NCBI GenBank assembly: GCA_030446715.1
Contig: JAUJMU010000008.1
Coordinates: 1-64,000, forward strand
DNA length: 64,000 nucleotides
Direction: 5' to 3'
From: Cytophagales bacterium
GTDB taxonomy: Bacteria; Bacteroidota; Bacteroidia; Cytophagales; 172606-1
The notes under the pieces are model-generated. The model worked only from the letters and a program-made list of their open reading frames with translations, did not search any database and had not been told where the DNA came from. Position numbers and translations under genes: made by a program. Positions 1 to 64,000 of the stretch are shown here, in pieces; the first letter of the stretch is position 1, and every line of letters begins with the position of its first letter.

Positions 1-210
1 GAAGCCCAGACGCTGGTAGACTACATTACCAGCGAGGTTGAATCGGAGGTTAGCAGTAAGGTTGAAAACTTCGCCACCAAAAAGGATGTTTACGAGCTGA
101 AAATTCAGATGAGCGAATTTAAGGTAGCTATCATCCGGTGGGTAACAGGGATCGGGTTTACGCAAACAACCGTTATTATGGGTTTTCTTTACTTTATTCT
201 TCGCACATAA
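1..210 (+). CDS. C-terminal part of a small coiled-coil membrane protein
   Basis: The open frame enters from the left edge and stops with TAA at 208-210. It gives about 69 residues. The first part is charged and probably coiled coil, rich in Glu, Lys and Val. A single hydrophobic segment (roughly residues 42-66, from VAIIRWVTGIGF to FLYFIL) ends two residues before the stop. This looks like a tail-anchored protein of the kind often annotated as a small coiled-coil domain protein. I do not recognise a specific function, and the start lies outside the window. Confidence 0.6.
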   Translation, partial: EAQTLVDYITSEVESEVSSKVENFATKKDVYELKIQMSEFKVAIIRWVTGIGFTQTTVIMGFLYFILRT

Positions 211-291
211 GTACCCGGGCAGAAGTAATCAGGTATTTTAAAATTTAAAACCATGATATCAGCTTATTCAAAGTCAGAAGGTTACCCGATA

Positions 292-336
292 ATTCAAAAT
301 TTAAAATTCATAATTTGAAATTGCGCAGCTACTCAA
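292..336 (+). repeat. Dispersed intergenic repeat, copy A
   Basis: An AT-rich half (TTCAAAATTTAAAATTC) is followed by a GC half (TTGCGCAGCTACTCAAG). Related copies lie at 34100-34130, 39301-39320 (core only) and 41012-41047 (reverse orientation). All are between genes. Confidence 0.6.
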
Positions 337-435
337 GCCACTGCCAACCCCTGGCCGTGCAGCCGGGGGGTTACCAGTGACTGTCAGAATCAGAACCGGA
401 TCACCTCAACTTTTTAAACCCCAGACCGCCCTCTT

Positions 436-1323
436 ATGAAAAAGATGATTGCCCTTGCCCTGATTTCGGGTGCCTTCTACGCCTGTTCAGAACAGAAAAG
501 TACCGAAAGCAGCGTCACCGCCGACACCACCGCAACCACTGCCGCCCAGCCCGCCGGCCCGACCCTGACCAAAGTGTGGGAAACGGATACGGTGCTTACC
601 ACCGTTGAATCTACCCTGTACCATCCGGAAGGCGGCATGATCTACACGAGCAACATTGAAGGAAAACCCAATGAGAAAGATAAGAAAGGCTCTATTTCGC
701 GGCTGAAGCCGGATGGCACTGTCAGCGATCTCCGGTGGGTAAGCGGCCTGAATGCGCCCAAAGGAATGGCCATTCTGAACAGCAGGTTATACGTCACCGA
801 CGTTGACGAACTGGTAGAAATCAGCCTCGACAACGCGAAGGTGGTAAAACGCTATCCGGTAGCCGGCGCTAAATTCCTCAACGATGCCGCCACCGACGGT
901 AAAAATGTGTACTTCTCCGACATGCAGACCGGTAAGATTCACATGCTGGAAAACGGCAAGGTCACTACCACGGCCGAAGGCATGGAAAGTATCAACGGAC
1001 TTGCCTTCAGCAAGGGAGGCGACCTGTTTCTGCTGGATGCCAAAGGCATGCGGAAGTACAACCGGAACGACAAAAGCGCCACCGCCGTGAATGAAGTGGT
1101 GACCGGAGGCGACGGGCTGGTGGTGATTGACGACAGCACCTTCATTGCCAGCCGCTGGAAGGGCGAGGTGTACCTGATCCGGAACGGCAAGGAACAACTG
1201 CTGCTGAATACCCAGGGAGCATCTTCCAATACGGCTGATATTGATTACATTCCCGAACAAAAGCTGCTGCTCGTGCCGACCTTTATGAAAAACCGCGTAG
1301 CGGCCTACCGGCTCGATTACTGA
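436..1323 (+). CDS. SMP-30/gluconolactonase-like beta-propeller lipoprotein
   Basis: The 295-residue product starts with a lipoprotein-type signal (MKKMIALALISGAFYAC). A low-complexity Ser/Thr/Ala linker follows to about residue 45, then repeated propeller blades such as the stretch ending LKPDGTVSDLRW and the FLNDAATDGKNVYFSDM segment. The latter is typical of SMP-30/gluconolactonase/LRE-like proteins, in which Asp and Asn residues at the funnel bind a metal. Probably it is anchored in an outer or inner membrane leaflet facing the periplasm. The substrate cannot be told. It stands alone and converges with the next gene. Family assignment is from the overall pattern; enzymatic activity is not shown. 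Confidence 0.75.
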   Translation: MKKMIALALISGAFYACSEQKSTESSVTADTTATTAAQPAGPTLTKVWETDTVLTTVESTLYHPEGGMIYTSNIEGKPNEKDKKGSISRLKPDGTVSDLRWVSGLNAPKGMAILNSRLYVTDVDELVEISLDNAKVVKRYPVAGAKFLNDAATDGKNVYFSDMQTGKIHMLENGKVTTTAEGMESINGLAFSKGGDLFLLDAKGMRKYNRNDKSATAVNEVVTGGDGLVVIDDSTFIASRWKGEVYLIRNGKEQLLLNTQGASSNTADIDYIPEQKLLLVPTFMKNRVAAYRLDY

Positions 1324-1443
1324 TCGGGTTACTGGTTTTCAGTTATTAAATGAGCGGGCAAAATTACAGGGTGTTCCGGATTTTGACTCTTTGATCAAAA
1401 ACAACTGACAGTCAACGGGTTGTTTTAGACATTTATTTCCGGA

Positions 1444-2052
1444 TCAGTGTTCCTTGTAAGTCTTTTCGCCGGCCGCTACGGCAACAGTCAGGTTGTTATC
1501 AGCCGGCGGCACCGGGCAGGAGAAACGGGAACTGTAGGAGCAGTAAGGATTGTAGGCCAGATTAAAATCGATGACTACTTTTTCGCTGGCCGGAATCCGG
1601 AAGTCAAGGTAACGGCCACCGCCGTAACTGCCGTTGCCGTTGGTCTGGTCGGTGAAGGGAATGAACAGGTAGTCGCGGTATTTCTCCTGAGAAATCAGTT
1701 CCAGATTCTGGTACACAGTCAGCACCAACGGCTTTCCGTGGAGGGTAAAGTGCAGTTCACCGTATTTGCGGTACAGCGGCAGGCGGTCAGTAGAGGTTTT
1801 CATCCCGAAAGGAGCCTGCGAAGAATCCCGCACGAACAGAGCTTCTACCCGGCAGTCGGGGTTGGCTGGATAATAGTGGAGGCCTCTGAACCGCCGCCTT
1901 TCTTCGGCCGGCACCGGAGAGTCCTTGCCTTTCCGGAAGTGCTTGTCTTTCTTTTGCCGCTGAGCGGCTATTTCTTTTCCGTAGCCGCCGCCGGTCTGGG
2001 CTACTGCCGGCAGGGAGATGATCAGCAGGAAGAGCAGGGTAATTTTTGGCAT
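1444..2052 (-). CDS. DUF1684 domain-containing secreted protein
   Basis: The product is 202 residues with a cleavable signal peptide (MPKITLLFLLIISLPAVAQ). The rest matches the DUF1684 pattern: RFRGLHYYPANPDCRVEA, an internal beta-rich segment, GGRYLDFRIP, then the hallmark DFNLAYNPYCSYSSRFSCP and PPADNNLTVAVAAGEK near the C-terminus. The role of DUF1684 is not known to me. The conserved Asn-Pro-Tyr-Cys and the second Cys are retained, so the gene looks intact. It is transcribed alone, convergent with the upstream lipoprotein gene. Confidence 0.85.
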   Translation of the reverse strand: MPKITLLFLLIISLPAVAQTGGGYGKEIAAQRQKKDKHFRKGKDSPVPAEERRRFRGLHYYPANPDCRVEALFVRDSSQAPFGMKTSTDRLPLYRKYGELHFTLHGKPLVLTVYQNLELISQEKYRDYLFIPFTDQTNGNGSYGGGRYLDFRIPASEKVVIDFNLAYNPYCSYSSRFSCPVPPADNNLTVAVAAGEKTYKEH

Positions 2053-2267
2053 AAGCAGTGTGACGTGGGGATCAGAAGGTGAGACAGATCACGCTGCCTG
2101 AAATGCAAAGGTGCTGATTTTATCGGTAAGACTGCTTTTTTGCGGCAGGAGAGAGAGTATCTTTCTTATTTTCCGTGAGCCGATGGAAAGCGTTGACCGG
2201 GACGCCGGAGGGAGAGTTACGGGCAAAAAGGAGTAAATTCGCCGGGTCCATTCAATGCGGAACGGAA

Positions 2268-2486
2268 ATGAAGGAACAGCCAAACAATCCCCTGCACGGG
2301 AAAACCCTGGAAGCCATACTCAACCACCTGGTGGCTCATTACGGATGGGATGAACTGGGGTACCGGATCAACATCAATTGTTTTATCAACGATCCCAGCA
2401 TCAACTCCAGCCTGACTTTTCTGCGCAAAACCCCCTGGGCCAGAAAAAAGGTGGAAGACCTGTACCTCGAAAGTCTGGATGACTGA
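2268..2486 (+). CDS. VF530 family DNA-binding protein
   Basis: Starting at the ATG at 2268 gives 72 residues, the usual size for VF530 (DUF2132) proteins; the longer open frame from 2175 adds an unconserved leader. Conserved pattern: [59 protein letters not shown]530 is a small helical protein for which DNA binding has been proposed from structure. It has no operon partner; the next gene is convergent. Confidence 0.85.
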
Positions 2487-2605
2487 TGAGGAGCAACATT
2501 CCTCACAAGGAGACCGGCCCTGGCCGTGCGTATGGATACCCGGCGCATCTGAGGAGAAAAATGTGCCGTACGTGTTTGCTGCAGGGAAGCGCTTGACGGA
2601 CCCGC

Positions 2606-3583
2606 CTAAAAGTTCCACCACTGCGCGTCGGGATAAGTTTCATCCAGCACCACTGCTTCCCCGATGCGGGGCGTGGTGACGCGCAGCGTCTTCTCCCGTG
2701 CCCGGTCCACAACGCGCCGGACCGGCTCATTCCAGGCATGGTTGGCCAGCACAAACTTGCCCCAGTGGACCGGCAGGAGCACCTTTGCCCGCAAGTCAAG
2801 GGCCGCATCAACGGTCTGCTCGGGGAGCATGTGAATATAAGGCCAGTCATCGCCGTACTGCCCGGCCTCCAGCAGGGCCAGATCAAAGGGGCCGTACTGC
2901 CGGCCAATCTTTTTGAAGGTGTCATCGTAGCCCGAATCGCCCCCGAGGAAAAGCCGGTAGCCGGGCAGGTCCAGTACAAAAGAGCTCCACTGGCTTTTGC
3001 CCCGGCTGAAGCCCCGGCCGGAAAAGTGCCTTGCCGGGGTGGCCCTCAGCCGGATGCCTTCGTTAACGGTATGCTGTTCCCACCAGTCGACTTCAAGGAT
3101 TTTGTCTTCGGGTACGCCCCAGTGTTCCAGGTGTGCCCCAACGCCGAGAGGGGTGTAAAAACGTTTTACTTTCGGGGCAAGCTGCCCGATGGTGGCATAA
3201 TCCAGATGGTCGTAGTGGTCATGGGAGATGATCAGCATGTCGATCTGGCCGAAATCCTGCGCCCCGTACACGTCGGAGCCCGGGAAAGATTTGCCGAAAA
3301 AGGAAACCGGCGACGCATTGCCACTGAAGACCGGGTCGACCAGAATGCTCACGCCCTGATGCCTGATCAGGTAGGAGGAGTGACCAAACCAAACGATCAC
3401 GGGCTTGTCGTCTTCGGGCTCACGCAGGTCTGTTTTCACCGAAGGCAAAGCTTTCGGAGGATTGGTTGAGGCGGGCCTGTTGAAAAAGTCCAGGAGCATT
3501 TTAGAGTAGGAGGCATTCTTCAGGGTAACCTCAGTGGGATACACATTCTGAAAAGAGCCGTCTTTGTAATGAGGAGAACGCAC
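2606..3583 (-). CDS. MBL-fold metal-dependent hydrolase (N-terminus frameshifted)
   Basis: The 325-residue frame has a metallo-beta-lactamase fold: VIVWFGHSSYLI, the metal motif SHDHYDHLD, ATPARHFSGRG, LFLGGDSGYDD and LLPVHWGKFVLA. This matches the NAPE-PLD/RomA-like subgroup, which hydrolyses phosphodiester or similar bonds using two metals. Relatives are about 370 residues and begin with a membrane segment followed by FGK-P-G-LERI-SP-Y-DG-FQN. Here the frame opens at a GTG inside that motif (VRSPHYKDGSFQN), while the membrane segment and FGKHPAAG sit in another frame (3584-3723). A one-base deletion near 3594 would explain it. Joining both parts gives about 372 residues. Confidence 0.75.
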   Translation of the reverse strand: MRSPHYKDGSFQNVYPTEVTLKNASYSKMLLDFFNRPASTNPPKALPSVKTDLREPEDDKPVIVWFGHSSYLIRHQGVSILVDPVFSGNASPVSFFGKSFPGSDVYGAQDFGQIDMLIISHDHYDHLDYATIGQLAPKVKRFYTPLGVGAHLEHWGVPEDKILEVDWWEQHTVNEGIRLRATPARHFSGRGFSRGKSQWSSFVLDLPGYRLFLGGDSGYDDTFKKIGRQYGPFDLALLEAGQYGDDWPYIHMLPEQTVDAALDLRAKVLLPVHWGKFVLANHAWNEPVRRVVDRAREKTLRVTTPRIGEAVVLDETYPDAQWWNF

Positions 3584-3723
3584 AATTCTTTCCAGCCGGC
3601 CGCGGGATGCTTGCCAAAGGTTTTTTGTTGCATAAACAGTACGGTTGCCAGGCTCAGGATCAGTGCTGCCGCCAGCAGAGTGAGCAGCGTATATTTGGGG
3701 AAGGTGAACACTGGAACCCGCAT
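3584..3723 (-). pseudogene. Out-of-frame N-terminal segment of the MBL hydrolase
   Basis: From the ATG at 3721-3723 the frame reads MRVPVFTFPKYTLLTLLAAA, then a hydrophobic helix and QQKTFGKHPAAG. This is the expected signal-anchor and the start of the conserved FGK-P-G-LERI motif of the downstream hydrolase. The continuation LERIV is in the hydrolase frame. The junction lies near 3594. Confidence 0.65.
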
Positions 3724-3914
3724 GCCGGAATATTTCTCCCGTAATATAACTGCCCCATCCGTAAATCAGTTATGTGACTGCGTAATTTTAATTGTGAAGC
3801 ACTGCGTAAATTATTGACGGTAAATTGCTTATAGCAAAGGAGCGGAAACGTATTTTTATGCGGTGCAGGATCAGAGCTGAAGGAGCGGCACCCAAACGAA
3901 CCACAATACTGCGT

Positions 3915-4406
3915 ATGGAAATAAAATTTGAGGAAATCAGGGATCAGGACCTGCCCGAAGTGAAAAAAATCTACGACTGGTACGTTGCCAATTCGACGGC
4001 GACGTTTCACACCGGGCCCGTCTCCGTTGACCAGCTGAAGGAGTTTCTTTATACCGCACACCCCGTGTACAAGTCATACCTGATCTTTGCCCACACGGAT
4101 ATCGCCGGGTACTGCTTCCTGACGTACCACAAAAAGCGGCAGGCCTACGACCGGACTGCCGAGGTGACCGTTTACCTGAAGCCTGAATTCTGCAAAAAAG
4201 GCATCGGGCAGGTTGCGCTTGGCTGGCTGGAGAAAAAAGCCAGCGGAAGCGGCTTGAAAAATCTGATCGGAACCATTTCCGGGGACAATGAGGGAAGCAT
4301 CGCCCTGTTTCAGAAAGCGGGTTTTACCAAATGCGCGCATTTCAAAAATGTGGGTGAAAAGTTTGGCAAAGTGCTGGATGTAGTCTCTTTCCAGAAGGAA
4401 ATATAG
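3915..4406 (+). CDS. GNAT N-acetyltransferase, phosphinothricin acetyltransferase-like
   Basis: The ATG at 3915 gives MEIKFEEIRDQDLPEVKKIY, the standard start of this family; the longer frame from 3825 adds an unconserved leader. The product has 163 residues with the GNAT layout: YDWYVANSTATFHT (as in the PAT/MddA group), a central beta strand with GYCFLTYHKKRQAYDRTAEVTVYL, the acetyl-CoA loop FCKKGIGQVAL (relaxed Q-x-x-G-x-G/A) and SIALFQKAGFTKCAHFKNVG. Relatives acetylate phosphinothricin or methionine sulfone and sulfoximine. The true substrate is unknown. It converges with fabF, separated by only about 10 bp. Confidence 0.85.
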   Translation: MEIKFEEIRDQDLPEVKKIYDWYVANSTATFHTGPVSVDQLKEFLYTAHPVYKSYLIFAHTDIAGYCFLTYHKKRQAYDRTAEVTVYLKPEFCKKGIGQVALGWLEKKASGSGLKNLIGTISGDNEGSIALFQKAGFTKCAHFKNVGEKFGKVLDVVSFQKEI

Positions 4407-4416
4407 GCCGGTCACT

Positions 4417-5664
4417 TCACTGGAATTTTTTGAAAACAACAATGGCGTTGTGGCCCCCGAAGCCAAACGTGTTGCTCATGGCAATATTCACCTTCCGTTC
4501 GATGGCCTCCCCGGTCACAATCTGCAGGCCCGCCTGCACGGCCGGGTCCAGCCGGGTCGTATTGATCGTGGGCGGAATCACGCTGTCCCTCATGGAGAGC
4601 AGGCAGATAATGGCTTCAATTGCCCCGGCTGCCCCCAGCAGGTGCCCCGTCATGGATTTGGTTGCACTGATGGCCATTTTGCTGGTACGGTCACCCGACA
4701 GGGACGCCACCGCGTTCAACTCGCTCAGGTCGCCCACCGGAGTGGAAGTGGCGTGGGCATTCAGATAGTCCACATCTCCGATGGTCAGGGCGGCCTCTTC
4801 CAGGGCCAGCCGCATGGCCTCCCGGGCTCCGGTTCCCTCCGGATGCGTAGCCGTCATGTGGTACGCGTCGGCCGTCATGGCAGCCCCGACGACTTCTCCG
4901 TAGATTCTGGCTCCGCGTCTGGTGGCGTGTTCAAGTTCTTCCAGCACCAGTGCCCCGGCTCCTTCACCCATCACAAAACCGTCGCGGTCCTGGTCAAAGG
5001 GGCGGGAGGCAGCAGCGGGATGGGCGTTGCGGGTAGACATTGCCTTCAATGCATTGAAGCCACCCATGGAAGCCTCCGTGACCGGCGCTTCGGAACCACC
5101 CGTGACAATGATCCTTGCCTTGCCCCAGCGGATGTAGTTGAAGGCATCCATGATGGCGGTATTGGAAGTGGCACAGGCGGATACCGTCGTGTAGTTGATG
5201 CCCATCAGGCCGTGGCGGATGGAAATCATGCCGGAGGCCATGTTGGTGATGAGCCGCGGCACGAAAAAGGGGCTGAACCGGGGGATGAAGTTCCCTTTTA
5301 CGTATTCCTTTACCTGCTCCTCAAAGGTATCCATGCCTCCCTGACCCGAGCCCCAGATCACGCCGACCTCGAAGGGCGAGATCTGTTTGAGGTCAAAGCC
5401 CGAATCAGCAATGGCCTCATCAGCCGCTACCAGGGCGTACTGGGTAAACAGGTCGGTACGCTTCAGTTCGGCTTTTTCCAGGTACTGAGCGGCATCAAAG
5501 CCTTTGAGTTCACAGGCAAACTGTGTACGGAAGGCTGCTGGATTGAACCGGGTAATCGGTGCGGCCCCACTCACACCGTTGACAATGTTAGGCCAGAAGG
5601 CTTCTACCGTATTCCCCAGCGGGGTAAGGGCACCTATGCCGGTAATTACTACTCTTTTGGGCAT
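4417..5664 (-). CDS. fabF: Beta-ketoacyl-[ACP] synthase II
   Basis: The 415-residue product is a complete condensing enzyme of fatty acid synthesis in the cytoplasm, joining malonyl-ACP to a growing acyl-ACP. It starts MPKRVVITGIGALTPLGNTV. The Cys-His-His triad is present: C164 in VSACATSNTA, H304 in NAHATSTPVGD and H341 in KSMTGHLLGAAGA, with K336 beside it. The glycine-rich end NTFGFGGHNA is intact. There is no acyl carrier gene next to it as in housekeeping fab operons. It lies downstream of a TetR regulator on the same strand, so this may be an accessory FabF paralogue under TetR control; that is inference. Confidence 0.93.
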   Translation of the reverse strand: MPKRVVITGIGALTPLGNTVEAFWPNIVNGVSGAAPITRFNPAAFRTQFACELKGFDAAQYLEKAELKRTDLFTQYALVAADEAIADSGFDLKQISPFEVGVIWGSGQGGMDTFEEQVKEYVKGNFIPRFSPFFVPRLITNMASGMISIRHGLMGINYTTVSACATSNTAIMDAFNYIRWGKARIIVTGGSEAPVTEASMGGFNALKAMSTRNAHPAAASRPFDQDRDGFVMGEGAGALVLEELEHATRRGARIYGEVVGAAMTADAYHMTATHPEGTGAREAMRLALEEAALTIGDVDYLNAHATSTPVGDLSELNAVASLSGDRTSKMAISATKSMTGHLLGAAGAIEAIICLLSMRDSVIPPTINTTRLDPAVQAGLQIVTGEAIERKVNIAMSNTFGFGGHNAIVVFKKFQ

Positions 5665-5721
5665 TATTTTGCAGTTTATCTAACGAATATTTATTGTGAA
5701 CAGGCAGCAGGCGCAGAATTT

Positions 5722-5813
5722 TCAGACGCTCTCCTGCACGCCCTCCTGAATAGACTGAAAAAGCGTTTCTCCCATTACCTTGCCCAGCAGCAGCGAAGAG
5801 AGCAGGCAGGACA
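5722..5813 (-). pseudogene. Out-of-frame C-terminal segment of the TetR regulator
   Basis: After the premature TAG of the TetR frame (5814-5816), the next frame reads VVSCLLSSLLLGKVMGETL and then FQSIQEGVQESV before TGA at 5722-5724. This is the usual last helix of TetR repressors. Joining both parts gives about 184 residues, the normal TetR size, so a one-base deletion around 5815-5822 is the simplest reading. Confidence 0.6.
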
Positions 5814-6275
5814 CTACCATACCAGCTGCGCTTTTTGCCGGGTGGGCTCCCCAAAGCCAAAAACACCCGCCGCTTTGCCCTTATCACGGCATCCGGTCAG
5901 CCAGTCGAGAATCTCTTCTCCCATCTGGCGGAGTTTCGCCTGCATGGGGCCGGGCAGGGTATCCCAGGCCGGGCTCAGGGCACCCATCAGGCAGACCCAG
6001 CCCTGCTGCCGGCTGGCGAGGTAAATCTGCGTAAAAAGTCTGAACTGCTCACCGGCCGGATAGTGGCTCCAACTGGCGGTAAGTTCCCCGAACTGCGCCA
6101 TATTCCGGTCAATGATGGCGGCCCCCAGGTCGGCCTTGGTGGGAAAATGGTAGTGAACGGCAGCGTTGCGGATGGCGAGCGGCCCGGAGATGTCGTGATA
6201 ACTGAAGGCATGGTAACCCCTCGTCCGGATCAGCATTTCTCCGAGGTCAAGGATTGCGCTTCTTTTACCGCTCAT
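5814..6275 (-). CDS. TetR/AcrR family transcriptional regulator (C-terminus frameshifted)
   Basis: The frame encodes 153 residues. The N-terminal helix-turn-helix is clear: AILDLGEMLIRTRGYHAFSY, HDISGPLAIRNAAVHYHFPT, KADLGAAIID. The ligand-binding part follows (GWVCLMGALSPAWDTLPGPM). The frame stops about 30 residues early, and the missing last helix is encoded one frame over at 5722-5813. A perfect palindrome sits 12 bp upstream of the start, so it probably represses itself and perhaps the downstream fabF. If the frameshift is real the ligand/dimer domain is damaged. Confidence 0.8.
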   Translation of the reverse strand: MSGKRSAILDLGEMLIRTRGYHAFSYHDISGPLAIRNAAVHYHFPTKADLGAAIIDRNMAQFGELTASWSHYPAGEQFRLFTQIYLASRQQGWVCLMGALSPAWDTLPGPMQAKLRQMGEEILDWLTGCRDKGKAAGVFGFGEPTRQKAQLVW

Positions 6276-6287
6276 GCGGCAAATCTA

Positions 6288-6307
6288 CTTACTTATCAGT
6301 AAGTAAG
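6288..6307. promoter_or_regulatory. Probable TetR operator palindrome
   Basis: CTTACTTA-TCAG-TAAGTAAG is a perfect 8-bp inverted repeat with a 4-bp spacer, 12 bp upstream of the tetR start. Its form matches typical TetR-family operators. Binding by the adjacent regulator is inference. Confidence 0.6.
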
Positions 6308-6615
6308 CAAAAGGGCCGTTTCTCCGGCAGTGACTTATCCGTACACCTGCTGTTCGCCAAAGGACAGTTCCGTTCAGTTCCGGACAAAATGAACAGCGCA
6401 CGGAAGTATTAAATGGCCGCAGAAACGCCGGCTGGAGCTTTAGTGCTTTCTGGCAGGGCATTTGAACGATAAAATATAGACTAATGACTTATTACCTGAT
6501 GCAGCGGGTTTGTGATCCTGCCAGACAAACCTGCTGAATGATGAGAAGCGGCAGGAGTTGGTGGCCCGGTTCTTTTCCGGAAAGTAGTCATGCCTCTGTA
6601 AAACCAAGTATTTCT
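6308..6615. other. Divergent intergenic region between tetR and padR
   Basis: About 300 bp with no coding signal I trust. It must hold the promoters of the leftward tetR and the rightward padR-permease pair. Apart from the TetR palindrome at its left edge I see no strong repeat or hairpin. Confidence 0.5.
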
Positions 6616-6954
6616 ATGCGGCGAACGTATCTGGGGGAATTCGAGGAAGTAGTTCTTTTGATGGTGGCCATCCTGAACGGAGGTGCCTACGGGGTGACCG
6701 TAAGCCAGGAACTGGAGCAGCATACCGGCCGGCAGGTCACATTTGGGGCGGTGCACAACACGCTGATCCGGCTGGAAGAAAAAGGCTTCGTGCAGTCGGA
6801 ACTGGGTGGCGCCACTCAGGAGCGGGGCGGACGCAGAAAACGTCTTTTCACCATTACGGGTGCGGGCAGCCGCGCCTTGCTGGAAGTGCAGCAGCTACGA
6901 AGCCAGCTCTGGCAACTGGTACCCCCTCACGCCATTAAACTTTCCGGCCTATGA
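6616..6954 (+). CDS. PadR family transcriptional regulator
   Basis: The ATG at 6616 begins MRRTYLGEFEEVVLLMVAIL, the standard PadR start; the longer frame from 6538 adds unconserved sequence. The product is about 112 residues with the PadR winged helix: YGVTVSQELEQHTGRQVTFGAVHNTLIRLEEKGFV, followed by the basic wing GGRRKRLFTITGAG. It overlaps the permease gene by 4 bp (ATGA), so the two are translationally coupled. In Bacteroidota this pairing with a prefix-domain permease is common; the regulator probably controls its own operon in response to a membrane-active compound. Confidence 0.9.
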   Translation: MRRTYLGEFEEVVLLMVAILNGGAYGVTVSQELEQHTGRQVTFGAVHNTLIRLEEKGFVQSELGGATQERGGRRKRLFTITGAGSRALLEVQQLRSQLWQLVPPHAIKLSGL

Positions 6955-9569
6955 GTCTGCACCACAACAAACCACAACCGCCCGGCTTTGCCCGCTGGCT
7001 GCTCTCTGCTCTTCATCCGGCCGAAACCCAGGAAGAAGTAGAAGGTGACCTGGCTGAGTTATACGCCTGCTGGTACGAAAGGAACGGGAAACGGCGGGCA
7101 CAGCTTCGCTACCTCTGGAGTGTGCTTTCCGTGCTGCCGCCTTTCGTGAAAAAACGTGCTCAGAAAAATGTTTATCCACACCAAACCCTTCACCTCCATA
7201 TGCTGCGAAATTATTTCACCGTTGCCTGGCGCAATTCGCTCCGCAACAAAGGCTATTCCTTCATAAACATTGGCGGCCTTTCCGTTGGTCTGACTGTGGC
7301 CCTGCTCATCGGGCTGTGGGTGCACCACGAGTATTCCTACGACCGGTTTCTGCCCGAGGGCGAACGGCTGTATCAGGTCCGGCGCAACTTCAACAGCAAC
7401 GGCGATACGCTCAACTTTACCACTGTCTCCCTCAAACTGGCCAACGTCCTCAGGGAACAGGTCCCCGGGATTGAATACGTAGCCGAGAGCACCTACATGG
7501 GGGATGCCGGTATCAAGGTTGGCGATAAGAAGTTTTTCATCAGAGGCGGGCACATTGGGAGTGATTTCCTGAAAATGTTCCGCTACCCGCTGCTGGCGGG
7601 TAACGCCGGAAGCGTACTGAAAGATACTTATTCCATTGTGCTGACCGAGTCAACGGCTAGGACTCTGTTCGGTACGGCCAATGCCGTAGGCAAAATCCTC
7701 CGGTTCAACAATAAGAGTGACCTCACGGTGACGGGTATTCTGAAGGATATTCCCTCCAACTCGTCCCTGCAGTTCGACTTTCTGGTGCCCTTTGCGCATC
7801 TGGAGGCTACCAATGAAGACGTGAAGGAGGCCCGCACGGGCGGCTTCGGGGAAAACGGCTTTCAGATTTTCGTCAAACTCAAACCGGGGGTTTCTTACGG
7901 GCAGGTAGCCGCCAAAATCGGCCCGATTGAGAAAACGGAAACCACCAACTTCAACGCCATGAATTCAGTGGTGATTCTGCAGCCCCTTCAAAACTGGCAC
8001 CTGTATTCCAACTACGTGAACGGCAAAGAGACGGGCGGACTGCTGGACTACGTGCGTATGTTCACCCTGATCGGCATACTGGTGGTGGTGATTGCCTCGA
8101 TCAACTTCGTGAACCTGACCACTGCCCGCGCCGCCAAAAGAGCCCGGGAAGTGGGCATCCGCAAAGCAGTTGGTTCCCGGCGCGGACAGCTCATCTTTCA
8201 GTTCCTGGCCGAGTCGCTGCTGCTGACGGTGGTGGCTTTCGGACTGGCCCTGCTGATGGCGCAGTTGCTGCTCCCGGCCTTTGACGCACTGGTCGGCAAG
8301 CCTTTGGCGATCCCGTACGGAAACCCGGTTTTCTGGCTGGTGATGCTCATGGGCGTCAGCGTTACTTCCCTTCTGGCGGGGGGTGTTCCGGCATTTTACC
8401 TCTCTTCCTTCGAGCCCGTGAAAGTGCTGAAAGGTGCCCTTCGGCTGGGAACTGCATCGTGGCCCCGCAAGGTGCTGGTAGTAACGCAGTTCAGCTGTTC
8501 CATTGCGCTGATTATCGGCGCCATTGTCGTCTACCGGCAGATTGAGCATGCCCGCAACCGGCCCACCGGCTATGACCTGAACCGGCTGGTGGTTACCAAC
8601 CTGAACAACGAACTGCAGCAGAACTATTCCATTCTCAGGGACGAACTGCTGCGGCAGGGCCTTGCCGAAAGCGTAACGCAGGCGTCGAGCCCCGCCACTG
8701 AAGTCTGGTGGCACGGCGGCCTGAATCGCTGGCCGGGAAAACTGGCCAACGAGTACGTGGAGATGGGCTTTATCACCGTGCAGAAAGATTATTTCAAAAC
8801 GATGGGCATGACCCTGCAAAGCGGAAGGGATTTCCGCAGCGAAAACGACACCAGCAGTGCTATTTTAAACGAAACGGCCGTGAAGCGGATGCGGCTGAAA
8901 GAGCCTCTTGGCCAGCAGGTGAACTGGCACGGCCGCGATTTTACCATCGTAGGGATAGCCAAAGACGCCCTGATCCAGAATCCCTACGGTACGGCTGAAC
9001 CAATCCTGTTTACCTGCGCACCCAGACCGCTGGGTGTTATGCTCTACCGGATATCCCCGGGGGTAGCTACGCAGGAGGCCATGACCCGGATGACGGCCCT
9101 GTTTAACCAGTACAATCCCGCCTATCCGTACGATTACGCATTTGCCGATGTGCGGTACGCGGAGAAGTTTAATCTGGAAGAGCTTATTGGCAAACTGGCG
9201 GGCATTTTTGCCGGTCTGGCCATCCTGATCTCTTGCCTGGGGCTTTTCGGGCTGGCAGCTTACCTTGCCGAGCAACGCACCAAAGAGATTGGCGTCCGGA
9301 AAGTGCTGGGTGCTACGGTGATGAGCATCTGGAGCTTGCTGTCCAGAGACTTTGTGGGGCTGGTGCTTATCTCTTTTGCCATTGCCGTGCCCGCAGCCTG
9401 GTATTTCCTCAGCGGATGGCTGGCGGGTTATGAGTACCGCACTGCCCTGGCATGGTGGATATTTGCCGCAGTAGGCGTAGCCGCGGTTGTTCTTACCCTG
9501 CTGACGGTGAGTTACCAGAGCATCAAGGTAGCACTGCGGAACCCGGTAAAATCACTGCGCACCGAGTAA
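6951..9569 (+). CDS. FtsX/MacB-type ABC transporter permease with prefix domain
   Basis: The 872-residue protein starts with a cytoplasmic prefix domain (PGFARWLLSALHPAETQEEV, then EGDLAELYACWYERNG) found only in PadR-linked permeases. A MacB-type permease follows: first transmembrane helix FINIGGLSVGLTVALLIGLW, a large periplasmic domain, three helices after LLDYVRMFTLIGIL with ARAAKRAREVGIRKAVGSRR, a second periplasmic domain, and a last helix set with EQRTKEIGVRKVLGATVMSI. It ends ALRNPVKSLRTE. No ATPase gene is adjacent; one probably acts in trans. Likely role: efflux or mechanotransmission of lipophilic or peptide compounds across the envelope. Confidence 0.9.
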   Translation: MSLHHNKPQPPGFARWLLSALHPAETQEEVEGDLAELYACWYERNGKRRAQLRYLWSVLSVLPPFVKKRAQKNVYPHQTLHLHMLRNYFTVAWRNSLRNKGYSFINIGGLSVGLTVALLIGLWVHHEYSYDRFLPEGERLYQVRRNFNSNGDTLNFTTVSLKLANVLREQVPGIEYVAESTYMGDAGIKVGDKKFFIRGGHIGSDFLKMFRYPLLAGNAGSVLKDTYSIVLTESTARTLFGTANAVGKILRFNNKSDLTVTGILKDIPSNSSLQFDFLVPFAHLEATNEDVKEARTGGFGENGFQIFVKLKPGVSYGQVAAKIGPIEKTETTNFNAMNSVVILQPLQNWHLYSNYVNGKETGGLLDYVRMFTLIGILVVVIASINFVNLTTARAAKRAREVGIRKAVGSRRGQLIFQFLAESLLLTVVAFGLALLMAQLLLPAFDALVGKPLAIPYGNPVFWLVMLMGVSVTSLLAGGVPAFYLSSFEPVKVLKGALRLGTASWPRKVLVVTQFSCSIALIIGAIVVYRQIEHARNRPTGYDLNRLVVTNLNNELQQNYSILRDELLRQGLAESVTQASSPATEVWWHGGLNRWPGKLANEYVEMGFITVQKDYFKTMGMTLQSGRDFRSENDTSSAILNETAVKRMRLKEPLGQQVNWHGRDFTIVGIAKDALIQNPYGTAEPILFTCAPRPLGVMLYRISPGVATQEAMTRMTALFNQYNPAYPYDYAFADVRYAEKFNLEELIGKLAGIFAGLAILISCLGLFGLAAYLAEQRTKEIGVRKVLGATVMSIWSLLSRDFVGLVLISFAIAVPAAWYFLSGWLAGYEYRTALAWWIFAAVGVAAVVLTLLTVSYQSIKVALRNPVKSLRTE

Positions 9570-9594
9570 GTACAGTGTCAAGTAAATTGGTTTA

Positions 9595-9742
9595 TTATAT
9601 TACGGTACATTTCCTGATAAAAGCCTCACCCCAACCCCTCTCCCTGGGAGAGGGGCTTCGGAAATGGCCGTTAAGGCTCCCCTTCTCCTTGGGAGAAGGG
9701 GCCGGGGGATGAGGCCCCGTCTGGGAATGTACCGTAGTATAT
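9595..9742. repeat. MITE-like element with about 20-bp terminal inverted repeats
   Basis: The left end (9595-9614) and the right end (9723-9742) are near-perfect inverted copies around the core TACGGTACATT. Inside, two C-rich/G-rich hairpins pair CCCCTCTCCCTGGGAGAGGG (from 9636) and CCCTTCTCCTTGGGAGAAGG (from 9680). There is no ORF. The size of about 148 bp and the fold suggest a non-autonomous mobile or palindromic element. Confidence 0.55.
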
Positions 9743-9761
9743 TGGTTTATATTTTCCTGTC

Positions 9762-9826
9762 ATCCCCAAAGGACCTTCGCAGTAAAAGACAATCATTACG
9801 CTACACCACCAAGGTCCTTTGGGGAT
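9762..9826. repeat. Inverted repeat with 16-bp perfect arms
   Basis: ATCCCCAAAGGACCTT (9762-9777) is matched by its exact reverse complement at 9811-9826. It lies directly next to the preceding element and may be a second palindromic unit. Confidence 0.6.
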
Positions 9827-10404
9827 AACAGTTGGGAAGGCTGAAAGTATGGACACACTTCCTTAACACTGTAGTAATGTAGCTAAGTAATTGTGGTTAT
9901 CATTTGTTCCGTGAATACGGTTCATAAAATCAGCTGCCCAATATAATAAAATAATGAAATGCCCTGCCAGCGAACTGGTTACCACTCTTTGACCGGGCCC
10001 CGGCGCCTTGCCTGAAATTTACGGATGGCTGCCTCCGGATCGGCCGGAAACTGGGGGTGTTCGTTTTCCCATTCCCGCAGCCATTCAAAAAACAATTCCC
10101 GGTAATGAAAAAGGTAAAAATTTTTCCAAAAAAAGTGATAAGGTCTGGAAGCAGCTTTTTACCCTCCGGTTATACGTTTCCGGTGTCGGGAACATAACGG
10201 TGCAGCGGCCTGATTGGTATTCCGGCAGGGTATAACGCTCCTGATTGATTGCTGCCCGAATCTCAGGCACCTGATAAATGAACAAAACCCGGCCTCCGGA
10301 GTTTTCCCCTTCAGATAAGCCAAAGTTGTTGATTTTTTGTTATATTTTGATTTAAATTGTCATTATTGCTAGCAATTCAGATTGCTATCCTTCACTTTTG
10401 CACC

Positions 10405-10983
10405 TTGGATATCACCTGCCACACCGATGAAGAGCTGATCGGACTCCTCCGGAGAGGAGAAAAAGACGCTTTTGACGCTCTCTACCGGAGATACTGGCGC
10501 AAGCTTTACCTGCTGGCTTACCAGAAGCTGCGCAGCCGCGAACTGGCCGAGGAGCTGGTGCAGGATCTGTTCATCAGCCTGTGGATGAAGCGGGAGAACC
10601 TGCAGATCCACGGCTCAGTGGGTGCCTACCTGGGGATGGCAACCCGTTACATGATCATCAAATTTTTTGAAAAGGAGCGCGTACAGCACCAGTACCAGCA
10701 AACCGTTGCCCTGCGGCCCATGTACGCCAATACCACCGAAGATGAAGTTTTCTTTCATGACCTGCAGGAAGTCATTGAGCAGGAGATCAGTAAACTGCCC
10801 GAAAAATGCCGGCAGGTTTTTCAGTTGAGCCGGCACGACAACCTGAGCCAGAAGGAGATTTCCCTCAGACTGGATATTTCGGAAAAGACAGTGGAGAACC
10901 ACATCGGCAAGGCCCTGCGGCTCCTCCGCATCAGCCTGAAGGATTTTATCACCTCTGCCCTTATTATTTTTATCTTAGGATAG
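10405..10983 (+). CDS. ECF-type RNA polymerase sigma-70 factor
   Basis: Region 2 is seen in ELIGLLRRGEKDAFDALYRR, LAEELVQDLFISLW and GAYLGMATRYMIIKFFEKER; region 4 in ISKLPEKCRQVFQL, NLSQKEISLRLDISEKTVEN and HIGKALRLLR. The start is uncertain: no ATG is close, and TTG at 10405 or 10357 are the options. The 10357 start would place a promoter-like box inside the gene. It belongs to the Bacteroides-type sigma-70 group that pairs with a FecR anti-sigma factor and a SusC receptor, and exactly those two genes follow. It ends in a hydrophobic tail (SALIIFILG). Confidence 0.88.
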   Translation: MDITCHTDEELIGLLRRGEKDAFDALYRRYWRKLYLLAYQKLRSRELAEELVQDLFISLWMKRENLQIHGSVGAYLGMATRYMIIKFFEKERVQHQYQQTVALRPMYANTTEDEVFFHDLQEVIEQEISKLPEKCRQVFQLSRHDNLSQKEISLRLDISEKTVENHIGKALRLLRISLKDFITSALIIFILG

Positions 10984-11264
10984 TGCAGCGGGTCTGGTCG
11001 TTTTCCCTGGGCCCGGTTTAGCACAATTTCCTGCACAGTCTGCCTTAAAGCTTTTCCAGGGTGCGCAGGCTGATACTTTTCAAATCCGCCTGATTTCGTC
11101 CGCACTCCGTCCGCAACACCCTGCCACCGGAAAAGTGATAGAGTTTGATCCTTATTATTGTGTTCAGCCAGGAAAGAGTATAAATTTTTTTGTGGCCCCA
11201 ATAGGGGAGAAGGTGCCGTCGCCGGACTATATCATCAAAACACCCTTCCAAATCTTCTTCCGGC

Positions 11265-12338
11265 ATGAGGCTCCGTAAAAAATTCACCGATGCTGCGGCT
11301 AAATTCCTGAGCGGAGACTATTCTGCCAAAGAACAGGAGGCCTTATCGGAATGGCACCGGACAGATTCTTCAACTGATGAGGATGGTGGTCTGGAAGCCG
11401 GGCTCCCGGACGGAACCGAAGAGAGACTGCTGCGCAACATTCACGCTGGTATCCGGCAGGCTGCCCCGGAGCCGGTTGCCCCTGCTCCGGGCCTGACCGT
11501 ACGACCCCTCTGGACCCGGACGTGGGTGCAGGTGGCGGCCATGCTTACGCTTGCCGCCGGGTTGCTGCTGGTCGTGCAGTTTTATGCCAGCCAGCCACCA
11601 GCGTCGGCTACGCTGGTATTCCGCAACACCACCTCCCGGCCTGTCCGGCAGGTATTGCCCGACGGCAGTGCGGTGTGGCTCAACAGCCAGACCGAACTGC
11701 GGCTTTCCGAAAAGTTCAACCAGACCGAAAGAGCCGTTTTCCTGCGGGGAGAGGCTTTTTTTGAGATAGCCCGTAATCCGGCCAAACCTTTTACCGTAGA
11801 TGCCGGTCAGATTTCGACCCGGGTGCTCGGTACCCGCTTCAACGTACGGGCCTACGACAACGACCAACGGCTCGAAGTATCGGTGATGGAAGGTAAGGTA
11901 GCTGTGCAGAGCCAACTGCCCGTACTGAGCCTGCAATCGCTGCAAAAATCGCTGGGACTGAAGAAAAATGCCCATTCTGATTACATCCTGACCCGTGACC
12001 AGAAGGCGACCTTCCTGCGCGAAAGCGGCGAGTTGAAAAAAGCTGCCGTAGAAGAAACCGTGCCCGTCAACGCATGGAAGGACAACCGGCTCGTGTTTGA
12101 AAAAGAAACCGTGGAGGAAGTATTCAAGCAGATCAGCCGGAAATTCAACGTCAGCATCGTGACCAGCAATGAGGACATTCTGCGCTGCACGGTGCGGGTG
12201 GATCTGAGTGGACAATCCCTTGAAACGATGATGCGTATGACCTGCAGCCTGATCAATGCCGGGTACGAGACAGAAAACAACCGGCTGATCGTAACGGGAG
12301 AAGGCTGCCCCGTAACGGAGCCTGATCCGGAGGAATAA
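11265..12338 (+). CDS. FecR-type anti-sigma factor
   Basis: The 357-residue product has the expected layout: an N-terminal cytoplasmic domain (FTDAAAKFLSGDYSAKEQEA), one transmembrane helix near residues 85-105 (VQVAAMLTLAAGLLLVVQFY), a periplasmic FecR domain (RQVLPDGSAVWLNSQTELRL, FLRGEAFFEIARNPAKPFTV, TRVLGTRFNVRAYD) and a C-terminal DUF4974 domain (NAWKDNRLVFEKETVEEVFK). It would hold the upstream sigma factor until the downstream SusC/TonB receptor signals substrate. The 281-bp gap to the sigma gene is larger than usual. Confidence 0.92.
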   Translation: MRLRKKFTDAAAKFLSGDYSAKEQEALSEWHRTDSSTDEDGGLEAGLPDGTEERLLRNIHAGIRQAAPEPVAPAPGLTVRPLWTRTWVQVAAMLTLAAGLLLVVQFYASQPPASATLVFRNTTSRPVRQVLPDGSAVWLNSQTELRLSEKFNQTERAVFLRGEAFFEIARNPAKPFTVDAGQISTRVLGTRFNVRAYDNDQRLEVSVMEGKVAVQSQLPVLSLQSLQKSLGLKKNAHSDYILTRDQKATFLRESGELKKAAVEETVPVNAWKDNRLVFEKETVEEVFKQISRKFNVSIVTSNEDILRCTVRVDLSGQSLETMMRMTCSLINAGYETENNRLIVTGEGCPVTEPDPEE

Positions 12339-12428
12339 CTATTTTAAAATTGCGCAATACGAGAAACTACCTAAAACTTACCCTATGACTTAGAAACCGA
12401 CTCCTTTCACCCACTTTCCCGAAAAAGA

Positions 12429-12458
12429 TGAACCGGAATGTGTCAGCATTCCGGTTCA
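12429..12458. promoter_or_regulatory. Hairpin in the susC leader
   Basis: TGAACCGGAATG and CATTCCGGTTCA are perfect 12-bp arms with a 6-nt loop, ending 85 bp before the susC start. There is no U-run, so it is not a simple terminator. A very similar palindrome precedes the second susC (60285-60312). Confidence 0.55.
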
Positions 12459-12543
12459 GGACCTGCCCCCTCAGGAAAATACCACGTTCGCAGCGTGGCA
12501 GGGGAATCTTTGTCTCTTCAAAATCAACAAAGCAATCAAATGT

Positions 12544-15500
12544 ATGAAAAAAAGTCCAAAAAAATACCTGGACACAGGTAGAATCATGAGGATCACGTTT
12601 ACCCAGATCAGTCTTATTATTATGCTTACCGGCATTGCCTACGCCGGTGACGGGTATTCGCAGGACATGCTCAATACCAATATCACCCTCCGTTTACAGG
12701 AGGTGCCGCTGAGGGAGGCGCTCCGGGCAATGGAAGAAAAAACAGGTCTCAAGTTCAGCTACAGCCAGGAATTTGTGCAACTCGACCAGAAAGTCTCCGT
12801 CAACGCGAAAAACGACCGTCTTTCGCGGGTGCTGGAAAAAATGCTCAAACCCCTGCAGATCCAGTATGAATTGCTGGGCACTCAGGTCCTTCTTAAAAAA
12901 GCCATAGTCCGCAAGCCCGACAGCAATACTTCGGCCTCGGGCGTGCCGGCAGAAGGGGATACAGAAAATACAGCTTCGGCTACTGCCCTCACGATCACCG
13001 GCAGGGTAACTTCCACTGACAACAGCGGGGGTATCCCCGGCGTAAACGTCCTGCTGAAAGGCACCAGCAACGGCACCATTACCGGTACCGACGGTAGTTA
13101 CTCCCTGACCGTACCGGACGGCGACGGCACACTGGTTTTTTCCTTTATCGGCTATGTCACCGAGGAAGTGCCGGTGGGCAACCGTTCGGTGATCGACGTC
13201 ACCCTGGTGGCTGACATAAAAACTCTCAACGAGGTAATTGTGGTAGGTTACGGTACGCAGAAGAAACGTGACGTAACCGGTGCGGTTGCCAGCGTATCGG
13301 CCGCCGAGATCCGTCAGGTGCCGGTACTTACCCCCGATCAGGCCCTGCAGGGGCGCGTATCGGGCGTGCAGGTGCAGCAGACCAGCGGCGCACCGGGCGG
13401 AGCGGTTCAGGTCCGTATCCGGGGGGTTAACTCCACCGGCGGATCGGGTGCCAACCAGCCCCTGTACGTGGTTGACGGCGTGCCCCTAGTGTGGAATGAA
13501 GGAGCCAACTCTATCGGGCTGGGCAACGAAGGCAGTACCGGCGGCGCCAGTTCCAACGGCTCCAGTCCGCTGGCTGGCATCAATCCCAATGATATCGAAA
13601 GCATCGAAGTACTCAAAGATGCTTCGGCAACGGCTATCTACGGCGCAAGGGCCGCCAACGGCGTGGTACTGATCACGACCCGTTCGGGCAAGGCCGGCCG
13701 CACCCAACTCAATTTTGACGCCTACTACGGTGTACAGTCGCTGCGGAAAAAAATCCCCATGACCAACGCAAGGGAGCGCATGGGGCTGATCTTCGAACAC
13801 CGCCGCAATGCGGGTACCCGCGGCAATGATGTATTCGACATCTGGGCTGTGAATCCCTATCTGTATAACTACGATGGCACCGACTGGCAGGACGAGCTCT
13901 TCCGGCAGGCGGCCATGCAGAACTACAGCCTGTCGGCCACCGGCGGCACGGATAAGATCACCTTTTCGACCAGCGCCGACTTTATGGACCAGCAGGGCAT
14001 CGTAATCAATACCGACGCCAGAAGATACTCCGGCCGGGCCAACCTCGACATCAAGGCTACCGACCGGCTGCGGTTCGGCACCCGCACGGCCCTGAGCTAT
14101 ACCACCGACAACCGCGCGGATACGGATGAATTCTTTCAGAGTCAGCTGCTTTACCCGCAATCACCCCTGAGTCCGGTACGGGATGCCAATGGCAACTTTA
14201 CCGGCCGGCCCAACAACGTGGCCAACGGCAATCTGCTCCACGAAGGCGGCGGTAATACGGTAGCAAATATCATGGAGCGCGAACGCCGCTCAGACCGCTA
14301 CCGCATGATTTCCAGCCTGTATGCCGAACTGGATATTGCCAAAGGTCTGAGTTTCAAATCCATGTTCGGGGCCGACCTGCTTTTCAATGACCTGCGCAGC
14401 CGCAATCCGATCTGGAGCCGGAGCATAGATATCAACAACAACCAGCAACTGACCGTGAGTCAGCCGCGTACCTTTAACTGGCTGGCCGAGCAGTTGCTGT
14501 TTTACAAGCGCAACTTCGGCGTCCATAATTTTGATGCGGTGGCCGGCTTTTCGGCCCAGCAGTTTATTGAACATTTCCTGTTTGTTTCCTCACAAGGCTC
14601 GCCCAGCAATGCACTGGATCAGCTTGGCAATATGCCTTCCTTTGTGGGTACTCCTTCCGGCGGGCGAACCGACAACGCCCTGGTGTCGCAGTTTGTGCGG
14701 TTGAATTATGGTTTGCTGGACCGCTACCTGTTCACAGCCACTCTGCGTCGGGATGGGTCTTCGCGCTTTGGCTCCAACTACAAGTACGGCCTGTTTCCAT
14801 CCGTTTCAGTGGGCTGGCGCATTTCAGAGGAGCCGTTTATCAAAGACATAGTTGAACTTCCGGAACTGAAGCTGCGCGTCAGTTACGGCACAACCGGCAA
14901 CCAGAACATCGGCAATTTCCTGTACCTGCCGCTGATGGGCGGTGCCAATACCGTGTGGGGTAACAACGTTGTCAATGGCACGGCCCCCAACCGCTTTGAA
15001 AACCGCGACATTCAGTGGGAGCGCAACAAGCAGTTTGACGCCGGCATTGACCTTGCCCTCTTCAACGGGCGGTTGACGCTGACGGCCGACTACTACGACA
15101 AGCGTACCGAGGGCCTGCTGGGAGCGGCGCCGCTATCTGTGATTTCCGGGGTGGGCAATAGCTTTATTACCAACCTGGGCAGCATCAGCAACCGGGGTTT
15201 TGAGTTTGCCACCAACGCAGTGATCATTGACCGCAACAGCCTGCGCTGGTCAGCTAACTTCAACATTGCCACCAACCAGAACCGCGTGGAAAGCCTCGGC
15301 GTTCCGTTTATCAACGGAGCGAACATCAACCGGATCGGCACCAATATCAACCGCACCGAAGTTGGCCACCCGATCGGCGGCTTCTGGGTGATACAGGAAC
15401 AGGGGCAGTACCAGACCTGGGAAGAAGCCGGTACCGCACCAAGGATGGCGATCGGAGAAAACCGGCCCTACTTTGCACCCGGCGATCTGAAGCCGGTAGA

Positions 15501-16053
15501 TCAGAATGGCGACGGCATTATTGATGATCAGGACCGCGTGTGGGCCGGCTCACCGTTTCCTGACTTTTTCGGCGGATTCGGTACCACGCTTTCCTTTAAA
15601 GGCGTAAGCCTGGATGTAATCGGCAACTTCCAGTACGGTAACCTGCTCTGGAACCAGCCCCGCCTCCAGTCAGAAACCTTTGAGCAGAACGTGTGGCGTG
15701 AGCACTACAACAACCGCTGGCTGCCCAGCCGGCCCGGCGTCGTAACCAGTATCCACGCGCCGCGTGCCAATCACCCGCTGCCGGTTTCGGACCGCTATCT
15801 GGAAGACGCCTCATTCCTGCGCATCCGGACGATTACTTTGGGATACGACTTGCCCACCGGCCTGATCTCAAAAGCTAAAATGAGCCGGGCCCGGGTGTAC
15901 GTGCAGGCCAATAACTTCCTGACGTTTACCAAATACACCGGCTGGGACCCTGAAGTGAACAGCTTTGGCTCCAACGTAACCACCAACGGCGTGGACATCG
16001 GGGCGTACCCAGTACCGAAAACCGTGATGGTTGGCATCAATCTGGGACTTTAA
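12544..16053 (+). CDS. SusC/RagA-type TonB-dependent outer membrane receptor with STN domain
   Basis: The 1169-residue protein has a long signal region (through YAGDGYSQ), an N-terminal STN signalling domain (ITLRLQEVPLREALRAMEEK through LGTQVLLKK), a carboxypeptidase-like regulatory domain (ITGRVTSTDNSGGIPGVNVL through FSFIGYVTEE), the TonB/plug transition LNEVIVVGYGTQKKRDVTGA, a plug (PDQALQGRVSGVQV, ANQPLYVVDGVP, IESIEVLKDASATAIYGARA) and a beta-barrel ending in a typical aromatic-spaced strand (VMVGINLGL). The STN domain fits control by the upstream FecR/sigma pair. It imports an oligosaccharide together with the SusD encoded next. The frame is intact. Confidence 0.95.
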   Translation: MKKSPKKYLDTGRIMRITFTQISLIIMLTGIAYAGDGYSQDMLNTNITLRLQEVPLREALRAMEEKTGLKFSYSQEFVQLDQKVSVNAKNDRLSRVLEKMLKPLQIQYELLGTQVLLKKAIVRKPDSNTSASGVPAEGDTENTASATALTITGRVTSTDNSGGIPGVNVLLKGTSNGTITGTDGSYSLTVPDGDGTLVFSFIGYVTEEVPVGNRSVIDVTLVADIKTLNEVIVVGYGTQKKRDVTGAVASVSAAEIRQVPVLTPDQALQGRVSGVQVQQTSGAPGGAVQVRIRGVNSTGGSGANQPLYVVDGVPLVWNEGANSIGLGNEGSTGGASSNGSSPLAGINPNDIESIEVLKDASATAIYGARAANGVVLITTRSGKAGRTQLNFDAYYGVQSLRKKIPMTNARERMGLIFEHRRNAGTRGNDVFDIWAVNPYLYNYDGTDWQDELFRQAAMQNYSLSATGGTDKITFSTSADFMDQQGIVINTDARRYSGRANLDIKATDRLRFGTRTALSYTTDNRADTDEFFQSQLLYPQSPLSPVRDANGNFTGRPNNVANGNLLHEGGGNTVANIMERERRSDRYRMISSLYAELDIAKGLSFKSMFGADLLFNDLRSRNPIWSRSIDINNNQQLTVSQPRTFNWLAEQLLFYKRNFGVHNFDAVAGFSAQQFIEHFLFVSSQGSPSNALDQLGNMPSFVGTPSGGRTDNALVSQFVRLNYGLLDRYLFTATLRRDGSSRFGSNYKYGLFPSVSVGWRISEEPFIKDIVELPELKLRVSYGTTGNQNIGNFLYLPLMGGANTVWGNNVVNGTAPNRFENRDIQWERNKQFDAGIDLALFNGRLTLTADYYDKRTEGLLGAAPLSVISGVGNSFITNLGSISNRGFEFATNAVIIDRNSLRWSANFNIATNQNRVESLGVPFINGANINRIGTNINRTEVGHPIGGFWVIQEQGQYQTWEEAGTAPRMAIGENRPYFAPGDLKPVDQNGDGIIDDQDRVWAGSPFPDFFGGFGTTLSFKGVSLDVIGNFQYGNLLWNQPRLQSETFEQNVWREHYNNRWLPSRPGVVTSIHAPRANHPLPVSDRYLEDASFLRIRTITLGYDLPTGLISKAKMSRARVYVQANNFLTFTKYTGWDPEVNSFGSNVTTNGVDIGAYPVPKTVMVGINLGL

Positions 16054-16092
16054 TCTCCTCTTACCGGCTTTACCTTATCTCTGTTTCAAGAT

Positions 16093-17646
16093 ATGAAAAA
16101 CATACACCGCATTCTGAGTCTGGCCGCGGCCATCAGCCTGACCCTGCCTGCCTGCAACAAAATGCTGGAGCCTACGCCTTACGGCCAGCAGACCATTGAT
16201 GCTTCCTTTACCGACTTCGGTGGTGCCCTCAACGCCACCAACGGCCTGTATAACCAGTTGACGGGCGGCAACCTGTACCGGGGCAATAATTCCCTGCTGT
16301 TTGTGGACTACGCCAGCGACGACGTAATGGCCACTGACAGCAAGATTGCCTCGAGCAATTACAATCAGCTGGATTACTTTGAGCTTCCGGCCGACAACCA
16401 GATGTCTTTTGACCTCTGGGACGGGCTTTACCGCACGATATACCGGGCCAACGTAATTATTGAACGTGTTCCTTCCCTTACGCTGTCCGCCGGGCAGGCG
16501 CTTAATTCTGCCAACCAGCCCTTCAAGGATCAGTTTCTGGGTGAGGCCCGGTTCATGCGGGCTTTTGCATATTTTAATCTGGTCCGTCTCTTTGGCGACG
16601 TGCCCATGCACCTGATTCCGATCACCAGCCCCAACCAGGTAAATATTCCGCGCACCCCGGCCAACCAGGTGTACGACCAGATTATTACTGACCTCACTGA
16701 AGCGGCCGCCCTGCTGCCCGGCCGTCAGTCGGGCAGCGGTGCCGGCAACGAAACCGGCCGGCCCATCAGCGGGTCTGCGAAAGCCATGCTTGCCGACGTG
16801 TACCTGACGCTGAAGCAGTATGAAAATGCCCGCAATACGGCTCAGGAGGTAATTACCGGCAGCGGCAAGCGGCTGAACGCTACCTACGTGGCCAACTTTC
16901 CGGGCCGGGGTGGTATAGAAAACTCCCCCGAATCTTTGTTTGAAGTGCAGTTTTCAAACGAAGGCCGGGAAACCGGCACGTCTAGTCAGGGCAATGGTTA
17001 CGCCTTTATCATGGGGGCGGCCAGTGAAACCAACGGAGGCAATCCCAGCCTTGCGGCTTACCGGCCCACCGACAACGCCAGTCCTGACAACGAACCTGGT
17101 TTCACGGGCGGACTCATTCAGGAGTACGAAACTGGCGATTTGCGGCGGGATGTTAATTTTCAACGGGCATTAGCCGGAGGTGGAGTCCAGCGCTGGCTGA
17201 CCTGGAAGCACCACGTGGTGGGCACCGGTGCGGTGGGGCAAGTCAACTTCCCGATCTACCGGATGGCCGAGATGTATCTGATCTACGCGGAAGCTTCCAA
17301 TGAACTTGGATTGCTGGATGCCACCGGTCTCAACTACCTCAACCAGTTGCGCCGCCGTGCCTTTGGCCTGCCGCTGACCACTACCAGCATGCGGGACATA
17401 AGCGGCGGCCTGAGCCAGGCGCAGTACCGCAACATCATCCGGTCGGAGCGCCGCAAAGAGCTGGCCATGGAAAACAAGCGTTGGTTTGATCTGCAGCGCT
17501 ACGGTGCCGATTACGCCACCCAGGTGCTCAAGGTGAATCAGCGGCGCGAGAATTTCACGCCCGAAAAACTCCTGCTGCCCATTGCCCGCATCGAACTGAT
17601 CAACAACCCCAGGCTGGAGCAGAACCCGGGTTATGCCGGCCGTTAA
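16093..17646 (+). CDS. SusD/RagB family outer membrane lipoprotein
   Basis: The 517-residue product begins with a lipoprotein signal ending in LPACNKML. SusD hallmarks are visible: SFTDFGGALNATNGLYNQLT, LWDGLYRTIYRANVIIERVP, FLGEARFMRAFAYFNLVRLFGDVPM, TPANQVYDQIITDLTEAAAL and the C-terminal RSERRKELAMENKRWFDLQR. It forms the lid over the SusC barrel and binds glycan at the cell surface. It starts 39 bp after susC and is clearly in the same operon. Confidence 0.95.
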   Translation: MKNIHRILSLAAAISLTLPACNKMLEPTPYGQQTIDASFTDFGGALNATNGLYNQLTGGNLYRGNNSLLFVDYASDDVMATDSKIASSNYNQLDYFELPADNQMSFDLWDGLYRTIYRANVIIERVPSLTLSAGQALNSANQPFKDQFLGEARFMRAFAYFNLVRLFGDVPMHLIPITSPNQVNIPRTPANQVYDQIITDLTEAAALLPGRQSGSGAGNETGRPISGSAKAMLADVYLTLKQYENARNTAQEVITGSGKRLNATYVANFPGRGGIENSPESLFEVQFSNEGRETGTSSQGNGYAFIMGAASETNGGNPSLAAYRPTDNASPDNEPGFTGGLIQEYETGDLRRDVNFQRALAGGGVQRWLTWKHHVVGTGAVGQVNFPIYRMAEMYLIYAEASNELGLLDATGLNYLNQLRRRAFGLPLTTTSMRDISGGLSQAQYRNIIRSERRKELAMENKRWFDLQRYGADYATQVLKVNQRRENFTPEKLLLPIARIELINNPRLEQNPGYAGR

Positions 17647-17679
17647 CGCAAGGTTACCATCCCTTAAACGAACACGTTC

Positions 17680-18477
17680 ATGAAACTACACATCCATAAA
17701 TACCTGGCTTTTCTGACGGCCAGCCTTATTGCCCTGACTGCCTGCGAAAAAGAACCCGTCGGACTGGGTTCTGAGCCCGACAAGGCAAAAATTATCTTCG
17801 TAAACGCGGCTCCAAACGGCGCCGCCCAGCCACAGCTCGCCCGGCGGGAGATTGCTGTCTATCCTTATTTCAATGAGGTTAACTATAATAATTCACCGCT
17901 CAAATTTCCATGGTCTACTGGGTACAGGGCTTTTGTTCCCGGCACCATGACCATCCGGATGGATACGGCCCGCTCTATCGGCACTGACCCTCCCGGTCCT
18001 GGTGCGACCGTGGCTCAGGTCACTTTCGATACCCAGGCTGACACTTATTACTCCGTGTACGCCATCGGTACGGTGCAGAACGTAGAGGCAGTGGTGCTCA
18101 CCGATGACCTTTCGCTGCCCTCACCCGGCAAGGCAAAGCTGCGCATCATGAACTTTTCGCCCGATGCCGGTCCGGTGGATGTGGTGATCACCGGAGGCGT
18201 TGCAGCGCCGGTAACCATCGCCAGGAACCTCCGGTCAAAGGGAGTGCAGGAGTTTATTGAGGTTGATCCGGGTACGTACACCATGGAAGTACGCGTAGCC
18301 GGCACGACCACCCGCATCGGCACTGCCCGCTCCAACATGATCATCGACGCCAACAGCTGCTACTCCATCTGGACGGCCGGCTTCCGGACGTTGCCTTCAC
18401 CCGGCAATACATTTGCCGGCTACGGATTTGATCTCCGTTACCACGCCAACCGGTGGAGCAACCCGCTGGTGCAGTAG
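17680..18477 (+). CDS. DUF4397 domain-containing lipoprotein
   Basis: The 265-residue protein has a lipoprotein signal (SLIALTACEKEP) and the beta-sandwich pattern of DUF4397: KAKIIFVNAAPNG, the middle strand set YSVYAIGTVQNVEAVVLTDD, and AKLRIMNFSPDAGPVDVVIT with VDPGTYTMEVRVAGT. It lies 33 bp after susD and is followed by a strong terminator, so it closes the sigma-FecR-SusCD transcription unit. It may be a surface-exposed accessory glycan-binding protein; that role is inference. Confidence 0.85.
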   Translation: MKLHIHKYLAFLTASLIALTACEKEPVGLGSEPDKAKIIFVNAAPNGAAQPQLARREIAVYPYFNEVNYNNSPLKFPWSTGYRAFVPGTMTIRMDTARSIGTDPPGPGATVAQVTFDTQADTYYSVYAIGTVQNVEAVVLTDDLSLPSPGKAKLRIMNFSPDAGPVDVVITGGVAAPVTIARNLRSKGVQEFIEVDPGTYTMEVRVAGTTTRIGTARSNMIIDANSCYSIWTAGFRTLPSPGNTFAGYGFDLRYHANRWSNPLVQ

Positions 18478-18487
18478 TTAACCCGGC

Positions 18488-18520
18488 AAAGCCCTGATGA
18501 ACCCATCAGGGCTTTGTTTT
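18488..18520 (+). terminator. Rho-independent terminator after the SusCD operon
   Basis: AAAGCCCTGATG and CATCAGGGCTTT form a perfect 12-bp stem with a 4-nt loop, followed by GTTTT. It lies 10 bp after the DUF4397 stop codon. Confidence 0.85.
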
Positions 18521-18746
18521 CATCCTGGTTATCTGCAACCCTCCGGTAACAGAGGATATCCACTCTGAAATTCAGACTCAATGCCTCTTCTGCCCGCTTT
18601 TCCGGCGTGCCCCGGGCTTGCCTTTGTCCGAAAAATAAGGGAACCGTCATTCTGTTGGGCAGTCTTCTGCCGGAGAAGGCCAGATAGCGGGAAAATGAAT
18701 ATAGACTAATCTTTCGACCTGACAGATTTTCCTCTCCAATGAAATT

Positions 18747-21700
18747 ATGAAAAAAACACTTACTTCATTCATCATCAAAACGGTATGGCTGCGATCCATC
18801 TTCCTGCTGCTGCTGAATCTGCTGCTGCTGCCGGCATTCGGCCAGACAGTGACCATCACCGGTACGCCTCAGGAAACGGCTAATGTATCGCCCGGCTACC
18901 GCAACCGGGTGCTTTACATATTCCAGGCAGACGTGGCGGGAGGTACGGCCACGCTCAATGGCATTACCGGCCTGACCACTTCGGGCAATTACCTGACTTC
19001 TGATATTACCCTGAGCGGCACCTCGCGGGGTTTCCGGGTGCATTACTTCAGCCAGGCCGGCGCGAACAACACGCCGTCTTTCCAAAATAACATCAACACG
19101 CTGGAGAATGTAACAGCGGGAAATGTGGTGTCTACCGTGGTGCCTTCAAGTACCGGCACCGGGCAAACCCTGAATGCCACTTTTAACTCATCGCTTTCCC
19201 TGCCGGAGGGCCGGCACTGGCTTTTCATTACCGCGGATATTGCTGCCGGGGCTGCCATCGGACGTACCGTCGGGCTGAACAGCTTTACGCAGGCGAATTT
19301 TGTGTTTGCCAATACACCGTCAGTAGCCCCGGTAAACTTTCCGGCTACGGGCCTGCAGACGTTCCGTAACGCCACCATCAGCCTGTCTGCAGCGGTACCG
19401 GCAGCGGCTTCCGTAGAACGCGGGATTTCTCAATTGCAGCTTTACCGGGTAGATATAACCGCCACCGGTGCCTCAACCCAACTCGGTGACGGCAACAGCG
19501 GTGCCATCCTCGCGTTTACGCTTGACGGCACCGTGCTCGGCACCGGAACCGCTCACTTCAATAATTTCCGGACTGTTTTTTCAGAAGACCAGCTGCTCGA
19601 CCCAATCGACCAGCAGATGAGCAATGCCATCAACACCCCTTCGGTAGCGTCCCCGACCATCAATTCCAACAGCCTGCCCATCGGCATCCGCGAGGGAAAG
19701 ACGCGTTCGATATTTGTAACAACCAATACACAGTCAGGCGCAACCCTTGGCACCACTGTAAGGGTCGTGTCGGTAGCCGCTAACCTGCCGGCAGGCACCA
19801 CTTTTGCGGCGGGTGCGGGACCGGCAAGTTTGCCCGGCGGCGGAATGCAGACCATAGCCAGCGGCGCGGCCCAGGTAACCCTCGAAGGCATCCGCACCCA
19901 GGCCACTCAGCTTTTGCAAGGGACGTCTGATAACCTGCTCGGTACGGTTAAAGTATCCGTGACCGGCGGTACCACCGGACTCTACCGGATTTCCGTCAAT
20001 GTGCCGGGTACCTTCTCGCCAGGCGATTACACCGCCCTCAAACTCTGGGCTTCTGACAGTGAGATATTTGATCCGGCTACTGCCGTGCTGCTCAATACCT
20101 GGCGTACGGGGGTATCCCCTAATGCCCTGCTTAACTACGAAATGCCGGGGATCAGCCAGATCAGCAATCCGATACGCTACTTTGCCTATTTTACGCCGGG
20201 CACCACCCGCTATATTTACTTCACGGCAGACATCGCGCCCAATGCCGTTGTCGGACGCACCCTGGGCATGAGTTACAATGCCACCAATGCTTCAAATACT
20301 ACTATTCCCGGTAGCCGGACAGTTATCACCCCCGCGGAGCCGATTCCAACCATAGCAGTCAACCCGCAGATTGGGGTGAGTTCGCCCCTGCCGGCTGCGC
20401 TTAACCTGCCGCGTGGCGCAAACGACCAGCTGCTGTACCAAATGAATTTGGCCGTAGCCAATGCAGATGCTTCTTTTGCGGGCATCAGGATTCCGGTAAC
20501 GACTACGGATTATAACGACATTACCGGCGGCTACCGGTTGTATTACAGCAACTTGGATTTTCTGGATATCTCCACGGCCCGGCAGGTGGGCACTGCGGTA
20601 GCGGCAGCCTCAAACCAGCAGACACTTTCTTTCACCGCTGCCCAGCCGGTCCTCATCAGCGGCGGCTCATCGGGTTATCTGTTTCTGGTAGCCAATACCA
20701 GTGCCGGAGCGGCGTTGGGAAATACTGTAGCGGTTTCCCCGCCGGCACTAAATGAGATTATCTTTCTGAAAGGGGTAAAAACCGGAGCCCTTACCAAAGC
20801 CACCAGTACCATTTCAGGCCCGCCGCAGATTGCCCTGGCCGTTTCTCCACTGCCATCTGAGAACATTGCCGTTGGTACAAAAAATGTGGTGCTGTACGGC
20901 TTGAATTTAAGTACTTCGGTAGCCAATGCGGACTTTACGGGCATTGCCCTGCGAACAGCAGCGGCAGGCACGGGCACCGGCGATGCCACCAACTACCGGC
21001 TCTACTTCTCTACCGACCAGACCTTCGATGCTATAACCGACAAGCAGGTAGGCGCGGCCATTGCCGGCACCGGGGCCGCACAAACGCTGGTATTTAACAG
21101 CGCGGTACCGGTCCGGCTATCCAACGGCAGCACCCGTACCTTATTTCTGGTAGCTGATATCGGAGCAAATGCAATCATTGGCAATAAAATAAGTATACAA
21201 GCCCCGGATGCCGCTCAGGTGAGGTTTGTACTGGGAGAGGCAACGGGTACCGCGGCTGCCGGCCCGCAGAAGACCATTTCTGTTCCGCCGGCCATTGCCC
21301 TCAGCAGCCCGGCCCCGGCAGTAGTGAATACGCCGGCCGGGACGGCAGATGTAGTACTATACCGGGCAGAGGTAGCCGTAAGCGGGGTGTACGCCAATTT
21401 TACCGGTCTGAGATTTGCCACTACGGCCACTTTTCGGGCAAGTGATATTAATGGCGGATACCGGTTGTATTATTCAGCCGGTAATACATTTAACCCTGCT
21501 ACGGCGGTACAGGTGGGCAAAATTGTACCTTCTATTACAGCCCCTCAGCGGCTGGAATTTGCACCGGCCCTGCCGATCCGGATCAATCCGGGCAGTACCG
21601 GCAGTTTCTTTCTGGTAGCCAATATTTCACCATACGCCAGCACCGGCAGTCAGATTGGGGTGGAGGCTGTTCAGCTGAACGATGTACTGTTTGAGAGTGC

Positions 21701-23003
21701 AAACAAGAGTGGTGCGCCCAATGCCGGAAACAGCATAACAGTTGGTGCGGCCTTAGCCGGAAACTTTCCTTATCCGGTTACGGGGCCTTCCAGCCTGTCG
21801 TGCGCCGGCCAGACCCTGCCGGGCAAGGTGCTCAATATCACCCTGCCTCCCTTCAATGCTGACCCTACCGGCGTAGCCGATGCCACGGCCGCTTTTAACC
21901 TGGCTTTGTCCCGAAACAATTCCTTTGTGTATGTTCCCAATGGCACGTACCGGTTTGCCGACAGCATCACCTGGAACCCCAACATCAGCCTGGAAACGGC
22001 TCCAAAGCGGGGAAGAGGCGGGCTTAACATCATCATGTGGGGGGAAAGCCGGGAGGGCGTCATTCTCAAACTGGATGACAACGCCCCCGGGTTTTCCGAC
22101 CCGGGCAAACCCAAGCCTTTCGTTTTTACCGGTGAAGACAGCCCCGACCGGTTCGGCAACTCCATTCACAACGTGACCATAAATACCGGCAGCGGCAACG
22201 CGGGTACCATCGGGCTGCGGCATTACTGCAACAATTACGGCGGGCTCTACAACGTGACGATCAAATCCGGGGACGGCAACGGGCTGGTGGGACTCGAAAA
22301 AGGCCACAGCCGCGCCAACGGTCCCAACCTGACCAAAGATGTACTGGTAGATGGTTTCAACATTGGAATCCGCACCGACTTTGCCATTGAAAGCGAAGTC
22401 TATGAGCACATTACCCTGCGCAATCAGAAAGTAGCCGGCTTTTATAACCTGCGGCAGGTATTGTCTATCCGCGATTTAAGGGTAGAAAACTGTGCAGGTG
22501 AGGCCATGGTCAATGAATCAGGCCATGTGGTGCTGCTGGACAGCAAGCTGGGCGGTACCGGGCCCTGGGCAGTCCGCAACGGAGCAACGGCCAAAATGCT
22601 GGTACGCAACCTCGTTACTTCCGGATACAACGGGGCCATTACTGATCCGCAGTCACCGGTAGCCGCCACACGCGTAACCGAATGGACCTCTGATGCCCCC
22701 GTAAGCCTGTTTGCCACACCGTCACCCACTACTTTAGGATTACCGGTAAACGAAACCCCGACCGTGCCCTGGGACGATCCGGCCACATGGGTAAATGTAG
22801 AAGCCTTTGGGGCCACGCCGGGCGGTGTCTGCAATGTAACTGACCCCTGCCGGCCCTGCGACGACGATGCCCCCCGGATTCAGGCGGCCATTGATGCCAC
22901 CCTGCCCGGTGGCAGCCGTGCCGGAGCCACTACCTTGTTTATACCCGGTGATTACCGCATTATGTCTACGTCCGTATCCGCGGCAGCATCCGGCGCATTA
23001 TAG
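18747..23003 (+). CDS. Giant secreted beta-helix protein, N-terminal part (frameshifted)
   Basis: This frame encodes 1418 residues. After a signal peptide (LLLLPAFGQ) come about six repeats of roughly 150 residues with the shared pattern P-x-N-x-P-x-G-x-x-x-x-x-LY-x-x-x-x-x-V, then FTG, then YRLYYS, then an LFLVA/IS strand (for example NLPRGANDQLLYQM and NTPAGTADVVLYRA). A pectate-lyase-3 type beta-helix follows from about residue 1030 (NADPTGVADATAAFNLALSR, FVYVPNGTYRF). A second such helix begins at VEAFGATPGGVCNV. The frame ends at 23003 inside that helix. Continuing one base over from about 22968 restores STVRIRGSIRRIIGAGGSMG and the downstream frame. Confidence 0.85.
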   Translation: MKKTLTSFIIKTVWLRSIFLLLLNLLLLPAFGQTVTITGTPQETANVSPGYRNRVLYIFQADVAGGTATLNGITGLTTSGNYLTSDITLSGTSRGFRVHYFSQAGANNTPSFQNNINTLENVTAGNVVSTVVPSSTGTGQTLNATFNSSLSLPEGRHWLFITADIAAGAAIGRTVGLNSFTQANFVFANTPSVAPVNFPATGLQTFRNATISLSAAVPAAASVERGISQLQLYRVDITATGASTQLGDGNSGAILAFTLDGTVLGTGTAHFNNFRTVFSEDQLLDPIDQQMSNAINTPSVASPTINSNSLPIGIREGKTRSIFVTTNTQSGATLGTTVRVVSVAANLPAGTTFAAGAGPASLPGGGMQTIASGAAQVTLEGIRTQATQLLQGTSDNLLGTVKVSVTGGTTGLYRISVNVPGTFSPGDYTALKLWASDSEIFDPATAVLLNTWRTGVSPNALLNYEMPGISQISNPIRYFAYFTPGTTRYIYFTADIAPNAVVGRTLGMSYNATNASNTTIPGSRTVITPAEPIPTIAVNPQIGVSSPLPAALNLPRGANDQLLYQMNLAVANADASFAGIRIPVTTTDYNDITGGYRLYYSNLDFLDISTARQVGTAVAAASNQQTLSFTAAQPVLISGGSSGYLFLVANTSAGAALGNTVAVSPPALNEIIFLKGVKTGALTKATSTISGPPQIALAVSPLPSENIAVGTKNVVLYGLNLSTSVANADFTGIALRTAAAGTGTGDATNYRLYFSTDQTFDAITDKQVGAAIAGTGAAQTLVFNSAVPVRLSNGSTRTLFLVADIGANAIIGNKISIQAPDAAQVRFVLGEATGTAAAGPQKTISVPPAIALSSPAPAVVNTPAGTADVVLYRAEVAVSGVYANFTGLRFATTATFRASDINGGYRLYYSAGNTFNPATAVQVGKIVPSITAPQRLEFAPALPIRINPGSTGSFFLVANISPYASTGSQIGVEAVQLNDVLFESANKSGAPNAGNSITVGAALAGNFPYPVTGPSSLSCAGQTLPGKVLNITLPPFNADPTGVADATAAFNLALSRNNSFVYVPNGTYRFADSITWNPNISLETAPKRGRGGLNIIMWGESREGVILKLDDNAPGFSDPGKPKPFVFTGEDSPDRFGNSIHNVTINTGSGNAGTIGLRHYCNNYGGLYNVTIKSGDGNGLVGLEKGHSRANGPNLTKDVLVDGFNIGIRTDFAIESEVYEHITLRNQKVAGFYNLRQVLSIRDLRVENCAGEAMVNESGHVVLLDSKLGGTGPWAVRNGATAKMLVRNLVTSGYNGAITDPQSPVAATRVTEWTSDAPVSLFATPSPTTLGLPVNETPTVPWDDPATWVNVEAFGATPGGVCNVTDPCRPCDDDAPRIQAAIDATLPGGSRAGATTLFIPGDYRIMSTSVSAAASGAL

Positions 23004-23017
23004 GTGCAGGGGGTAGT

Positions 23018-25282
23018 ATGGGTGCCCCTTATAACGGCCTGCACACACAAACCAATGTTCCGGTGCCTACTCTGTTTATCGTCGAGAGCGGGTCTTCACC
23101 GGTAATCGTACTGGAGAATTTCACCATGGGTGGCAGTACCACCAACGGTTGTGCCGGTTGCCTGGGCGTTACCCACTTTGAAAACAACAGTGGCCGTACC
23201 CTGGTATTCCGGAATACCACGCTGGGCAGCTGCACCTTCAACGGCGGTGAAGTATACTTCGAAAGTGTTTCCGGTTCGCGGGATGGCCTGTTTACTTTCA
23301 ATAATGCGAACGTGTGGGCCCGCCAGTTTGACCCCGAGCGGGATGCCGCTAAAATTATTGTCAATGGCGGCACCTTCTGGGCGCTGGGCCTGAAGACCGA
23401 AGGACACGCAGAGATTGTAATTGCCCGCAACAATGCCAGAATAGAAGTATTCGGGGCCTACGTATATTCTCTTTCCGATTCGCGCAATGAGCCCATGTTC
23501 GTAGTGGAAAATTCCGATGCTTCTATTAATTTCTTTGAATACACTGGCCGCTGGGGAACACCTTACCTGGAGCTGGTCAAAGAAACCCAGAATGGGCAGA
23601 CATTGATCCTGGACCGGGGTGCCCCGTCGCTGCCTTACCCGGCACCGCAGCCGGTAACCCCGCCTACCTATCCGGCTACCTGGAGCCAGCGGAATGATGG
23701 TACTAATCCGGATATGGATGGTATGGTAGGCAGTAACCTGGTGTTGTATGTAAGTTCGACCGGTAATATCGTCAATGCCGCGCCCCAGTTTGTCTTGTCG
23801 CAGACTACGGTAGAAACGCTGGAAAACGCCGGCAGCAAGACCGTTAAGAATTTTGCGACCGGTATGGGTGATGGCAATCCCCATTTGACGCAGGAGTTGA
23901 CATTTGAAGCTGAAGCGGACAAAAAAGAACTGTTTGAGGAGTTGCCCGCCATTGACGCAATCACCGGAACGCTGACGTACAAGCCCAAACCGGGTGCTTT
24001 TGGAGTGGTAACAGTAACAGTTGTATTAAAAGACAACGGGTCAAATGAGATGCCCAACCAGAACACCAGTGCGCCGCAGACCTTCACCATTGACATCAAG
24101 CCGGTCAATGACGCGCCGGCCCTGAATACTATAGCCGGCCTTTCCCTGCCTTTCAATGCGGGAGCGCAAAACGTTTCTCTGACCGGAATCGGCAGCGGCT
24201 CCGGTTTTGAGACGCAAACGCTGACCATAAGTGCCGTTTCGTCAAATCCGGCTCTGATTGCCCCTTCGGTTACCTACCTTTCACCGGAAGCTACCGGGAC
24301 CCTGGTACTGACACCCGCAACCACGCTTGCCGGTACTGCAGTGATTACTGTAACTGTAACCGATGATGGCGGTACTGCAAATGGAGGCGTGAACCAGACC
24401 ACCAGACAGTTTACAGTGACGGTGGCAAAGGGCAGCCAGACGATTAATTTCGCCCAACTGGCTGATTATCCGTTCGAGTCAGGTCCTTTCGAGCTGACGG
24501 CCACTGCCAGCTCCGGGCTGCCGGTGAGTTATAGCATCCTTTCCGGGCCGGCCACTGTTTCCGGTACTATGCTTACCCCAACCGGTATCGGACCGGTTAC
24601 CATCCGGGCGACTCAGGCGGGGGATCAGCATTACCTTGCCGCGGCCCCGGTTTCCCAGACATTCAGCGTAGTTACCTCGGAACGCGACAGGGGCGTGAAG
24701 CCGGTACTGGAATGTGTCACCGACAACCGCAACGGCACTTTTACGGCGCGGTTCGGCTACAAGAATGATATGGGCATGACCGTGTATATTGCCGCTGGTG
24801 CTTCCAATTACGTCACCCCGCAACAGGCAGTAGCCCTGCCGGAGATGTTTGAAACCGGAGACGTGCGGAGCGTGATCAGCCTTACTTTCCCGTCCAGAGG
24901 CTCCGCTTCGTGGAGCATTGCCGGACCTGACGGCAAGATCCGTACCGCTACGGCTACCCGCAGTGCGGTAAGATGCGCGGCCGGTGCCCGGGTAGCGGCG
25001 GCCGGATCGGGAGCAGAGTCCGGAGAGCCGACGGAGGGGCAGGTCTATCCCAATCCGGCTTCGGGCAAGGTATTCGTACGGGTGAATGCGGAGCGGGAGC
25101 AGAGGGCGAATGTAAAACTGGTCAGCAACCTGTCGGTGGTGGCCTTTGAAGAAGGCTTTGCTTTACAGGCCGGAAATAATGTGCTGGAAATAGCAGTACA
25201 GAATCTGCCTTCGGGGGTCTATACGCTACAGGTATACAAATACGACCGGGTAATTACCCACAAGGTGGTGATCCGGCGATAG
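23018..25282 (+). CDS. Giant secreted beta-helix protein, C-terminal part with T9SS-type sorting domain
   Basis: This 754-residue frame continues the second beta-helix (VIVLENFTMGG, GVTHFENNSGRTLVFRNTTL), then a cadherin/Ig-like module (VNDAPALNTIAGLSLPFNAG), a bacterial Ig-like repeat (GSQTINFAQLADYPF), and ends with a type A T9SS sorting domain: GQVYPNPASGKVFVRV through GVYTLQVYKYDRVITHKVVI. Joined with the upstream frame the protein has about 2178 residues. Two tandem pectate-lyase-3 helices resemble GH55 or related polysaccharide lyases, so a cell-surface polysaccharide-degrading role is likely. The exact substrate is unknown. Confidence 0.85.
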   Translation: MGAPYNGLHTQTNVPVPTLFIVESGSSPVIVLENFTMGGSTTNGCAGCLGVTHFENNSGRTLVFRNTTLGSCTFNGGEVYFESVSGSRDGLFTFNNANVWARQFDPERDAAKIIVNGGTFWALGLKTEGHAEIVIARNNARIEVFGAYVYSLSDSRNEPMFVVENSDASINFFEYTGRWGTPYLELVKETQNGQTLILDRGAPSLPYPAPQPVTPPTYPATWSQRNDGTNPDMDGMVGSNLVLYVSSTGNIVNAAPQFVLSQTTVETLENAGSKTVKNFATGMGDGNPHLTQELTFEAEADKKELFEELPAIDAITGTLTYKPKPGAFGVVTVTVVLKDNGSNEMPNQNTSAPQTFTIDIKPVNDAPALNTIAGLSLPFNAGAQNVSLTGIGSGSGFETQTLTISAVSSNPALIAPSVTYLSPEATGTLVLTPATTLAGTAVITVTVTDDGGTANGGVNQTTRQFTVTVAKGSQTINFAQLADYPFESGPFELTATASSGLPVSYSILSGPATVSGTMLTPTGIGPVTIRATQAGDQHYLAAAPVSQTFSVVTSERDRGVKPVLECVTDNRNGTFTARFGYKNDMGMTVYIAAGASNYVTPQQAVALPEMFETGDVRSVISLTFPSRGSASWSIAGPDGKIRTATATRSAVRCAAGARVAAAGSGAESGEPTEGQVYPNPASGKVFVRVNAEREQRANVKLVSNLSVVAFEEGFALQAGNNVLEIAVQNLPSGVYTLQVYKYDRVITHKVVIRR

Positions 25283-25307
25283 AGAAGAATATAGCTATGG
25301 AAGGACG

Positions 25308-25340
25308 TACCGGCAGGTCATAGTACCTGCCGGTATTTAT
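25308..25340 (+). terminator. Rho-independent terminator after the giant beta-helix gene
   Basis: TACCGGCAGGT and ACCTGCCGGTA form an 11-bp stem with a 6-nt loop, followed by TTTATTAT. It lies 26 bp after the stop codon. Confidence 0.8.
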
Positions 25341-25400
25341 TATGATAGCTTTTTTCATAAATTCATGCTTATCAGGTAGTTAATAATTAGAAGCAACTCA

Positions 25401-26252
25401 ATGACTGAAGTTTACAAGCCGGTAAAGCTCATGACCGGATACGTACTCCCTGTTGCCGCCGGACTGATCCTGATGCTGCTGGCTGGCAATCCGGCCGGAT
25501 GTCAGACGTATGAAGGCGAAAAGAAAAGCTGGTGCGGCTTTGACCGTTACGATTTTACTTTTGAGGGAATGCCCGCTACAGTTGTGGTGCCAAAACTGGC
25601 CGCCAAAGGCAAGCCCTGGCTCTGGAATGCCATGTTCTTCGGCCACAAAACCAACGTAGACTCCACGCTGCTGGCCAGGGGCCTGCACGTGGTGTACCTT
25701 GGTGCCGTGGACCGGTTCGGCAGTCCGGAGGCCGTGGCAATATGGAACCGCTTCTACGCGCACCTGACCAGCAGGTACGGGTTCAGCAGCAAAGTGGCCC
25801 TGGAGGGAATCAGCCGGGGCGGGCTGTATGCCTACAACTGGGCTGCCGCCAACCCCGCCCGGGTGACCTGCATCTATGCCGATGCTCCCGTTTGCGACTT
25901 TAAAAGCTGGCCTGGCGGATTTGGCACCAGCAAAGGCGACCCCGCCGAGTGGCAGAAGTGCCGGAAGGCGTATGGTTTTTCAACCGATCTGGAAGCGTTC
26001 AACTACCGCCACAATCCGGTTGACGACCTGGCCGTGCTGGCCAAAGCCCGGATACCACTGCTGCACGTCACCGGTGATGCCGATGATATAGTCCCCATGG
26101 AAGAAAACACTTCGGTAATAGAAAAGAAATATAAGGATTTGGGTGGCAGCATCCGGGTGATTGTCAAACCTGGCGTGGACCATACGCACGGCCTCACCGA
26201 CCCGTCGCCCATTACTGACTTTATCCTGAAGTACACCCTGTCCGCTAAATAG
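25401..26252 (+). CDS. Secreted alpha/beta hydrolase (esterase-like)
   Basis: The 283-residue product carries a signal region (GLILMLLAGNPAGCQ; ATG at 25431 is an alternative start). The nucleophile elbow is LEGISRGGLYAYNWAA, with Ser between Gly-Ile and Arg-Gly. The acid is probably in HVTGDADDIVPMEEN and the histidine in KPGVDHTHGLTDPS. This fits prolyl-oligopeptidase/esterase-like hydrolases that remove acyl groups from glycans. It opens a run of sugar-related genes on the same strand: 26285, 27435 and 29864. Confidence 0.8.
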   Translation: MTEVYKPVKLMTGYVLPVAAGLILMLLAGNPAGCQTYEGEKKSWCGFDRYDFTFEGMPATVVVPKLAAKGKPWLWNAMFFGHKTNVDSTLLARGLHVVYLGAVDRFGSPEAVAIWNRFYAHLTSRYGFSSKVALEGISRGGLYAYNWAAANPARVTCIYADAPVCDFKSWPGGFGTSKGDPAEWQKCRKAYGFSTDLEAFNYRHNPVDDLAVLAKARIPLLHVTGDADDIVPMEENTSVIEKKYKDLGGSIRVIVKPGVDHTHGLTDPSPITDFILKYTLSAK

Positions 26253-26284
26253 ATTTTATGCTTAAAAAACACCGGGTTCTGAAC

Positions 26285-27385
26285 ATGACAACCATTTTTA
26301 AAAGCTTTTTAAGCCTGATTCTGATTTCGTCATCCTTCTCTCTGTTCGCACAGAAGCCTCTGGCTGAACTGGAACTGGTCTCCATCCATCCCAAACCAGT
26401 TATCGGCAAGGGCTACAAAGGGGCTGAAGACAATAAGTTCGGTTTCGAAGGAGGCACCTGCCAGAAAGTAGAAGGCGTGTATTACCTGTTTACCACTGAA
26501 ATCTTTGATGAACCCAAAACCGCCGCTACCCGCCTGGGCATCTGGACCAGCAAGAATGGCTTTGATTTCAAACGGCACGGGACCATCGTGGAAACCAACC
26601 GGAACTGGAACGACACGACTCACCGCATGTCGCCGTGGTCGCCGATGGTGGTGTATGATCCGGAGCGTGAGGTCTGGAGTGTATTCCACGTAGGCTACCG
26701 CCGGAAGGCCAATTCCACCACCGTTTTCAACATGAGCGGAAAGATTTTCCGGTATGATTCTCAGGTGAAGGGAAAAAAAGGAATTGGCGGGCCCTACCGG
26801 GAAGGCGGCTGGATTGAAATGGCGGGTAAACCCGAGTGGTGGGAAGGTCCCGGCCTGATCCTGTCCTTCTACCCCTACCAGGTAGGCAAGGAATGGTGGG
26901 CAATTTATGGCTCCAACAATGTCCCTCAGCATGTGAATTCGGATGGAAGCGGCGGAGGCAGTGAAAAGAACATCTTCTACGCCGGGATGGCCAAAGCCCA
27001 GGGAGGCCTTACCAGCAAATGGGTGCGCCAGCCCCAGCTGAACCCATTGAAAATCAATCCGGTATTTATTGAGAATTCGGTCGTTACCCAAGTAGCACCT
27101 GATCTGTACATCAATCTGTACGATGGCGGGAAACAGAACGAAATCGGCTATTCGTGTTCCCGCGACGGTATCCACTGGGGAAAAGAACAGCTCATTAAAC
27201 TGAAAAACCTTCCTGCGTGGATCAAATACCCCCGGACCCCGCTGTGTCTGCTTGACGAAGGCAAGGGAATGTATACGATCTATTCTACCGCTTTTGATGG
27301 CAATAACCCCGATAAAGTCGAACCGCAGTGGCACAACGGTTTTGGCAGCGTGGGCAGGATACAGGTACGGCTGAAGGTTTTGTAG
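26285..27385 (+). CDS. GH43-like five-bladed beta-propeller protein, putative glycosidase
   Basis: The ATG at 26285 begins a clear signal peptide (MTTIFKSFLSLILISSSFSL, then FAQ); the frame can be extended to 26258. The mature part, about 345 residues, shows repeated blades: FGFEGGTCQKVEGVYYLFTT, RLGIWTSKNGFDF, MSPWSPMVVYDPEREVWSVF, EGPGLILSFYPYQVGKEWWA and IGYSCSRDGIHWGKEQLI. The pattern is that of GH43/GH117-type propellers. I cannot fix the catalytic acids with confidence. Its place between an esterase and two glycosidases supports a role in glycan breakdown. Confidence 0.65.
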   Translation: MTTIFKSFLSLILISSSFSLFAQKPLAELELVSIHPKPVIGKGYKGAEDNKFGFEGGTCQKVEGVYYLFTTEIFDEPKTAATRLGIWTSKNGFDFKRHGTIVETNRNWNDTTHRMSPWSPMVVYDPEREVWSVFHVGYRRKANSTTVFNMSGKIFRYDSQVKGKKGIGGPYREGGWIEMAGKPEWWEGPGLILSFYPYQVGKEWWAIYGSNNVPQHVNSDGSGGGSEKNIFYAGMAKAQGGLTSKWVRQPQLNPLKINPVFIENSVVTQVAPDLYINLYDGGKQNEIGYSCSRDGIHWGKEQLIKLKNLPAWIKYPRTPLCLLDEGKGMYTIYSTAFDGNNPDKVEPQWHNGFGSVGRIQVRLKVL

Positions 27386-27434
27386 CTTTCTTCCCGACTT
27401 ATCAGTACATCCGAATAACCACTTGATTTCATTT

Positions 27435-29366
27435 ATGTCTTTTGCCCTGCGAATTATCCCGCTGCTCTTCCTTTTTCTTGTGCTTTCACCGGCTGGCATC
27501 TGCCAGTCGCCGCAGGCCCGCTATGACTCCCTGCAGGCCCGGCTGGGCAGTGGCTGGAACACCTGGAATACCGAAAGTGTGCTCTCTCACGTGCGCCTGC
27601 CCGAAGGATTTGCCCTCAGCATCACCCTGAAGGATACCCGTATTACCGGCCAGCGGTACTTGCGGGAAGCCTACATTTCGCAGAAGGAAAAGCGGCCCGA
27701 AACCATTATTCCCGGTCCGCACGCCTGGGATGGCAGCTATACTTCCCTGACCCTGCAGTGGAACGGCAGCGAACTGCGGGTGGAAAGCGCCACCGACGGC
27801 AACGATCTCGTGCTGCTGGTGACGCCCCTGAAGTTGCCCGGCCGGCCGCCGCATCTGGTGCTGGAAGGAGGGATGCTCTGGAACCGGCTCGGTCAGATTG
27901 CCCGGAAGGGAGAAACACTGGTGGCCGAAACCGGCACCCAAACCATAACCGTCGGGGCGACAAAGCCCGTCATCAGCGAATCTGTGGCCGCATCTGCCCG
28001 TTACCTAGCCTTCCGCCTCGACGGGCCGGTGGGCATTTATACCGGCACCGCCAGAAGCATGGAAGACATCCGCCGGATTGTGGGCCGTCAGCAGGAAGCA
28101 CAAGTGAAAAAAGTTGCCGCCTGGGGGGAACGTTCCGACACCTACCGGGCCATTCACGGCGTGATGGCATGGAATACCATTTACGACCCCGTACGCGGGA
28201 AGGTGATCACTCCGGTAAGCCGCTTCTGGAACACCTTCTTCGGGGGCAATTCAGTCTTGTTCTGCTGGGATACCTACTTTGGTGCCATGCTGGCCTCGGT
28301 GGATAACAAAGAACTGGCCTATGCCAATGCCGTGGAAGTGACAAGAGGCATCCGGCAGTACGGCATGGTGCCCAATTACGTGGGGGATGCCGGCCTTGGC
28401 TCACCCGACCGTTCGCAGCCGCCGGTGGGCAGTATGGTGGTGCGCGAGATTTACCGGAAATACGGCGAAAGCTGGCTGCCCGAACTGCTCTTTGACGACC
28501 TGCTGACCTGGAACCGGTGGTGGCCGGAGCACCGGAGTCAGAACAATCTGCTCCACTGGGGCTCCGATTCGCTGCCGCCTCCCTACGATGACGACGCCGC
28601 CAACAACTGGCAGGGGGCAGCTTACGAATCCGGGCTGGACAATTCACCCATGTTTGATAAAATCCCCTTCAACAAGAAGACCCACCTGATGGAGCAGGCC
28701 GACGTGGGGCTCACCAGCCTCTACATTGCCGACTGCAACGCCCTTGCCGAAATGGCACTGGTGCTGGGCCGGAAAAAAGAAGCGGCAGAACTGAAGAAAA
28801 GAGCCGACCAGTACTCGGTTGCCCTGAAGGGCCTCTGGGACGAGAAAGCGGGTATTTTCCTCAACCGCCGCACCGATACGGGCAAACCCAATCCGCGCAT
28901 ATCGCCCACCAGCTTTTACCCGATGCTGGCCGGGGTAGCTACGCCCGCGCAGGCAGCCCGCATGATGAAAGAGCATTATTTCAACCGGGAAGAATTTCAC
29001 GGAGAGTGGATGCTGCCCTCGGCCCCGCGCAACGACCCGGCTTACCCCGAACAAAACTACTGGCGCGGCCGGATCTGGGGGCCACTCAATTTTCTGGTGT
29101 ATCTGGGCATGCGCAACTACGACCTGCCCGCTGCCCGCAAGGACCTCGCCGGCAATTCAAATGCCTTGTTGCTCAAGACTTTTCTGAAAACCGGCATGGT
29201 GCACGAAAATTACAACGCCATCACCGGCAACGGCATTGACCCCGCTGACCCCATCAACCGGAGTGACTCTTTTTACCACTGGGGCGGTCTTTTGGGCCTG
29301 CCGGCGCTGTACGAAGCCGGAGTGATGGGCCAGCCAGCGAAGACTGTGCAGAAAAACCGGAAGTGA
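27435..29366 (+). CDS. MGH1-type (GH63-like) glycoside hydrolase
   Basis: The ATG at 27435 gives a signal peptide (MSFALRIIPLLFLFLVLSPA, then GICQ). The product is about 643 residues with an (alpha/alpha)6 barrel of the mannosylglycerate-hydrolase/GH63 type: SRFWNTFFGGNSVLFCWDTY FG near residue 270, YGMVPNYVGDAG, LLTWNRWWPEH, ESGLDNSPMFDK, EQADVGLTSLYIADCNALAE and EQNYWRGRIWGPLNFLVYLG. These WDT, GLDNSP and YWRGR motifs are shared by GH63 relatives. It is secreted to the periplasm. It probably trims glucose- or mannose-type side chains; the substrate is not defined. Confidence 0.85.
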   Translation: MSFALRIIPLLFLFLVLSPAGICQSPQARYDSLQARLGSGWNTWNTESVLSHVRLPEGFALSITLKDTRITGQRYLREAYISQKEKRPETIIPGPHAWDGSYTSLTLQWNGSELRVESATDGNDLVLLVTPLKLPGRPPHLVLEGGMLWNRLGQIARKGETLVAETGTQTITVGATKPVISESVAASARYLAFRLDGPVGIYTGTARSMEDIRRIVGRQQEAQVKKVAAWGERSDTYRAIHGVMAWNTIYDPVRGKVITPVSRFWNTFFGGNSVLFCWDTYFGAMLASVDNKELAYANAVEVTRGIRQYGMVPNYVGDAGLGSPDRSQPPVGSMVVREIYRKYGESWLPELLFDDLLTWNRWWPEHRSQNNLLHWGSDSLPPPYDDDAANNWQGAAYESGLDNSPMFDKIPFNKKTHLMEQADVGLTSLYIADCNALAEMALVLGRKKEAAELKKRADQYSVALKGLWDEKAGIFLNRRTDTGKPNPRISPTSFYPMLAGVATPAQAARMMKEHYFNREEFHGEWMLPSAPRNDPAYPEQNYWRGRIWGPLNFLVYLGMRNYDLPAARKDLAGNSNALLLKTFLKTGMVHENYNAITGNGIDPADPINRSDSFYHWGGLLGLPALYEAGVMGQPAKTVQKNRK

Positions 29367-29863
29367 GGGAATCCTTAGATTTTGAAGATGAGAACCACCC
29401 CTTTCTGTCTGTCGACAGGCGGGTTCCTTAAAGGCTAAAAAGGCTAAGGTTTATCCACAAGTATTGAAGGGTTCACTGACTGAAGGAATTCCCGCAGAAG
29501 GCGGGTAACAGTCATAGAAGCGGGTGCGGTGGGGGTGCAGCAACGGCGCGGCTGGTTCCTAGCCTGTGCGGTGGCCGGAGGTCTGCGGGCTTGGCCTTTT
29601 TCAAACCGCAGGAACCGGCTTTGTTGCTGCTGCCCTTTTCTTTTGTTACTTTTCTTTTGGGCAAGCAAAAGAAAAGTAAGACTCACAAGAATGTATACTT
29701 GAACCGGATAAGTCAAAAATATCCTGACTGAGGAGAAGACAAAGCTGAACAGAAGGAAAGTCTTCAACTTGTGAGTAAACCTCAGGCCTTGAGGGAAGGA
29801 GGGGACAGGGGTGGTTCTTCCGGAGAAAAGCCACCATCATAAATTCAAATGCATTTCATTTAA
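29367..29863. other. Intergenic region with a long hairpin
   Basis: No gene is supported in these roughly 500 bp. The middle is G-rich repeated sequence. At 29646-29679 there is a perfect hairpin: TTACTTTTCTTTTG, loop GGCAAG, CAAAAGAAAAGTAA. The promoter of the GH95 gene must lie in the last 150 bp. Confidence 0.5.
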
Positions 29864-32353
29864 ATGAAACATTATAACCTCCTTTTTTCGCTCCTGCTGC
29901 TTTCGGGCATTGCCATTCCCGTTCACGGCTTCCAGAAAAGTACGGCCAAACCAGTTCCCCAGGTGCTCTGGTACCGGCAGCCTGCCTGGCAACCGGAAGG
30001 CGTTCCCTACGGCCAGAAACCTCCCGGGCCGCGCCAGGGTTGGGTGGAAGCCCTGCCCATCGGCAACGGCCGGATGGGAGCTATGGTATTTGGCGGCATC
30101 GGCCGGGAACGCATTCAGCTCAACGAAGAAAGTGTATGGGACGGCTTCCAGTCTGACCGCAACAACCCCGAAGCCCTGAAAGCCCTGCCGGAAGTGAGGC
30201 GGCTCATTTTTGAAGGCAAAAACGAAGAGGCTACCCAGCTGGCGGGCAAATCGCTGATGGGCGCACCCACCAGCCGGGTGAAGTCCTTCCAGCCCCTGGG
30301 CGACCTGTTCATCGAGTTTCCGGGTTTGCCCGAAAACGTGTCGGGGTACTACCGCGACCTGAGTCTGGATTCGGCCCTTGCCCGGGTACGTTTCAAAGCG
30401 GGCAGTGTTTCGTACAGCCGCGAAGTGTTCGCTTCTCACGCCGATGGGATCATCGTCGTGCGGCTGGCCGCCGACAAGCCCGGCAGCATTACGGCCCGCA
30501 TTTCGCTCACCCGCGAAGGCAACGACCATTCGGTTGCCCCTGTAGCCGGTACCAGCCAACTGCTGTTGCAGGGACAGACCCCGGCGGTGGACGCGGCCGG
30601 CCGGAAAAACGGCATCCGCTTTGCCGGTGGGGTGCAGGCCGTGGCTAAAGGGGGCCGGGTAAGCAATCAGGACGGAGTAATTGCCGTTACCGGTGCCGAC
30701 GAAGTGCTGCTGCTGATAAGTGCGGCCACCAGCTACGGCGGCAAAGATCCCCAGCGGTCCAGCCATGAACTATTGGAAAAAGCCGCGGCTAAAAGCTACA
30801 AGACACTCCGGCAGGCGCACATCCGCGACCATCAGTCACTGTTCGGCCGCGTAGCCCTGCAACTGGGAGAAGCCACCAATCCGTTTGCCCTCTCCACCGC
30901 TGAGCGGCTCGAAAAGGTGAGGGGCGGGGGCACTGACGACTACCTCTCCTCGCTGCTGTTTCAGTATGGCCGCTACCTGCTCATTGCCTCTTCCCGGCCC
31001 GGCGATCTGCCGGCCAACCTGCAGGGCATCTGGAATGACTTGATGACGGCTCCCTGGCAGTCAGATTACCATACCAACATCAACTTGCAGATGAACTACT
31101 GGCCCGCCGAGGTCGCCAATCTGCCCGAATGCCACCTTCCGCTGTTTGCGCTGATGGACTCCTTGGCCGTGTACGGAGCCCGGACCGCCAAAGTCCACTA
31201 CGGTGCCCGGGGCTGGGTGGTGCACCACCTCACAGACCTGTTCTGGTATACACCCCCTGCTGACGGAGTGCACGGGGTATGGCCGGTGGGCGGGGCATGG
31301 CTGGCCCGCCACCCCTGGGAGCATTTCCTGTACAACCGCGATGAGCAATTTCTCCGGGAGCGGGGATACCCGTTGATGAAAGGAGCTGCCCAGTTTATGC
31401 TTGATTTTCTGGTGGAAGTGCCGGCTGGTCTGCCCATGGCTGGTAAACTGGTGACCAATCCTTCCCATTCTCCAGAAAACAGATTCCGCAAAGCGGACGG
31501 CTCCGAATCCATGTTCACCTACGGGGCCACCATGGACCTGCAGATTACCCGTGAGCTGTTTACCCACTGCCTGGCAGCCATTGAGGTGTTGGGCAAAAAT
31601 CAGCCATTTGACGCCGCCTTCCGGAAAGAACTGGAAAACGCCCTCTCGCGGCTGGCCCCGATTCAGATCAGCCCCAAAACCGGCCGTATTCAGGAGTGGA
31701 TGGAAGATTACGCGGAACCCGAACCCGGCCACCGGCACATGTCGCACCTGTACGGCCTCTACCCGGCGAGTCAGATCACGCCCCGCCAGACGCCAGAGTT
31801 TTCCCTTGCGGCCCGCAAAGCTCTCGATGCAAGGCTGAGCGCCGGGGGAACAGGCTTGGGCAGCGGCGGCGGCACGGGCTGGAGCCGGTCGTGGCTCACG
31901 CTGTTCTACGCCCGGCTCGGCGACAAACAGGAGTCGGGCAAGCACTACCAGGCGCTGCTGGCAAATTTCATTTTACCCAACCTGTTCGGGGATCATCCGC
32001 CTTTCCAGATTGATGCCAACTTCGGCGGCGCGGCGGCCCTGGCTGAAATGCTGCTGCAAAGCCACGAAGGCGAACTCTCTCTGCTGCCGGCACTGCCCGG
32101 GCAGTGGGCAAGTGGCCGGGTGCAGGGACTGAGAGGCCGGGGCGGCTATACAGTAGCCCTGCAATGGCGCAATGGAAAGCTGACGCAGTCGGACATTGGG
32201 GCCAGCCGGAATGGTACCTGCCGTATACGCGCCGACGGGCCGGTGAAGATAACGCTGAACGGAAAGGCAGTACAAATCCGCGTAGCCGGAGAGGGAGTAT
32301 TGGAGTTTGCCGTTACCGCCGGAAAGACTTACCGGCTTACGGCGGCCGGTTGA
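29864..32353 (+). CDS. GH95 family alpha-L-fucosidase
   Basis: The 829-residue protein has a signal peptide (LLLLSGIAIPVHGF) and the full GH95 layout: an N-terminal beta-sandwich (WVEALPIGNGRMGAMVFGGI, IQLNEESVWDG), an (alpha/alpha)6 barrel (NLQGIWNDLMTAPWQSDYHT, NINLQMNYWP) and a C-terminal beta-domain. The candidate catalytic set by comparison with the Bifidobacterium enzyme is N405, N407, E611 (IQEWMEDY) and D717 (FQIDANFGG). Inverting alpha-1,2-L-fucosidases of this family free L-fucose from glycans; some members act on L-galactose. The neighbouring fucP remnant and dehydrogenase/dehydratase genes support fucose. Confidence 0.92.
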   Translation: MKHYNLLFSLLLLSGIAIPVHGFQKSTAKPVPQVLWYRQPAWQPEGVPYGQKPPGPRQGWVEALPIGNGRMGAMVFGGIGRERIQLNEESVWDGFQSDRNNPEALKALPEVRRLIFEGKNEEATQLAGKSLMGAPTSRVKSFQPLGDLFIEFPGLPENVSGYYRDLSLDSALARVRFKAGSVSYSREVFASHADGIIVVRLAADKPGSITARISLTREGNDHSVAPVAGTSQLLLQGQTPAVDAAGRKNGIRFAGGVQAVAKGGRVSNQDGVIAVTGADEVLLLISAATSYGGKDPQRSSHELLEKAAAKSYKTLRQAHIRDHQSLFGRVALQLGEATNPFALSTAERLEKVRGGGTDDYLSSLLFQYGRYLLIASSRPGDLPANLQGIWNDLMTAPWQSDYHTNINLQMNYWPAEVANLPECHLPLFALMDSLAVYGARTAKVHYGARGWVVHHLTDLFWYTPPADGVHGVWPVGGAWLARHPWEHFLYNRDEQFLRERGYPLMKGAAQFMLDFLVEVPAGLPMAGKLVTNPSHSPENRFRKADGSESMFTYGATMDLQITRELFTHCLAAIEVLGKNQPFDAAFRKELENALSRLAPIQISPKTGRIQEWMEDYAEPEPGHRHMSHLYGLYPASQITPRQTPEFSLAARKALDARLSAGGTGLGSGGGTGWSRSWLTLFYARLGDKQESGKHYQALLANFILPNLFGDHPPFQIDANFGGAAALAEMLLQSHEGELSLLPALPGQWASGRVQGLRGRGGYTVALQWRNGKLTQSDIGASRNGTCRIRADGPVKITLNGKAVQIRVAGEGVLEFAVTAGKTYRLTAAG

Positions 32354-32586
32354 GGCGGAATAAAAATGATCTCGCCTCAGCAGTTTCTCTTTTGGAAATC
32401 AAGGAAAGGCATTGTGTTTTCAGGCAGAGTATTAGCTATATTTCCGGGGCAAAACCGTTTGATTTTCAAGAAAACCAGACCGGGTTATACCATTACTCAG
32501 CACTAAAAATTGCATTATTCCGCAAAAGAAAAACTGCTGAGTTACTCGTTGTTTGGTAAATAAACGTCTTGCAATCAGATAATTAC

Positions 32587-32636
32587 GGAAATACAAATAC
32601 CGGATTACTTTGGAAATACAAATACCGGATTACTTT
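32587..32636. repeat. Tandem duplication of a 25-bp unit
   Basis: Two perfect adjacent copies of a 25-bp unit (starting GGAAATACAAATACC) at 32587-32611 and 32612-32636, just downstream of the leftward araC-type gene and within the roughly 320-bp gap after GH95. Nothing else stands out in that gap. Confidence 0.75.
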
Positions 32637-32673
32637 TGCCCGGGTACGGAAACGGCCGGTCACAATGGCCCGG

Positions 32674-33558
32674 TCATTTGAACTGCTGACGGTATTTCAG
32701 GGGCGTCAGCCGGGTTACTTCCTTGAATTTCCGGTTGAAATGCGCCAGGTTCGGAAAGCCGCTTTCAAGGGCAATCTGAGAAACGCTGAGTTTATCCTCC
32801 ATGAGCAGTTTGCGGGCGTGGCCGATGCGGATTTCGTTCAGAAACTGGAAAAAGGTTTTCCGGGTCTTGCTCTTGAAGTACCTGCAAAACGAGTAAGGGC
32901 TGATGCTGGCTACGGCCGCAATCTCTTCCAGGGTAATTGCACGGGAGAAGTGGTTGAGGGTATAACTATAAATATGGTTGATCCGCTGGGCATCCAGTTT
33001 CTGGTAACTGTTCCCGAAATGCACCCCCGAAAGCACTTCCAACTCCTGTGAAAGGGCAATCTGGCTCAGAATACTCAGCAGCATAATGAGCCGGTCCGGG
33101 CCGGAGAGGGCAGGCATCTGGTCCATCTGCCGGCTGACCTTTGCCCGGGTGTAGCCGGTGATCTTCAGTCCCCGGCGGGCTTTGTCGAGCAGGCCGCGGA
33201 TGCTTTTCATTTCCGGCAGGGCCAGAAATTCTTTTCCCCACAGGTCCTCCCGGAAATGAATCACCGCGGCTTCCGAAAAGAGGCCCGGCTCCTCCCGGAA
33301 ATACCCTTCGTCGCTTCGCCACAGGTGCGGAAGGTTGGTGCCTACCAGCGTCAGATCGTTTTCAGAGAAATGCTGAACACTGTCTCCTACCAGTCTGGTA
33401 CCCGAGCCTTTCCGGATCAGCGTCAGTTCAAGCTCAGGATGGTAGTGCCACTGATTGAGGAAATAAGGCACTTTATCCATTCGTACGGAAAAAGACTGTT
33501 CATGGTGAGTGACTATTTTTAGAAACGCAGGCTTCATATACGTGAATATAAACAGCAA
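32674..33558 (-). CDS. AraC family transcriptional regulator
   Basis: The 294-residue product has an N-terminal cupin-type ligand domain (YFLNQWHYHPELELTLIRKG, HFSENDLTLVGTNLPHLWRS) and a C-terminal double helix-turn-helix (ITLEEIAAVASISPYSFCRY, FKSKTRKTFFQFLNEIRIGH, LSVSQIALESGFPNLAHFNR, KFKEVTRLTPLKYRQQ). It is divergent from the fucP remnant and the uxaA/SDR genes and convergent with GH95. A role as sugar-responsive activator of the fucose genes is inferred from position. Confidence 0.9.
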   Translation of the reverse strand: MLFIFTYMKPAFLKIVTHHEQSFSVRMDKVPYFLNQWHYHPELELTLIRKGSGTRLVGDSVQHFSENDLTLVGTNLPHLWRSDEGYFREEPGLFSEAAVIHFREDLWGKEFLALPEMKSIRGLLDKARRGLKITGYTRAKVSRQMDQMPALSGPDRLIMLLSILSQIALSQELEVLSGVHFGNSYQKLDAQRINHIYSYTLNHFSRAITLEEIAAVASISPYSFCRYFKSKTRKTFFQFLNEIRIGHARKLLMEDKLSVSQIALESGFPNLAHFNRKFKEVTRLTPLKYRQQFK

Positions 33559-33693
33559 TATACTTTATCTTGAGTTTTATAGGTTAATATAGTATCAGTA
33601 TTGGCTAATTTTGGTCAAATTTATATTGATATAATGCAACTAATTTGTAAAGCGATGAGTAACATTTTTTCCATCTGACAAATTTCCGCCTAT

Positions 33694-33977
33694 GGAGTGG
33701 CTTACGCCCTGCTGCTGGTCAACTTCTTTATGAGCATCATGTTTCCGACCATCTTTGCGCTGGCCATCAAGGACCTGGGTACCCAGACCAAGCAGGCTTC
33801 TTCCTTTCTGATCATGAGTGTGGTGGAGGCGCCCTGTTTACTCCGTTTATGGGTTAGCTTGCCGATGCGTTTACTACCCCGGCTTCTTTCCGGGTGCCGC
33901 TGCTGTGCTTTGTGTACGTAGGCTGGTACGCCGCCATCGGCAGCCGGGTGAAGGGGAAGAACAGGCAACCTGCGTGA
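33694..33977 (+). pseudogene. fucP: Remnant of an L-fucose:H+ symporter (FucP-type MFS) gene
   Basis: Only the last 95 or so codons remain. The first frame reads VAYALLLVNFFMSIMFPTIF, ALAIKDLGTQTKQASSFLIM, SVV, which is typical of FucP. A one-base deletion near 33825-33828 shifts to GALFTPFMG, then a TAG replaces the expected Trp, then LADAFTTPASFRVPLLCFVY, VGWYAAIGSRVKGKN follows to TGA at 33975-33977. The first three quarters of the gene are absent; promoter-like AT-rich sequence lies directly upstream. It therefore carries three independent lesions and cannot be functional. Confidence 0.85.
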
Positions 33978-34099
33978 GCGGAATAATTGTTTTCCGGATC
34001 TGAGGCAGGCAGAACCAATCCAGCATCCTGAAATGGGTATTTTTACCAAAAGTTACTACAGAATCAAAAGTTATTACAGATCACCAGATTGAGTATCCA

Positions 34100-34130
34100 T
34101 TCAAAATTTACAACTGCGCAGCTGCTCAAT
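34100..34130 (+). repeat. Dispersed intergenic repeat, copy B
   Basis: TTCAAAATTTACAA is followed by CTGCGCAGCTGCTCAAT, closely related to the copy at 292-336. It lies 32 bp before the altronate-dehydratase-like gene. Confidence 0.55.
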
Positions 34131-34162
34131 TACCCTAATGACCTTCACGGGTCGCCAATCGT

Positions 34163-35815
34163 ATGAAAAGAACCTACCTGCAAATCAATGCGGAAGACAA
34201 CGTAGCCGTGGCGCTGACCGATCTTCCGGCCGGGCATTGGATTGAACTGGCCGATCATGGTTTTCCGCTGGCCGAAGCCATACCGGCCAAGCATAAGTTT
34301 ACGCTTTCGGCCCTCCAGACCGGCGAGGCCGTATATATGTACGGCATTCTGGTGGGCACCATGACCCAGCCCGTGGCGAGGGGCGGGCTGCTGACAGTGT
34401 TTAACCTCGTGCACGCCGCCAGCGGTTATTCCGGCAAAACCGGTTCGTATACCTGGCAACCGCCGGACGTGACCCGCTGGCAGGACCGCAGGTTTGACGG
34501 CTTTCACCGGCCCGACGGACAGGTAGGTACGCACAACTTCTGGCTGGTGATCCCGCTGGTGTTCTGCGAGAACCGCAATATCGGCGTACTCAAGGAGGCT
34601 TTCCTGCAGGAACTGGGCTACGCGCAGCCGAGCAGTTACCGGCAGCAGGTGAAAGTACTGGCTGACTTTTACCGGAGCGGTGCCGGCAGGCAAACCATCG
34701 GCAACCTGACCGTTGAAAACACAAAACCCGCAACCCAGGCAAATCCGCTCTTCCCGAACGTAAGCGGCATCAAATTTCTGACGCACGATGCCGGTTGCGG
34801 CGGCACCCGGGAAGATGCCCTGAACCTGTGCCGCCTGCTGGCCGGCTACTGCGTACATCCCAACGTAGGGGGCATTACCGTGCTCAGCCTCGGCTGTCAG
34901 CACGCACAGGCGACGCTGCTCCAGCAGGCAATTGCGGAAAAGTCCCCGGAATTCAGTAAAACCCTGCACATTTTTGAGCAGCAGAAGTGGCCTTCAGAAG
35001 CCGAAATGCTCGGTGCCGCCATCAAAGCTACCTTTCTGGGACTGATGGAACTCAATGAGCAGCAGCGTCAGCCCGCCCCGCTGAGCAAACTCACCATCGG
35101 GGTGGAATGCGGCGGATCGGATGGCTTTTCCGGCATCTCGGCCAACCCGGCCATCGGGCACGCGGCAGATATTGTGACCGCCCTGGGCGGAAAGGTAATT
35201 CTAAGCGAATTTCCGGAACTATGCGGCGTGGAGCAGGAACTGCTCAACCGCTGCGTAAACGGCGAAACAGCCGGCCGGTTTACTTACCTCATGCAGGAAT
35301 ATCAGCGAAAAGCTGAGGCCGTGGGGTCAGGTTTCGACATGAATCCTTCGCCGGGAAACATAAAGGACGGGCTCATCACCGACGCCATCAAGTCAGCGGG
35401 GGCGGCTAAAAAGGGAGGTACATCACCGGTTACCGATGTGCTGGGCTACGGCGATTATGCCACCAGGCCTGGTCTTACCCTGCTGTGCACCCCGGGCAAC
35501 GACGTAGAATCCACTACCGGCATGGCAGGGGCAGGGGCGCATATCCAGCTTTTCTCCACCGGCCTGGGTACGCCTACCGGAAACCCGGTTTCTCCGGTGG
35601 TCAAGGTTTCCTCCAATACGATCCTGAGCAGGAAGATGAAAGACATCATTGACGTAGATGCAGGCACCATCATTACGGGTGATGAAACGGTAGAGGAAGT
35701 CGGGGAAGAAATCATGGAATACATCATCGGGCTGGCCAGTGGTCAGTACCTGACCAAGGCAATGCAATTGGGTCAGGACGATTTTATCTTCTGGAAAACC
35801 GGCGTTTCCCTGTAA
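34163..35815 (+). CDS. UxaA family altronate dehydratase-like enzyme
   Basis: The 550-residue product combines a short N-terminal SAF-like domain (DNVAVALTDLPAGHWI, then the GILVGTMTQPVARG loop) with a large C-terminal dehydratase domain (FHRPDGQVGTHNFWLVIPLV, FLTHDAGCGGTREDALNLCR, GVECGGSDGFSGISANPAIG, LCTPGNDVESTTGMAGAGAH). Conserved cysteines in DAGCGG and ECGGSDG are kept. UxaA-type enzymes dehydrate sugar acids such as D-altronate. Placed between a fucose permease remnant and an SDR, it may be the L-fuconate-type dehydratase of a non-phosphorylative pathway; this is inference. It is 61 bp upstream of the SDR start and so co-transcribed. Confidence 0.85.
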   Translation: MKRTYLQINAEDNVAVALTDLPAGHWIELADHGFPLAEAIPAKHKFTLSALQTGEAVYMYGILVGTMTQPVARGGLLTVFNLVHAASGYSGKTGSYTWQPPDVTRWQDRRFDGFHRPDGQVGTHNFWLVIPLVFCENRNIGVLKEAFLQELGYAQPSSYRQQVKVLADFYRSGAGRQTIGNLTVENTKPATQANPLFPNVSGIKFLTHDAGCGGTREDALNLCRLLAGYCVHPNVGGITVLSLGCQHAQATLLQQAIAEKSPEFSKTLHIFEQQKWPSEAEMLGAAIKATFLGLMELNEQQRQPAPLSKLTIGVECGGSDGFSGISANPAIGHAADIVTALGGKVILSEFPELCGVEQELLNRCVNGETAGRFTYLMQEYQRKAEAVGSGFDMNPSPGNIKDGLITDAIKSAGAAKKGGTSPVTDVLGYGDYATRPGLTLLCTPGNDVESTTGMAGAGAHIQLFSTGLGTPTGNPVSPVVKVSSNTILSRKMKDIIDVDAGTIITGDETVEEVGEEIMEYIIGLASGQYLTKAMQLGQDDFIFWKTGVSL

Positions 35816-35876
35816 ATGAGGGATGGCATACGTCCGGCGGGTTTTTCTCCCAAAAAGTTATCCCAATCATTTAATC

Positions 35877-36668
35877 ATGGATTTACAACTGAAAGATAAA
35901 GTAATCATTGTAACGGGCGGCGCCAAAGGCATCGGGGAAGGCATCTGCCGGGTACTGGCTGCCGAAGGGGCGATTCCGGTGATTGCCGGCCGCAGCGAAG
36001 CCGACAACCTGGCTACCGTCCGGAAAATAGAGTCGGAGGGCGGAAAAGCCGCTCAGGTCGTGGCCGAACTCACCCGGCCCCAGGCTCCGGAAGCCGCCGT
36101 GCAGAAGGTGCTCTCCCTCTTCGGCCGCATTGACGGACTGGTGAACAATGCCGGTGCCAATGATGGAATCGGGCTGGAAAACGGCAGCTATGAGGGCTTT
36201 ATGGCCTCGCTGCACAAAAATCTGGTTCACTACTACCTGATGGCACATTACGCTTTGCCGGCCCTGAAGGAAAGCCGGGGCAGCATCCTCAACATCGGTT
36301 CCAAAACGGCCGAAACCGGCCAGGGCGGCACTTCGGCCTACGCTGCTGCCAACGGGGGCCGCAACGCCCTTACCCGGGAGTGGGCCGTGGAACTGCTCAG
36401 GTACGGCATCCGGGTAAACGCCATTATTGTGGCCGAATGCTGGACGCCCCTCTACGAACGGTGGCTCAGTTCCCTGCCCGACCCCGACAAACAACTGCGG
36501 GAAATCAACGACCGCATTCCGCTGGGCAACCGCATGACCACCAGCGAAGAAATTGCCCGGATGGCGGCCTTCCTGCTGTCGGAAAAATCCAGCCACACCA
36601 CCGGCCAGCTCATTCACGTGGATGGTGGCTACGTACACCTTGACCGCGCTTTAATCCGTCAATCCTGA
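35877..36668 (+). CDS. SDR family oxidoreductase, catalytic Lys replaced by Asn
   Basis: The ATG at 35877 gives MDLQLKDKVIIVTGGAKGIG, the usual SDR start; the open frame from 35823 adds an unconserved leader. The product is 263 residues with the NAD(P) motif TGGAKGIG, NNAG (90-93), Ser142 (NIGSK) and Tyr155. The expected YxxxK is YAAAN: Lys159 is Asn (AAC at 36351-36353). The C-terminus (TTGQLIHVDGGYVHLDRAL) resembles the SDR found in L-fucose/L-rhamnose oxidation clusters. The Lys normally positions the nicotinamide ribose and lowers the Tyr pKa, so activity is doubtful. It ends directly at the next gene's open frame. Confidence 0.85.
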   Translation: MDLQLKDKVIIVTGGAKGIGEGICRVLAAEGAIPVIAGRSEADNLATVRKIESEGGKAAQVVAELTRPQAPEAAVQKVLSLFGRIDGLVNNAGANDGIGLENGSYEGFMASLHKNLVHYYLMAHYALPALKESRGSILNIGSKTAETGQGGTSAYAAANGGRNALTREWAVELLRYGIRVNAIIVAECWTPLYERWLSSLPDPDKQLREINDRIPLGNRMTTSEEIARMAAFLLSEKSSHTTGQLIHVDGGYVHLDRALIRQS

Positions 36669-36679
36669 TGTATATTCCC

Positions 36680-38776
36680 ATGAACACCCGCAGAGATTTT
36701 CTCAAGACCACCACTCTTTCGGCCGCCAGTCTGCTGGTAGCCGATCCTTTCGTGCAGAGGGCCCTTGCCAATGACCAGCCGGCGGGTGCCGGCCTACGCT
36801 TCCGCCAGATTCACCTGGATTACCATACCAGCGGCCTGATCGAAGACGTAGCCACGCAGTTTGATCCTACCGAATTTGCGGCCGTGATGAAGAAAGCCTC
36901 GGTCAATTCGGTGACCTGCTTCGGGCGGTGCCACCACGGCCTGATTTACCACGATACAAGCAAGTTTCCCGAGAGACGGCATCCCTTCCTCAAACGCAAC
37001 CTGCTGAAGGAGCAGATTGATGCCTGCCACAGGCAGGACATCCGCGTACCAGTATACGTAACCGTGCAGTGGGACCAGTATTCGGCCGAAAAACACCCCG
37101 AGTGGCTGATGCGGGATGAGCAGAACCGGCCAATTGGTTCGCCGGGCCCGTTCGACGTTGGTTTTTACAAGCACCTGTGCGTGCTGACGCCTTACCGGGA
37201 TTTTCTGAAGGCTTACCTGGCTGAACTGTTCGAGAAAGTACCGGTAGATGGTCTCTTCCTCGATATTCACCACATACTGCCCAATGCCAATCAGGAGGCA
37301 GTGGCCGCCATGCTGAAAGCAGGTCTGGACCCGGAGAAGCCCGAGGTGCGCCACCAGTTTTACCGTAAGGTGATGCAGGAGTTTAAAGCTGACATCACCG
37401 CTTTTGTGCGGAAGCTGGACCCCAAGACGGCCATTTTCTTCAACAGCGGCCACGTGGGTCCGCACATCCGGCCGGAGCTGTCTTCGTTCAGCCACCTGGA
37501 GCTGGAGTCGCTGCCCTCGGGCGGCTGGGGTTACCTGCACTTTCCGCTCACGGCCCGCTACGCCCGTAACCTGGGCAAGGACGTAATGGGCATGACGGGC
37601 AAGTTTCACACCTCGTGGGGCGATTTCCATTCGCTCAAAAACCAGGCGGCCCTGCAGTTTGAATGCTTCACCATGCTGGCCCTCAACGCCAAATGTTCAG
37701 TCGGCGACCAGCTGCACCCCAAGGGCAGACCCGACGCGGCCACCTACGACCTGATCGGCTCAGTATACGCAGAAGTGGCCCGCAAGGAACCCTGGTGCGT
37801 GAACGCCGCGGCCCGCACCGATATAGGCGTGTTCAGCGCCGAAGAGTTTACCGTCAATAACCTCGGATCCCGCACCCCCGACCAGATGATGGGCGCCGTC
37901 CGGATGCTACAGGAGGGTAAGCACCAGTTTGACGTGGTGGATTCGCAGTCGGACTTTTCCGGCTACAAAGTACTCATCATGCCCGATGTGATCCCGGTGG
38001 ACACTGCTTTGCAGAACAAGCTGAACACTTTCCTGAGCAAGGGCGGCTCCCTGATTGCCAGCTACCAGTCGGGCCTCACTCCGGATGGCAAAGGCTTTGC
38101 CGGTAATGCCTTCGGCGTCGAACTGGTGGGCGAAGCGCCTTACAGTCCCGACTTTATCGTGGTCAACGGCAAGGGAATCGGCAAAGACCTGCCCGACACC
38201 GAGCTGGTGATGTACCTGAAAGGGATGCAGGTAAAACCCACCTCCGGCAAGGTGCTGGCTCAGACCAACGTGCCTTACTTTAACCGCACCTGGGAGCACT
38301 ACAACTCGCACAAGCACACTCCCTCGGCGGGGAAGGCCGGCTACCCGGGTGTGGTGCAGAACGGCCGCGTGATCTATTTCATGCACCCGGTCTTTACCCA
38401 GTATGCCCGCAACGCGCCCCGCTGGTGCCGGCAGTTGCTGCTCAATGCCCTGGACATACTCCTGCCCGAGCCACTGGTGCGGGTGCCGGACAGCCCGACT
38501 GCCCTGATTGCTACCCTCAACGAACAAAAAGGTGCCAACCGTCAGGTGCTGCACCTGCTCTACTACGTACCGGAGCGGCGGGGCAATGACTTCGACATTG
38601 TGGAAGACATCGTACCGCTGGCCGATACCCGCATTTCCATCCGGACCGACAAGCGGCCGGCCAAAGTAAATCTGGTGCCGGAGGGCAAAACGCTGGCCTT
38701 CAACTACCAGAGTGGCCGCACCGAATGCACCCTGCCCGTTTTGCGGGGCCACCAGATGATTGAGCTGAGCTTTTAG
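36680..38776 (+). CDS. GHL6-like putative glycoside hydrolase with beta-galactosidase trimerisation-like domain
   Basis: The ATG at 36680 gives a twin-arginine-type signal (MNTRRDFLKTTTLSAASLLV), so export is probably by the Tat route. The product has about 698 residues. An N-terminal TIM-barrel region shows FRQIHLDYHTSGLIEDVATQ, SVNSVTCFGRCHHGLIYH, PVYVTVQWDQYSAEKHPEWL and VDGLFLDIHHILPNANQ, as in hypothetical glycosyl hydrolase 6 and GH151-like proteins. The middle (YKVLIMPDVIPVDTALQNKL, KGGSLIASYQSG) looks like the trimerisation domain of GH42 enzymes. It overlaps the end of the SDR frame region by a few bases and is the last gene of the fucose-type operon. The substrate is probably a fucoside; not proven. 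Confidence 0.75.
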   Translation: MNTRRDFLKTTTLSAASLLVADPFVQRALANDQPAGAGLRFRQIHLDYHTSGLIEDVATQFDPTEFAAVMKKASVNSVTCFGRCHHGLIYHDTSKFPERRHPFLKRNLLKEQIDACHRQDIRVPVYVTVQWDQYSAEKHPEWLMRDEQNRPIGSPGPFDVGFYKHLCVLTPYRDFLKAYLAELFEKVPVDGLFLDIHHILPNANQEAVAAMLKAGLDPEKPEVRHQFYRKVMQEFKADITAFVRKLDPKTAIFFNSGHVGPHIRPELSSFSHLELESLPSGGWGYLHFPLTARYARNLGKDVMGMTGKFHTSWGDFHSLKNQAALQFECFTMLALNAKCSVGDQLHPKGRPDAATYDLIGSVYAEVARKEPWCVNAAARTDIGVFSAEEFTVNNLGSRTPDQMMGAVRMLQEGKHQFDVVDSQSDFSGYKVLIMPDVIPVDTALQNKLNTFLSKGGSLIASYQSGLTPDGKGFAGNAFGVELVGEAPYSPDFIVVNGKGIGKDLPDTELVMYLKGMQVKPTSGKVLAQTNVPYFNRTWEHYNSHKHTPSAGKAGYPGVVQNGRVIYFMHPVFTQYARNAPRWCRQLLLNALDILLPEPLVRVPDSPTALIATLNEQKGANRQVLHLLYYVPERRGNDFDIVEDIVPLADTRISIRTDKRPAKVNLVPEGKTLAFNYQSGRTECTLPVLRGHQMIELSF

Positions 38777-39316
38777 GGAGTTGTCGGTTATCGGTTATTA
38801 GTTATTTGCATAGATGCTGCCGGAATGCCCGGCTACTTGCAGATAACCTCACGACTTACCAGAATTAGAATCTGTATTTTGCGTCGTTGCGGGGCAACGA
38901 TGTTATCCGCAAACCGGAGGTTTAAAAATAAAAAGCACGAAGCACAGCTTCGCGCTATCGTAAGGAGACACTACTCTGGTAGTTACCAGCGGTAACCTTT
39001 ACCATACCTGCCGGTGCTGCGATGGCGCGAAGTTTTACTTCGTGCTTTCCATACACACCGCCTCCGGCGGAATATGGCCAGACGCAGCGTGTATCCTGCA
39101 GCTCAGAGCTGACTGATTTTATGTAGCTGCAGAGGGCGTCAAAATAGATACTACCGGTATGATCAGGTAACGGCAGGTAGCGTCACAACTTACCGGGAAG
39201 GCAAGCACGGCAAACGGGAAGACCACAAAAGTTTCCGGACCGCCTTTTGTGTCTTGCAAACGGCAACCCGGAAGCCTTTTGAGAAAGTCCTGTATCATTC
39301 ATGATTGCGCAGCTGC
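38777..39316. other. Intergenic region with a palindromic element
   Basis: About 540 bp without a supported gene, between a rightward and a leftward gene end. It holds the inverted-repeat element at 38932-39048 and a core copy of the GCGCAGCT dispersed repeat at 39301-39320. Confidence 0.5.
38932..39048. repeat. MITE-like inverted repeat with 29-bp arms
   Basis: The left arm 38932-38960 begins AAAGCACGAAG and the right arm 39020-39048 ends CTTCGTGCTTT. The arms are reverse complements with a handful of mismatches in the middle. The 59-bp centre has no ORF. The element is about 117 bp long. Confidence 0.55.
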
Positions 39317-39320
39317 TTAT
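39301..39320 (+). repeat. Dispersed intergenic repeat, copy C (core)
   Basis: ATGATTGCGCAGCTGCTTAT shares the TTGCGCAGCT core with the other copies but lacks the AT-rich half. Confidence 0.4.
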
Positions 39321-40909
39321 TCTCTTCTGGTGAGGCCTGCCGGTTCCTTGGTAAGCAGGTTAAGGCTTACCGGCTTTCTGGATGTTGTTTCGCTTTTGTA
39401 AGTAAGCTCATACAGATCGGTGCGGCGGTCTTTCAGGTTTCGGACACTGCCGTGCGCGTGCAGATCCTTGAGCAGCTCCAGGTCTACATCCACAATCAGG
39501 ATCATCTCCGCATTGGGCGTCGCGTCTGACTTGATCCCGTTGGGCGGAAACGCAAAATCGCAGGGCGTAAACACGGCTGACTGGGCGTACTGAATATCCA
39601 TATTATGCACTTTGGGCAGATTGCCTACGCTGCCGGCAATGGCTACGTAACATTCGTTTTCGATGGCCCGTGCCTGGGCACAGTTGCGTACACGGGCATA
39701 ACCGTTCTGGGAGTCGGTGAGGAATGGCACAAACAACACTTCCATTTTCTGCTGGGCCAGCAGGCGCGATAATTCCGGAAACTCCACGTCGTAGCAGATC
39801 AGGATGCCGATCTTGCCGCAGTCGGTATCGAAGGTCTGCAGCCTGGTGCCGCCTTTCATGCCCCAGCTTTTGTACTCGTCGGGGGTAATGTGGAGCTTTT
39901 CGTACTCCTCGTAACTCCCGTTGCGGCGGCAGAGATACCCTACATTGTACAGGCCGTCTTCGCGGATGGAAGGCAGGCTGCCCGTAATGATGTTGACATT
40001 GTAATTAACGGCCAGCGTCTGAAACTTCTGCCGGATGGCGTCGGTTTGTTCGGCTATTTTCCGGATGGCGCCCCCTTCGGAGAGGTGATTGTATTCAGCC
40101 ATCAGCGGGGCGTTGAACAGCTCGGGGAAGAGCACAAAATCGCTCCGGTAGGCCGACACTGCATCCACGAAGTATTCGATCTGCTCGTAGAGTTCATCAA
40201 TGGATTTGTACAGCCGCATCTGCCACTGCACCAGGCCCAGCCTCAGAACTGTTTTCCTGCTTTCACTCGTTTTGGTCGGGTCAGCGTAGTAAATATTGTC
40301 CCACTGGAGCAAAACAGCTACGTCCTTTGATTCTTCATCGCCGGGCATGTAGCCCTTCAGCACCTTTTTGACGTGAAAATCGTTGGCCAGCTGAAAGGAG
40401 AGGGTAGGATCGTGGATTTCTTTACTTTTTACTTTGGCAATGTATTCCTTGGGAGAATGTACGTCGGCAAATTTGTGGAAGTTGGGAATCCGGCCGCCGA
40501 AAACAATGGCCCGCAGGTTGAGTTCTTCACAAAGTTCTTTCCGGGCATCGTACAGGCGCCGGCCGAGTCGCATCCCGCGGTATTCGGGGCTGACAAACAG
40601 ATCAATCCCGTACAGCACGTCGCCCTGCGGATTGTGCGTGTCAAAGGTGTAATTGTCCGTAATTTCCGTGTAGGTATGCTGGTCGCCGAACCGGTTGTAT
40701 TTGACAATGATGGACAGGGCGCAGCCGACAATTTTCCCGTTTACACTGATGCCAAGCTGGCCCTGGGGAAAAATATCCAGCAGCTTTTTGAGCTGGTGTT
40801 CCCGCCAGTAAGCCCCCGGCCAGTGGCTGTAGGCCTCCAGCATGGAGCTTTTCAGGTCGGCGTAATCTTGTATTGTCAGACTGCGTACTTCAGTAATTTC
40901 GTGTTGCAT
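39317..40909 (-). CDS. Bifunctional GNAT N-acetyltransferase / carbon-nitrogen hydrolase
   Basis: The 530-residue protein is a known two-domain type. Residues 1-200 are a GNAT domain (acetyl-CoA loop SPEYRGMRLGRRLYDARKEL, about 107-126). From about residue 223 a nitrilase-superfamily domain follows (LRLGLVQWQMRLYKS) with the Glu-Lys-Cys triad E263 (LFPELF), K338 (EEYEKLHITPDE) and C372 (GILICYDVEFPE). The nitrilase half should cleave or form a C-N amide bond. The natural substrate is not known to me. All key residues are present. It is a monocistronic gene. Confidence 0.93.
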   Translation of the reverse strand: MQHEITEVRSLTIQDYADLKSSMLEAYSHWPGAYWREHQLKKLLDIFPQGQLGISVNGKIVGCALSIIVKYNRFGDQHTYTEITDNYTFDTHNPQGDVLYGIDLFVSPEYRGMRLGRRLYDARKELCEELNLRAIVFGGRIPNFHKFADVHSPKEYIAKVKSKEIHDPTLSFQLANDFHVKKVLKGYMPGDEESKDVAVLLQWDNIYYADPTKTSESRKTVLRLGLVQWQMRLYKSIDELYEQIEYFVDAVSAYRSDFVLFPELFNAPLMAEYNHLSEGGAIRKIAEQTDAIRQKFQTLAVNYNVNIITGSLPSIREDGLYNVGYLCRRNGSYEEYEKLHITPDEYKSWGMKGGTRLQTFDTDCGKIGILICYDVEFPELSRLLAQQKMEVLFVPFLTDSQNGYARVRNCAQARAIENECYVAIAGSVGNLPKVHNMDIQYAQSAVFTPCDFAFPPNGIKSDATPNAEMILIVDVDLELLKDLHAHGSVRNLKDRRTDLYELTYKSETTSRKPVSLNLLTKEPAGLTRRE

Positions 40910-41011
40910 AAGATGAGTGCCGGCAGGAATGACCGGTAGCGGGGGAAGGGATGTAAAATCGGTTCAGGATACAGGGACTACGATAGAAACGGTCAACTAG
41001 TTCCAAATCCG

Positions 41012-41047
41012 CTTAAGTAGCTGCGCAATTCTGAATTCTGAATTTAA
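41012..41047 (-). repeat. Dispersed intergenic repeat, copy D (reverse)
   Basis: Read on the minus strand: AAATTCAGAATTCAG, then AATTGCGCAGCTACTTAAG. It has both halves of the repeat, as at 292-336, within the 287-bp gap before the four-gene leftward operon's last gene. Confidence 0.55.
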
Positions 41048-41196
41048 AAACCACCTACTGATTGTCAGTTACTTATTGTTCAAAAGGCCAGGATTCAAAA
41101 TACCCTGTAATTTTGTCCGCTTACTTATTTTGGGAGCTGCACGGTTCCTTTCGGAAAATGCTTTGATTATGATCAGGCCGGAAAGTCAGTCGGGCA

Positions 41197-41598
41197 TCAG
41201 ACAGTCTGGTAATATACCAGAAAAAACACTACTGTAAAGTAGGTCCAGAGGCAGGCAAAGCCAATATGAACCGTTGTTTCAAATCGCTTCCCGCGCCACA
41301 GTTTCGGGGAGTAGACAAAAAACTGAAACCCCAGCCGCACGCCCCAGAACAGGAATAAGCCGAAAGCCAGCTGCCTGCCCAATCTGGTCCCGATTATGTC
41401 ACCGGTCGCGTAGAGGAGCAACAGGCCCGTGAGCAGCAGCACAAAGGCCAGAAAAAAAGTATGCACGTACATGATTTGCCTATTGATCAGGCTAAGGGGA
41501 CGCAGTTCGCTGTCCCATTTGAAGTAGCGGGGGAAGATCACGTGCACGAGGGCCAGCAGGACCGACAGAATGCCAATAATTTTAAGATGCAGTGCCAT
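41197..41598 (-). CDS. Small integral membrane protein, function unknown
   Basis: 133 residues with four predicted membrane helices: around IGILSVLLALVHVIFPRYF, YVHTFFLAFVLLLTGLLLLY, GRQLAFGLFLFWGVRLGFQF and FACLWTYFTVVFFLVYY. The short loops are basic. It is the last gene of a tight operon, overlapping the methyltransferase gene by 17 bp. I do not recognise a named family. Confidence 0.7.
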   Translation of the reverse strand: MALHLKIIGILSVLLALVHVIFPRYFKWDSELRPLSLINRQIMYVHTFFLAFVLLLTGLLLLYATGDIIGTRLGRQLAFGLFLFWGVRLGFQFFVYSPKLWRGKRFETTVHIGFACLWTYFTVVFFLVYYQTV

Positions 41599-42349
41599 TT
41601 TTCTGAAGAATAAAGACGGATAGGAAAGGGGTGATTTTGCTTTCAGTCACCTGCTGCAGGCCAGCTTTGCCGAAGGCCCGCTGCCATGCCTTTCTGGGGT
41701 AAAAGTGAAAGAAGCCGAACGTATATGCCACGAAATTATACACATCCCTCAGGTGCTCCACGACCACGACTTTTCCGCCGGCCCGCAACGCGTTTTGCAG
41801 CTGGGCAAAAAAATGGATGCGTTCTCCGGAGTCCCGGATTTCGTGGGCCGCAAGGATCAGAAAGATCAGGTCTGCCGAATCGGCCGGCAGCGGAACGTTG
41901 CCGGTCGTGATTGTCTGGGTGCCGGGAAAGGCCGGGTAGGCTTTTCTGGCTCTTTGGATGGAGATTTCCGTGTGCTTGCTTTTGTCGTAGAAATCCAATA
42001 CCCGCAACGCCGACCGGGGATATTTATGCATCAGCAGGGCACTTGTTTCATCAAAACCCGCGTGAATGTTCACTATGCTTTTTGCCTGCGCAACCGGTAA
42101 ATCAGGCAGCCAGCCGAAAGAATAGAGTCCCGAAAGATCATATACGTAGCAGGATACGGCAAGGGAGATGACCAGGCTGAAAGCCGCCAGCAGAATGAAC
42201 AGGGTTGCAAGGGTACGCATCCATTCCGGCAGGAACGTCTTGATGACCAAGCCCGCCCCGATCAGCAGGATGGCGGCAGCGTAATAATGCCAGTTGAACC
42301 GGATGATGTTGGCGACGCCCTGCAGAGGCTTTCTTTTTATCCCTGCCAT
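41582..42349 (-). CDS. Membrane-anchored class I SAM methyltransferase
   Basis: The 255-residue product starts with two membrane helices (YYAAAILLIGAGLVIKTFL and LATLFILLAAFSLVISLAVS), then a Rossmann-type methyltransferase domain. The first motif is degenerate (IVNIHAGFDETSALLMHKYP in place of D-x-G-x-G). LPADSADLIFLILAAHEIRD and ALRAGGKVVVVEHLRD are typical post-motif segments. It overlaps both neighbours, so the four genes are translationally coupled. The substrate is unknown; location suggests a lipid or membrane-associated acceptor. Confidence 0.7.
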   Translation of the reverse strand: MAGIKRKPLQGVANIIRFNWHYYAAAILLIGAGLVIKTFLPEWMRTLATLFILLAAFSLVISLAVSCYVYDLSGLYSFGWLPDLPVAQAKSIVNIHAGFDETSALLMHKYPRSALRVLDFYDKSKHTEISIQRARKAYPAFPGTQTITTGNVPLPADSADLIFLILAAHEIRDSGERIHFFAQLQNALRAGGKVVVVEHLRDVYNFVAYTFGFFHFYPRKAWQRAFGKAGLQQVTESKITPFLSVFILQKNGTAS

Positions 42350-43077
42350 TTTTCCAGCTCTCCTTTCTTCCAGTAGTAGGGAATGTTTTCCACAAGAAAA
42401 GCACTGGCCAGTGTAGCCCCGGTGAATCTGCTGTTCCCGATAAAGCCAACCTTGCTTCGGATCACCTCTGCTGGTCCGGGTACCCAGTTTTGCCTTACCC
42501 CTTCAATGATCAGCACTTCCTTGGTTTCGGGGTTCCAGGTAAAAGTGAAGGGCAAAGGGCCGGCAAAGCGGCGGGCTTCCTTCCAGTCGCGGAAGGGAGA
42601 ACCAACCGGCAGGGCGGCATCCGGCGTGTTTACCCGGACGGCAATGTCCAGATCAGAACGTTCGGAATATACCCCGATGGTGTCACTGGTGCGGGAGAAA
42701 GCAATATCGGTGGCCGAGTAATTGTAGTGGGTAAAAAGATTGCCCAGCAGTTTCATCCGCCACTGGTCGGTTTCGGAGCGGAGGATGTACAAGCCTCTCA
42801 GCCGTTTGCCCTGACGGGTGGTATACCGCACAAATACCCGGTATCCGGTCAGAAAGAAATCATGACCCATCCACTCCGGAAAACCTTTGGGCCGCAGGTG
42901 CTGCGTTTTTACCATGGCTACGGCAAGGAAAGCCCACCGGTTCCCGAAAGTGTCCAGGGTCAGACATTCCGGAATCAGTTCCTTCAGCTGCTCTTCTGGC
43001 AGGGCGTAGGTCAGCACCAGGGAGCTTTGGAAGAAAGCCTCCACGCCAAAGGGGTGATTTTTCAGGGAGAATGGCAC
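42337..43077 (-). CDS. DUF2071/acetoacetate-decarboxylase-like protein
   Basis: 246 residues with the DUF2071 pattern: FFQSSLVLTYALPEEQLKEL, IPECLTLDTFGNRWAFLAVA, FFLTGYRVFVRYTTRQGKRL and a central GLYILRSETDQWRMKLLGNL. Such proteins share the acetoacetate-decarboxylase fold, but the catalytic lysine is not evident to me. It overlaps the methyltransferase start by 13 bp and follows the DoxX-like gene. Confidence 0.75.
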   Translation of the reverse strand: MPFSLKNHPFGVEAFFQSSLVLTYALPEEQLKELIPECLTLDTFGNRWAFLAVAMVKTQHLRPKGFPEWMGHDFFLTGYRVFVRYTTRQGKRLRGLYILRSETDQWRMKLLGNLFTHYNYSATDIAFSRTSDTIGVYSERSDLDIAVRVNTPDAALPVGSPFRDWKEARRFAGPLPFTFTWNPETKEVLIIEGVRQNWVPGPAEVIRSKVGFIGNSRFTGATLASAFLVENIPYYWKKGELEKWQG

Positions 43078-43107
43078 GGCAGTGATAGATGAGGGAAATG
43101 GAAAGGG

Positions 43108-43542
43108 TTAAAACCGGGAGACGGAAGTGCTGCCTGGAAAAGGTTTGCCGGTAGCCGTCCTGCCCAGAACAAACCCGTTCAGGTACACCACAACCACAAA
43201 GAGACCGGCCGGAATCAGGTTGACCCGGCCAAATAACAGCAGTTCCGGCGTAAGCACGGCTTCCAGCAGCACCATAGCTGACACCACCCCGATTTGTGTC
43301 CAGGTACAGAGAACCGGCCGGATCCCGCTCAGCATCCAGACCGCCATCATCAGTTCCAGAAAGCCGATGGTGCGCGTAGCAGGCGCGGCGTAAGATTCCC
43401 CCAGTATCCGGGATACAATTTCTTCGTGACGGGGGACAAGATGAAGTATTTTGCAGAACAACCCGTTGACCAACCATACGGCGGCAATGCCAATGGTAAG
43501 GATTGATTTTAAAAAGGGGGTGCTGATAATTCCGGACGGCAT
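43108..43542 (-). CDS. DoxX-like membrane protein
   Basis: I chose the ATG at 43540-43542 (MPSGIISTPFLKSILTIGIA); the longer frame to 43581 begins inside a 28-bp palindrome and is unlikely. About 144 residues with four membrane helices: SILTIGIAAVWLVNGLFCKI, TIGFLELMMAVWMLSGIRPV, IGVVSAMVLLEAVLTPELLL and NLIPAGLFVVVVYLNGF. It carries the DoxX-like region EIVSRILGESYAAPATRTIG. It is first in the operon with the DUF2071, methyltransferase and small membrane genes. Confidence 0.75.
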   Translation of the reverse strand: MPSGIISTPFLKSILTIGIAAVWLVNGLFCKILHLVPRHEEIVSRILGESYAAPATRTIGFLELMMAVWMLSGIRPVLCTWTQIGVVSAMVLLEAVLTPELLLFGRVNLIPAGLFVVVVYLNGFVLGRTATGKPFPGSTSVSRF

Positions 43543-43568
43543 AGTGAGTTGATGTCTGATGGCAAAAG

Positions 43569-43596
43569 GTAGAGACGCCATGCATGGCGTCTCTAC
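43569..43596. repeat. Perfect 28-bp palindrome
   Basis: GTAGAGACGCCATG is followed directly by its reverse complement CATGGCGTCTCTAC. It lies upstream of the DoxX-like gene. Similar GTAGAGACG palindromes are dispersed repeats in several bacterial groups. The rest of the gap to 44003 shows nothing that I can support beyond the divergent promoters. Confidence 0.7.
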
Positions 43597-44003
43597 AATA
43601 CAGAGGCAAGGTAGTCAGGGAGCAGGTGATCACATACGGCCAAAAGCAAAATAAGCTGGTCCGGAAGTACATCTGAAAGCAACGCGCAGGTTTTGTCGGA
43701 CCAACCGTTTCAGGCAGCCTATTTTTGGCTGTCTGTGTTTCACGGAATGAATCTGCTGCCTCCAGACATGCGGGCACTTAGGAAGTGAGTACACAATTAA
43801 AGATTACTTTATTATCTGCAGTGATAGACGCGGTGGCTTTGCTGCTTCCCTCCGGAGAGATATTCTTCCGGAAAAGGCAAAGAATAGAAAGTAAAGCCCG
43901 TTGAGGGTGTAAAAGATGATCGGCCTCTTGACGAGTCTTTTCAATATCCCGATAAAGTAGTCTATCTGACGGGGAGTTTGAAGTAAGCCGGACGGCAAAA
44001 CAA

Positions 44004-44828
44004 ATGAAAAGAAGAATGATCTGGATCGTTGGAGTAGTGCTGGCAATATACCTGCTGGTTTGCGGAGTTGTGTATATGGGGCAGGAGAAGCTGATATTCT
44101 ATCCGCAGAAGCTCCCTGCGGATTACCGGTTCCCCTTCAGCGACCGGTTTGAGGAACTGACTGTTAAAGCTGAAGATGGTACCCGTCTGCACGGGTTGCT
44201 CTTTAAGGCTGACACGGCAAAGGGACTCGTGTTTTACCTGCATGGCAACGCCGGATCACTGGCTGGCTGGGGAAGCATTGCCGGAACGTACACGGACCTG
44301 GGTTACGATGTGTTCATCCTGGACTACCGGGGTTTTGGCAAAAGTGGGGGAGAGATCAGGAGCGAAAAGCAGTTTTACGCCGATGTGCAGGCGGCCTACG
44401 ACCAACTGAAGGTAAACTACCCCGAAAGCAGCATCGTGATCACCGGCTACTCCATCGGTACGGCGGCGGCGGCAAGGCTGGCTTCGGTCAATCATCCCCG
44501 GATGCTTATCCTCAAAACGCCCTACTACAGCCTGCGGGGCCTTGCGAAACGAATCTTTCCGGTACTTACCGCCATTCTGCCGCCAGTATTGTTCAAGTAT
44601 AAGTTCAGCACCTGGCAGTTTGTCCGCGATACCAGAGTACCCATCGTTGTTTTTCACGGCACGGCCGATGAGCTCATTCCGCTTGAGGTGGCCCTGCAGT
44701 TGAAAGCGCACCTCAAGCCAACTGATCAGTTCATTACCCTCCCCGGACAGGGACACAACGGTATAAATGAAAACCCCCGGTATCAGACTACCTTAAGGAA
44801 ACTGCTGCTGCCCGTGAGCAGCAGATGA
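44004..44828 (+). CDS. Membrane-anchored alpha/beta hydrolase
   Basis: The 274-residue product has one N-terminal membrane helix (MIWIVGVVLAIYLLVCGVVY), then the YFPQ-type linker (EKLIFYPQKLPADYRF) and an alpha/beta hydrolase domain: VFYLHGNAGSLAGWG (oxyanion hole), DVFILDYRGFGKSGG, the nucleophile elbow ITGYSIGTAAAARLA, VFHGTADELIPLEVA (acid) and LPGQGHNGINE (His). This matches the ABHD13/17-like (BEM46/YfhR) group of bacterial proteins. The substrate is unknown. It is the last protein gene before the RNA locus. Confidence 0.88.
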   Translation: MKRRMIWIVGVVLAIYLLVCGVVYMGQEKLIFYPQKLPADYRFPFSDRFEELTVKAEDGTRLHGLLFKADTAKGLVFYLHGNAGSLAGWGSIAGTYTDLGYDVFILDYRGFGKSGGEIRSEKQFYADVQAAYDQLKVNYPESSIVITGYSIGTAAAARLASVNHPRMLILKTPYYSLRGLAKRIFPVLTAILPPVLFKYKFSTWQFVRDTRVPIVVFHGTADELIPLEVALQLKAHLKPTDQFITLPGQGHNGINENPRYQTTLRKLLLPVSSR

Positions 44829-44906
44829 AAGGACGTCAGGGAGTGGTGCGCTGAACCCAGTGATGAAAAATAAAATGTAAGTTTTCAAAATAAATATTAA
44901 AAAATA

Positions 44907-44939
44907 CTTGCGCTGTATTGTTCCTTTTTTGCACCTTTG
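44907..44939 (+). promoter_or_regulatory. Bacteroidota-type promoter for a small RNA
   Basis: CTTG at 44907-44910 and CACCTTTG at 44932-44939 with 21 bases between, close to the TTTG/TAnnTTTG type used by Bacteroidota housekeeping sigma. It is followed by a structured segment and a terminator but no convincing ORF. Confidence 0.5.
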
Positions 44940-44944
44940 CTTCC

Positions 44945-45157
44945 GTTAAGACCAACGCAATGTCACACATTCAACACATATCCATTCTCGTAAGCTTCCG
45001 GCTAGCGGTACCAGCCGTGATCGCGAGGAGTATGGATATGGCGTACAATGAGTCAGATAAAGGCAATAAGCGTTATTTCCACAATTATGGGTCGGGTATG
45101 AGATAGTTTCTGCAGTACTATCCTATACGAAGACCCAACTAAAAGTTGGGTTTTTTT
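44945..45157 (+). ncRNA. Putative structured small RNA 1 upstream of the tRNA array
   Basis: The segment is flanked by a promoter-like sequence and a strong terminator. It contains a long stem: CATATCCAT (44977-44985) pairs perfectly with ATGGATATG (45032-45040), continued by CTCG/CGAG and an inner hairpin CGGCT (44999-45003)/AGCCG (45013-45017). A second small hairpin (GATAGT/ACTATC) lies near 45102-45122. A 62-codon open frame overlaps it but shows no protein-like features. I do not recognise an RNA family. Position suggests a link to the tRNA/repair locus. Confidence 0.5.
45133..45157 (+). terminator. Rho-independent terminator of small RNA 1
   Basis: ACCCAACT and AGTTGGGT form an 8-bp stem with an AAA loop, followed by seven T. 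Confidence 0.85.
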
Positions 45158-45259
45158 GTTTTCATACTTCCCCATATTCCGTATTCATTTCAGATAAAAT
45201 GAGCCGTGGCTTCTATGGAAGATCATGTAAGATTTGCTATGTTTTTTAACTTTTTTCCT

Positions 45260-45442
45260 GCGTGTTACCGGCAGGATACCGGGAGGAGTATGTCCATTCT
45301 TCTGGGAAACGAAACCATAAAATACGGAGTCATCAGCCGGGAGGGTAAAAACGATCCTTACGGTTCCGGGCGATCATGTAGCTAGTGTATCTATACTGCT
45401 ACCTGTGGAAGGCCCGACGGACAATCGGGCCTTTTTATTTTA
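45260..45442 (+). ncRNA. Putative structured small RNA 2 upstream of the tRNA array
   Basis: A second segment ends in a strong terminator with no ORF before it. It contains the hairpin GTAGC (45378-45382)/GCTAC (45398-45402), extended by AGT/ACT. The 5' end is a guess; an AT-rich TAACTTTT stretch near 45247-45254 could be part of a promoter. GGAGGAGTATG is shared in part with small RNA 1 (45024-45034). No family is recognised. Confidence 0.35.
45409..45442 (+). terminator. Rho-independent terminator of small RNA 2
   Basis: AAGGCCCGA and TCGGGCCTT form a perfect 9-bp stem with a 7-nt loop, followed by TTTATTTT. It lies 48 bp before the first tRNA of the array. Confidence 0.85.
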
Positions 45443-45489
45443 CCGGCCTGCCGGGTGAATAGGCACCAGTTCGGAAAACATTGAACGAT

Positions 45490-45564
45490 GGTGCGTAGGG
45501 CTGATGGCTAGGCCGCTTCCCTGTCACGGAAATATTCAAGCGGGTTCGACTCCCGTACGCACCG
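45490..45564 (+). tRNA. tRNA-Asp(GUC), divergent
   Basis: Acceptor GGTGCGT/ACGCACC is perfect. D-stem is GGCT/GGCC. The anticodon loop CTGTCAC gives GTC (45523-45525). The anticodon stem has 4 of 5 pairs (C-A at the end), the variable loop is 7 nt instead of 5, and the T-arm is GCGGG-TTCGACT-CCCGT. CCA is not encoded. It is first in the array. Confidence 0.8.
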
Positions 45565-45567
45565 CAG

Positions 45568-45655
45568 AGAGGGTTGTCAGAGTGGTTTATTGAGCCTCTT
45601 TGCTAAAGAGGAAGGCGTCACTGCCTCGCAGGTTCGAACCCTGCACCCTCTGCCA
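45568..45655 (+). tRNA. tRNA-Ser(GCU)
   Basis: A class II tRNA. Acceptor AGAGGGT/ACCCTCT is perfect, the anticodon stem CCTCT/AGAGG encloses TTGCTAA (anticodon GCT at 45602-45604), a long variable arm is built on AGGC/GCCT, and the T-arm is GCAGG-TTCGAAC-CCTGC. Discriminator G is followed by an encoded CCA. It looks functional. It starts only 3 bp after the previous tRNA. Confidence 0.92.
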
Positions 45656-45658
45656 TAC

Positions 45659-45730
45659 GTCGGCATAGCTCAATGGCGGAGCAATCGGCTGTTAACCGAT
45701 AGGCTGCAGGTTCGAGTCCTGCTGCCGACG
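45659..45730 (+). tRNA. tRNA-Asn(GUU)
   Basis: Acceptor GTCGGCA/TGCCGAC, D-arm GCTC-AATGGCG-GAGC, anticodon arm ATCGG-CTGTTAA-CCGAT (GTT at 45691-45693) and T-arm GCAGG-TTCGAGT-CCTGC are all perfect. CCA is not encoded. It starts 4 bp after tRNA-Ser. Confidence 0.93.
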
Positions 45731-45748
45731 CAAAATGATTACCCAAAT

Positions 45749-45821
45749 GGGGTGCAAGCTAACCTGGTGGAAGCGCCGCTCTGAAGAAGCGGAGGGTGTG
45801 GATCGTAACCACAGTTTTCCG
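45749..45821 (+). tRNA. tRNA-Phe(GAA)-like, degenerate
   Basis: The anticodon arm CCGCT-CTGAAGA-AGCGG is perfect (GAA at 45783-45785) and the T-stem TGTGG/CCACA is perfect, but the T-loop is ATCGTAA instead of TTCRANY. The acceptor GGGGTGC/GTTTTCC has three true pairs, three G-U and one U-U mismatch. The D-stem has 3 pairs. It may be a decaying or specialised tRNA. Confidence 0.65.
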
Positions 45822-45841
45822 CAAGAAACAACGCTGATTAC

Positions 45842-45925
45842 TGTGTGATAGTCCGTAAGTGGAAGCGGGCCGGTCTGTAAAACCGGAGCCTTCGGGCCCT
45901 GGAAGTTCGATTCTTCCTCACACAA
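45842..45925 (+). tRNA. tRNA-Tyr(GUA)
   Basis: A class II tRNA as expected for bacterial Tyr. Acceptor TGTGTGA/TCACACA, anticodon arm CCGGT-CTGTAAA-ACCGG (GTA at 45877-45879), a variable hairpin GCC-TTCG-GGC and T-arm GGAAG-TTCGATT-CTTCC. The D-loop is long (about 12 nt). CCA is not encoded. Confidence 0.9.
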
Positions 45926-45971
45926 CAAATAACAATAAACCATGGATCGAATAAGGAGAATACGACACCCT

Positions 45972-46044
45972 ACACCCGTAGCTCAGCGGTGAGAGCAGCA
46001 CTCTTATAAGGTGCAGGTAGTTGGTTCGACTCCAACCGGGTGTA
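45972..46044 (+). tRNA. tRNA-Ile(UAU)
   Basis: Acceptor ACACCCG/CGGGTGT, D-arm GCTC-AGCGGTGA-GAGC, anticodon arm GCACT-CTTATAA-GGTGC (TAT at 46005-46007, one G-U) and T-arm GTTGG-TTCGACT-CCAAC are well formed. UAU is rare among bacteria, which usually read AUA with a lysidine-modified CAU tRNA. Confidence 0.85.
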
Positions 46045-46054
46045 CGCAACCAGC

Positions 46055-46130
46055 GCACCCGTAGTTCAACTGGAAGAACAGCTTCGTTCTAAGGAGTTTG
46101 CTGCAAGTTCGAGTCTTGCCGGGTGCACCA
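46055..46130 (+). tRNA. tRNA-Arg(UCU)
   Basis: Acceptor GCACCCG/CGGGTGC, D-stem GTTC/GAAC, anticodon loop GTTCTAA (TCT at 46088-46090) on a stem with two G-U pairs, T-arm GCAAG-TTCGAGT-CTTGC. Discriminator A is followed by an encoded CCA. It starts 10 bp after the previous tRNA. Confidence 0.88.
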
Positions 46131-46213
46131 GAAACAGACTATAGCCAAATCATCAGAAGAAATAAATACGCAATCACAGGAATAATGAAACCAGGAGATA
46201 AACGGTATTTTTT

Positions 46214-46285
46214 GCGCCTGTAGCTCAACGGCAGAGCTACTCACTCTTAATGAGAAGGTTGGGGGTTCGATTCCCTCCAGGCGCA
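46214..46285 (+). tRNA. tRNA-Lys(CUU)
   Basis: Acceptor GCGCCTG/CAGGCGC, D-arm GCTC-AACGGCA-GAGC, anticodon loop CTCTTAA (CTT at 46246-46248) with an A-A mismatch at the base of the stem ACTCA/TGAGA, T-arm GGGGG-TTCGATT-CCCTC. CCA is not encoded. Confidence 0.88.
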
Positions 46286-46302
46286 CGCTTATCATTGCAT
46301 AA

Positions 46303-46374
46303 GCGCTTGTAGCTCAGAGGCAGAGCACCTGACTTTTGATCAGGGGGCCGGGATTTCGAAATTCCCCGGGCGCA
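46303..46374 (+). tRNA. tRNA-Lys(UUU)-like with an altered T-arm
   Basis: Acceptor GCGCTTG/CGGGCGC has two G-U pairs. D-arm GCTC/GAGC and anticodon stem CCTGA/TCAGG are perfect. The loop CTTTTGA gives TTT (46335-46337) with G at position 37; a Gln(UUG) reading would need a shifted loop. The T-stem GGGAT/TTCCC ends in a T-T mismatch where the conserved G53-C61 pair should be. Confidence 0.7.
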
Positions 46375-46382
46375 CTTAAAAG

Positions 46383-46456
46383 TCATAAGTGGTAAGTCGT
46401 AAGTGGGAGGTTATAACACACTGTGTTTTGCTTACGACTAACCACTTACCACTAAA
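46383..46456. repeat. Inverted repeat between tRNA genes
   Basis: AAGTGGTAAGTCGTAAG near the left end is matched by CTTACGACTAACCACTT near the right end, differing by one base. Related GTGGTTAG-type repeats lie at 47101-47204 in the same array. Confidence 0.55.
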
Positions 46457-46458
46457 AC

Positions 46459-46540
46459 TGCGGAATGTCAGAAGCTGGTATCTGGGCGGTCTCATAAGCT
46501 GCTGCCTCGGGCCTCGCGGGTTCGAATCCCGCTTCCGCAA
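46459..46540 (+). tRNA. Class II tRNA with CAU anticodon
   Basis: Acceptor TGCGGAA/TTCCGCA, D-stem TCAG/CTGG with GG in the loop, anticodon arm GCGGT-CTCATAA-GCTGC (CAT at 46493-46495), T-arm GCGGG-TTCGAAT-CCCGC. The 13-nt variable region with a GCC/GGC stem makes it class II, a form normally limited to Leu, Ser and Tyr, whereas CAU belongs to Met or Ile2. The charging amino acid is uncertain. Confidence 0.75.
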
Positions 46541-46617
46541 CCTGAAGACGATAACCCAAAACCGAAACAAACATGAATCCGTCAATCAACACAGCTTCCG
46601 AAGACGGGGAGATACAG

Positions 46618-46690
46618 GCTCCCGTTGACAAGTGGTCCAAGTCAACCGGCTTTCTACCGGTCACCGCGGGTTCGAATCCCGCCGGGAGTA
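46618..46690 (+). tRNA. tRNA-Glu(UUC)
   Basis: Acceptor GCTCCCG/CGGGAGT (one G-U), D-stem GAC/GTC, anticodon arm ACCGG-CTTTCTA-CCGGT (TTC at 46652-46654) and T-arm GCGGG-TTCGAAT-CCCGC. T at position 37 is unusual, since a purine is expected. CCA is not encoded. Confidence 0.82.
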
Positions 46691-46886
46691 CAGAGGAGTT
46701 GCAGAACTTCCACCCAGACCAGCAGCTAATCGGCTCCGAAAACCCGCAGCCTGCAACTGTTTTTTCAAAGGCCAAAAGCTATTCAGGCTCTTTTGGCAAT
46801 CTATTACTGATAGCCTGGGGCGAAGCGTACCATCCGTCGCACCCCAAAAGTAAGCGGAAGGAGTGAAGCCCCGTCCGCAGCCTGAT

Positions 46887-46962
46887 TGTCCGGTAGCTCA
46901 GTTGGTTTAGCAGCGCCCCGCTTACAACGGGGAGGTCGGGGGTTCGAATCCCTCCCGGACAA
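46887..46962 (+). tRNA. tRNA-Val(UAC)
   Basis: Acceptor TGTCCGG/CCGGACA, anticodon arm CCCCG-CTTACAA-CGGGG (TAC at 46923-46925) and T-arm GGGGG-TTCGAAT-CCCTC. The D-arm is loosened to a 3-bp GCT/AGC stem with a 13-nt loop. The 197-bp gap before it holds short hairpins but no recognisable T-arm. Confidence 0.85.
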
Positions 46963-46977
46963 CCGCATCTGGTCCAT

Positions 46978-47052
46978 TGTCCCGTAGCTCAGGGGTAGAG
47001 CAGTGCTCTGATACGGCAAAGGCCGCTGGTTCAAATCCAGCCGGGACAACCA
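46978..47052 (+). tRNA. tRNA-Ile(GAU)
   Basis: Acceptor TGTCCCG/CGGGACA, D-arm GCTC-AGGGGTA-GAGC, loop CTGATAC (GAT at 47010-47012) on a stem with 4 of 5 pairs, T-arm GCTGG-TTCAAAT-CCAGC. Discriminator A is followed by an encoded CCA. Confidence 0.85.
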
Positions 47053-47060
47053 TGGAGGCA

Positions 47061-47092
47061 AGGGAGACGCATGATTGGTGATGCGTCTCCCT
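47061..47092. repeat. Perfect 12-bp-arm hairpin after tRNA-Ile(GAU)
   Basis: AGGGAGACGCAT and ATGCGTCTCCCT flank an 8-nt loop. There is no U-run, so processing or partial termination is possible. Confidence 0.6.
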
Positions 47093-47220
47093 CACAGCAG
47101 AAAAGTGATAAGCGACAGGTGGTTAGCGATAGGTGGCTAGTGTAGTAGGTTGATTCACAGCCTTTCACTTTCAACTTATCACTAACCACTTGCCGCTAAA
47201 AATACAGGTATTCATCCAAC

Positions 47221-47326
47221 TCTGATTGGCACATTGGATAGTGCAGCGGTGATAATGGGAGGATGCTTCCGTGGCCCACAGCCTCCCTGGAACGGGCTAA
47301 GGTGGGTTCGAGACCCACTACCGGAG
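47221..47326 (+). tRNA. tRNA-like element with an irregular middle
   Basis: A perfect T-arm GTGGG-TTCGAGA-CCCAC (47302-47318) and a D-arm-like CAC-ATTGGATA-GTG (47230-47243) are present. TCTGATT/TACCGGA could form a weak acceptor (5 of 7). The section between them is too long and offers competing hairpins (GGGAGG/CCTCCC; ATGGGAG/CTTCCGT) instead of one anticodon arm. No anticodon can be assigned. Confidence 0.4.
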
Positions 47327-47341
47327 CAAAAGGATGAATGC

Positions 47342-47395
47342 CACCCGCGGGTACCAGGTCAGGAAATCTTCCTGACTTGTGCCCCGGCGCGGGTG
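47342..47395 (+). promoter_or_regulatory. Long hairpin between the array and the repair genes
   Basis: The outer stem CACCCGCG (47342-47349)/CGCGGGTG (47388-47395) and inner stem CAGGTCAGGAA (47355-47365)/TTCCTGACTTG (47369-47379, one G-U) form an extended 54-nt structure. It ends 36 bp before the RlaP start. No U-run follows. It may be a processing site separating tRNAs from the mRNA. Confidence 0.5.
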
Positions 47396-47431
47396 AATGG
47401 GTAAATTAGCGCATTCAGTTCTGAAAAATCA

Positions 47432-48550
47432 TTGCCACAAACTATGCAGCCTTTGACCATTGCCGAACTCAAAAACCGGAACCTGATCCTGCTGGAGTGC
47501 ATTTCGGGCAGCCGGGCCTACGGCACCCATCTGCCTTCATCGGATACCGACATCAAGGGCGTGTTTGTGTTGCCCGAAGAGGAGTACTTTGGCCTCGGCT
47601 ACGTGGAGCAGGTAAATAACCGTTCTAACGATGTGGTGTACTACGAACTGAAGCGTTTCATCGAACTGCTCTGCCGGAATAACCCGAACCTGCTCGAACT
47701 GCTCAGTTCTCCGGAAGACTGCGTGCTGTACCGCCATCCGGTAATGGAGCTGGTGCGGCCGGAAATGTTCCTGTCCAGACTGTGCAGGGATAGCTTTGCC
47801 GGTTACGCCATGTCGCAGGTGCGCAAGGCCCGCGGGCTCAACAAAAAGATTCACAACCCGGTGGAGCCTCAGCGGAAAGACGTCCCGGACTTCTGCTTCG
47901 TGCCTGTTGGGCAGGGTTCGATGCCCGTAAAAATGTGGCTGGCCGGCAAAGGCTGGCAGCAGAAATACTGCGGTCTGGTAAACCTGCCGCACCTGAAAAA
48001 CATGTACGCCCTCTTCTACGACCACCGGGCTCAGCAGACGAATGGACAGGAGCGGCTCGGTTACCACGGCATTTCCCGCAAGGCGGATTCCAATGACGTA
48101 GCCCTGAGCAGCATTTCCAAAACGGAAGTGCCGGCGGGCTATCTTTTCTTCAACCGGGAAGGTTACTCTTCGTACTGCAGGGATTACAGAGAGTACTGGG
48201 AATGGGTGGAGAAGCGCAACGAGGAACGCTACCAGAATACCCTGCAGCACGGCAAAAACTACGACGCCAAAAACATGATGCATACGATCCGCCTGCTGGA
48301 TATGGCTGAAGAAATTGCCCTTACCGGCGAGGTAATCGTCCGGCGACCTGACCGGGAGTTTCTGCTGCGGGTCCGGCGGGGCGAGTTTTCCTATGAGGAA
48401 CTGCTGGCAATGGCTGAAGAAAAAATAGAGCGGATTGATGGCCTGTACGCCCAGTCGGCGTTGCCCGCCCAGCCGGATTACGGGCAGGTCAACCGGCTGC
48501 TGGTGGAACTGAGGAAAACCGTTTACCGGGAATGGGAGAAGGGGAGATAG
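47432..48550 (+). CDS. RlaP-type nucleotidyltransferase (RNA repair)
   Basis: The 372-residue product belongs to the predicted polymerase-beta-superfamily nucleotidyltransferases of the COG3541/RlaP type. The active site is GSRAYGTHLPSSDTDIKG, residues 26-43, with the metal-binding Asp38 and Asp40. Further family marks are VVYYELKRFIELLCRNNPNL, the KARGLNKKIHNP segment and KNMMHTIRLLDMAEEI with the helical tail. The family has been linked by gene neighbourhood to RNA repair and may add nucleotides to RNA ends; its reaction is not settled. It opens the protein part of the locus and is followed 54 bp later by the Thg1-like gene. Confidence 0.85.
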   Translation: MPQTMQPLTIAELKNRNLILLECISGSRAYGTHLPSSDTDIKGVFVLPEEEYFGLGYVEQVNNRSNDVVYYELKRFIELLCRNNPNLLELLSSPEDCVLYRHPVMELVRPEMFLSRLCRDSFAGYAMSQVRKARGLNKKIHNPVEPQRKDVPDFCFVPVGQGSMPVKMWLAGKGWQQKYCGLVNLPHLKNMYALFYDHRAQQTNGQERLGYHGISRKADSNDVALSSISKTEVPAGYLFFNREGYSSYCRDYREYWEWVEKRNEERYQNTLQHGKNYDAKNMMHTIRLLDMAEEIALTGEVIVRRPDREFLLRVRRGEFSYEELLAMAEEKIERIDGLYAQSALPAQPDYGQVNRLLVELRKTVYREWEKGR

Positions 48551-48604
48551 TCTCTGGAAAGAGGCCCGGAAAAGCCCGGTTTATACAGATATAAAGTATG
48601 AACA

Positions 48605-49405
48605 ATGAAATTCACCCAACTTGAAAGTCAGATGCGGTTCTATGAAACCGCTCTTGACCAGTTCGTGCCGCCGGATATGTTCATCGTCGCCCGGATGGAC
48701 GGCCGTGGCTTTACCCGGCTGACTAAGGAAACATTAGATCTGGAAAAGCCATTTGACGTTCGGTTCCGCGATGCTATGGCGGCTGCGGTAATGCATCTGA
48801 TGCAGGGTGGCGCTAATATAACCTATGGATATGTACAGAGTGACGAAATATCTCTGCTTTTTCACCGTGATGATCAGTCCTTCAACCGGAAACACCGCAA
48901 ATTGCTGTCAATACTTGCCGGAGAAGCCAGTGCCGCTTTTACTTATTCCATTGGCCATATGGGGGCGTTTGATTGTCGGTTATGCCTGCTTCCCAACGAA
49001 GAAAAGGCGGCTGATTATTTCAGCTGGCGGGCCGAAGACGCCCACCGCAATTCTTTGAGCGCCTGGTGCTATTGGAAGCTCAGGGAAAGTGGCAAGTCAG
49101 CCGGGGAAGCGACCAAAGGAGTGGAGGGGCTTTCCGTGGGCGAGAAGAATCAGTTGCTCTTTGATCTGGAGATCAACTATAATGACCTCCCGGCATGGCA
49201 GAAGCGGGGCATTGGATTTTACTGGAACCAGAGTATCCAAAGAGGATTTAATCCGGTAAAGCGAGAAGAGACTCCGGTTGTCCGGCGGATCCTGAAACAG
49301 GAGAATGAACTGCCGCTGAGTGGCTACCGGGAAATGATTGTTGAACTGATCCGGTCCTCACTGGAGGAGAAGAAAACAACCGGAGAAGCAATGAAAATAC
49401 CCTGA
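48605..49405 (+). CDS. Thg1-like tRNA(His) guanylyltransferase / 3'-5' RNA polymerase
   Basis: 266 residues, full family length. Thg1 enzymes add nucleotides to the 5' end of tRNA in the 3'-5' direction. The catalytic metal residues are visible: D32 in ARMDGRGFTRLT, and D80/E81 in YVQSDEISLLF. The signature RAEDAHRNSLSAWCYWKLRE (about 140-159) is present, plus the family C-terminal region with NDLPAWQKRGIGFYW and a PVVRRILK segment. Bacterial Thg1-like proteins repair 5'-truncated tRNAs, which fits the adjacent Hen1/Pnkp genes. It is 55 bp from hen1. Confidence 0.92.
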   Translation: MKFTQLESQMRFYETALDQFVPPDMFIVARMDGRGFTRLTKETLDLEKPFDVRFRDAMAAAVMHLMQGGANITYGYVQSDEISLLFHRDDQSFNRKHRKLLSILAGEASAAFTYSIGHMGAFDCRLCLLPNEEKAADYFSWRAEDAHRNSLSAWCYWKLRESGKSAGEATKGVEGLSVGEKNQLLFDLEINYNDLPAWQKRGIGFYWNQSIQRGFNPVKREETPVVRRILKQENELPLSGYREMIVELIRSSLEEKKTTGEAMKIP

Positions 49406-49459
49406 TAGTGACACGATACACAACAAGTAACGACCAATAACCTGCAACTCCTTTTTTCC

Positions 49460-50851
49460 ATGCTCCTGACCATCACCAATACCCACTTTCCGGCCACCGA
49501 CTTGGGTTACCTGCTGCATAAAAACCCAGCCCGGGTGCAGTCGGTAGAACTATCCGCCGGAAATGCCCACATTTTTTACCCGGAAGCTACGCCGGAACGC
49601 TGCACTGTGGCATTGCTGCTCGACATTGATCCGGTGGGCCTCGTGCGCAACAACCGCGGACCGGCCGGGGATAATTTTGCGCTGGAACAATACGTCAACG
49701 ACCGGCCCTATGTAGCTTCGTCATTCATGAGTGTGGCTTTATCAAAGGCTTTTTCCACGGCGATGAACGGTATCTGCAAAGACCGTCCCGAACTGGTGGA
49801 ACAGCCGCTGCCGCTGGAGGTAACGCTGTCCGTGCTGCCCGCCCGGGGAGGCGAAGCGTATCTGCGCCGGCTTTTCGAGCCGCTGGGCTATCAGGTGCAG
49901 GCGGAAGGGTATCCGCTGGATGAGCAGTTCCCCGAGTGGGGGCAGAGCCGCTACTTCACCGTAACGCTCCGGCACCGGGTGCGCCTGCGCCAACTGCTTA
50001 CCCACCTGTATGTGCTCATTCCGGTGCTGGACAACGACAAGCACTACTGGATCGGGGAGCATGAGGTAGAAAAGCTGTTGGCAAAAGGTGCCGGTTGGTT
50101 GCAGACCCACCCGGAGCGGGAAGGCATTACGCGGCGGTACCTGAAGAATCTGAGCGCACTCACCCGGCAGGCTTTCGCGTCACTTGAAGAAGGCGAACCG
50201 GAAGACGAGGCCGTTGAGGTTCCGGAAGAGATCAGGGCAAAACGGCAGTCGCTGCACCTGCAACGGCTGGAGACCGCTTTCGAAGCGTTGAAAACCTCCG
50301 GTGCAAAGCGAGTGGTGGACCTGGGCTGCGGTGAGGGAAAGCTGCTGAGGCTACTGCTCCGCGACCGGCAGTTTGAAACGATTCTGGGCATGGATGTATC
50401 GGCAAGGTCACTGGAGATGGCCCGGGAAAACCTGAAGCTGGACCGTCTGCCGGAAAGAGAAGGGAGCCGGATCGGGTTGATTCAGGGTTCTCTGATGTAC
50501 CGCGACAAGCGGCTGGCGGGCTTTGATGCCGCGGCCGTGGTGGAAGTGATTGAGCACCTGGAACCCGACCGGCTGGCCGCTTTTGAAAAAGTCGTGTTCG
50601 GCCATGCCCGTCCGGGTACCGTGGTCATCACCACCCCAAACGTGGAGTACAACCAGCAGTACGAAAGGTTGACGGCCGGCACCTTCCGCCACAGCGACCA
50701 CCGCTTCGAGTGGACCCGCGCCGAGTTCAGTGCCTGGGGCGAAAAAGTAGCGGCCGGACACGGCTATTCTGTACAATTCCAGCCCCTTGGCCCGGAGGAG
50801 CCAGCCGTAGGTGCCCCCTCCCAGATGGCCGTTTTTACCCTTACCCGCTAA
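49460..50851 (+). CDS. hen1: 3'-terminal RNA ribose 2'-O-methyltransferase Hen1
   Basis: 463 residues in the bacterial two-domain form. The N-terminal half (MLLTITNTHFPATDLGYLLH, YVNDRPYVASSFMSVALSKA) is the domain that stimulates Pnkp. The C-terminal half is a SAM methyltransferase with VVDLGCGEGKLL (285-296) and the Mn-binding set E362, E365, H366 (VEVIEHLEP) and H414 (FRHSDHRFEW). Bacterial Hen1 methylates the 2'-OH of the cut RNA 3' end before ligation, so the repaired tRNA resists a second cut by the same ribotoxin. Pnkp starts 25 bp downstream. Confidence 0.96.
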   Translation: MLLTITNTHFPATDLGYLLHKNPARVQSVELSAGNAHIFYPEATPERCTVALLLDIDPVGLVRNNRGPAGDNFALEQYVNDRPYVASSFMSVALSKAFSTAMNGICKDRPELVEQPLPLEVTLSVLPARGGEAYLRRLFEPLGYQVQAEGYPLDEQFPEWGQSRYFTVTLRHRVRLRQLLTHLYVLIPVLDNDKHYWIGEHEVEKLLAKGAGWLQTHPEREGITRRYLKNLSALTRQAFASLEEGEPEDEAVEVPEEIRAKRQSLHLQRLETAFEALKTSGAKRVVDLGCGEGKLLRLLLRDRQFETILGMDVSARSLEMARENLKLDRLPEREGSRIGLIQGSLMYRDKRLAGFDAAAVVEVIEHLEPDRLAAFEKVVFGHARPGTVVITTPNVEYNQQYERLTAGTFRHSDHRFEWTRAEFSAWGEKVAAGHGYSVQFQPLGPEEPAVGAPSQMAVFTLTR

Positions 50852-50876
50852 TAAACTAACTGCTTACCGCTAATTC

Positions 50877-53453
50877 ATGCAAATTCAAATACCTGATTTA
50901 TCGCTGGTGATACTGATCGGGGCTTCCGGCTCCGGCAAGTCTACCTTTGCCCGCAAACATTTCAAGCCCACCGAAATTGTGTCTTCGGATGCCTGCCGGG
51001 CCATAGTATCCGACGACGAAAACAACCAGGCGGCCAGCGGCGATGCTTTCGAACTCCTGCACTTTATCGTGGCCAAGCGCCTGAAGCGCGGGCTGCTTAC
51101 GGTAGTAGACGCCACCAACGTGCAGGAAGAAAGCCGCAAAGCCCTGCTCGAACTGGCGCGCACCTACCACTGCCTGCCCGTGGCAATAGTGCTCGACATT
51201 TCCGAACGGATCTGTCAGGACCGCAACGATCTCCGGCCCGACCGCAACTTCGGACGGCATGTGATTGTCCAGCACCGGTCGCAGCTGAAGCGTTCGCTCA
51301 AAAACCTGAAGCGGGAAGGCTTCCGGCATATTTTCGTGCTGCAGTCAGCGGAAGAAATGGATGCGGTGGAGGCCGTGGTGCGTCATCCGCTCTACAACAA
51401 CCTGACGCACCTTACAGGTCCGTTTGACATCATCGGCGACGTGCACGGCTGCTACGAAGAATTGACCCAACTGCTCGGAAAGCTGGGTTACCAGATCCGC
51501 TCCGTGCCCGGAACGCCCGAAAACTTTGGCGTGGAAGTGGTGCCGCTACCGGGCCGCACCGCGGTATTCCTCGGCGACCTCGTGGACCGAGGACCCGATT
51601 CGCCTGCGGTACTCAAACTGGTAATGAGCATGACCCGTGCCGGAACGGCGCTCTGCGTGCCCGGCAACCACGACGCCAAACTGCTCCGCAAGCTGAACGG
51701 CAAAGACGTGCAGCTCAAACACGGTCTGAGCCAGACACTGGAGCAACTGGCCGGCGAACCGGGTGAATTCATGGGCCAGCTCCGGACTTTTCTGGACAAA
51801 CTTGTGAGCCATTACGTGCTGGACGGTGGCACACTGGTGGTGGCCCACGCCGGCCTGAAGGAAGAAATGCAGGGCCGCGGTTCGGGAGCCGTACGGGCTT
51901 TTTGCCTTTACGGTGAAACCACCGGGGAAACCGACGAATTCGGCCTGCCGGTGCGTTACAACTGGGCCGCTGACTACCGGGGCCGGGCAATGGTGGTGTA
52001 CGGCCATACCCCCGTGCCCCGGCCCGAGTGGCTCAACGGCACCATTGACATTGATACCGGCTGCGTGTTTGGGGGCTCCCTCACGGCGCTGCGGTACCCC
52101 GAGCATGAACTGGTCAGCGTGCCGGCTGCTAAAATGCACTACGAGCCGGCCCGACCCCTGAATTATTTCAAGGAAGTGGAGAGCGGCCTCACCGCGCAGC
52201 AGCAGAGTGACGACCTGCTGGATATTGACGAAGTGCTGGGCCGCCGGATCATTGCCACCGGACTGGCCCACAACGTCACCATCCGGGAGGAAAACGCGGC
52301 GACGGCCCTCGAAATCATGAGCCGGTTTGCGGTGAATCCGCGTTGGCTGATTTACCTCTCGCCGACCATGTCGCCGTCCGAAACCAGCCGGCTGCCCGGT
52401 TACCTGGAGCACCCGGCCGAGGCGCTGGGATACTACGCGGCGCAGGGAGTGTCCAAAGTAGTGTGTGAGGAAAAGCACATGGGGTCAAGGGCCATTGTAG
52501 TGGTATGCCGCAATTTGGAGGCGGCACAGACCCGGTTCGGCGTGCAGGGAGAAGGCATCGGCATCTGCTACACGCGTACCGGCCGGAGTTTCTTTACGGA
52601 CCGGGAGCTGGAAAAGGCGTTTCTGGAACGGGTGCGGCAATGCCTGGAGGCAACCGGTTTCTGGGAAAAGTTCACGACTGACTGGGTGTGCCTGGACTGC
52701 GAACTGATGCCGTGGTCGGCCAAGGCGCAGGCGCTGCTGGAGAACCAGTACGCCGCCGTGGGCTCCGCGGCCAGAGCGGCTTTGCCCGCCGTAATGACTG
52801 CCCTGGAAAAGGCCGGCAGTCAGGGACTCGCAGTAGATACGCTCCTGAGTGAATACGAAAGCCGCAAGGACATGGCGCTGCACTTTACCGACGCCTACCG
52901 CCGGTACTGCTGGCCGGTACATTCACTGGATGACTACCGGCTGGCGCCTTTCCACATTCTGGCCACCGAAGGGGCCGTGCACACAGACAAGGATCACGTC
53001 TGGCACATGGAGAACATCCGGGAAATCTGCGCAGGCGATCCGCAGCTTTTTACTGCCACGCCCTGGCGGGTAGTGGACCTTGCCAATGAGCAGGAGCGGG
53101 AAGCTGCAATACAGTGGTGGACGGAACTGACGGAAAAGGGCGGCGAGGGCATGGTGATCAAGCCGCTGGAGTACATCACCCGCGGCCGGAAGGGACTCGT
53201 GCAGCCGGCCGTGAAGTGCCGGGGCCGGGAATACCTGCGCATCATCTACGGACCCGAGTACACGCTGCCCCACAACCTGGAGCGGCTGCGCAACCGCGGT
53301 TTGGGTGCCAAGCGTTCACTGGCGCTGCGGGAGTTTGCCCTCGGTGTGGAAGGCCTGGAGCGGTTTGTCCGGAAAGAGCCGCTGCGCAAAGTGCATGAAT
53401 GTGTATTCGGCGTGCTGGCACTCGAAAGCGAGCCGCTGGACCCGAGGCTGTAG
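50877..53453 (+). CDS. pnkp: Polynucleotide kinase-phosphatase-ligase Pnkp
   Basis: 858 residues with all three modules. Kinase: P-loop GASGSGKST (15-23). Metallophosphatase: GDVHGCYEEL (D188, H190), GDLVDRGPDS (D234) and GNHDAKLL (N264, H265). Ligase: nucleophilic Lys533 in CEEKHMGSRAIVV, WVCLDCELMPWSAK, and EGMVIKPLEY near the C-terminus. Pnkp phosphorylates 5'-OH ends, removes 2',3'-cyclic phosphate and, with Hen1, seals the RNA. It is the known partner of bacterial Hen1 for repairing tRNAs cut by ribotoxins. A terminator follows after 160 bp. Confidence 0.97.
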   Translation: MQIQIPDLSLVILIGASGSGKSTFARKHFKPTEIVSSDACRAIVSDDENNQAASGDAFELLHFIVAKRLKRGLLTVVDATNVQEESRKALLELARTYHCLPVAIVLDISERICQDRNDLRPDRNFGRHVIVQHRSQLKRSLKNLKREGFRHIFVLQSAEEMDAVEAVVRHPLYNNLTHLTGPFDIIGDVHGCYEELTQLLGKLGYQIRSVPGTPENFGVEVVPLPGRTAVFLGDLVDRGPDSPAVLKLVMSMTRAGTALCVPGNHDAKLLRKLNGKDVQLKHGLSQTLEQLAGEPGEFMGQLRTFLDKLVSHYVLDGGTLVVAHAGLKEEMQGRGSGAVRAFCLYGETTGETDEFGLPVRYNWAADYRGRAMVVYGHTPVPRPEWLNGTIDIDTGCVFGGSLTALRYPEHELVSVPAAKMHYEPARPLNYFKEVESGLTAQQQSDDLLDIDEVLGRRIIATGLAHNVTIREENAATALEIMSRFAVNPRWLIYLSPTMSPSETSRLPGYLEHPAEALGYYAAQGVSKVVCEEKHMGSRAIVVVCRNLEAAQTRFGVQGEGIGICYTRTGRSFFTDRELEKAFLERVRQCLEATGFWEKFTTDWVCLDCELMPWSAKAQALLENQYAAVGSAARAALPAVMTALEKAGSQGLAVDTLLSEYESRKDMALHFTDAYRRYCWPVHSLDDYRLAPFHILATEGAVHTDKDHVWHMENIREICAGDPQLFTATPWRVVDLANEQEREAAIQWWTELTEKGGEGMVIKPLEYITRGRKGLVQPAVKCRGREYLRIIYGPEYTLPHNLERLRNRGLGAKRSLALREFALGVEGLERFVRKEPLRKVHECVFGVLALESEPLDPRL

Positions 53454-53612
53454 GGACGGGCAGGTGTTGGTTGTTGGTTATTAGTTTTTCGGACCAGATA
53501 CGCGGTCATTTCTCTCCACCAACAGGTATTATGCAGACAGAAGACAAAGTGAACTGATACATGCTATGCAAAGGAAGTAGTAAAACACAAGGCCTGGCAT
53601 TGAGTTTATAGG

Positions 53613-53650
53613 AAAAGCCTCCCAATCAACCGGGAGGCTTTTAGTTTTGG
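53613..53650 (+). terminator. Rho-independent terminator of the RNA-repair operon
   Basis: AAAAGCCTCCC and GGGAGGCTTTT form an 11-bp stem with an 8-nt loop, followed by a T-rich tail. It lies in the 409-bp gap after pnkp. Confidence 0.85.
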
Positions 53651-53759
53651 TACTGCCAGATAGAGAAACTTTCTGAAAATGAGGAAACCGGCCATCAGCG
53701 CCCCGTGGATACTAACGCGTAACGACCACTGCAAACCAGCAACAGCGAACCATGTGAAA

Positions 53760-53817
53760 ACCGGCCGGCACCAGGCCATTGCCAGGAGCCGGAGGGTGTG
53801 GCCTGGTGCCGGCCGGT
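53760..53817. repeat. Strong hairpin with 19-bp perfect arms
   Basis: ACCGGCCGGCACCAGGCCA (53760-53778) is exactly complementary to 53799-53817. It lies 45 bp beyond the end of the leftward phosphodiesterase gene. No U-run is present on that side. Confidence 0.65.
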
Positions 53818-53862
53818 GTATGGCTTATAGCAGTCTGGTGGAGATTCAGCCTGGCGACTGCT

Positions 53863-55419
53863 CTACTTCCTGTCCGCAGTGTGAAAGCTTCTGGTCACTC
53901 TGGTCAGATCAACGTAATAATGTTTTCCCGTAGCCGATCTTTCCAGTACCAGATTATACGTTCCCCATGCATGTTTTGCGGATGTTTTGATGGTTTCCTT
54001 TTTTACTCCTTCAGCAGGCGGGTGAACGGGTTCTGCCAAAAGTTCCCCCATTACCCTCCCGTCCATATCCGGAGGAACGGCAATCTTGTGCAGGTGCAGA
54101 ATGGTGGGCACAATGTCAACGTTGGAAGTGGGCAAATTACCTTCAAAGGCCTTCTTGAACCCGGGACCCGAGGCCAGCAGCGGAATGTGGATTTCGTAGG
54201 GGCTGGAGCCACCGTGTCCGGCTATCCCTCTGGCAAAACTGGTACCCGCATAGCCGAAGGCGTTCCTGCGGTCATCCCAGTCCTCAACCACCAGAATATC
54301 GGCAGTCCGCCCGGCATTGTTCCAGTGAATGGATTCAAATGACAGCGTGCCTTCGGCGAATCCCTTCATTGCACCGGGTTTGGCAGACCTGGTAAAAAGC
54401 GCCCCCACCCACTCCTGTGCCTGCAGCAGGGATACTATTTTCCGGATCACGCTTTCGTCGTGGTCTTTGACGTAAAGAGCTCCCCCGGCTACCACCACAT
54501 CTCCGGATTCTCTGTCCTTCTTTAATCCTTCCCGGATCAGAAAATCTGTCAGGTTTTCCTTCCCCGCATCAGTCACAAAGCCATGATCGGTAGAGACGAT
54601 GATGTTGAAAGCGCCGGCAAGTCCCCTGCTCCCGAGTGAATCGAGAATCCGGCCAAACTGCTGGTCCACGATCCGGATGGATTCCATGGCTTTGGGCGAG
54701 CCGATGCCCTCGGCGTGGGCGGTTGCATCCGGATCAGAGAACCAGATGGCGCTTACCAGCGGACCATCCGGTGCCAGGCTGTACCGGCAGAAAGCATCGG
54801 TTACCCATTTGTGGCGGGCCGTATTGGGTTTGGCAGCGGCTGGCGGCGGCCCGATTTCCCTTACGATCTCCGGCTCCAGTGAGGCAGGCAGGATCAGATC
54901 GGGATTAACCACGGCGCCTCCGCTTACCTTATGATTCTGCAGCAGTGCCTGACCCGTAGAGCCCGAGCTGAATACCATCAGCCGGTGCCCGGCAGACTGC
55001 AGAATCTCTCCCAGGGAGGGCGTCATCAGCAGTTTTCCGGAGGTCGCTTCCGAGATACGCATCAGTTCGGCTGCCTCACCCGTGTTGAGCCCTTTGGTGG
55101 CATCCACCTGAGGAAAATACACCGTATTGCCCAGCAGGCCGTGTCTGGAAGGATAGGAGCCGGTAGCGTAGGAAGCGGAATTAACCCGGGTGACGGTGGG
55201 AAAAACGCTGTGATTGTGCTTCCCGTAGCTCCCCTTTTTGCCAAAGGCATGCAGCCGGGGCATGTGCTGCGGGGTGATGTAATCGGGCCGGAGCCCATCA
55301 AACATGACAATAAGCGTCCGGAGTCCGGCAGTATCTTTTGCGGCAGGCTGAGCGGTCACTGCGCTTCCGGCCAGACACAGGAAGGCAGTAAACAGGTATT
55401 TTAACGGGTTGGCGGGCAT
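53863..55419 (-). CDS. Alkaline phosphatase-superfamily phosphodiesterase/nucleotide pyrophosphatase
   Basis: The 518-residue protein has a signal peptide (FTAFLCLAGSAVTAQ). The metal and nucleophile motifs of type I phosphodiesterases are present: IVMFDGLRPDYI (D41), the nucleophile T75 in SVFPTVTRVNSASYATGSYP, PSRHGLLGN, a metal DPDATAHAEG loop, and STDHGFV. GIAGHGGSSPYEIHIPLLAS near residue 430 completes the site. It would hydrolyse phosphodiester bonds in the periplasm. It follows susD by 22 bp on the same strand, so transport and phosphodiester cleavage are probably linked. Confidence 0.9.
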   Translation of the reverse strand: MPANPLKYLFTAFLCLAGSAVTAQPAAKDTAGLRTLIVMFDGLRPDYITPQHMPRLHAFGKKGSYGKHNHSVFPTVTRVNSASYATGSYPSRHGLLGNTVYFPQVDATKGLNTGEAAELMRISEATSGKLLMTPSLGEILQSAGHRLMVFSSGSTGQALLQNHKVSGGAVVNPDLILPASLEPEIVREIGPPPAAAKPNTARHKWVTDAFCRYSLAPDGPLVSAIWFSDPDATAHAEGIGSPKAMESIRIVDQQFGRILDSLGSRGLAGAFNIIVSTDHGFVTDAGKENLTDFLIREGLKKDRESGDVVVAGGALYVKDHDESVIRKIVSLLQAQEWVGALFTRSAKPGAMKGFAEGTLSFESIHWNNAGRTADILVVEDWDDRRNAFGYAGTSFARGIAGHGGSSPYEIHIPLLASGPGFKKAFEGNLPTSNVDIVPTILHLHKIAVPPDMDGRVMGELLAEPVHPPAEGVKKETIKTSAKHAWGTYNLVLERSATGKHYYVDLTRVTRSFHTADRK

Positions 55420-55441
55420 ATGTTTTACGGTTGGGGATGAA

Positions 55442-56929
55442 TTATTTTTCCCACCAGACCTTACTGGTGCTTTCGTCGCCGCCCATGGCCTGCGCGGCAG
55501 CGGCCAGATTCTGCGGATTCAGCGACTGGAGATAAAGCGGATACAGGATGCGGGAGGGAAACTGGTTGCCCGCCGGAATACCGGCACCCCGGGGAAGTAC
55601 CGGATAGCCGGTCCTCCGTTTTTCAAACCAGGACTGATAGTCGTTGAAAAACAGGGCATAATACTTTTGCAGCATGATCTGCTCGAGCTGATCCTCTGTG
55701 CCGCCCGCGGCATCGTAAGCGATTCCGGGTTGCTGGAGGAAGCCGGAAGGCATGACTGCTCCCCACTGTACCATCGATGCCGATACGCCGTTTTCGTAGT
55801 GCTCTTTGGCTGACCCACCGGTGGTAAAACCCCTGAGGGCCAGCTCGGCTTTGATAAATTCCAGTTCGGCATACGTCATCATGATACCCAGCTGCGGCAG
55901 GGTCTTGAGCAGATCGTTGTAGCTGGAGTTGCGGTTTACGTTGTACTCAACGTTGCTCTCGTAGCCGCTCTGAATGCCCTGGTACACGTTTTTATCTCCC
56001 ACTCTCACCTGCGTCGCCCAGATGGCCCGGCGGGGGTCTTCCACCGCATTCATCTGATTGATGAAAAACTCAGTAAAGTAGACCGATTCCCTCCAGTCAA
56101 GGGTTCTGGCGTTGAAATAGGGATTAAAGTAGGGGTAGGAGCCGGGGTACCGGAGAATCGCATCATCGGCAGTGCCGGTAAAAACCGGAAACCGGGCCGG
56201 ATCACTCACTATTGAGTTAATCTGCCCGGTCACGTTGATTTCTCCGTCACGCTTTGAAATCCGAAGCAGCAGCCTCAGACGCAGGGAGTTGCAGAATTTT
56301 TTCCACCGGAGAATGCCAGCCGATCTGCCGCCCGACAGGGTGTTGGCATTGTACACCAGATCCCCGCCGTAAGCCAGAGCTTTTCTGTCGTCCAGCAGTT
56401 CGTTAGCCGTCCGGAGGTCCTCGAGCAACTGCACATAAATATCCTTCTGACTGTCAAAAGCCGGAGTGGCCAGTCCTTCCGTTAACCGCGTGGCCTGTGA
56501 ATAGGGAACATCCCCGAAGGCATCCGTCAGAATCGAATAGGCCCAAGACTTGTAGATAAGGGCAATGGCCTGATAGTTGGGCTCGTTCAGCCTTTCGCTG
56601 ATCCGGTACAGATCCTCCGCGTCGGTCATGTACCCGTAGAAGTTGCTCCACAGGCCGCTGCCGGAATTTTCGGTGACGTGGTAGCGGTGCAGCCCGTTGT
56701 TGGTACTGGAACGGGGTGCTGTTACCTGCATCACTTCGTGCGTGAAGGAACGCGCTCCGCCGATACTGGTGTTTACGAACTTGTACTGCATCTGCCCCAG
56801 AATGGCACCCGGATACACCTCACGGGGCCGGTTGGGATCAGTGTTGATCTCTTCAAAATCCTTTGTGCAGGAAACTGTTACCAGACACAGGAATAAAAAT
56901 GCGGTAAGTCTTTTTTTAACAGGTAGCAT
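55442..56929 (-). CDS. SusD/RagB family nutrient-binding outer membrane lipoprotein
   Basis: The 495-residue product has a lipoprotein signal (LTAFLFLCLVTVSCTKDFEE) and the SusD-like pattern of the second type: INTDPNRPREVYPGAILGQM, NYQAIALIYKSWAYSILTDA, FGDVPYSQATRL, AGILRWKKFCNSLRLRLLLR, AELEFIKAELALRGF and YYALFFNDYQSWFEKRRTGY. It pairs with the broken SusC encoded 26 bp upstream. Confidence 0.93.
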   Translation of the reverse strand: MLPVKKRLTAFLFLCLVTVSCTKDFEEINTDPNRPREVYPGAILGQMQYKFVNTSIGGARSFTHEVMQVTAPRSSTNNGLHRYHVTENSGSGLWSNFYGYMTDAEDLYRISERLNEPNYQAIALIYKSWAYSILTDAFGDVPYSQATRLTEGLATPAFDSQKDIYVQLLEDLRTANELLDDRKALAYGGDLVYNANTLSGGRSAGILRWKKFCNSLRLRLLLRISKRDGEINVTGQINSIVSDPARFPVFTGTADDAILRYPGSYPYFNPYFNARTLDWRESVYFTEFFINQMNAVEDPRRAIWATQVRVGDKNVYQGIQSGYESNVEYNVNRNSSYNDLLKTLPQLGIMMTYAELEFIKAELALRGFTTGGSAKEHYENGVSASMVQWGAVMPSGFLQQPGIAYDAAGGTEDQLEQIMLQKYYALFFNDYQSWFEKRRTGYPVLPRGAGIPAGNQFPSRILYPLYLQSLNPQNLAAAAQAMGGDESTSKVWWEK

Positions 56930-56955
56930 AGTGGCTTGCGCTGGGTGGGAGTGGA

Positions 56956-57504
56956 TTAAAATTTTACCGTAAGATTCAGCCCCATGGTGCGGGTGGAGGG
57001 GAACTGGGTCATTTCCACGCCCGGCACGATGGTTCCGCTGTTGAGCATGGCCACTTCGGGGTCAAAGGCGGGGAACCGGGTAAACAGAAACAGGTCTCTT
57101 CCGTAGAGGGCGATGGTGGCCTCCTGCATGGCCACTTTGCTGACAAGCCCGGCCGGGAGGCTCCAGGCAATGCGTGCTTCCCTCAGTTTGATAAAGGAAG
57201 CATCAAAAATATTGGTTTCGGCATTTCTGATCTTGTAGTACTCATCGTAGTAGTTCATGGCCGGTACGGTGCGGGTATTGGGCTGGAATGTGCCGTCGGC
57301 CTGACGTACCACCCCATCCCCGACGATGCCTCCTTCCCGTCCCGGCAGGGTAACCTTCGTTTTGCCGAGGGTGTTGAGTTTATGGTTCGTCTGCGAATAT
57401 ACGCTGCCTCCCTTCTGGCCGTCAAACAAGACGCTGACCCGGAATCCCTTCACTGTGAATTCATTGAGCAGTCCGGCTTTCCAGTCCGCAAAAGCATTGC
57501 CCCA
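56956..57504 (-). pseudogene. C-terminal barrel end of SusC after the in-frame stop
   Basis: Directly after the TAG at 57505-57507 the same frame goes on: WGNAFADWKAGLLNEFTVKG, then FRVSVLFDGQKGGSVYSQTN and the barrel end (EMTQFPSTRTMGLNLTVKF). SusC proteins need this C-terminal strand for assembly. About 182 codons are cut off if the stop is not read through. Confidence 0.8.
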
Positions 57505-60162
57505 CTACCGTACTACCGGGTCCAGTTCCGCCGGCAGGCCGTTGGCTGCGTAGATGATCTGGCCTTCCGGAGTGCGCTGAAACCCTTGTCCGTACATATC
57601 GCCCATGCGGCCACCCACCCGGGCTTCGATGGTTACGTTGCTGTTGTGACTGCCCAGAATCTGGCTCGGTACTCCCTCCGTGAGTTCCTTTACGTAGCTC
57701 CGGTTGGCCGACCAGTTGAGGGTGGTGTTCCACTTGAATCCGCTGGTGCTTACCGGCTTGCCCGTCAGCTGCACTTCCATTCCCTTGCTGTTGATCAGAC
57801 CGGCATTGATAACCTTTCTTTCAAAACCCGAGGTAGGATCAACCGGCACGGCAAGGATCTGGTTGCGGGTGTTGTTGTGGTAGACGGTCAGGTCCAGACC
57901 GAGCCGGTTGTTGAGCACCCTCAGGTCAATCCCGGCCTCGTAACTGGAGGTGATCTCGGGTTTCAGCCCGGCGTTGAACAAGGTAGGCGAATTGGTAAAG
58001 CTGTTGCTGTAAATCTTGTCGTAGTAGCGGGCGGTCCGGTAAGGATCCGTGTCATTGCCCACCTGGGCCCACGACATCCGCAGCTTGGCAAAGGAAACGG
58101 CCTGCGGCAGGGGCAGCAGTTCATTGAGAATAAAACTGGTGCTGACCGAAGGATAAAAGAAGGAGTTGTTGCCCTGTGGCAGGGTGCTCGACCAGTCATT
58201 GCGGCCCGTCACATCCAGAAAGATGCGCCCCTGCCAGGAGAACTGCGTGGCCGCGTACAGACTGTTGATTGCCTTCCGCCACCGGCTGGGATCGGCTACG
58301 GCCTGATCCAGACTGTTGCTGATCATGTAGACGCCGGGCATGCCCAGCTGGTCGGCGTAGGTACCGTTGAAGTTGTACTGGCGCGACATGGCATTGGCTC
58401 CGGCCGACAAAGAATACTGGATTGCGCCCGCAATGCGGCCCCGGTAGGAAAGGAGGGCATCGGTATTGCTCTCGTAATTAAATACATTCTGCTCCCGGTA
58501 CATGCCCTTCGGATACTTGGTCATGCTGTAGGGACGCTGCTGGGAACGGTCTTCGTAGCCGAAATCAAGGCCTGACCGGACCGTCAGGTCAAGCCGGGGG
58601 GAGAATTCATAGGTGGCCGACAGGTTGCCGATCAGCCCGTGCCTGTTTACCCGGTTGAGCATCTGGTACACCTGCAGATAGGGGTTGTCAGGACCAGTGT
58701 TGAAGGGATTGCGCTGCTCTACGTTTTCCCGGCCCTCCTCCCAGTAGGGTTTAAACCAGTTGATGTTGATGTTGGGAGCCGTACCGATGATCATAAAGTA
58801 CATGATCGTCTGGTTGTTGTAGCCCGACAGCGGCAGGTTGTCGCTCTGTTTGTTGGTGTAGTTGATTTTTGAGCTGATTCTGAGCTTATCCGATATCCGG
58901 TGGTTGAGCGACAAGGCAGCGTTGACCCTTTCAAAGCCGGTGTTGGGCACAATCCACTCATTTTTCAGGTAAGTGAGTGATAACCGGGCTGAACTTTTGT
59001 CCGTACTGCCGTCAAGGGAGAGGCTGTGCGAAGTCGTACGGCCGGTCCGGAAAAAACCGGATATGTAGTCTTTATAGGGCTCCCACGGGGTACGTTCGGT
59101 TGGTTTTCCGTCCGGAGCAGCGGGATTGTACTGGTAATACATCTGTCCGTTGAACTTTGGTCCCCAGGCCCGGCCGGCTGACACGTTGGTGCTGGTGTTT
59201 GTGCCGTCTTCGCTGTCCAGGTAGGAATAATAATCGTCCGTGCGGCCTTCCCCGTACTCAAACTGGTAATCAGGCCAGCGCAGCACGCGGTCAAAGCTGG
59301 TGTTGAAGTTATAGGTTACGCCAAGGCCCTTTTCCTTCCGCTGCCCCGATTTGGTGGTGATGATCAGCGCCCCGTTGGCGGCCCGGCTGCCGTAAAGTGC
59401 CGTGGCTGCGGGTCCTTTCAGAACGGTAACTTTCTCTATGTCGTCGGGATTGAGATCCGATACTGCCGAGCCGAAATCAACGGGGCTGTCGGCAGCAAGG
59501 TGCGCCCCCCGGCCGGTGCCGGTGATCCGGTTGCTGACCGGCACGCCGTCTACCACGATCAGCGCCTGGTTGTTGTCAAGGTTCAGCGAGGATTCTCCCC
59601 GCAGCGTGATCCGGGCCGAGCCGATGGGCCCCGAGCCGGTACCTACCAGATTCAGGCCCGCCACCTTGCCGGAAAGGGAGGATACCCAGGTATTGGACCG
59701 GGCATCGCTGACGGCTTTGTCACCGAGGGTCTGGGCGGCGTAGCCAAGGGATTTCTCTTCGCGCTTTATCCCCAGCGCCGTGACCACTATTTCGTCCAGC
59801 TGCTGGGTATTGTCCCGGAGCTTTACGGTGAAGCGGGACTGCTGCCCGATGGAAAGCTCCTCGGTCAGAAAACCAATGAAGGAAAATACCAGCATGCCTC
59901 CCGCTTCGGGTGCCTGGAGGGAGAACCGTCCTTCCGGACCGGTGATGGTTCCCTGGGTGGAGCCTTTCACGACCACGTTTACGCCCGGCAGCGGCTGCCC
60001 TTTCAGGTCCGTCACCTGGCCCTGCACCGATTTTGAGGCGTTACCGGCTGACTGGGAAAAGCCGCTTGTCAGGCTGGTGACCACCAGCATCCAGATCAGC
60101 GAAAAACGGAGGGCAGCCTGCAGGTAATCAGGTGGAATAAACGGGGGTACACAATTTTTCAT
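57505..60162 (-). CDS. SusC/RagA-type TonB-dependent receptor, interrupted by in-frame TAG
   Basis: 885 codons precede the stop. The protein has a signal (SGFSQ), a carboxypeptidase-like regulatory domain (VQGQVTDLKGQPLPGVNVVV, GGMLVFSFIGFLTEEL), the TonB-box-like LDEIVVTALGIKREEKSLGY, a plug (GSARITLRGESSLNLDNNQA, VTVLKGPAATALYGSRAANG) and most of the barrel. It has no STN domain, unlike the first SusC. The frame reads ...LPAELDPVVR then TAG, then continues in frame with the rest of the barrel. The bases at the stop contain a near-tandem CGGTAGT repeat, so a small duplication may have created it. Confidence 0.88.
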   Translation of the reverse strand: MKNCVPPFIPPDYLQAALRFSLIWMLVVTSLTSGFSQSAGNASKSVQGQVTDLKGQPLPGVNVVVKGSTQGTITGPEGRFSLQAPEAGGMLVFSFIGFLTEELSIGQQSRFTVKLRDNTQQLDEIVVTALGIKREEKSLGYAAQTLGDKAVSDARSNTWVSSLSGKVAGLNLVGTGSGPIGSARITLRGESSLNLDNNQALIVVDGVPVSNRITGTGRGAHLAADSPVDFGSAVSDLNPDDIEKVTVLKGPAATALYGSRAANGALIITTKSGQRKEKGLGVTYNFNTSFDRVLRWPDYQFEYGEGRTDDYYSYLDSEDGTNTSTNVSAGRAWGPKFNGQMYYQYNPAAPDGKPTERTPWEPYKDYISGFFRTGRTTSHSLSLDGSTDKSSARLSLTYLKNEWIVPNTGFERVNAALSLNHRISDKLRISSKINYTNKQSDNLPLSGYNNQTIMYFMIIGTAPNININWFKPYWEEGRENVEQRNPFNTGPDNPYLQVYQMLNRVNRHGLIGNLSATYEFSPRLDLTVRSGLDFGYEDRSQQRPYSMTKYPKGMYREQNVFNYESNTDALLSYRGRIAGAIQYSLSAGANAMSRQYNFNGTYADQLGMPGVYMISNSLDQAVADPSRWRKAINSLYAATQFSWQGRIFLDVTGRNDWSSTLPQGNNSFFYPSVSTSFILNELLPLPQAVSFAKLRMSWAQVGNDTDPYRTARYYDKIYSNSFTNSPTLFNAGLKPEITSSYEAGIDLRVLNNRLGLDLTVYHNNTRNQILAVPVDPTSGFERKVINAGLINSKGMEVQLTGKPVSTSGFKWNTTLNWSANRSYVKELTEGVPSQILGSHNSNVTIEARVGGRMGDMYGQGFQRTPEGQIIYAANGLPAELDPVVR

Positions 60163-60284
60163 ACATTTGCAGTGGTTAATAAAACTTCACGGTTTTGTTA
60201 AACAAAAGAAGGTCTGTCCTGACTACCTATGGTAGCCGGCAGAATGTTTGTAAACCGGATGGTTGGCAGGCAAGGCCTTATATG

Positions 60285-60312
60285 AACCGGAATTGTTGGC
60301 GCAATTCCGGTT
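60285..60312. promoter_or_regulatory. Hairpin in the second susC leader
   Basis: AACCGGAATTG and CAATTCCGGTT are perfect 11-bp arms with a 6-nt loop, 122 bp upstream of the leftward susC start. TTTT follows on the plus strand, so it could also act as a plus-strand terminator. It resembles the palindrome before the first susC (12429-12458). Confidence 0.5.
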
Positions 60313-60639
60313 TTTTATTGGAGTACCTTACGCATCAGGCTGGATAGCCGCCTGTTCATGTGATGAATAGACCAGGGCCAAAGGTAGAGGGCTCAGTTTT
60401 ACTGACAGTGACCTTAAGTTTACCAATTTGTTAACTTATGAATCGTGGGGAAGGCTCTTTTTGTGGCAGTCCGGTGGCCTTTCTGCAACTGCAGCTTACC
60501 TTGGCTTGGTGCCGGACCCTTTTTAGGCCGGTATCTCCGGTTGCCCCAACCCCGCCGGACGGGATCAACCGGTTGAAAAACTTAACAGAACCGCCCAATG
60601 TCATCAGCCACCGGCCGCGCCTGGGGACAGCAGGATGCC

Positions 60640-61200
60640 CGGCCCTCGGCGGCTTCCGGTGCCATGATCGCCGCCGCCAGAGCGCTGCCGGCCGGTCATC
60701 AACTGCACGTACTGACCCTGGGTGCGTTGACCAACATCGCTACGGCGGTGATGCAGGCACCGGAGATTCTGCCCAGAATCCGGGTCTTTTCACTCGGTGC
60801 CCGATACAACCCCCAGAGCAAAGTCTGGAACAAGAGTGAGTTCAACATCCGCAACGATCTCAATGCCTTCGACTACCTGCCCGGGCTGGACTTTACGGTG
60901 ATGCCCCTGGAAGCTGCTTTCCCCCTGCAGTTTGGCCGGGAGGATACCTACGCCCGGCTGGATGAAACGCGGCCACTTGAACAGATACTGGAAAACCGCT
61001 GGCGGGAGCACAACCCGCAGGATGCCAAACGGATCATGTGGGACCTTGCCCTGGTGGAGGCTTACCTGAAACCCCTGCTGTGCAGGGTTGAAACGGCAAT
61101 GACACCCCCCGAAAACAAGCAGCGTCAGATTCGGGTATATGTAAAAATTGACGACAGGGTGCTGGCTGAGGATTTCTGGAAGGTCCTGAAGGCATACTGA
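60640..61200 (+). pseudogene. Truncated inosine/uridine-type nucleoside hydrolase
   Basis: About 185 codons remain of a family that is usually over 300. The recognisable part is AMIAAARALPAGHQLHVLTL, GALTNIATAVMQAPEILPRI, FNIRNDLNAFDYL and the C-terminal RIMWDLALVEAYLKP with TPPENKQRQIRVYVKIDD. The N-terminus with the calcium-binding DTDPGNDD motif is absent; upstream sequence to 60438 shows no homologous frame. It lies upstream of the broken SusC operon in the opposite direction. It is probably a remnant of a nucleoside salvage gene. Confidence 0.75.
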
Positions 61201-61297
61201 CCCCAGCAGTGGTTACGGATAGCCGCGCGATTGTGAACGGTGAGAAAAGAGCAGATAGGCTAAAGCCGCATCCGGACCGTCGCAGCCCGTCAGGAAC

Positions 61298-61591
61298 TCA
61301 TAATCCTTCTTCCGGCTTCCGCAACAAGCCATAAATCACGGGACCAAAAAAGGAAAGATTTTCCAGAAAACAGGTCATGCTGTAGAATTCTTTCAGTCCG
61401 ATTCCCGGATGATCCGCCATCTGTTGAATCACCGTTTCCAGGGTTTCCCTGAATTGGCTGTCAAAGTCTTCTTCGTTTATCTCCATGCCGGTAAAAAGGT
61501 AGTAACTGGTTAACCAGAATGCTGACCGGAAAATTTCAATGCCCGGCTGACTGATCCTGCACAGCCTTACCGGGGGTGGCAGGGGCTTCAA
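61298..61591 (-). CDS. Small hypothetical protein
   Basis: An open frame of 97 codons, or 62 if it starts at the internal Met at 61486 (MEINEEDFDSQFRETLETVI). The sequence is acidic and probably helical, ending FLENLSFFGPVIYGLLRKPE. I do not recognise a family. It lies just downstream of the GH43 gene on the same strand, so it could be co-transcribed. It may not be a gene. Confidence 0.4.
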   Translation of the reverse strand: MKPLPPPVRLCRISQPGIEIFRSAFWLTSYYLFTGMEINEEDFDSQFRETLETVIQQMADHPGIGLKEFYSMTCFLENLSFFGPVIYGLLRKPEEGL

Positions 61592-61597
61592 CGCCTG

Positions 61598-62764
61598 TCA
61601 ATCGGTATCAGCCGCCGTTGTCACGCCTGAGGGAAGCTTTTGCGGCGTGGTGGTGGGGCCGGAAACGGTTATTTTTCCATTTTTTACCTGCATGCGGTCA
61701 ATAAAAACAACCCTTTCCTCTCCCGTTTTTGCGGTTCTTCCGTGGTAGACGCAGAACATTTCCTTGCCGTCCGGCGAGTAGGCAATGCTGTTGTGCCCCG
61801 TGCCGCTTACGGAGCCACCTTTGTCAGTATTTTTCTGCAATACCGGATTGTTGGCCGCTTTCTGATACGGACCTAAAGGCGAGGTGGCCGTAGCGTACCC
61901 GATGGCGTAATGCTGCCCGCCGAAATGATTGGCCGAATACATGATATAATACAGGTTGTCCTTTTTGAACGTAACCGAGCCTTCCGTCCACCGGCGGTTT
62001 ACCTCGCGGGCCGTAACGGAGCGGCTTTCCCATTCTGCCTGCTTGTCGCTTAAGCGAACCGGTGGCCGCAGCACCAAAACCGGCTGGCCGGTAACCCCGG
62101 AAAAATCAGGTTTGAGTCCGACGCCGTATACCCAGCTCTCTTCAATCTCCTTAAACCAGCCTTTTTCCCGGGCTAAATCCGCTGCCTGGCTTTCCACCGG
62201 ATGTTTGTAGGCCGCCCGGGAATAATACAGATAGGCTTTGCCGTCGGTATCAAAAAATACATTGGCATCAATGATGGGATATCCGGGATCAAAAAGGGGC
62301 TTGCCGGCAATATCAATGAAAGGTCCCGCAGGCTTTTCGGCCACGGCCACCCCAATGCGGAAATTCTCCACTTCCCTGGTTGGGTTCTCCTTCCACTGGG
62401 CGCTGTAAAACATGTAAAACCTGCCACGTACCTCATACACTTCAGGCGCCCAGTAGGCCCCGTCCCAGCTTGCCTCCGGATCGCTCCAGCCGTTTTTGTT
62501 GTCGTGAAAATAAACCTGTCCTTCGGCTTTCCAGTTGACAAGGTCTTTGGATGAATAAGCCGCAAACCCCTTGTCCGCTCCTGCTCCCGTGCCGTACATG
62601 TAATACATGCCCCCGGTATGCAACACGTAAGGGTCGCCCAGCTGTACTTTCAAAGGGTTGGAGAAAGTGGCTCCGGCCGCGGCAGTAGTTTGGGCAGTCT
62701 GGGCAATTGCCGGACTCAGCGTCAGGCCGGCACATAACAAAAACAGGAGCAGCGATTTTTTCAT
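61598..62764 (-). CDS. GH43 family glycoside hydrolase
   Basis: The ATG at 62764 begins a clear signal peptide (MKKSLLLFLLCAGLTLSPAI, then AQ); the longer frame to 62848 adds an unconserved leader. The product is 388 residues with a five-bladed propeller. The three acids of GH43 are visible: Asp in VQLGDPYVLHTGGMYYMYG, Asp in PIIDANVFFDTDGKAYLYYS and Glu in VNRRWTEGSVTFKKDNLYYI. The calcium/His region is VSGTGHNSIAYSPDGKEMFC. Likely an arabinofuranosidase, xylosidase or related enzyme of the periplasm. Confidence 0.9.
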   Translation of the reverse strand: MKKSLLLFLLCAGLTLSPAIAQTAQTTAAAGATFSNPLKVQLGDPYVLHTGGMYYMYGTGAGADKGFAAYSSKDLVNWKAEGQVYFHDNKNGWSDPEASWDGAYWAPEVYEVRGRFYMFYSAQWKENPTREVENFRIGVAVAEKPAGPFIDIAGKPLFDPGYPIIDANVFFDTDGKAYLYYSRAAYKHPVESQAADLAREKGWFKEIEESWVYGVGLKPDFSGVTGQPVLVLRPPVRLSDKQAEWESRSVTAREVNRRWTEGSVTFKKDNLYYIMYSANHFGGQHYAIGYATATSPLGPYQKAANNPVLQKNTDKGGSVSGTGHNSIAYSPDGKEMFCVYHGRTAKTGEERVVFIDRMQVKNGKITVSGPTTTPQKLPSGVTTAADTD

Positions 62765-63469
62765 TGTAACCTTCAGGTTTGGGTAAACTAAAATCAGGCA
62801 GATTGTCTCTGGCAAAGCAGTTGAGTTTGCCCGGATGACACGCACCACGATTCACTGACCGGAAACAGAAGCAATCTGCAACGCTGGCATGGCGTAAAAG
62901 AGGAGTTCCCGCCCGGAAGTAGTGGGTAGCAAGAGAGCAGGTCTTGTCTGCTGAAGTGTAATAATAAAGAATCCAAACGGACTATGAGGCTGGCCAGTGG
63001 CAGGTTTCTGTGAAGAAAAACGTTCGGCTATTGAGCGGGCCGGAAGGGGATAAAGTTCTGTTTTTCAGGCACTGGTCTGGCAGGTATGATAATTAAGGCG
63101 ATGAAAACAAGCTTCATAGCCCTGATGTGGTTGCGTTCTTTCCCGGAGAAGCAAGCTGTTTTTCTGATGCTTCTCCGGGTACCAAACCAGTGCTGCCCTG
63201 ACAACGAACACCTGATGACCAGTAACCGCTTAATCACCGGAAGGGTTTAATCTGAGCGCAGAATTTTTACCGGATTGCGCAATGTGGAGCCTCCTGCTTT
63301 GTAGGGGAACACCCGAAAGGCCGGCCGGGGCTTTCCGGATCAGGTTGCCGTATTGGGATTCTCCGGTAGGATATCCTGCTTGCTGTACGGGGTGTTTACG
63401 CTTGTTCAGGTCAGTCTGGTCATACTTTTGGGCTTGAATTCTTCACTATGGTTTCTCACTGAGGGCTAC
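62765..63469. other. Intergenic region with a possible permease relic
   Basis: About 700 bp without a full gene. On the minus strand, ending at TAA 63247-63249, a short stretch reads GSTLRNPVKILRSD, like the C-terminal end of an FtsX/MacB-type permease (compare ALRNPVKSLRTE at 9569). No upstream homology was found, so it would be a relic only. Confidence 0.3.
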
Positions 63470-64000
63470 TCAGGTGGAGCGGCCCGCAACCTGCCGGCCA
63501 ACTTTCTGTGTCCCTGGTGTGCGGCTGCTTCCGGCGTTTTTCTTCAGACGGTTCAGCCACAGAATTACTCCGGTGACCGGAAAGGTTACTCCCGCCACGC
63601 AGGCCAGGAACGCCGCAATCCGGCCGGGCAAGCCAGCAATGGAGCCCACGTGAACCGGGTAAAAGGTGGCCCTTACCCGCTGGCCTAAATTCTTTTCTGT
63701 GAACAGGTTTTTTCCGATCAGGTCACCTGTGTACTGGTCAAAAAACAGCTGGTCCGTAGCCCGTTCGTGCGCCGCATCCCGGGGCATCACCTGTACGGAA
63801 AACGCCCCTTCGGCATCTTTGGGTGCCTGAAGGTTGTAAAAGCCGGCGCCGGGTGCTTCCCGCCGGGCGGCCGCAAAAATCTGATCAAACGCAACGGCAG
63901 TTGCCCCCTCGCGGAAGGTAGATACCGGCGGCTCCGTCCGTACGTTTTCCGTGCCGGTGATCCGGTAGATGCCGTCATTGAACCACTGGAAAGACCAGGC
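63470..64000 (-). CDS. PepSY-associated transmembrane protein, C-terminal part
   Basis: The frame is open to the right edge of the window, so the start is missing. About 176 residues are seen. A PepSY-type domain reads AWSFQWFNDGIYRITGTENV, FDQIFAAARREAPGAGFYNL and FFDQYTGDLIGKNLF. The membrane segment GSIAGLPGRIAAFLACVAGV, TFPVTGVILWLNRLKK follows near the C-terminus. PepSY transmembrane proteins are often linked to iron/siderophore uptake as ferric reductase-like partners. The visible frame carries no stop. Confidence 0.85.
   Translation of the reverse strand, partial: AWSFQWFNDGIYRITGTENVRTEPPVSTFREGATAVAFDQIFAAARREAPGAGFYNLQAPKDAEGAFSVQVMPRDAAHERATDQLFFDQYTGDLIGKNLFTEKNLGQRVRATFYPVHVGSIAGLPGRIAAFLACVAGVTFPVTGVILWLNRLKKNAGSSRTPGTQKVGRQVAGRST

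What the first reader, a model, noticed from the sequence alone, without database searches (positions are those of the whole stretch)
46459..46540. Class II tRNA carrying a CAU anticodon
The long variable arm marks a Leu/Ser/Tyr-type tRNA, but the loop CTCATAA gives CAU, normally Met or lysidine-modified Ile2. All other arms are well paired. It could insert Leu or Ser at AUG, serve as a bait for nucleases that cut initiator tRNA, or read AUA after modification.
Basis: seen in the sequence. Interest (0 to 1): 0.75.

Follow-up and report, generated by a model that had tools for sequence, protein, structure and literature searches.

The report
Long-armed methionine tRNA beside repair genes
A bacterial tRNA with the methionine anticodon has the long side arm normally seen only on leucine, serine and tyrosine tRNAs; it belongs to a previously unremarked family, common in phage tRNA arrays, that resembles the start tRNA and here sits beside RNA-repair enzymes, suggesting a spare tRNA that keeps translation going when normal tRNAs are cut.

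Summary
Window 46459-46540 is a tRNA (Rfam 39.8 bits) with loop CTCATAA (CAU) and a 13-nt variable region. It is conserved in 8 of 390 genomes of the order, always with CAU and a long variable arm; across 6 distinct sequences all 22 pairs hold, 5 with double changes.

By covariance score the nearest ordinary host tRNA is initiator tRNA-fMet, then Tyr; Leu and Ser are far. A pattern scan of viral contigs gave 75-78 distinct long-armed CAU tRNAs, 47% with an unpaired 1-72 position (other phage tRNAs 1.4%, p~3e-31), the hallmark recognised by formyltransferase. In phage arrays covering all 20 amino acids it can be the only CAU tRNA, alongside Ile(UAU): this leaves methionine. The window copy lies in a 13-tRNA array upstream of RlaP-Thg1-Hen1-Pnkp; some relatives lie beside Ro60, RtcB, RNA ligases.

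Best reading: a phage-type, initiator-derived class II tRNA-Met that supplements tRNAs damaged by ribotoxins. Met identity is well supported; initiator versus elongator use, and nuclease resistance, are inference. I found no description of it in the open literature searched.

The parts
46459..46540 (+). class II tRNA with CAU anticodon (anticodon 46493-46495; variable region 46503-46515; A73 at 46540)
   Evidence: ARAGORN, Rfam 39.8 bits, covariation in 7 homologues, model R1 103.9 bits
45490..47052 (+). array of 13 tRNA genes: Asp, Ser(GCU), Asn, Phe, Tyr, Ile(UAU), Arg(UCU), Lys(CUU), Lys(UUU), CAU, Glu(UUC), Val(UAC), Ile(GAU)
   Evidence: ARAGORN, Rfam; all but Lys(CUU) and Ile(UAU) duplicate anticodons found elsewhere in the genome
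47432..48550 (+). RlaP-type nucleotidyltransferase (RNA repair, Pol beta family)
   Evidence: Pfam PF10127 7.6e-25; PHROG 388 nucleotidyltransferase 5e-54
48605..49405 (+). Thg1-like 3'-5' nucleotidyltransferase
   Evidence: Pfam PF04446 1.7e-31, PF14413
49460..50851 (+). Hen1 RNA 2'-O-methyltransferase with Hen1_L domain
   Evidence: Pfam PF12623 5.1e-116
50877..53453 (+). Pnkp: kinase, phosphatase, RNA ligase in one chain
   Evidence: Pfam PF16542 3.6e-187, PF13671, PF00149
46381..46453 (.). inverted repeat (23-nt arms, 87% complementary) directly upstream of the CAU tRNA; a related copy at 47175-47201
   Evidence: the repeat finder I1, D8
47229..47327 (+). conserved tRNA-like stretch with a T-arm between array and RlaP, function unknown
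   Evidence: 96% identical in G001; T-arm-only match to R1; fold z=-1.7

Best explanation
The gene is a member of a phage-borne family of class II tRNA-Met whose acceptor and anticodon arm descend from, or converge on, initiator tRNA-fMet. Shown here: it is a conserved, structurally constrained tRNA; its anticodon loop stays CAU; its relatives are enriched for initiator hallmarks; it lives in redundant tRNA arrays, in several lineages beside RNA-repair genes. Inferred: MetRS charges it with methionine (the CAU anticodon is the main determinant, with A73), and it serves as a spare Met or initiator tRNA, made together with repair enzymes when ribotoxins or anticodon nucleases have cut the normal pool. 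The long arm and altered body would make it a poor substrate for nucleases or toxins that recognise the standard initiator. Whether it initiates, elongates or both is open; I put initiator or dual use slightly ahead.
For: Structure and conservation. Closest ordinary body is fMet: model R1 gives host fMet 59.8 bits, array Tyr 54.8, host Tyr 51.7, Leu 42, Ser 41, while host elongator Met (L023) and Ile2 (L004) did not appear; the listed next-best matches in other genomes are mostly 73-nt, fMet-length genes at 55-61 bits. Initiator hallmarks in the viral family: unpaired 1-72 in 35/75 against 11/760 other tRNAs parsed the same way in the same contigs (Fisher 2.7e-31); 1-72 is G-C in only 1 of 68 members with the initiator-type acceptor, G30-C40 in 66/68, A73 in 58/68; members such as L252, L211, L163 have GGG:CCC and A11:U24. 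These are the published initiator and formyltransferase elements (PMC4611024, PMC9976931). Met identity: 24 of 39 viral loci with 10 or more tRNAs have it as the only CAU tRNA; L178, L227, L243 cover 20 amino acids and carry Ile(UAU); a CAU anticodon alone lets E. coli MetRS charge tRNA-Val normally (PMC9976931). Context: RlaP-Thg1-Hen1-Pnkp here; Ro60, two RNA ligases, Macro, Thg1, RtcB in G003; RtcB and an AlkB-like oxygenase in G097; Ro60 and RNA ligase in G059. The jumbo-phage review proposes tRNAs and RNA repair as joint answers to tRNA cutting (PMC7824862).
Against: The window copy itself has a U1-A72 pair (weak, not a mismatch) and G.U/U.G at 29-41 and 31-39 instead of GGG:CCC. R11:Y24 depends on reading the D stem as 3 bp with a 3-nt linker. 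Some arrays (L147, L197, G027) hold both a class II CAU and a class I initiator-like tRNA, so the class II one may be an elongator there. In G001 and G030 no RNA-repair gene was recognised near the array. No expression, charging or toxin data exist.
Confidence: 0.5

Rival explanations
1. A methionine elongator only: a class II tRNA-Met that reads internal AUG codons from a redundant array, with initiator resemblance being ancestry without function.
For: Window copy has a paired 1-72 and lacks GGG:CCC; a few arrays carry a separate class I initiator-like CAU tRNA.
Against: 1-72 unpaired in 47% of viral relatives; more partner CAU tRNAs in shared loci are elongator/Ile2-like than initiator-like.
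Confidence: 0.22
2. Bait: an uncharged or charged mimic of the initiator anticodon arm that soaks up VapC-like or other nucleases, sparing tRNA-fMet, with the neighbouring repair enzymes resealing it.
For: Identical loop CTCATAA to the host fMet; beside RNA-repair genes.
Against: Acceptor stem, T arm and discriminator are conserved with compensatory changes, which a loop bait would not need; sole CAU tRNA in complete phage sets.
Confidence: 0.1
3. A tRNA-Ile2: C34 is changed to lysidine by TilS and it reads AUA.
For: Loop CTCATAA is shared by Ile2.
Against: Ile(UAU) is in the same array and in 8 of the 24 loci where it is sole CAU; acceptor G4-C69, G5-C68 like fMet; host Ile2 does not match model R1.
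Confidence: 0.06
4. A misreading tRNA: Leu, Ser or Tyr is put in at AUG.
For: Class II arm; Tyr is the second closest body; two viral members (L218, L244) do have a Leu-type body with CAU.
Against: A73 is against Ser, G15-C48 against Leu, U1-A72 and CAU against Tyr; such a tRNA would be damaging and would not be the only CAU tRNA of a full set.
Confidence: 0.05
5. A relic of a phage tRNA array with no present function.
For: Patchy distribution, 8 of 390 genomes in the order, none but the own genome in a 395-genome phylum sample.
Against: Compensatory changes and an intact cloverleaf over four genera, always in arrays with other intact tRNAs.
Confidence: 0.07

Closest known systems
Bacterial initiator tRNA-fMet
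   Same: CAU in loop CTCATAA, G2-C71, C3-G70, G4-C69, weak 1-72, R11:Y24 (3-bp D-stem register), G30-C40, A73; best covariance score among host tRNAs
   Different: 13-nt class II variable arm, 3-nt linker before the D stem, U1-A72 paired and no GGG:CCC in the window copy
Bacterial tRNA-Tyr
   Same: short class II arm (host Tyr TGCGAAAGCTTC against relative G030 TGCGAAAGCCTC), G15-C48, A73; second best score
   Different: anticodon CAU not GUA, U1-A72 not G1-C72
Long-armed tRNAs of other isotypes in phages (e.g. phiCbK tRNA-Lys CUU/UUU; XacN1 Lys, Gly, Thr, Cys, Asn)
   Same: class II arm on isotypes that are class I elsewhere, in phage arrays; XacN1 also has Pnkp, Hen1 and Thg1 genes
   Different: other anticodons; annotated in the records without comment on the arm
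Jumbo-phage tRNA arrays with RNA repair (PMC7824862)
   Same: array of redundant tRNAs with RlaP, Thg1, RNA ligases, TROVE
   Different: the window is a bacterial chromosome with SusCD/TonB neighbours and no phage structural genes recognised nearby
allo-tRNAs and selC* tRNAs (PMC7609411)
   Same: natural tRNAs with unexpected long arms
   Different: those have longer acceptor stems and other anticodons; this one is 7/5

Membership tests
tRNA (Rfam RF00005) | covariance-model score above gathering cut-off | tested here: met
   39.8 against 29 bits
class II tRNA | variable region of 10 nt or more with a hairpin | tested here: met
   13 nt here, 12-14 in bacterial homologues, 2-3 bp
initiator tRNA-fMet | no Watson-Crick pair at 1-72 | tested here: not met
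   window U1-A72; unpaired in 35/75 viral relatives
initiator tRNA-fMet | three G-C pairs 29-31/39-41 | tested here: not met
   window G.U, G-C, U.G; present in some relatives (L252, L211, L163)
initiator tRNA-fMet | R11:Y24 in the D stem | tested here: inconclusive
   A11:U24 if the D stem is 3 bp with a 3-nt linker; other register gives C11:G24
initiator tRNA-fMet | formylation, IF2 and P-site binding | not testable with these tools
   needs biochemistry
tRNA-Met (MetRS identity) | CAU anticodon and A73 | tested here: met
   sequence; anticodon invariant in homologues
tRNA-Leu | A15-U48 as in host Leu, longer arm, Leu D loop | tested here: not met
   G15-C48; Leu scores 42 bits or less
tRNA-Ser | G73 and long paired arm | tested here: not met
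   A73, 2-3 bp arm
tRNA-Tyr | GUA anticodon and G1-C72 | tested here: not met
   CAU, U1-A72
tRNA-Ile2 | lysidine at C34 | not testable with these tools
   indirect evidence against: Ile(UAU) in the same array
allo-tRNA / tRNA-Sec | acceptor stem longer than 7 bp (8/5 or 9/3 type) | tested here: not met
   7/5 branch
Pnkp/Hen1 RNA-repair system (neighbouring genes) | Pnkp with ligase domain plus Hen1 with Hen1_L domain | tested here: met
   PF16542, PF12623

The most novel reading that the evidence does not exclude
There is a widespread, undescribed class of initiator tRNAs with a long variable arm, carried by phages and by bacterial RNA-repair islands, that starts or sustains translation when the standard initiator has been cut or modified by defence nucleases and toxins; it is one case of a general conversion of phage tRNAs, mostly those with U36, from class I to class II to escape tRNA-targeting defence.
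Probability: 0.3. Interest if true: 0.87.

Novelty: new variant of a known kind. Interest (0 to 1): 0.72.

Why it matters
Class II architecture is taught as the mark of Leu, Ser, Tyr (and Sec) tRNAs. A conserved CAU tRNA with a long arm and initiator-like acceptor breaks that rule in many phages and in bacterial chromosomes, and it is simply labelled tRNA-Met by gene finders. It gives a direct test of why phages carry tRNAs: whether a re-shaped initiator resists ribotoxins such as VapC. It also shows that redundant tRNA arrays and RNA-repair operons occur together in bacteria, as they do in jumbo phages, and offers a new scaffold for engineered initiator tRNAs.

Tried and rejected
Annotation offset or pseudogene: rejected by covariation. 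Y RNA (YrlA has a tRNA-like domain and lives in Ro60 operons): YrlA matches here lie below gathering score and overlap other tRNAs, not this one. Universal link of Hen1/Pnkp with tRNA arrays: rejected; 20 Hen1 loci from other genomes have no array within the fetched flanks (up to 10 kb), apart from a single tRNA-Leu in L041, so the linkage is lineage-specific. Prophage origin of the island: neighbours are SusCD, TonB and sugar enzymes, no phage structural genes. Known phage isolates with the same CAU tRNA: BLAST found none, only class I Met or class II Lys; BLAST is weak for tRNAs, so absence is not shown. First alignment A1 mixed strands and was discarded for A2. First hallmark comparison was biased by its parser and was replaced.

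Full report
Check of the observation. The window holds 13 tRNA genes at 45490-47052, all on the + strand. The tenth, 46459-46540, has anticodon CAT and a 13-nt variable region; Rfam's tRNA model scores it 39.8 bits. Its arms are TGCGGAA/TTCCGCA, CAG/CTG, GCGGT/GCTGC and GCGGG/CCCGC, loop CTCATAA, discriminator A.

It is conserved. A search of 98 relatives with the tRNA alone found full-length homologues in G001, G003, G005, G030, G059 and G097 at 76-88% identity; all have a CAU anticodon, a 12-14-nt variable region, and all lie in tRNA arrays. Over the alignment every one of 22 pairs is kept in every sequence, with 11 double-changed cells; slid controls pair 37-53%. A covariance model from these (R1) finds the family in 8 of 390 genomes of the order above 90 bits, with nothing listed between 61 and 91 bits; a pattern independent of most of the body finds the same 8 genomes and no others. 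A phylum sample of 395 gave only the own genome. A further, divergent class II CAU tRNA lies in an array of G027. G001 appears to be the public assembly of an uncultured Cytophagales bacterium (AVDCRST_MAG56): its contig C684 has the same number, length and gene matches as CADCTQ010000684.1.

What body is it? R1 against the host's own tRNAs gives fMet 59.8, array Tyr 54.8, host Tyr 51.7, Leu 42, Ser 41 bits; elongator Met and Ile2 did not appear, although they share the CAU loop (default filters can lose weak matches). So the acceptor and anticodon arm look like initiator tRNA, the variable arm like Tyr. In the next genomes down the list the best hit is again mostly a 73-nt gene at 55-61 bits; in the own genome this is fMet (C2:97849), elsewhere I infer it from length and score.

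Phages. Pattern scans of IMG/VR found this tRNA type in viral contigs, including one of 203 kb. The closest viral copies are 80-83% identical to the window (L147, L148, L149, L203). In a parse applied equally to all tRNAs of these contigs, position 1-72 is unpaired in 35 of 75 class II CAU tRNAs, 11 of 760 non-CAU tRNAs, and 36% of class I CAU tRNAs, some of which are ordinary initiators (sequences are related, so the p-value of 2.7e-31 overstates independence). Of 68 with an initiator-type acceptor, one has G1-C72; G30-C40 is kept in 66. Published initiator elements are the missing 1-72 pair and A11:U24 for formyltransferase and the three G-C pairs for the P site, with 29-41 and 30-40 contacting 16S rRNA (PMC4611024; PMC9976931). 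Single viral members (L252, L211, L163) have the three G-C pairs and A11:U24 together with a long arm. The window copy is a derived member: weak U1-A72, U31.G39. Minor groups have other bodies, among them two Leu-type (L218, L244), so the CAU/long-arm combination probably arose more than once.

Amino acid. In 39 viral loci with at least 10 tRNAs and a class II CAU, it is the only CAU tRNA found in 24, and 8 of these also have Ile(UAU). L178, L227 and L243 have 31-32 tRNAs for all 20 amino acids. The open slot is methionine. (Loci are contig pieces, so further tRNAs may lie outside.) The window array likewise has Ile(UAU) and Ile(GAU). CAU is the main MetRS determinant: a tRNA-Val with CAU is charged like tRNA-Met (PMC9976931).

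Neighbourhood. Directly downstream of the array are RlaP, Thg1, Hen1 and Pnkp. In G003 the homologous tRNA lies among Ro60, two RNA ligases, a Macro protein, Thg1, RtcB and an ADP-ribosylglycohydrolase; in G097 next to RtcB and a 2OG-Fe(II) oxygenase; in G059 near Ro60, a 2OG-Fe(II) oxygenase and an RNA ligase. In G001 and G030 I recognised no repair gene near the array, and 20 Hen1 loci of other bacteria lack arrays. The link is recurrent but not obligatory, and its chance expectation was not computed. Nearly all array anticodons have a second, ordinary gene elsewhere in the host genome, so the array is a spare set. Jumbo phages are thought to use tRNAs and repair enzymes jointly against tRNA cutting (PMC7824862); XacN1 carries Pnkp, Hen1, Thg1 and an array with class II Lys, Gly, Thr, Cys and Asn tRNAs.

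Mechanism, with status of each step: working conserved tRNA (shown by sequence constraint); methionine identity (well supported, not measured); initiator ancestry (supported by hallmarks of the family); use in initiation (inferred); protection from ribotoxins by an altered body (inferred); co-use with the repair operon (inferred from position).

Novelty. Literature searches found no account of a class II tRNA with CAU or of class II initiator tRNA; only open-licence papers were searched. The review of non-canonical tRNAs does not mention it in the passages found. I rate it a new variant of a known kind.

Noticed in passing
viral loci L147-L274: Long variable arms also occur on other isotypes that read ANN codons: Ile(UAU) 13/20, Asn(GUU) 9/46, Thr(UGU) 6/34, Lys(UUU) 3/30; 32/232 for U36 tRNAs against 12/424 for the rest (p=2.5e-7, related sequences).
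   Followed up: partly
L245, L234, L183, L175, L173, L238, L178, L215, L189, L227: Class II Ile(UAU) tRNAs of phages share a recurrent arm loop CAGATTA or close variants (NAGATNA), which looks like a conserved motif.
   Followed up: no
L277 (phiCbK, JX163858) 3974-4157; L275 (DSS3P8) 205-291, 3987-4074; L287 (XacN1): Cultivated phages carry class II Lys, Ala, Gly, Thr, Cys and Asn tRNAs.
   Followed up: partly
L116 9561-10331 (G000:C10): A second array of the same host: Leu(UAG) with a short class I arm, Arg(UCG), Arg(GCG), His, Gln, Pro, all reading C-starting codons and complementing the window array; transposase genes beside it.
   Followed up: partly
45749-45822: Array tRNA-Phe has an atypical T loop ATCGTAA and an imperfect acceptor stem; same in G001.
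   Followed up: no
47229-47327: Stretch 96% identical in G001, more conserved than the tRNAs, with a T-arm-like hairpin, between the array and RlaP; not a recognised RNA family.
   Followed up: partly
44930-45160 and 45260-45440: Two apparent small transcripts ending in terminator-like hairpins plus T runs upstream of the array, read from the sequence only.
   Followed up: no
46381-46453 and 47100-47201: Related inverted repeats (AAGTGGTAAGTCGTAAG type), possibly a small mobile or REP-like element inside the array.
   Followed up: no
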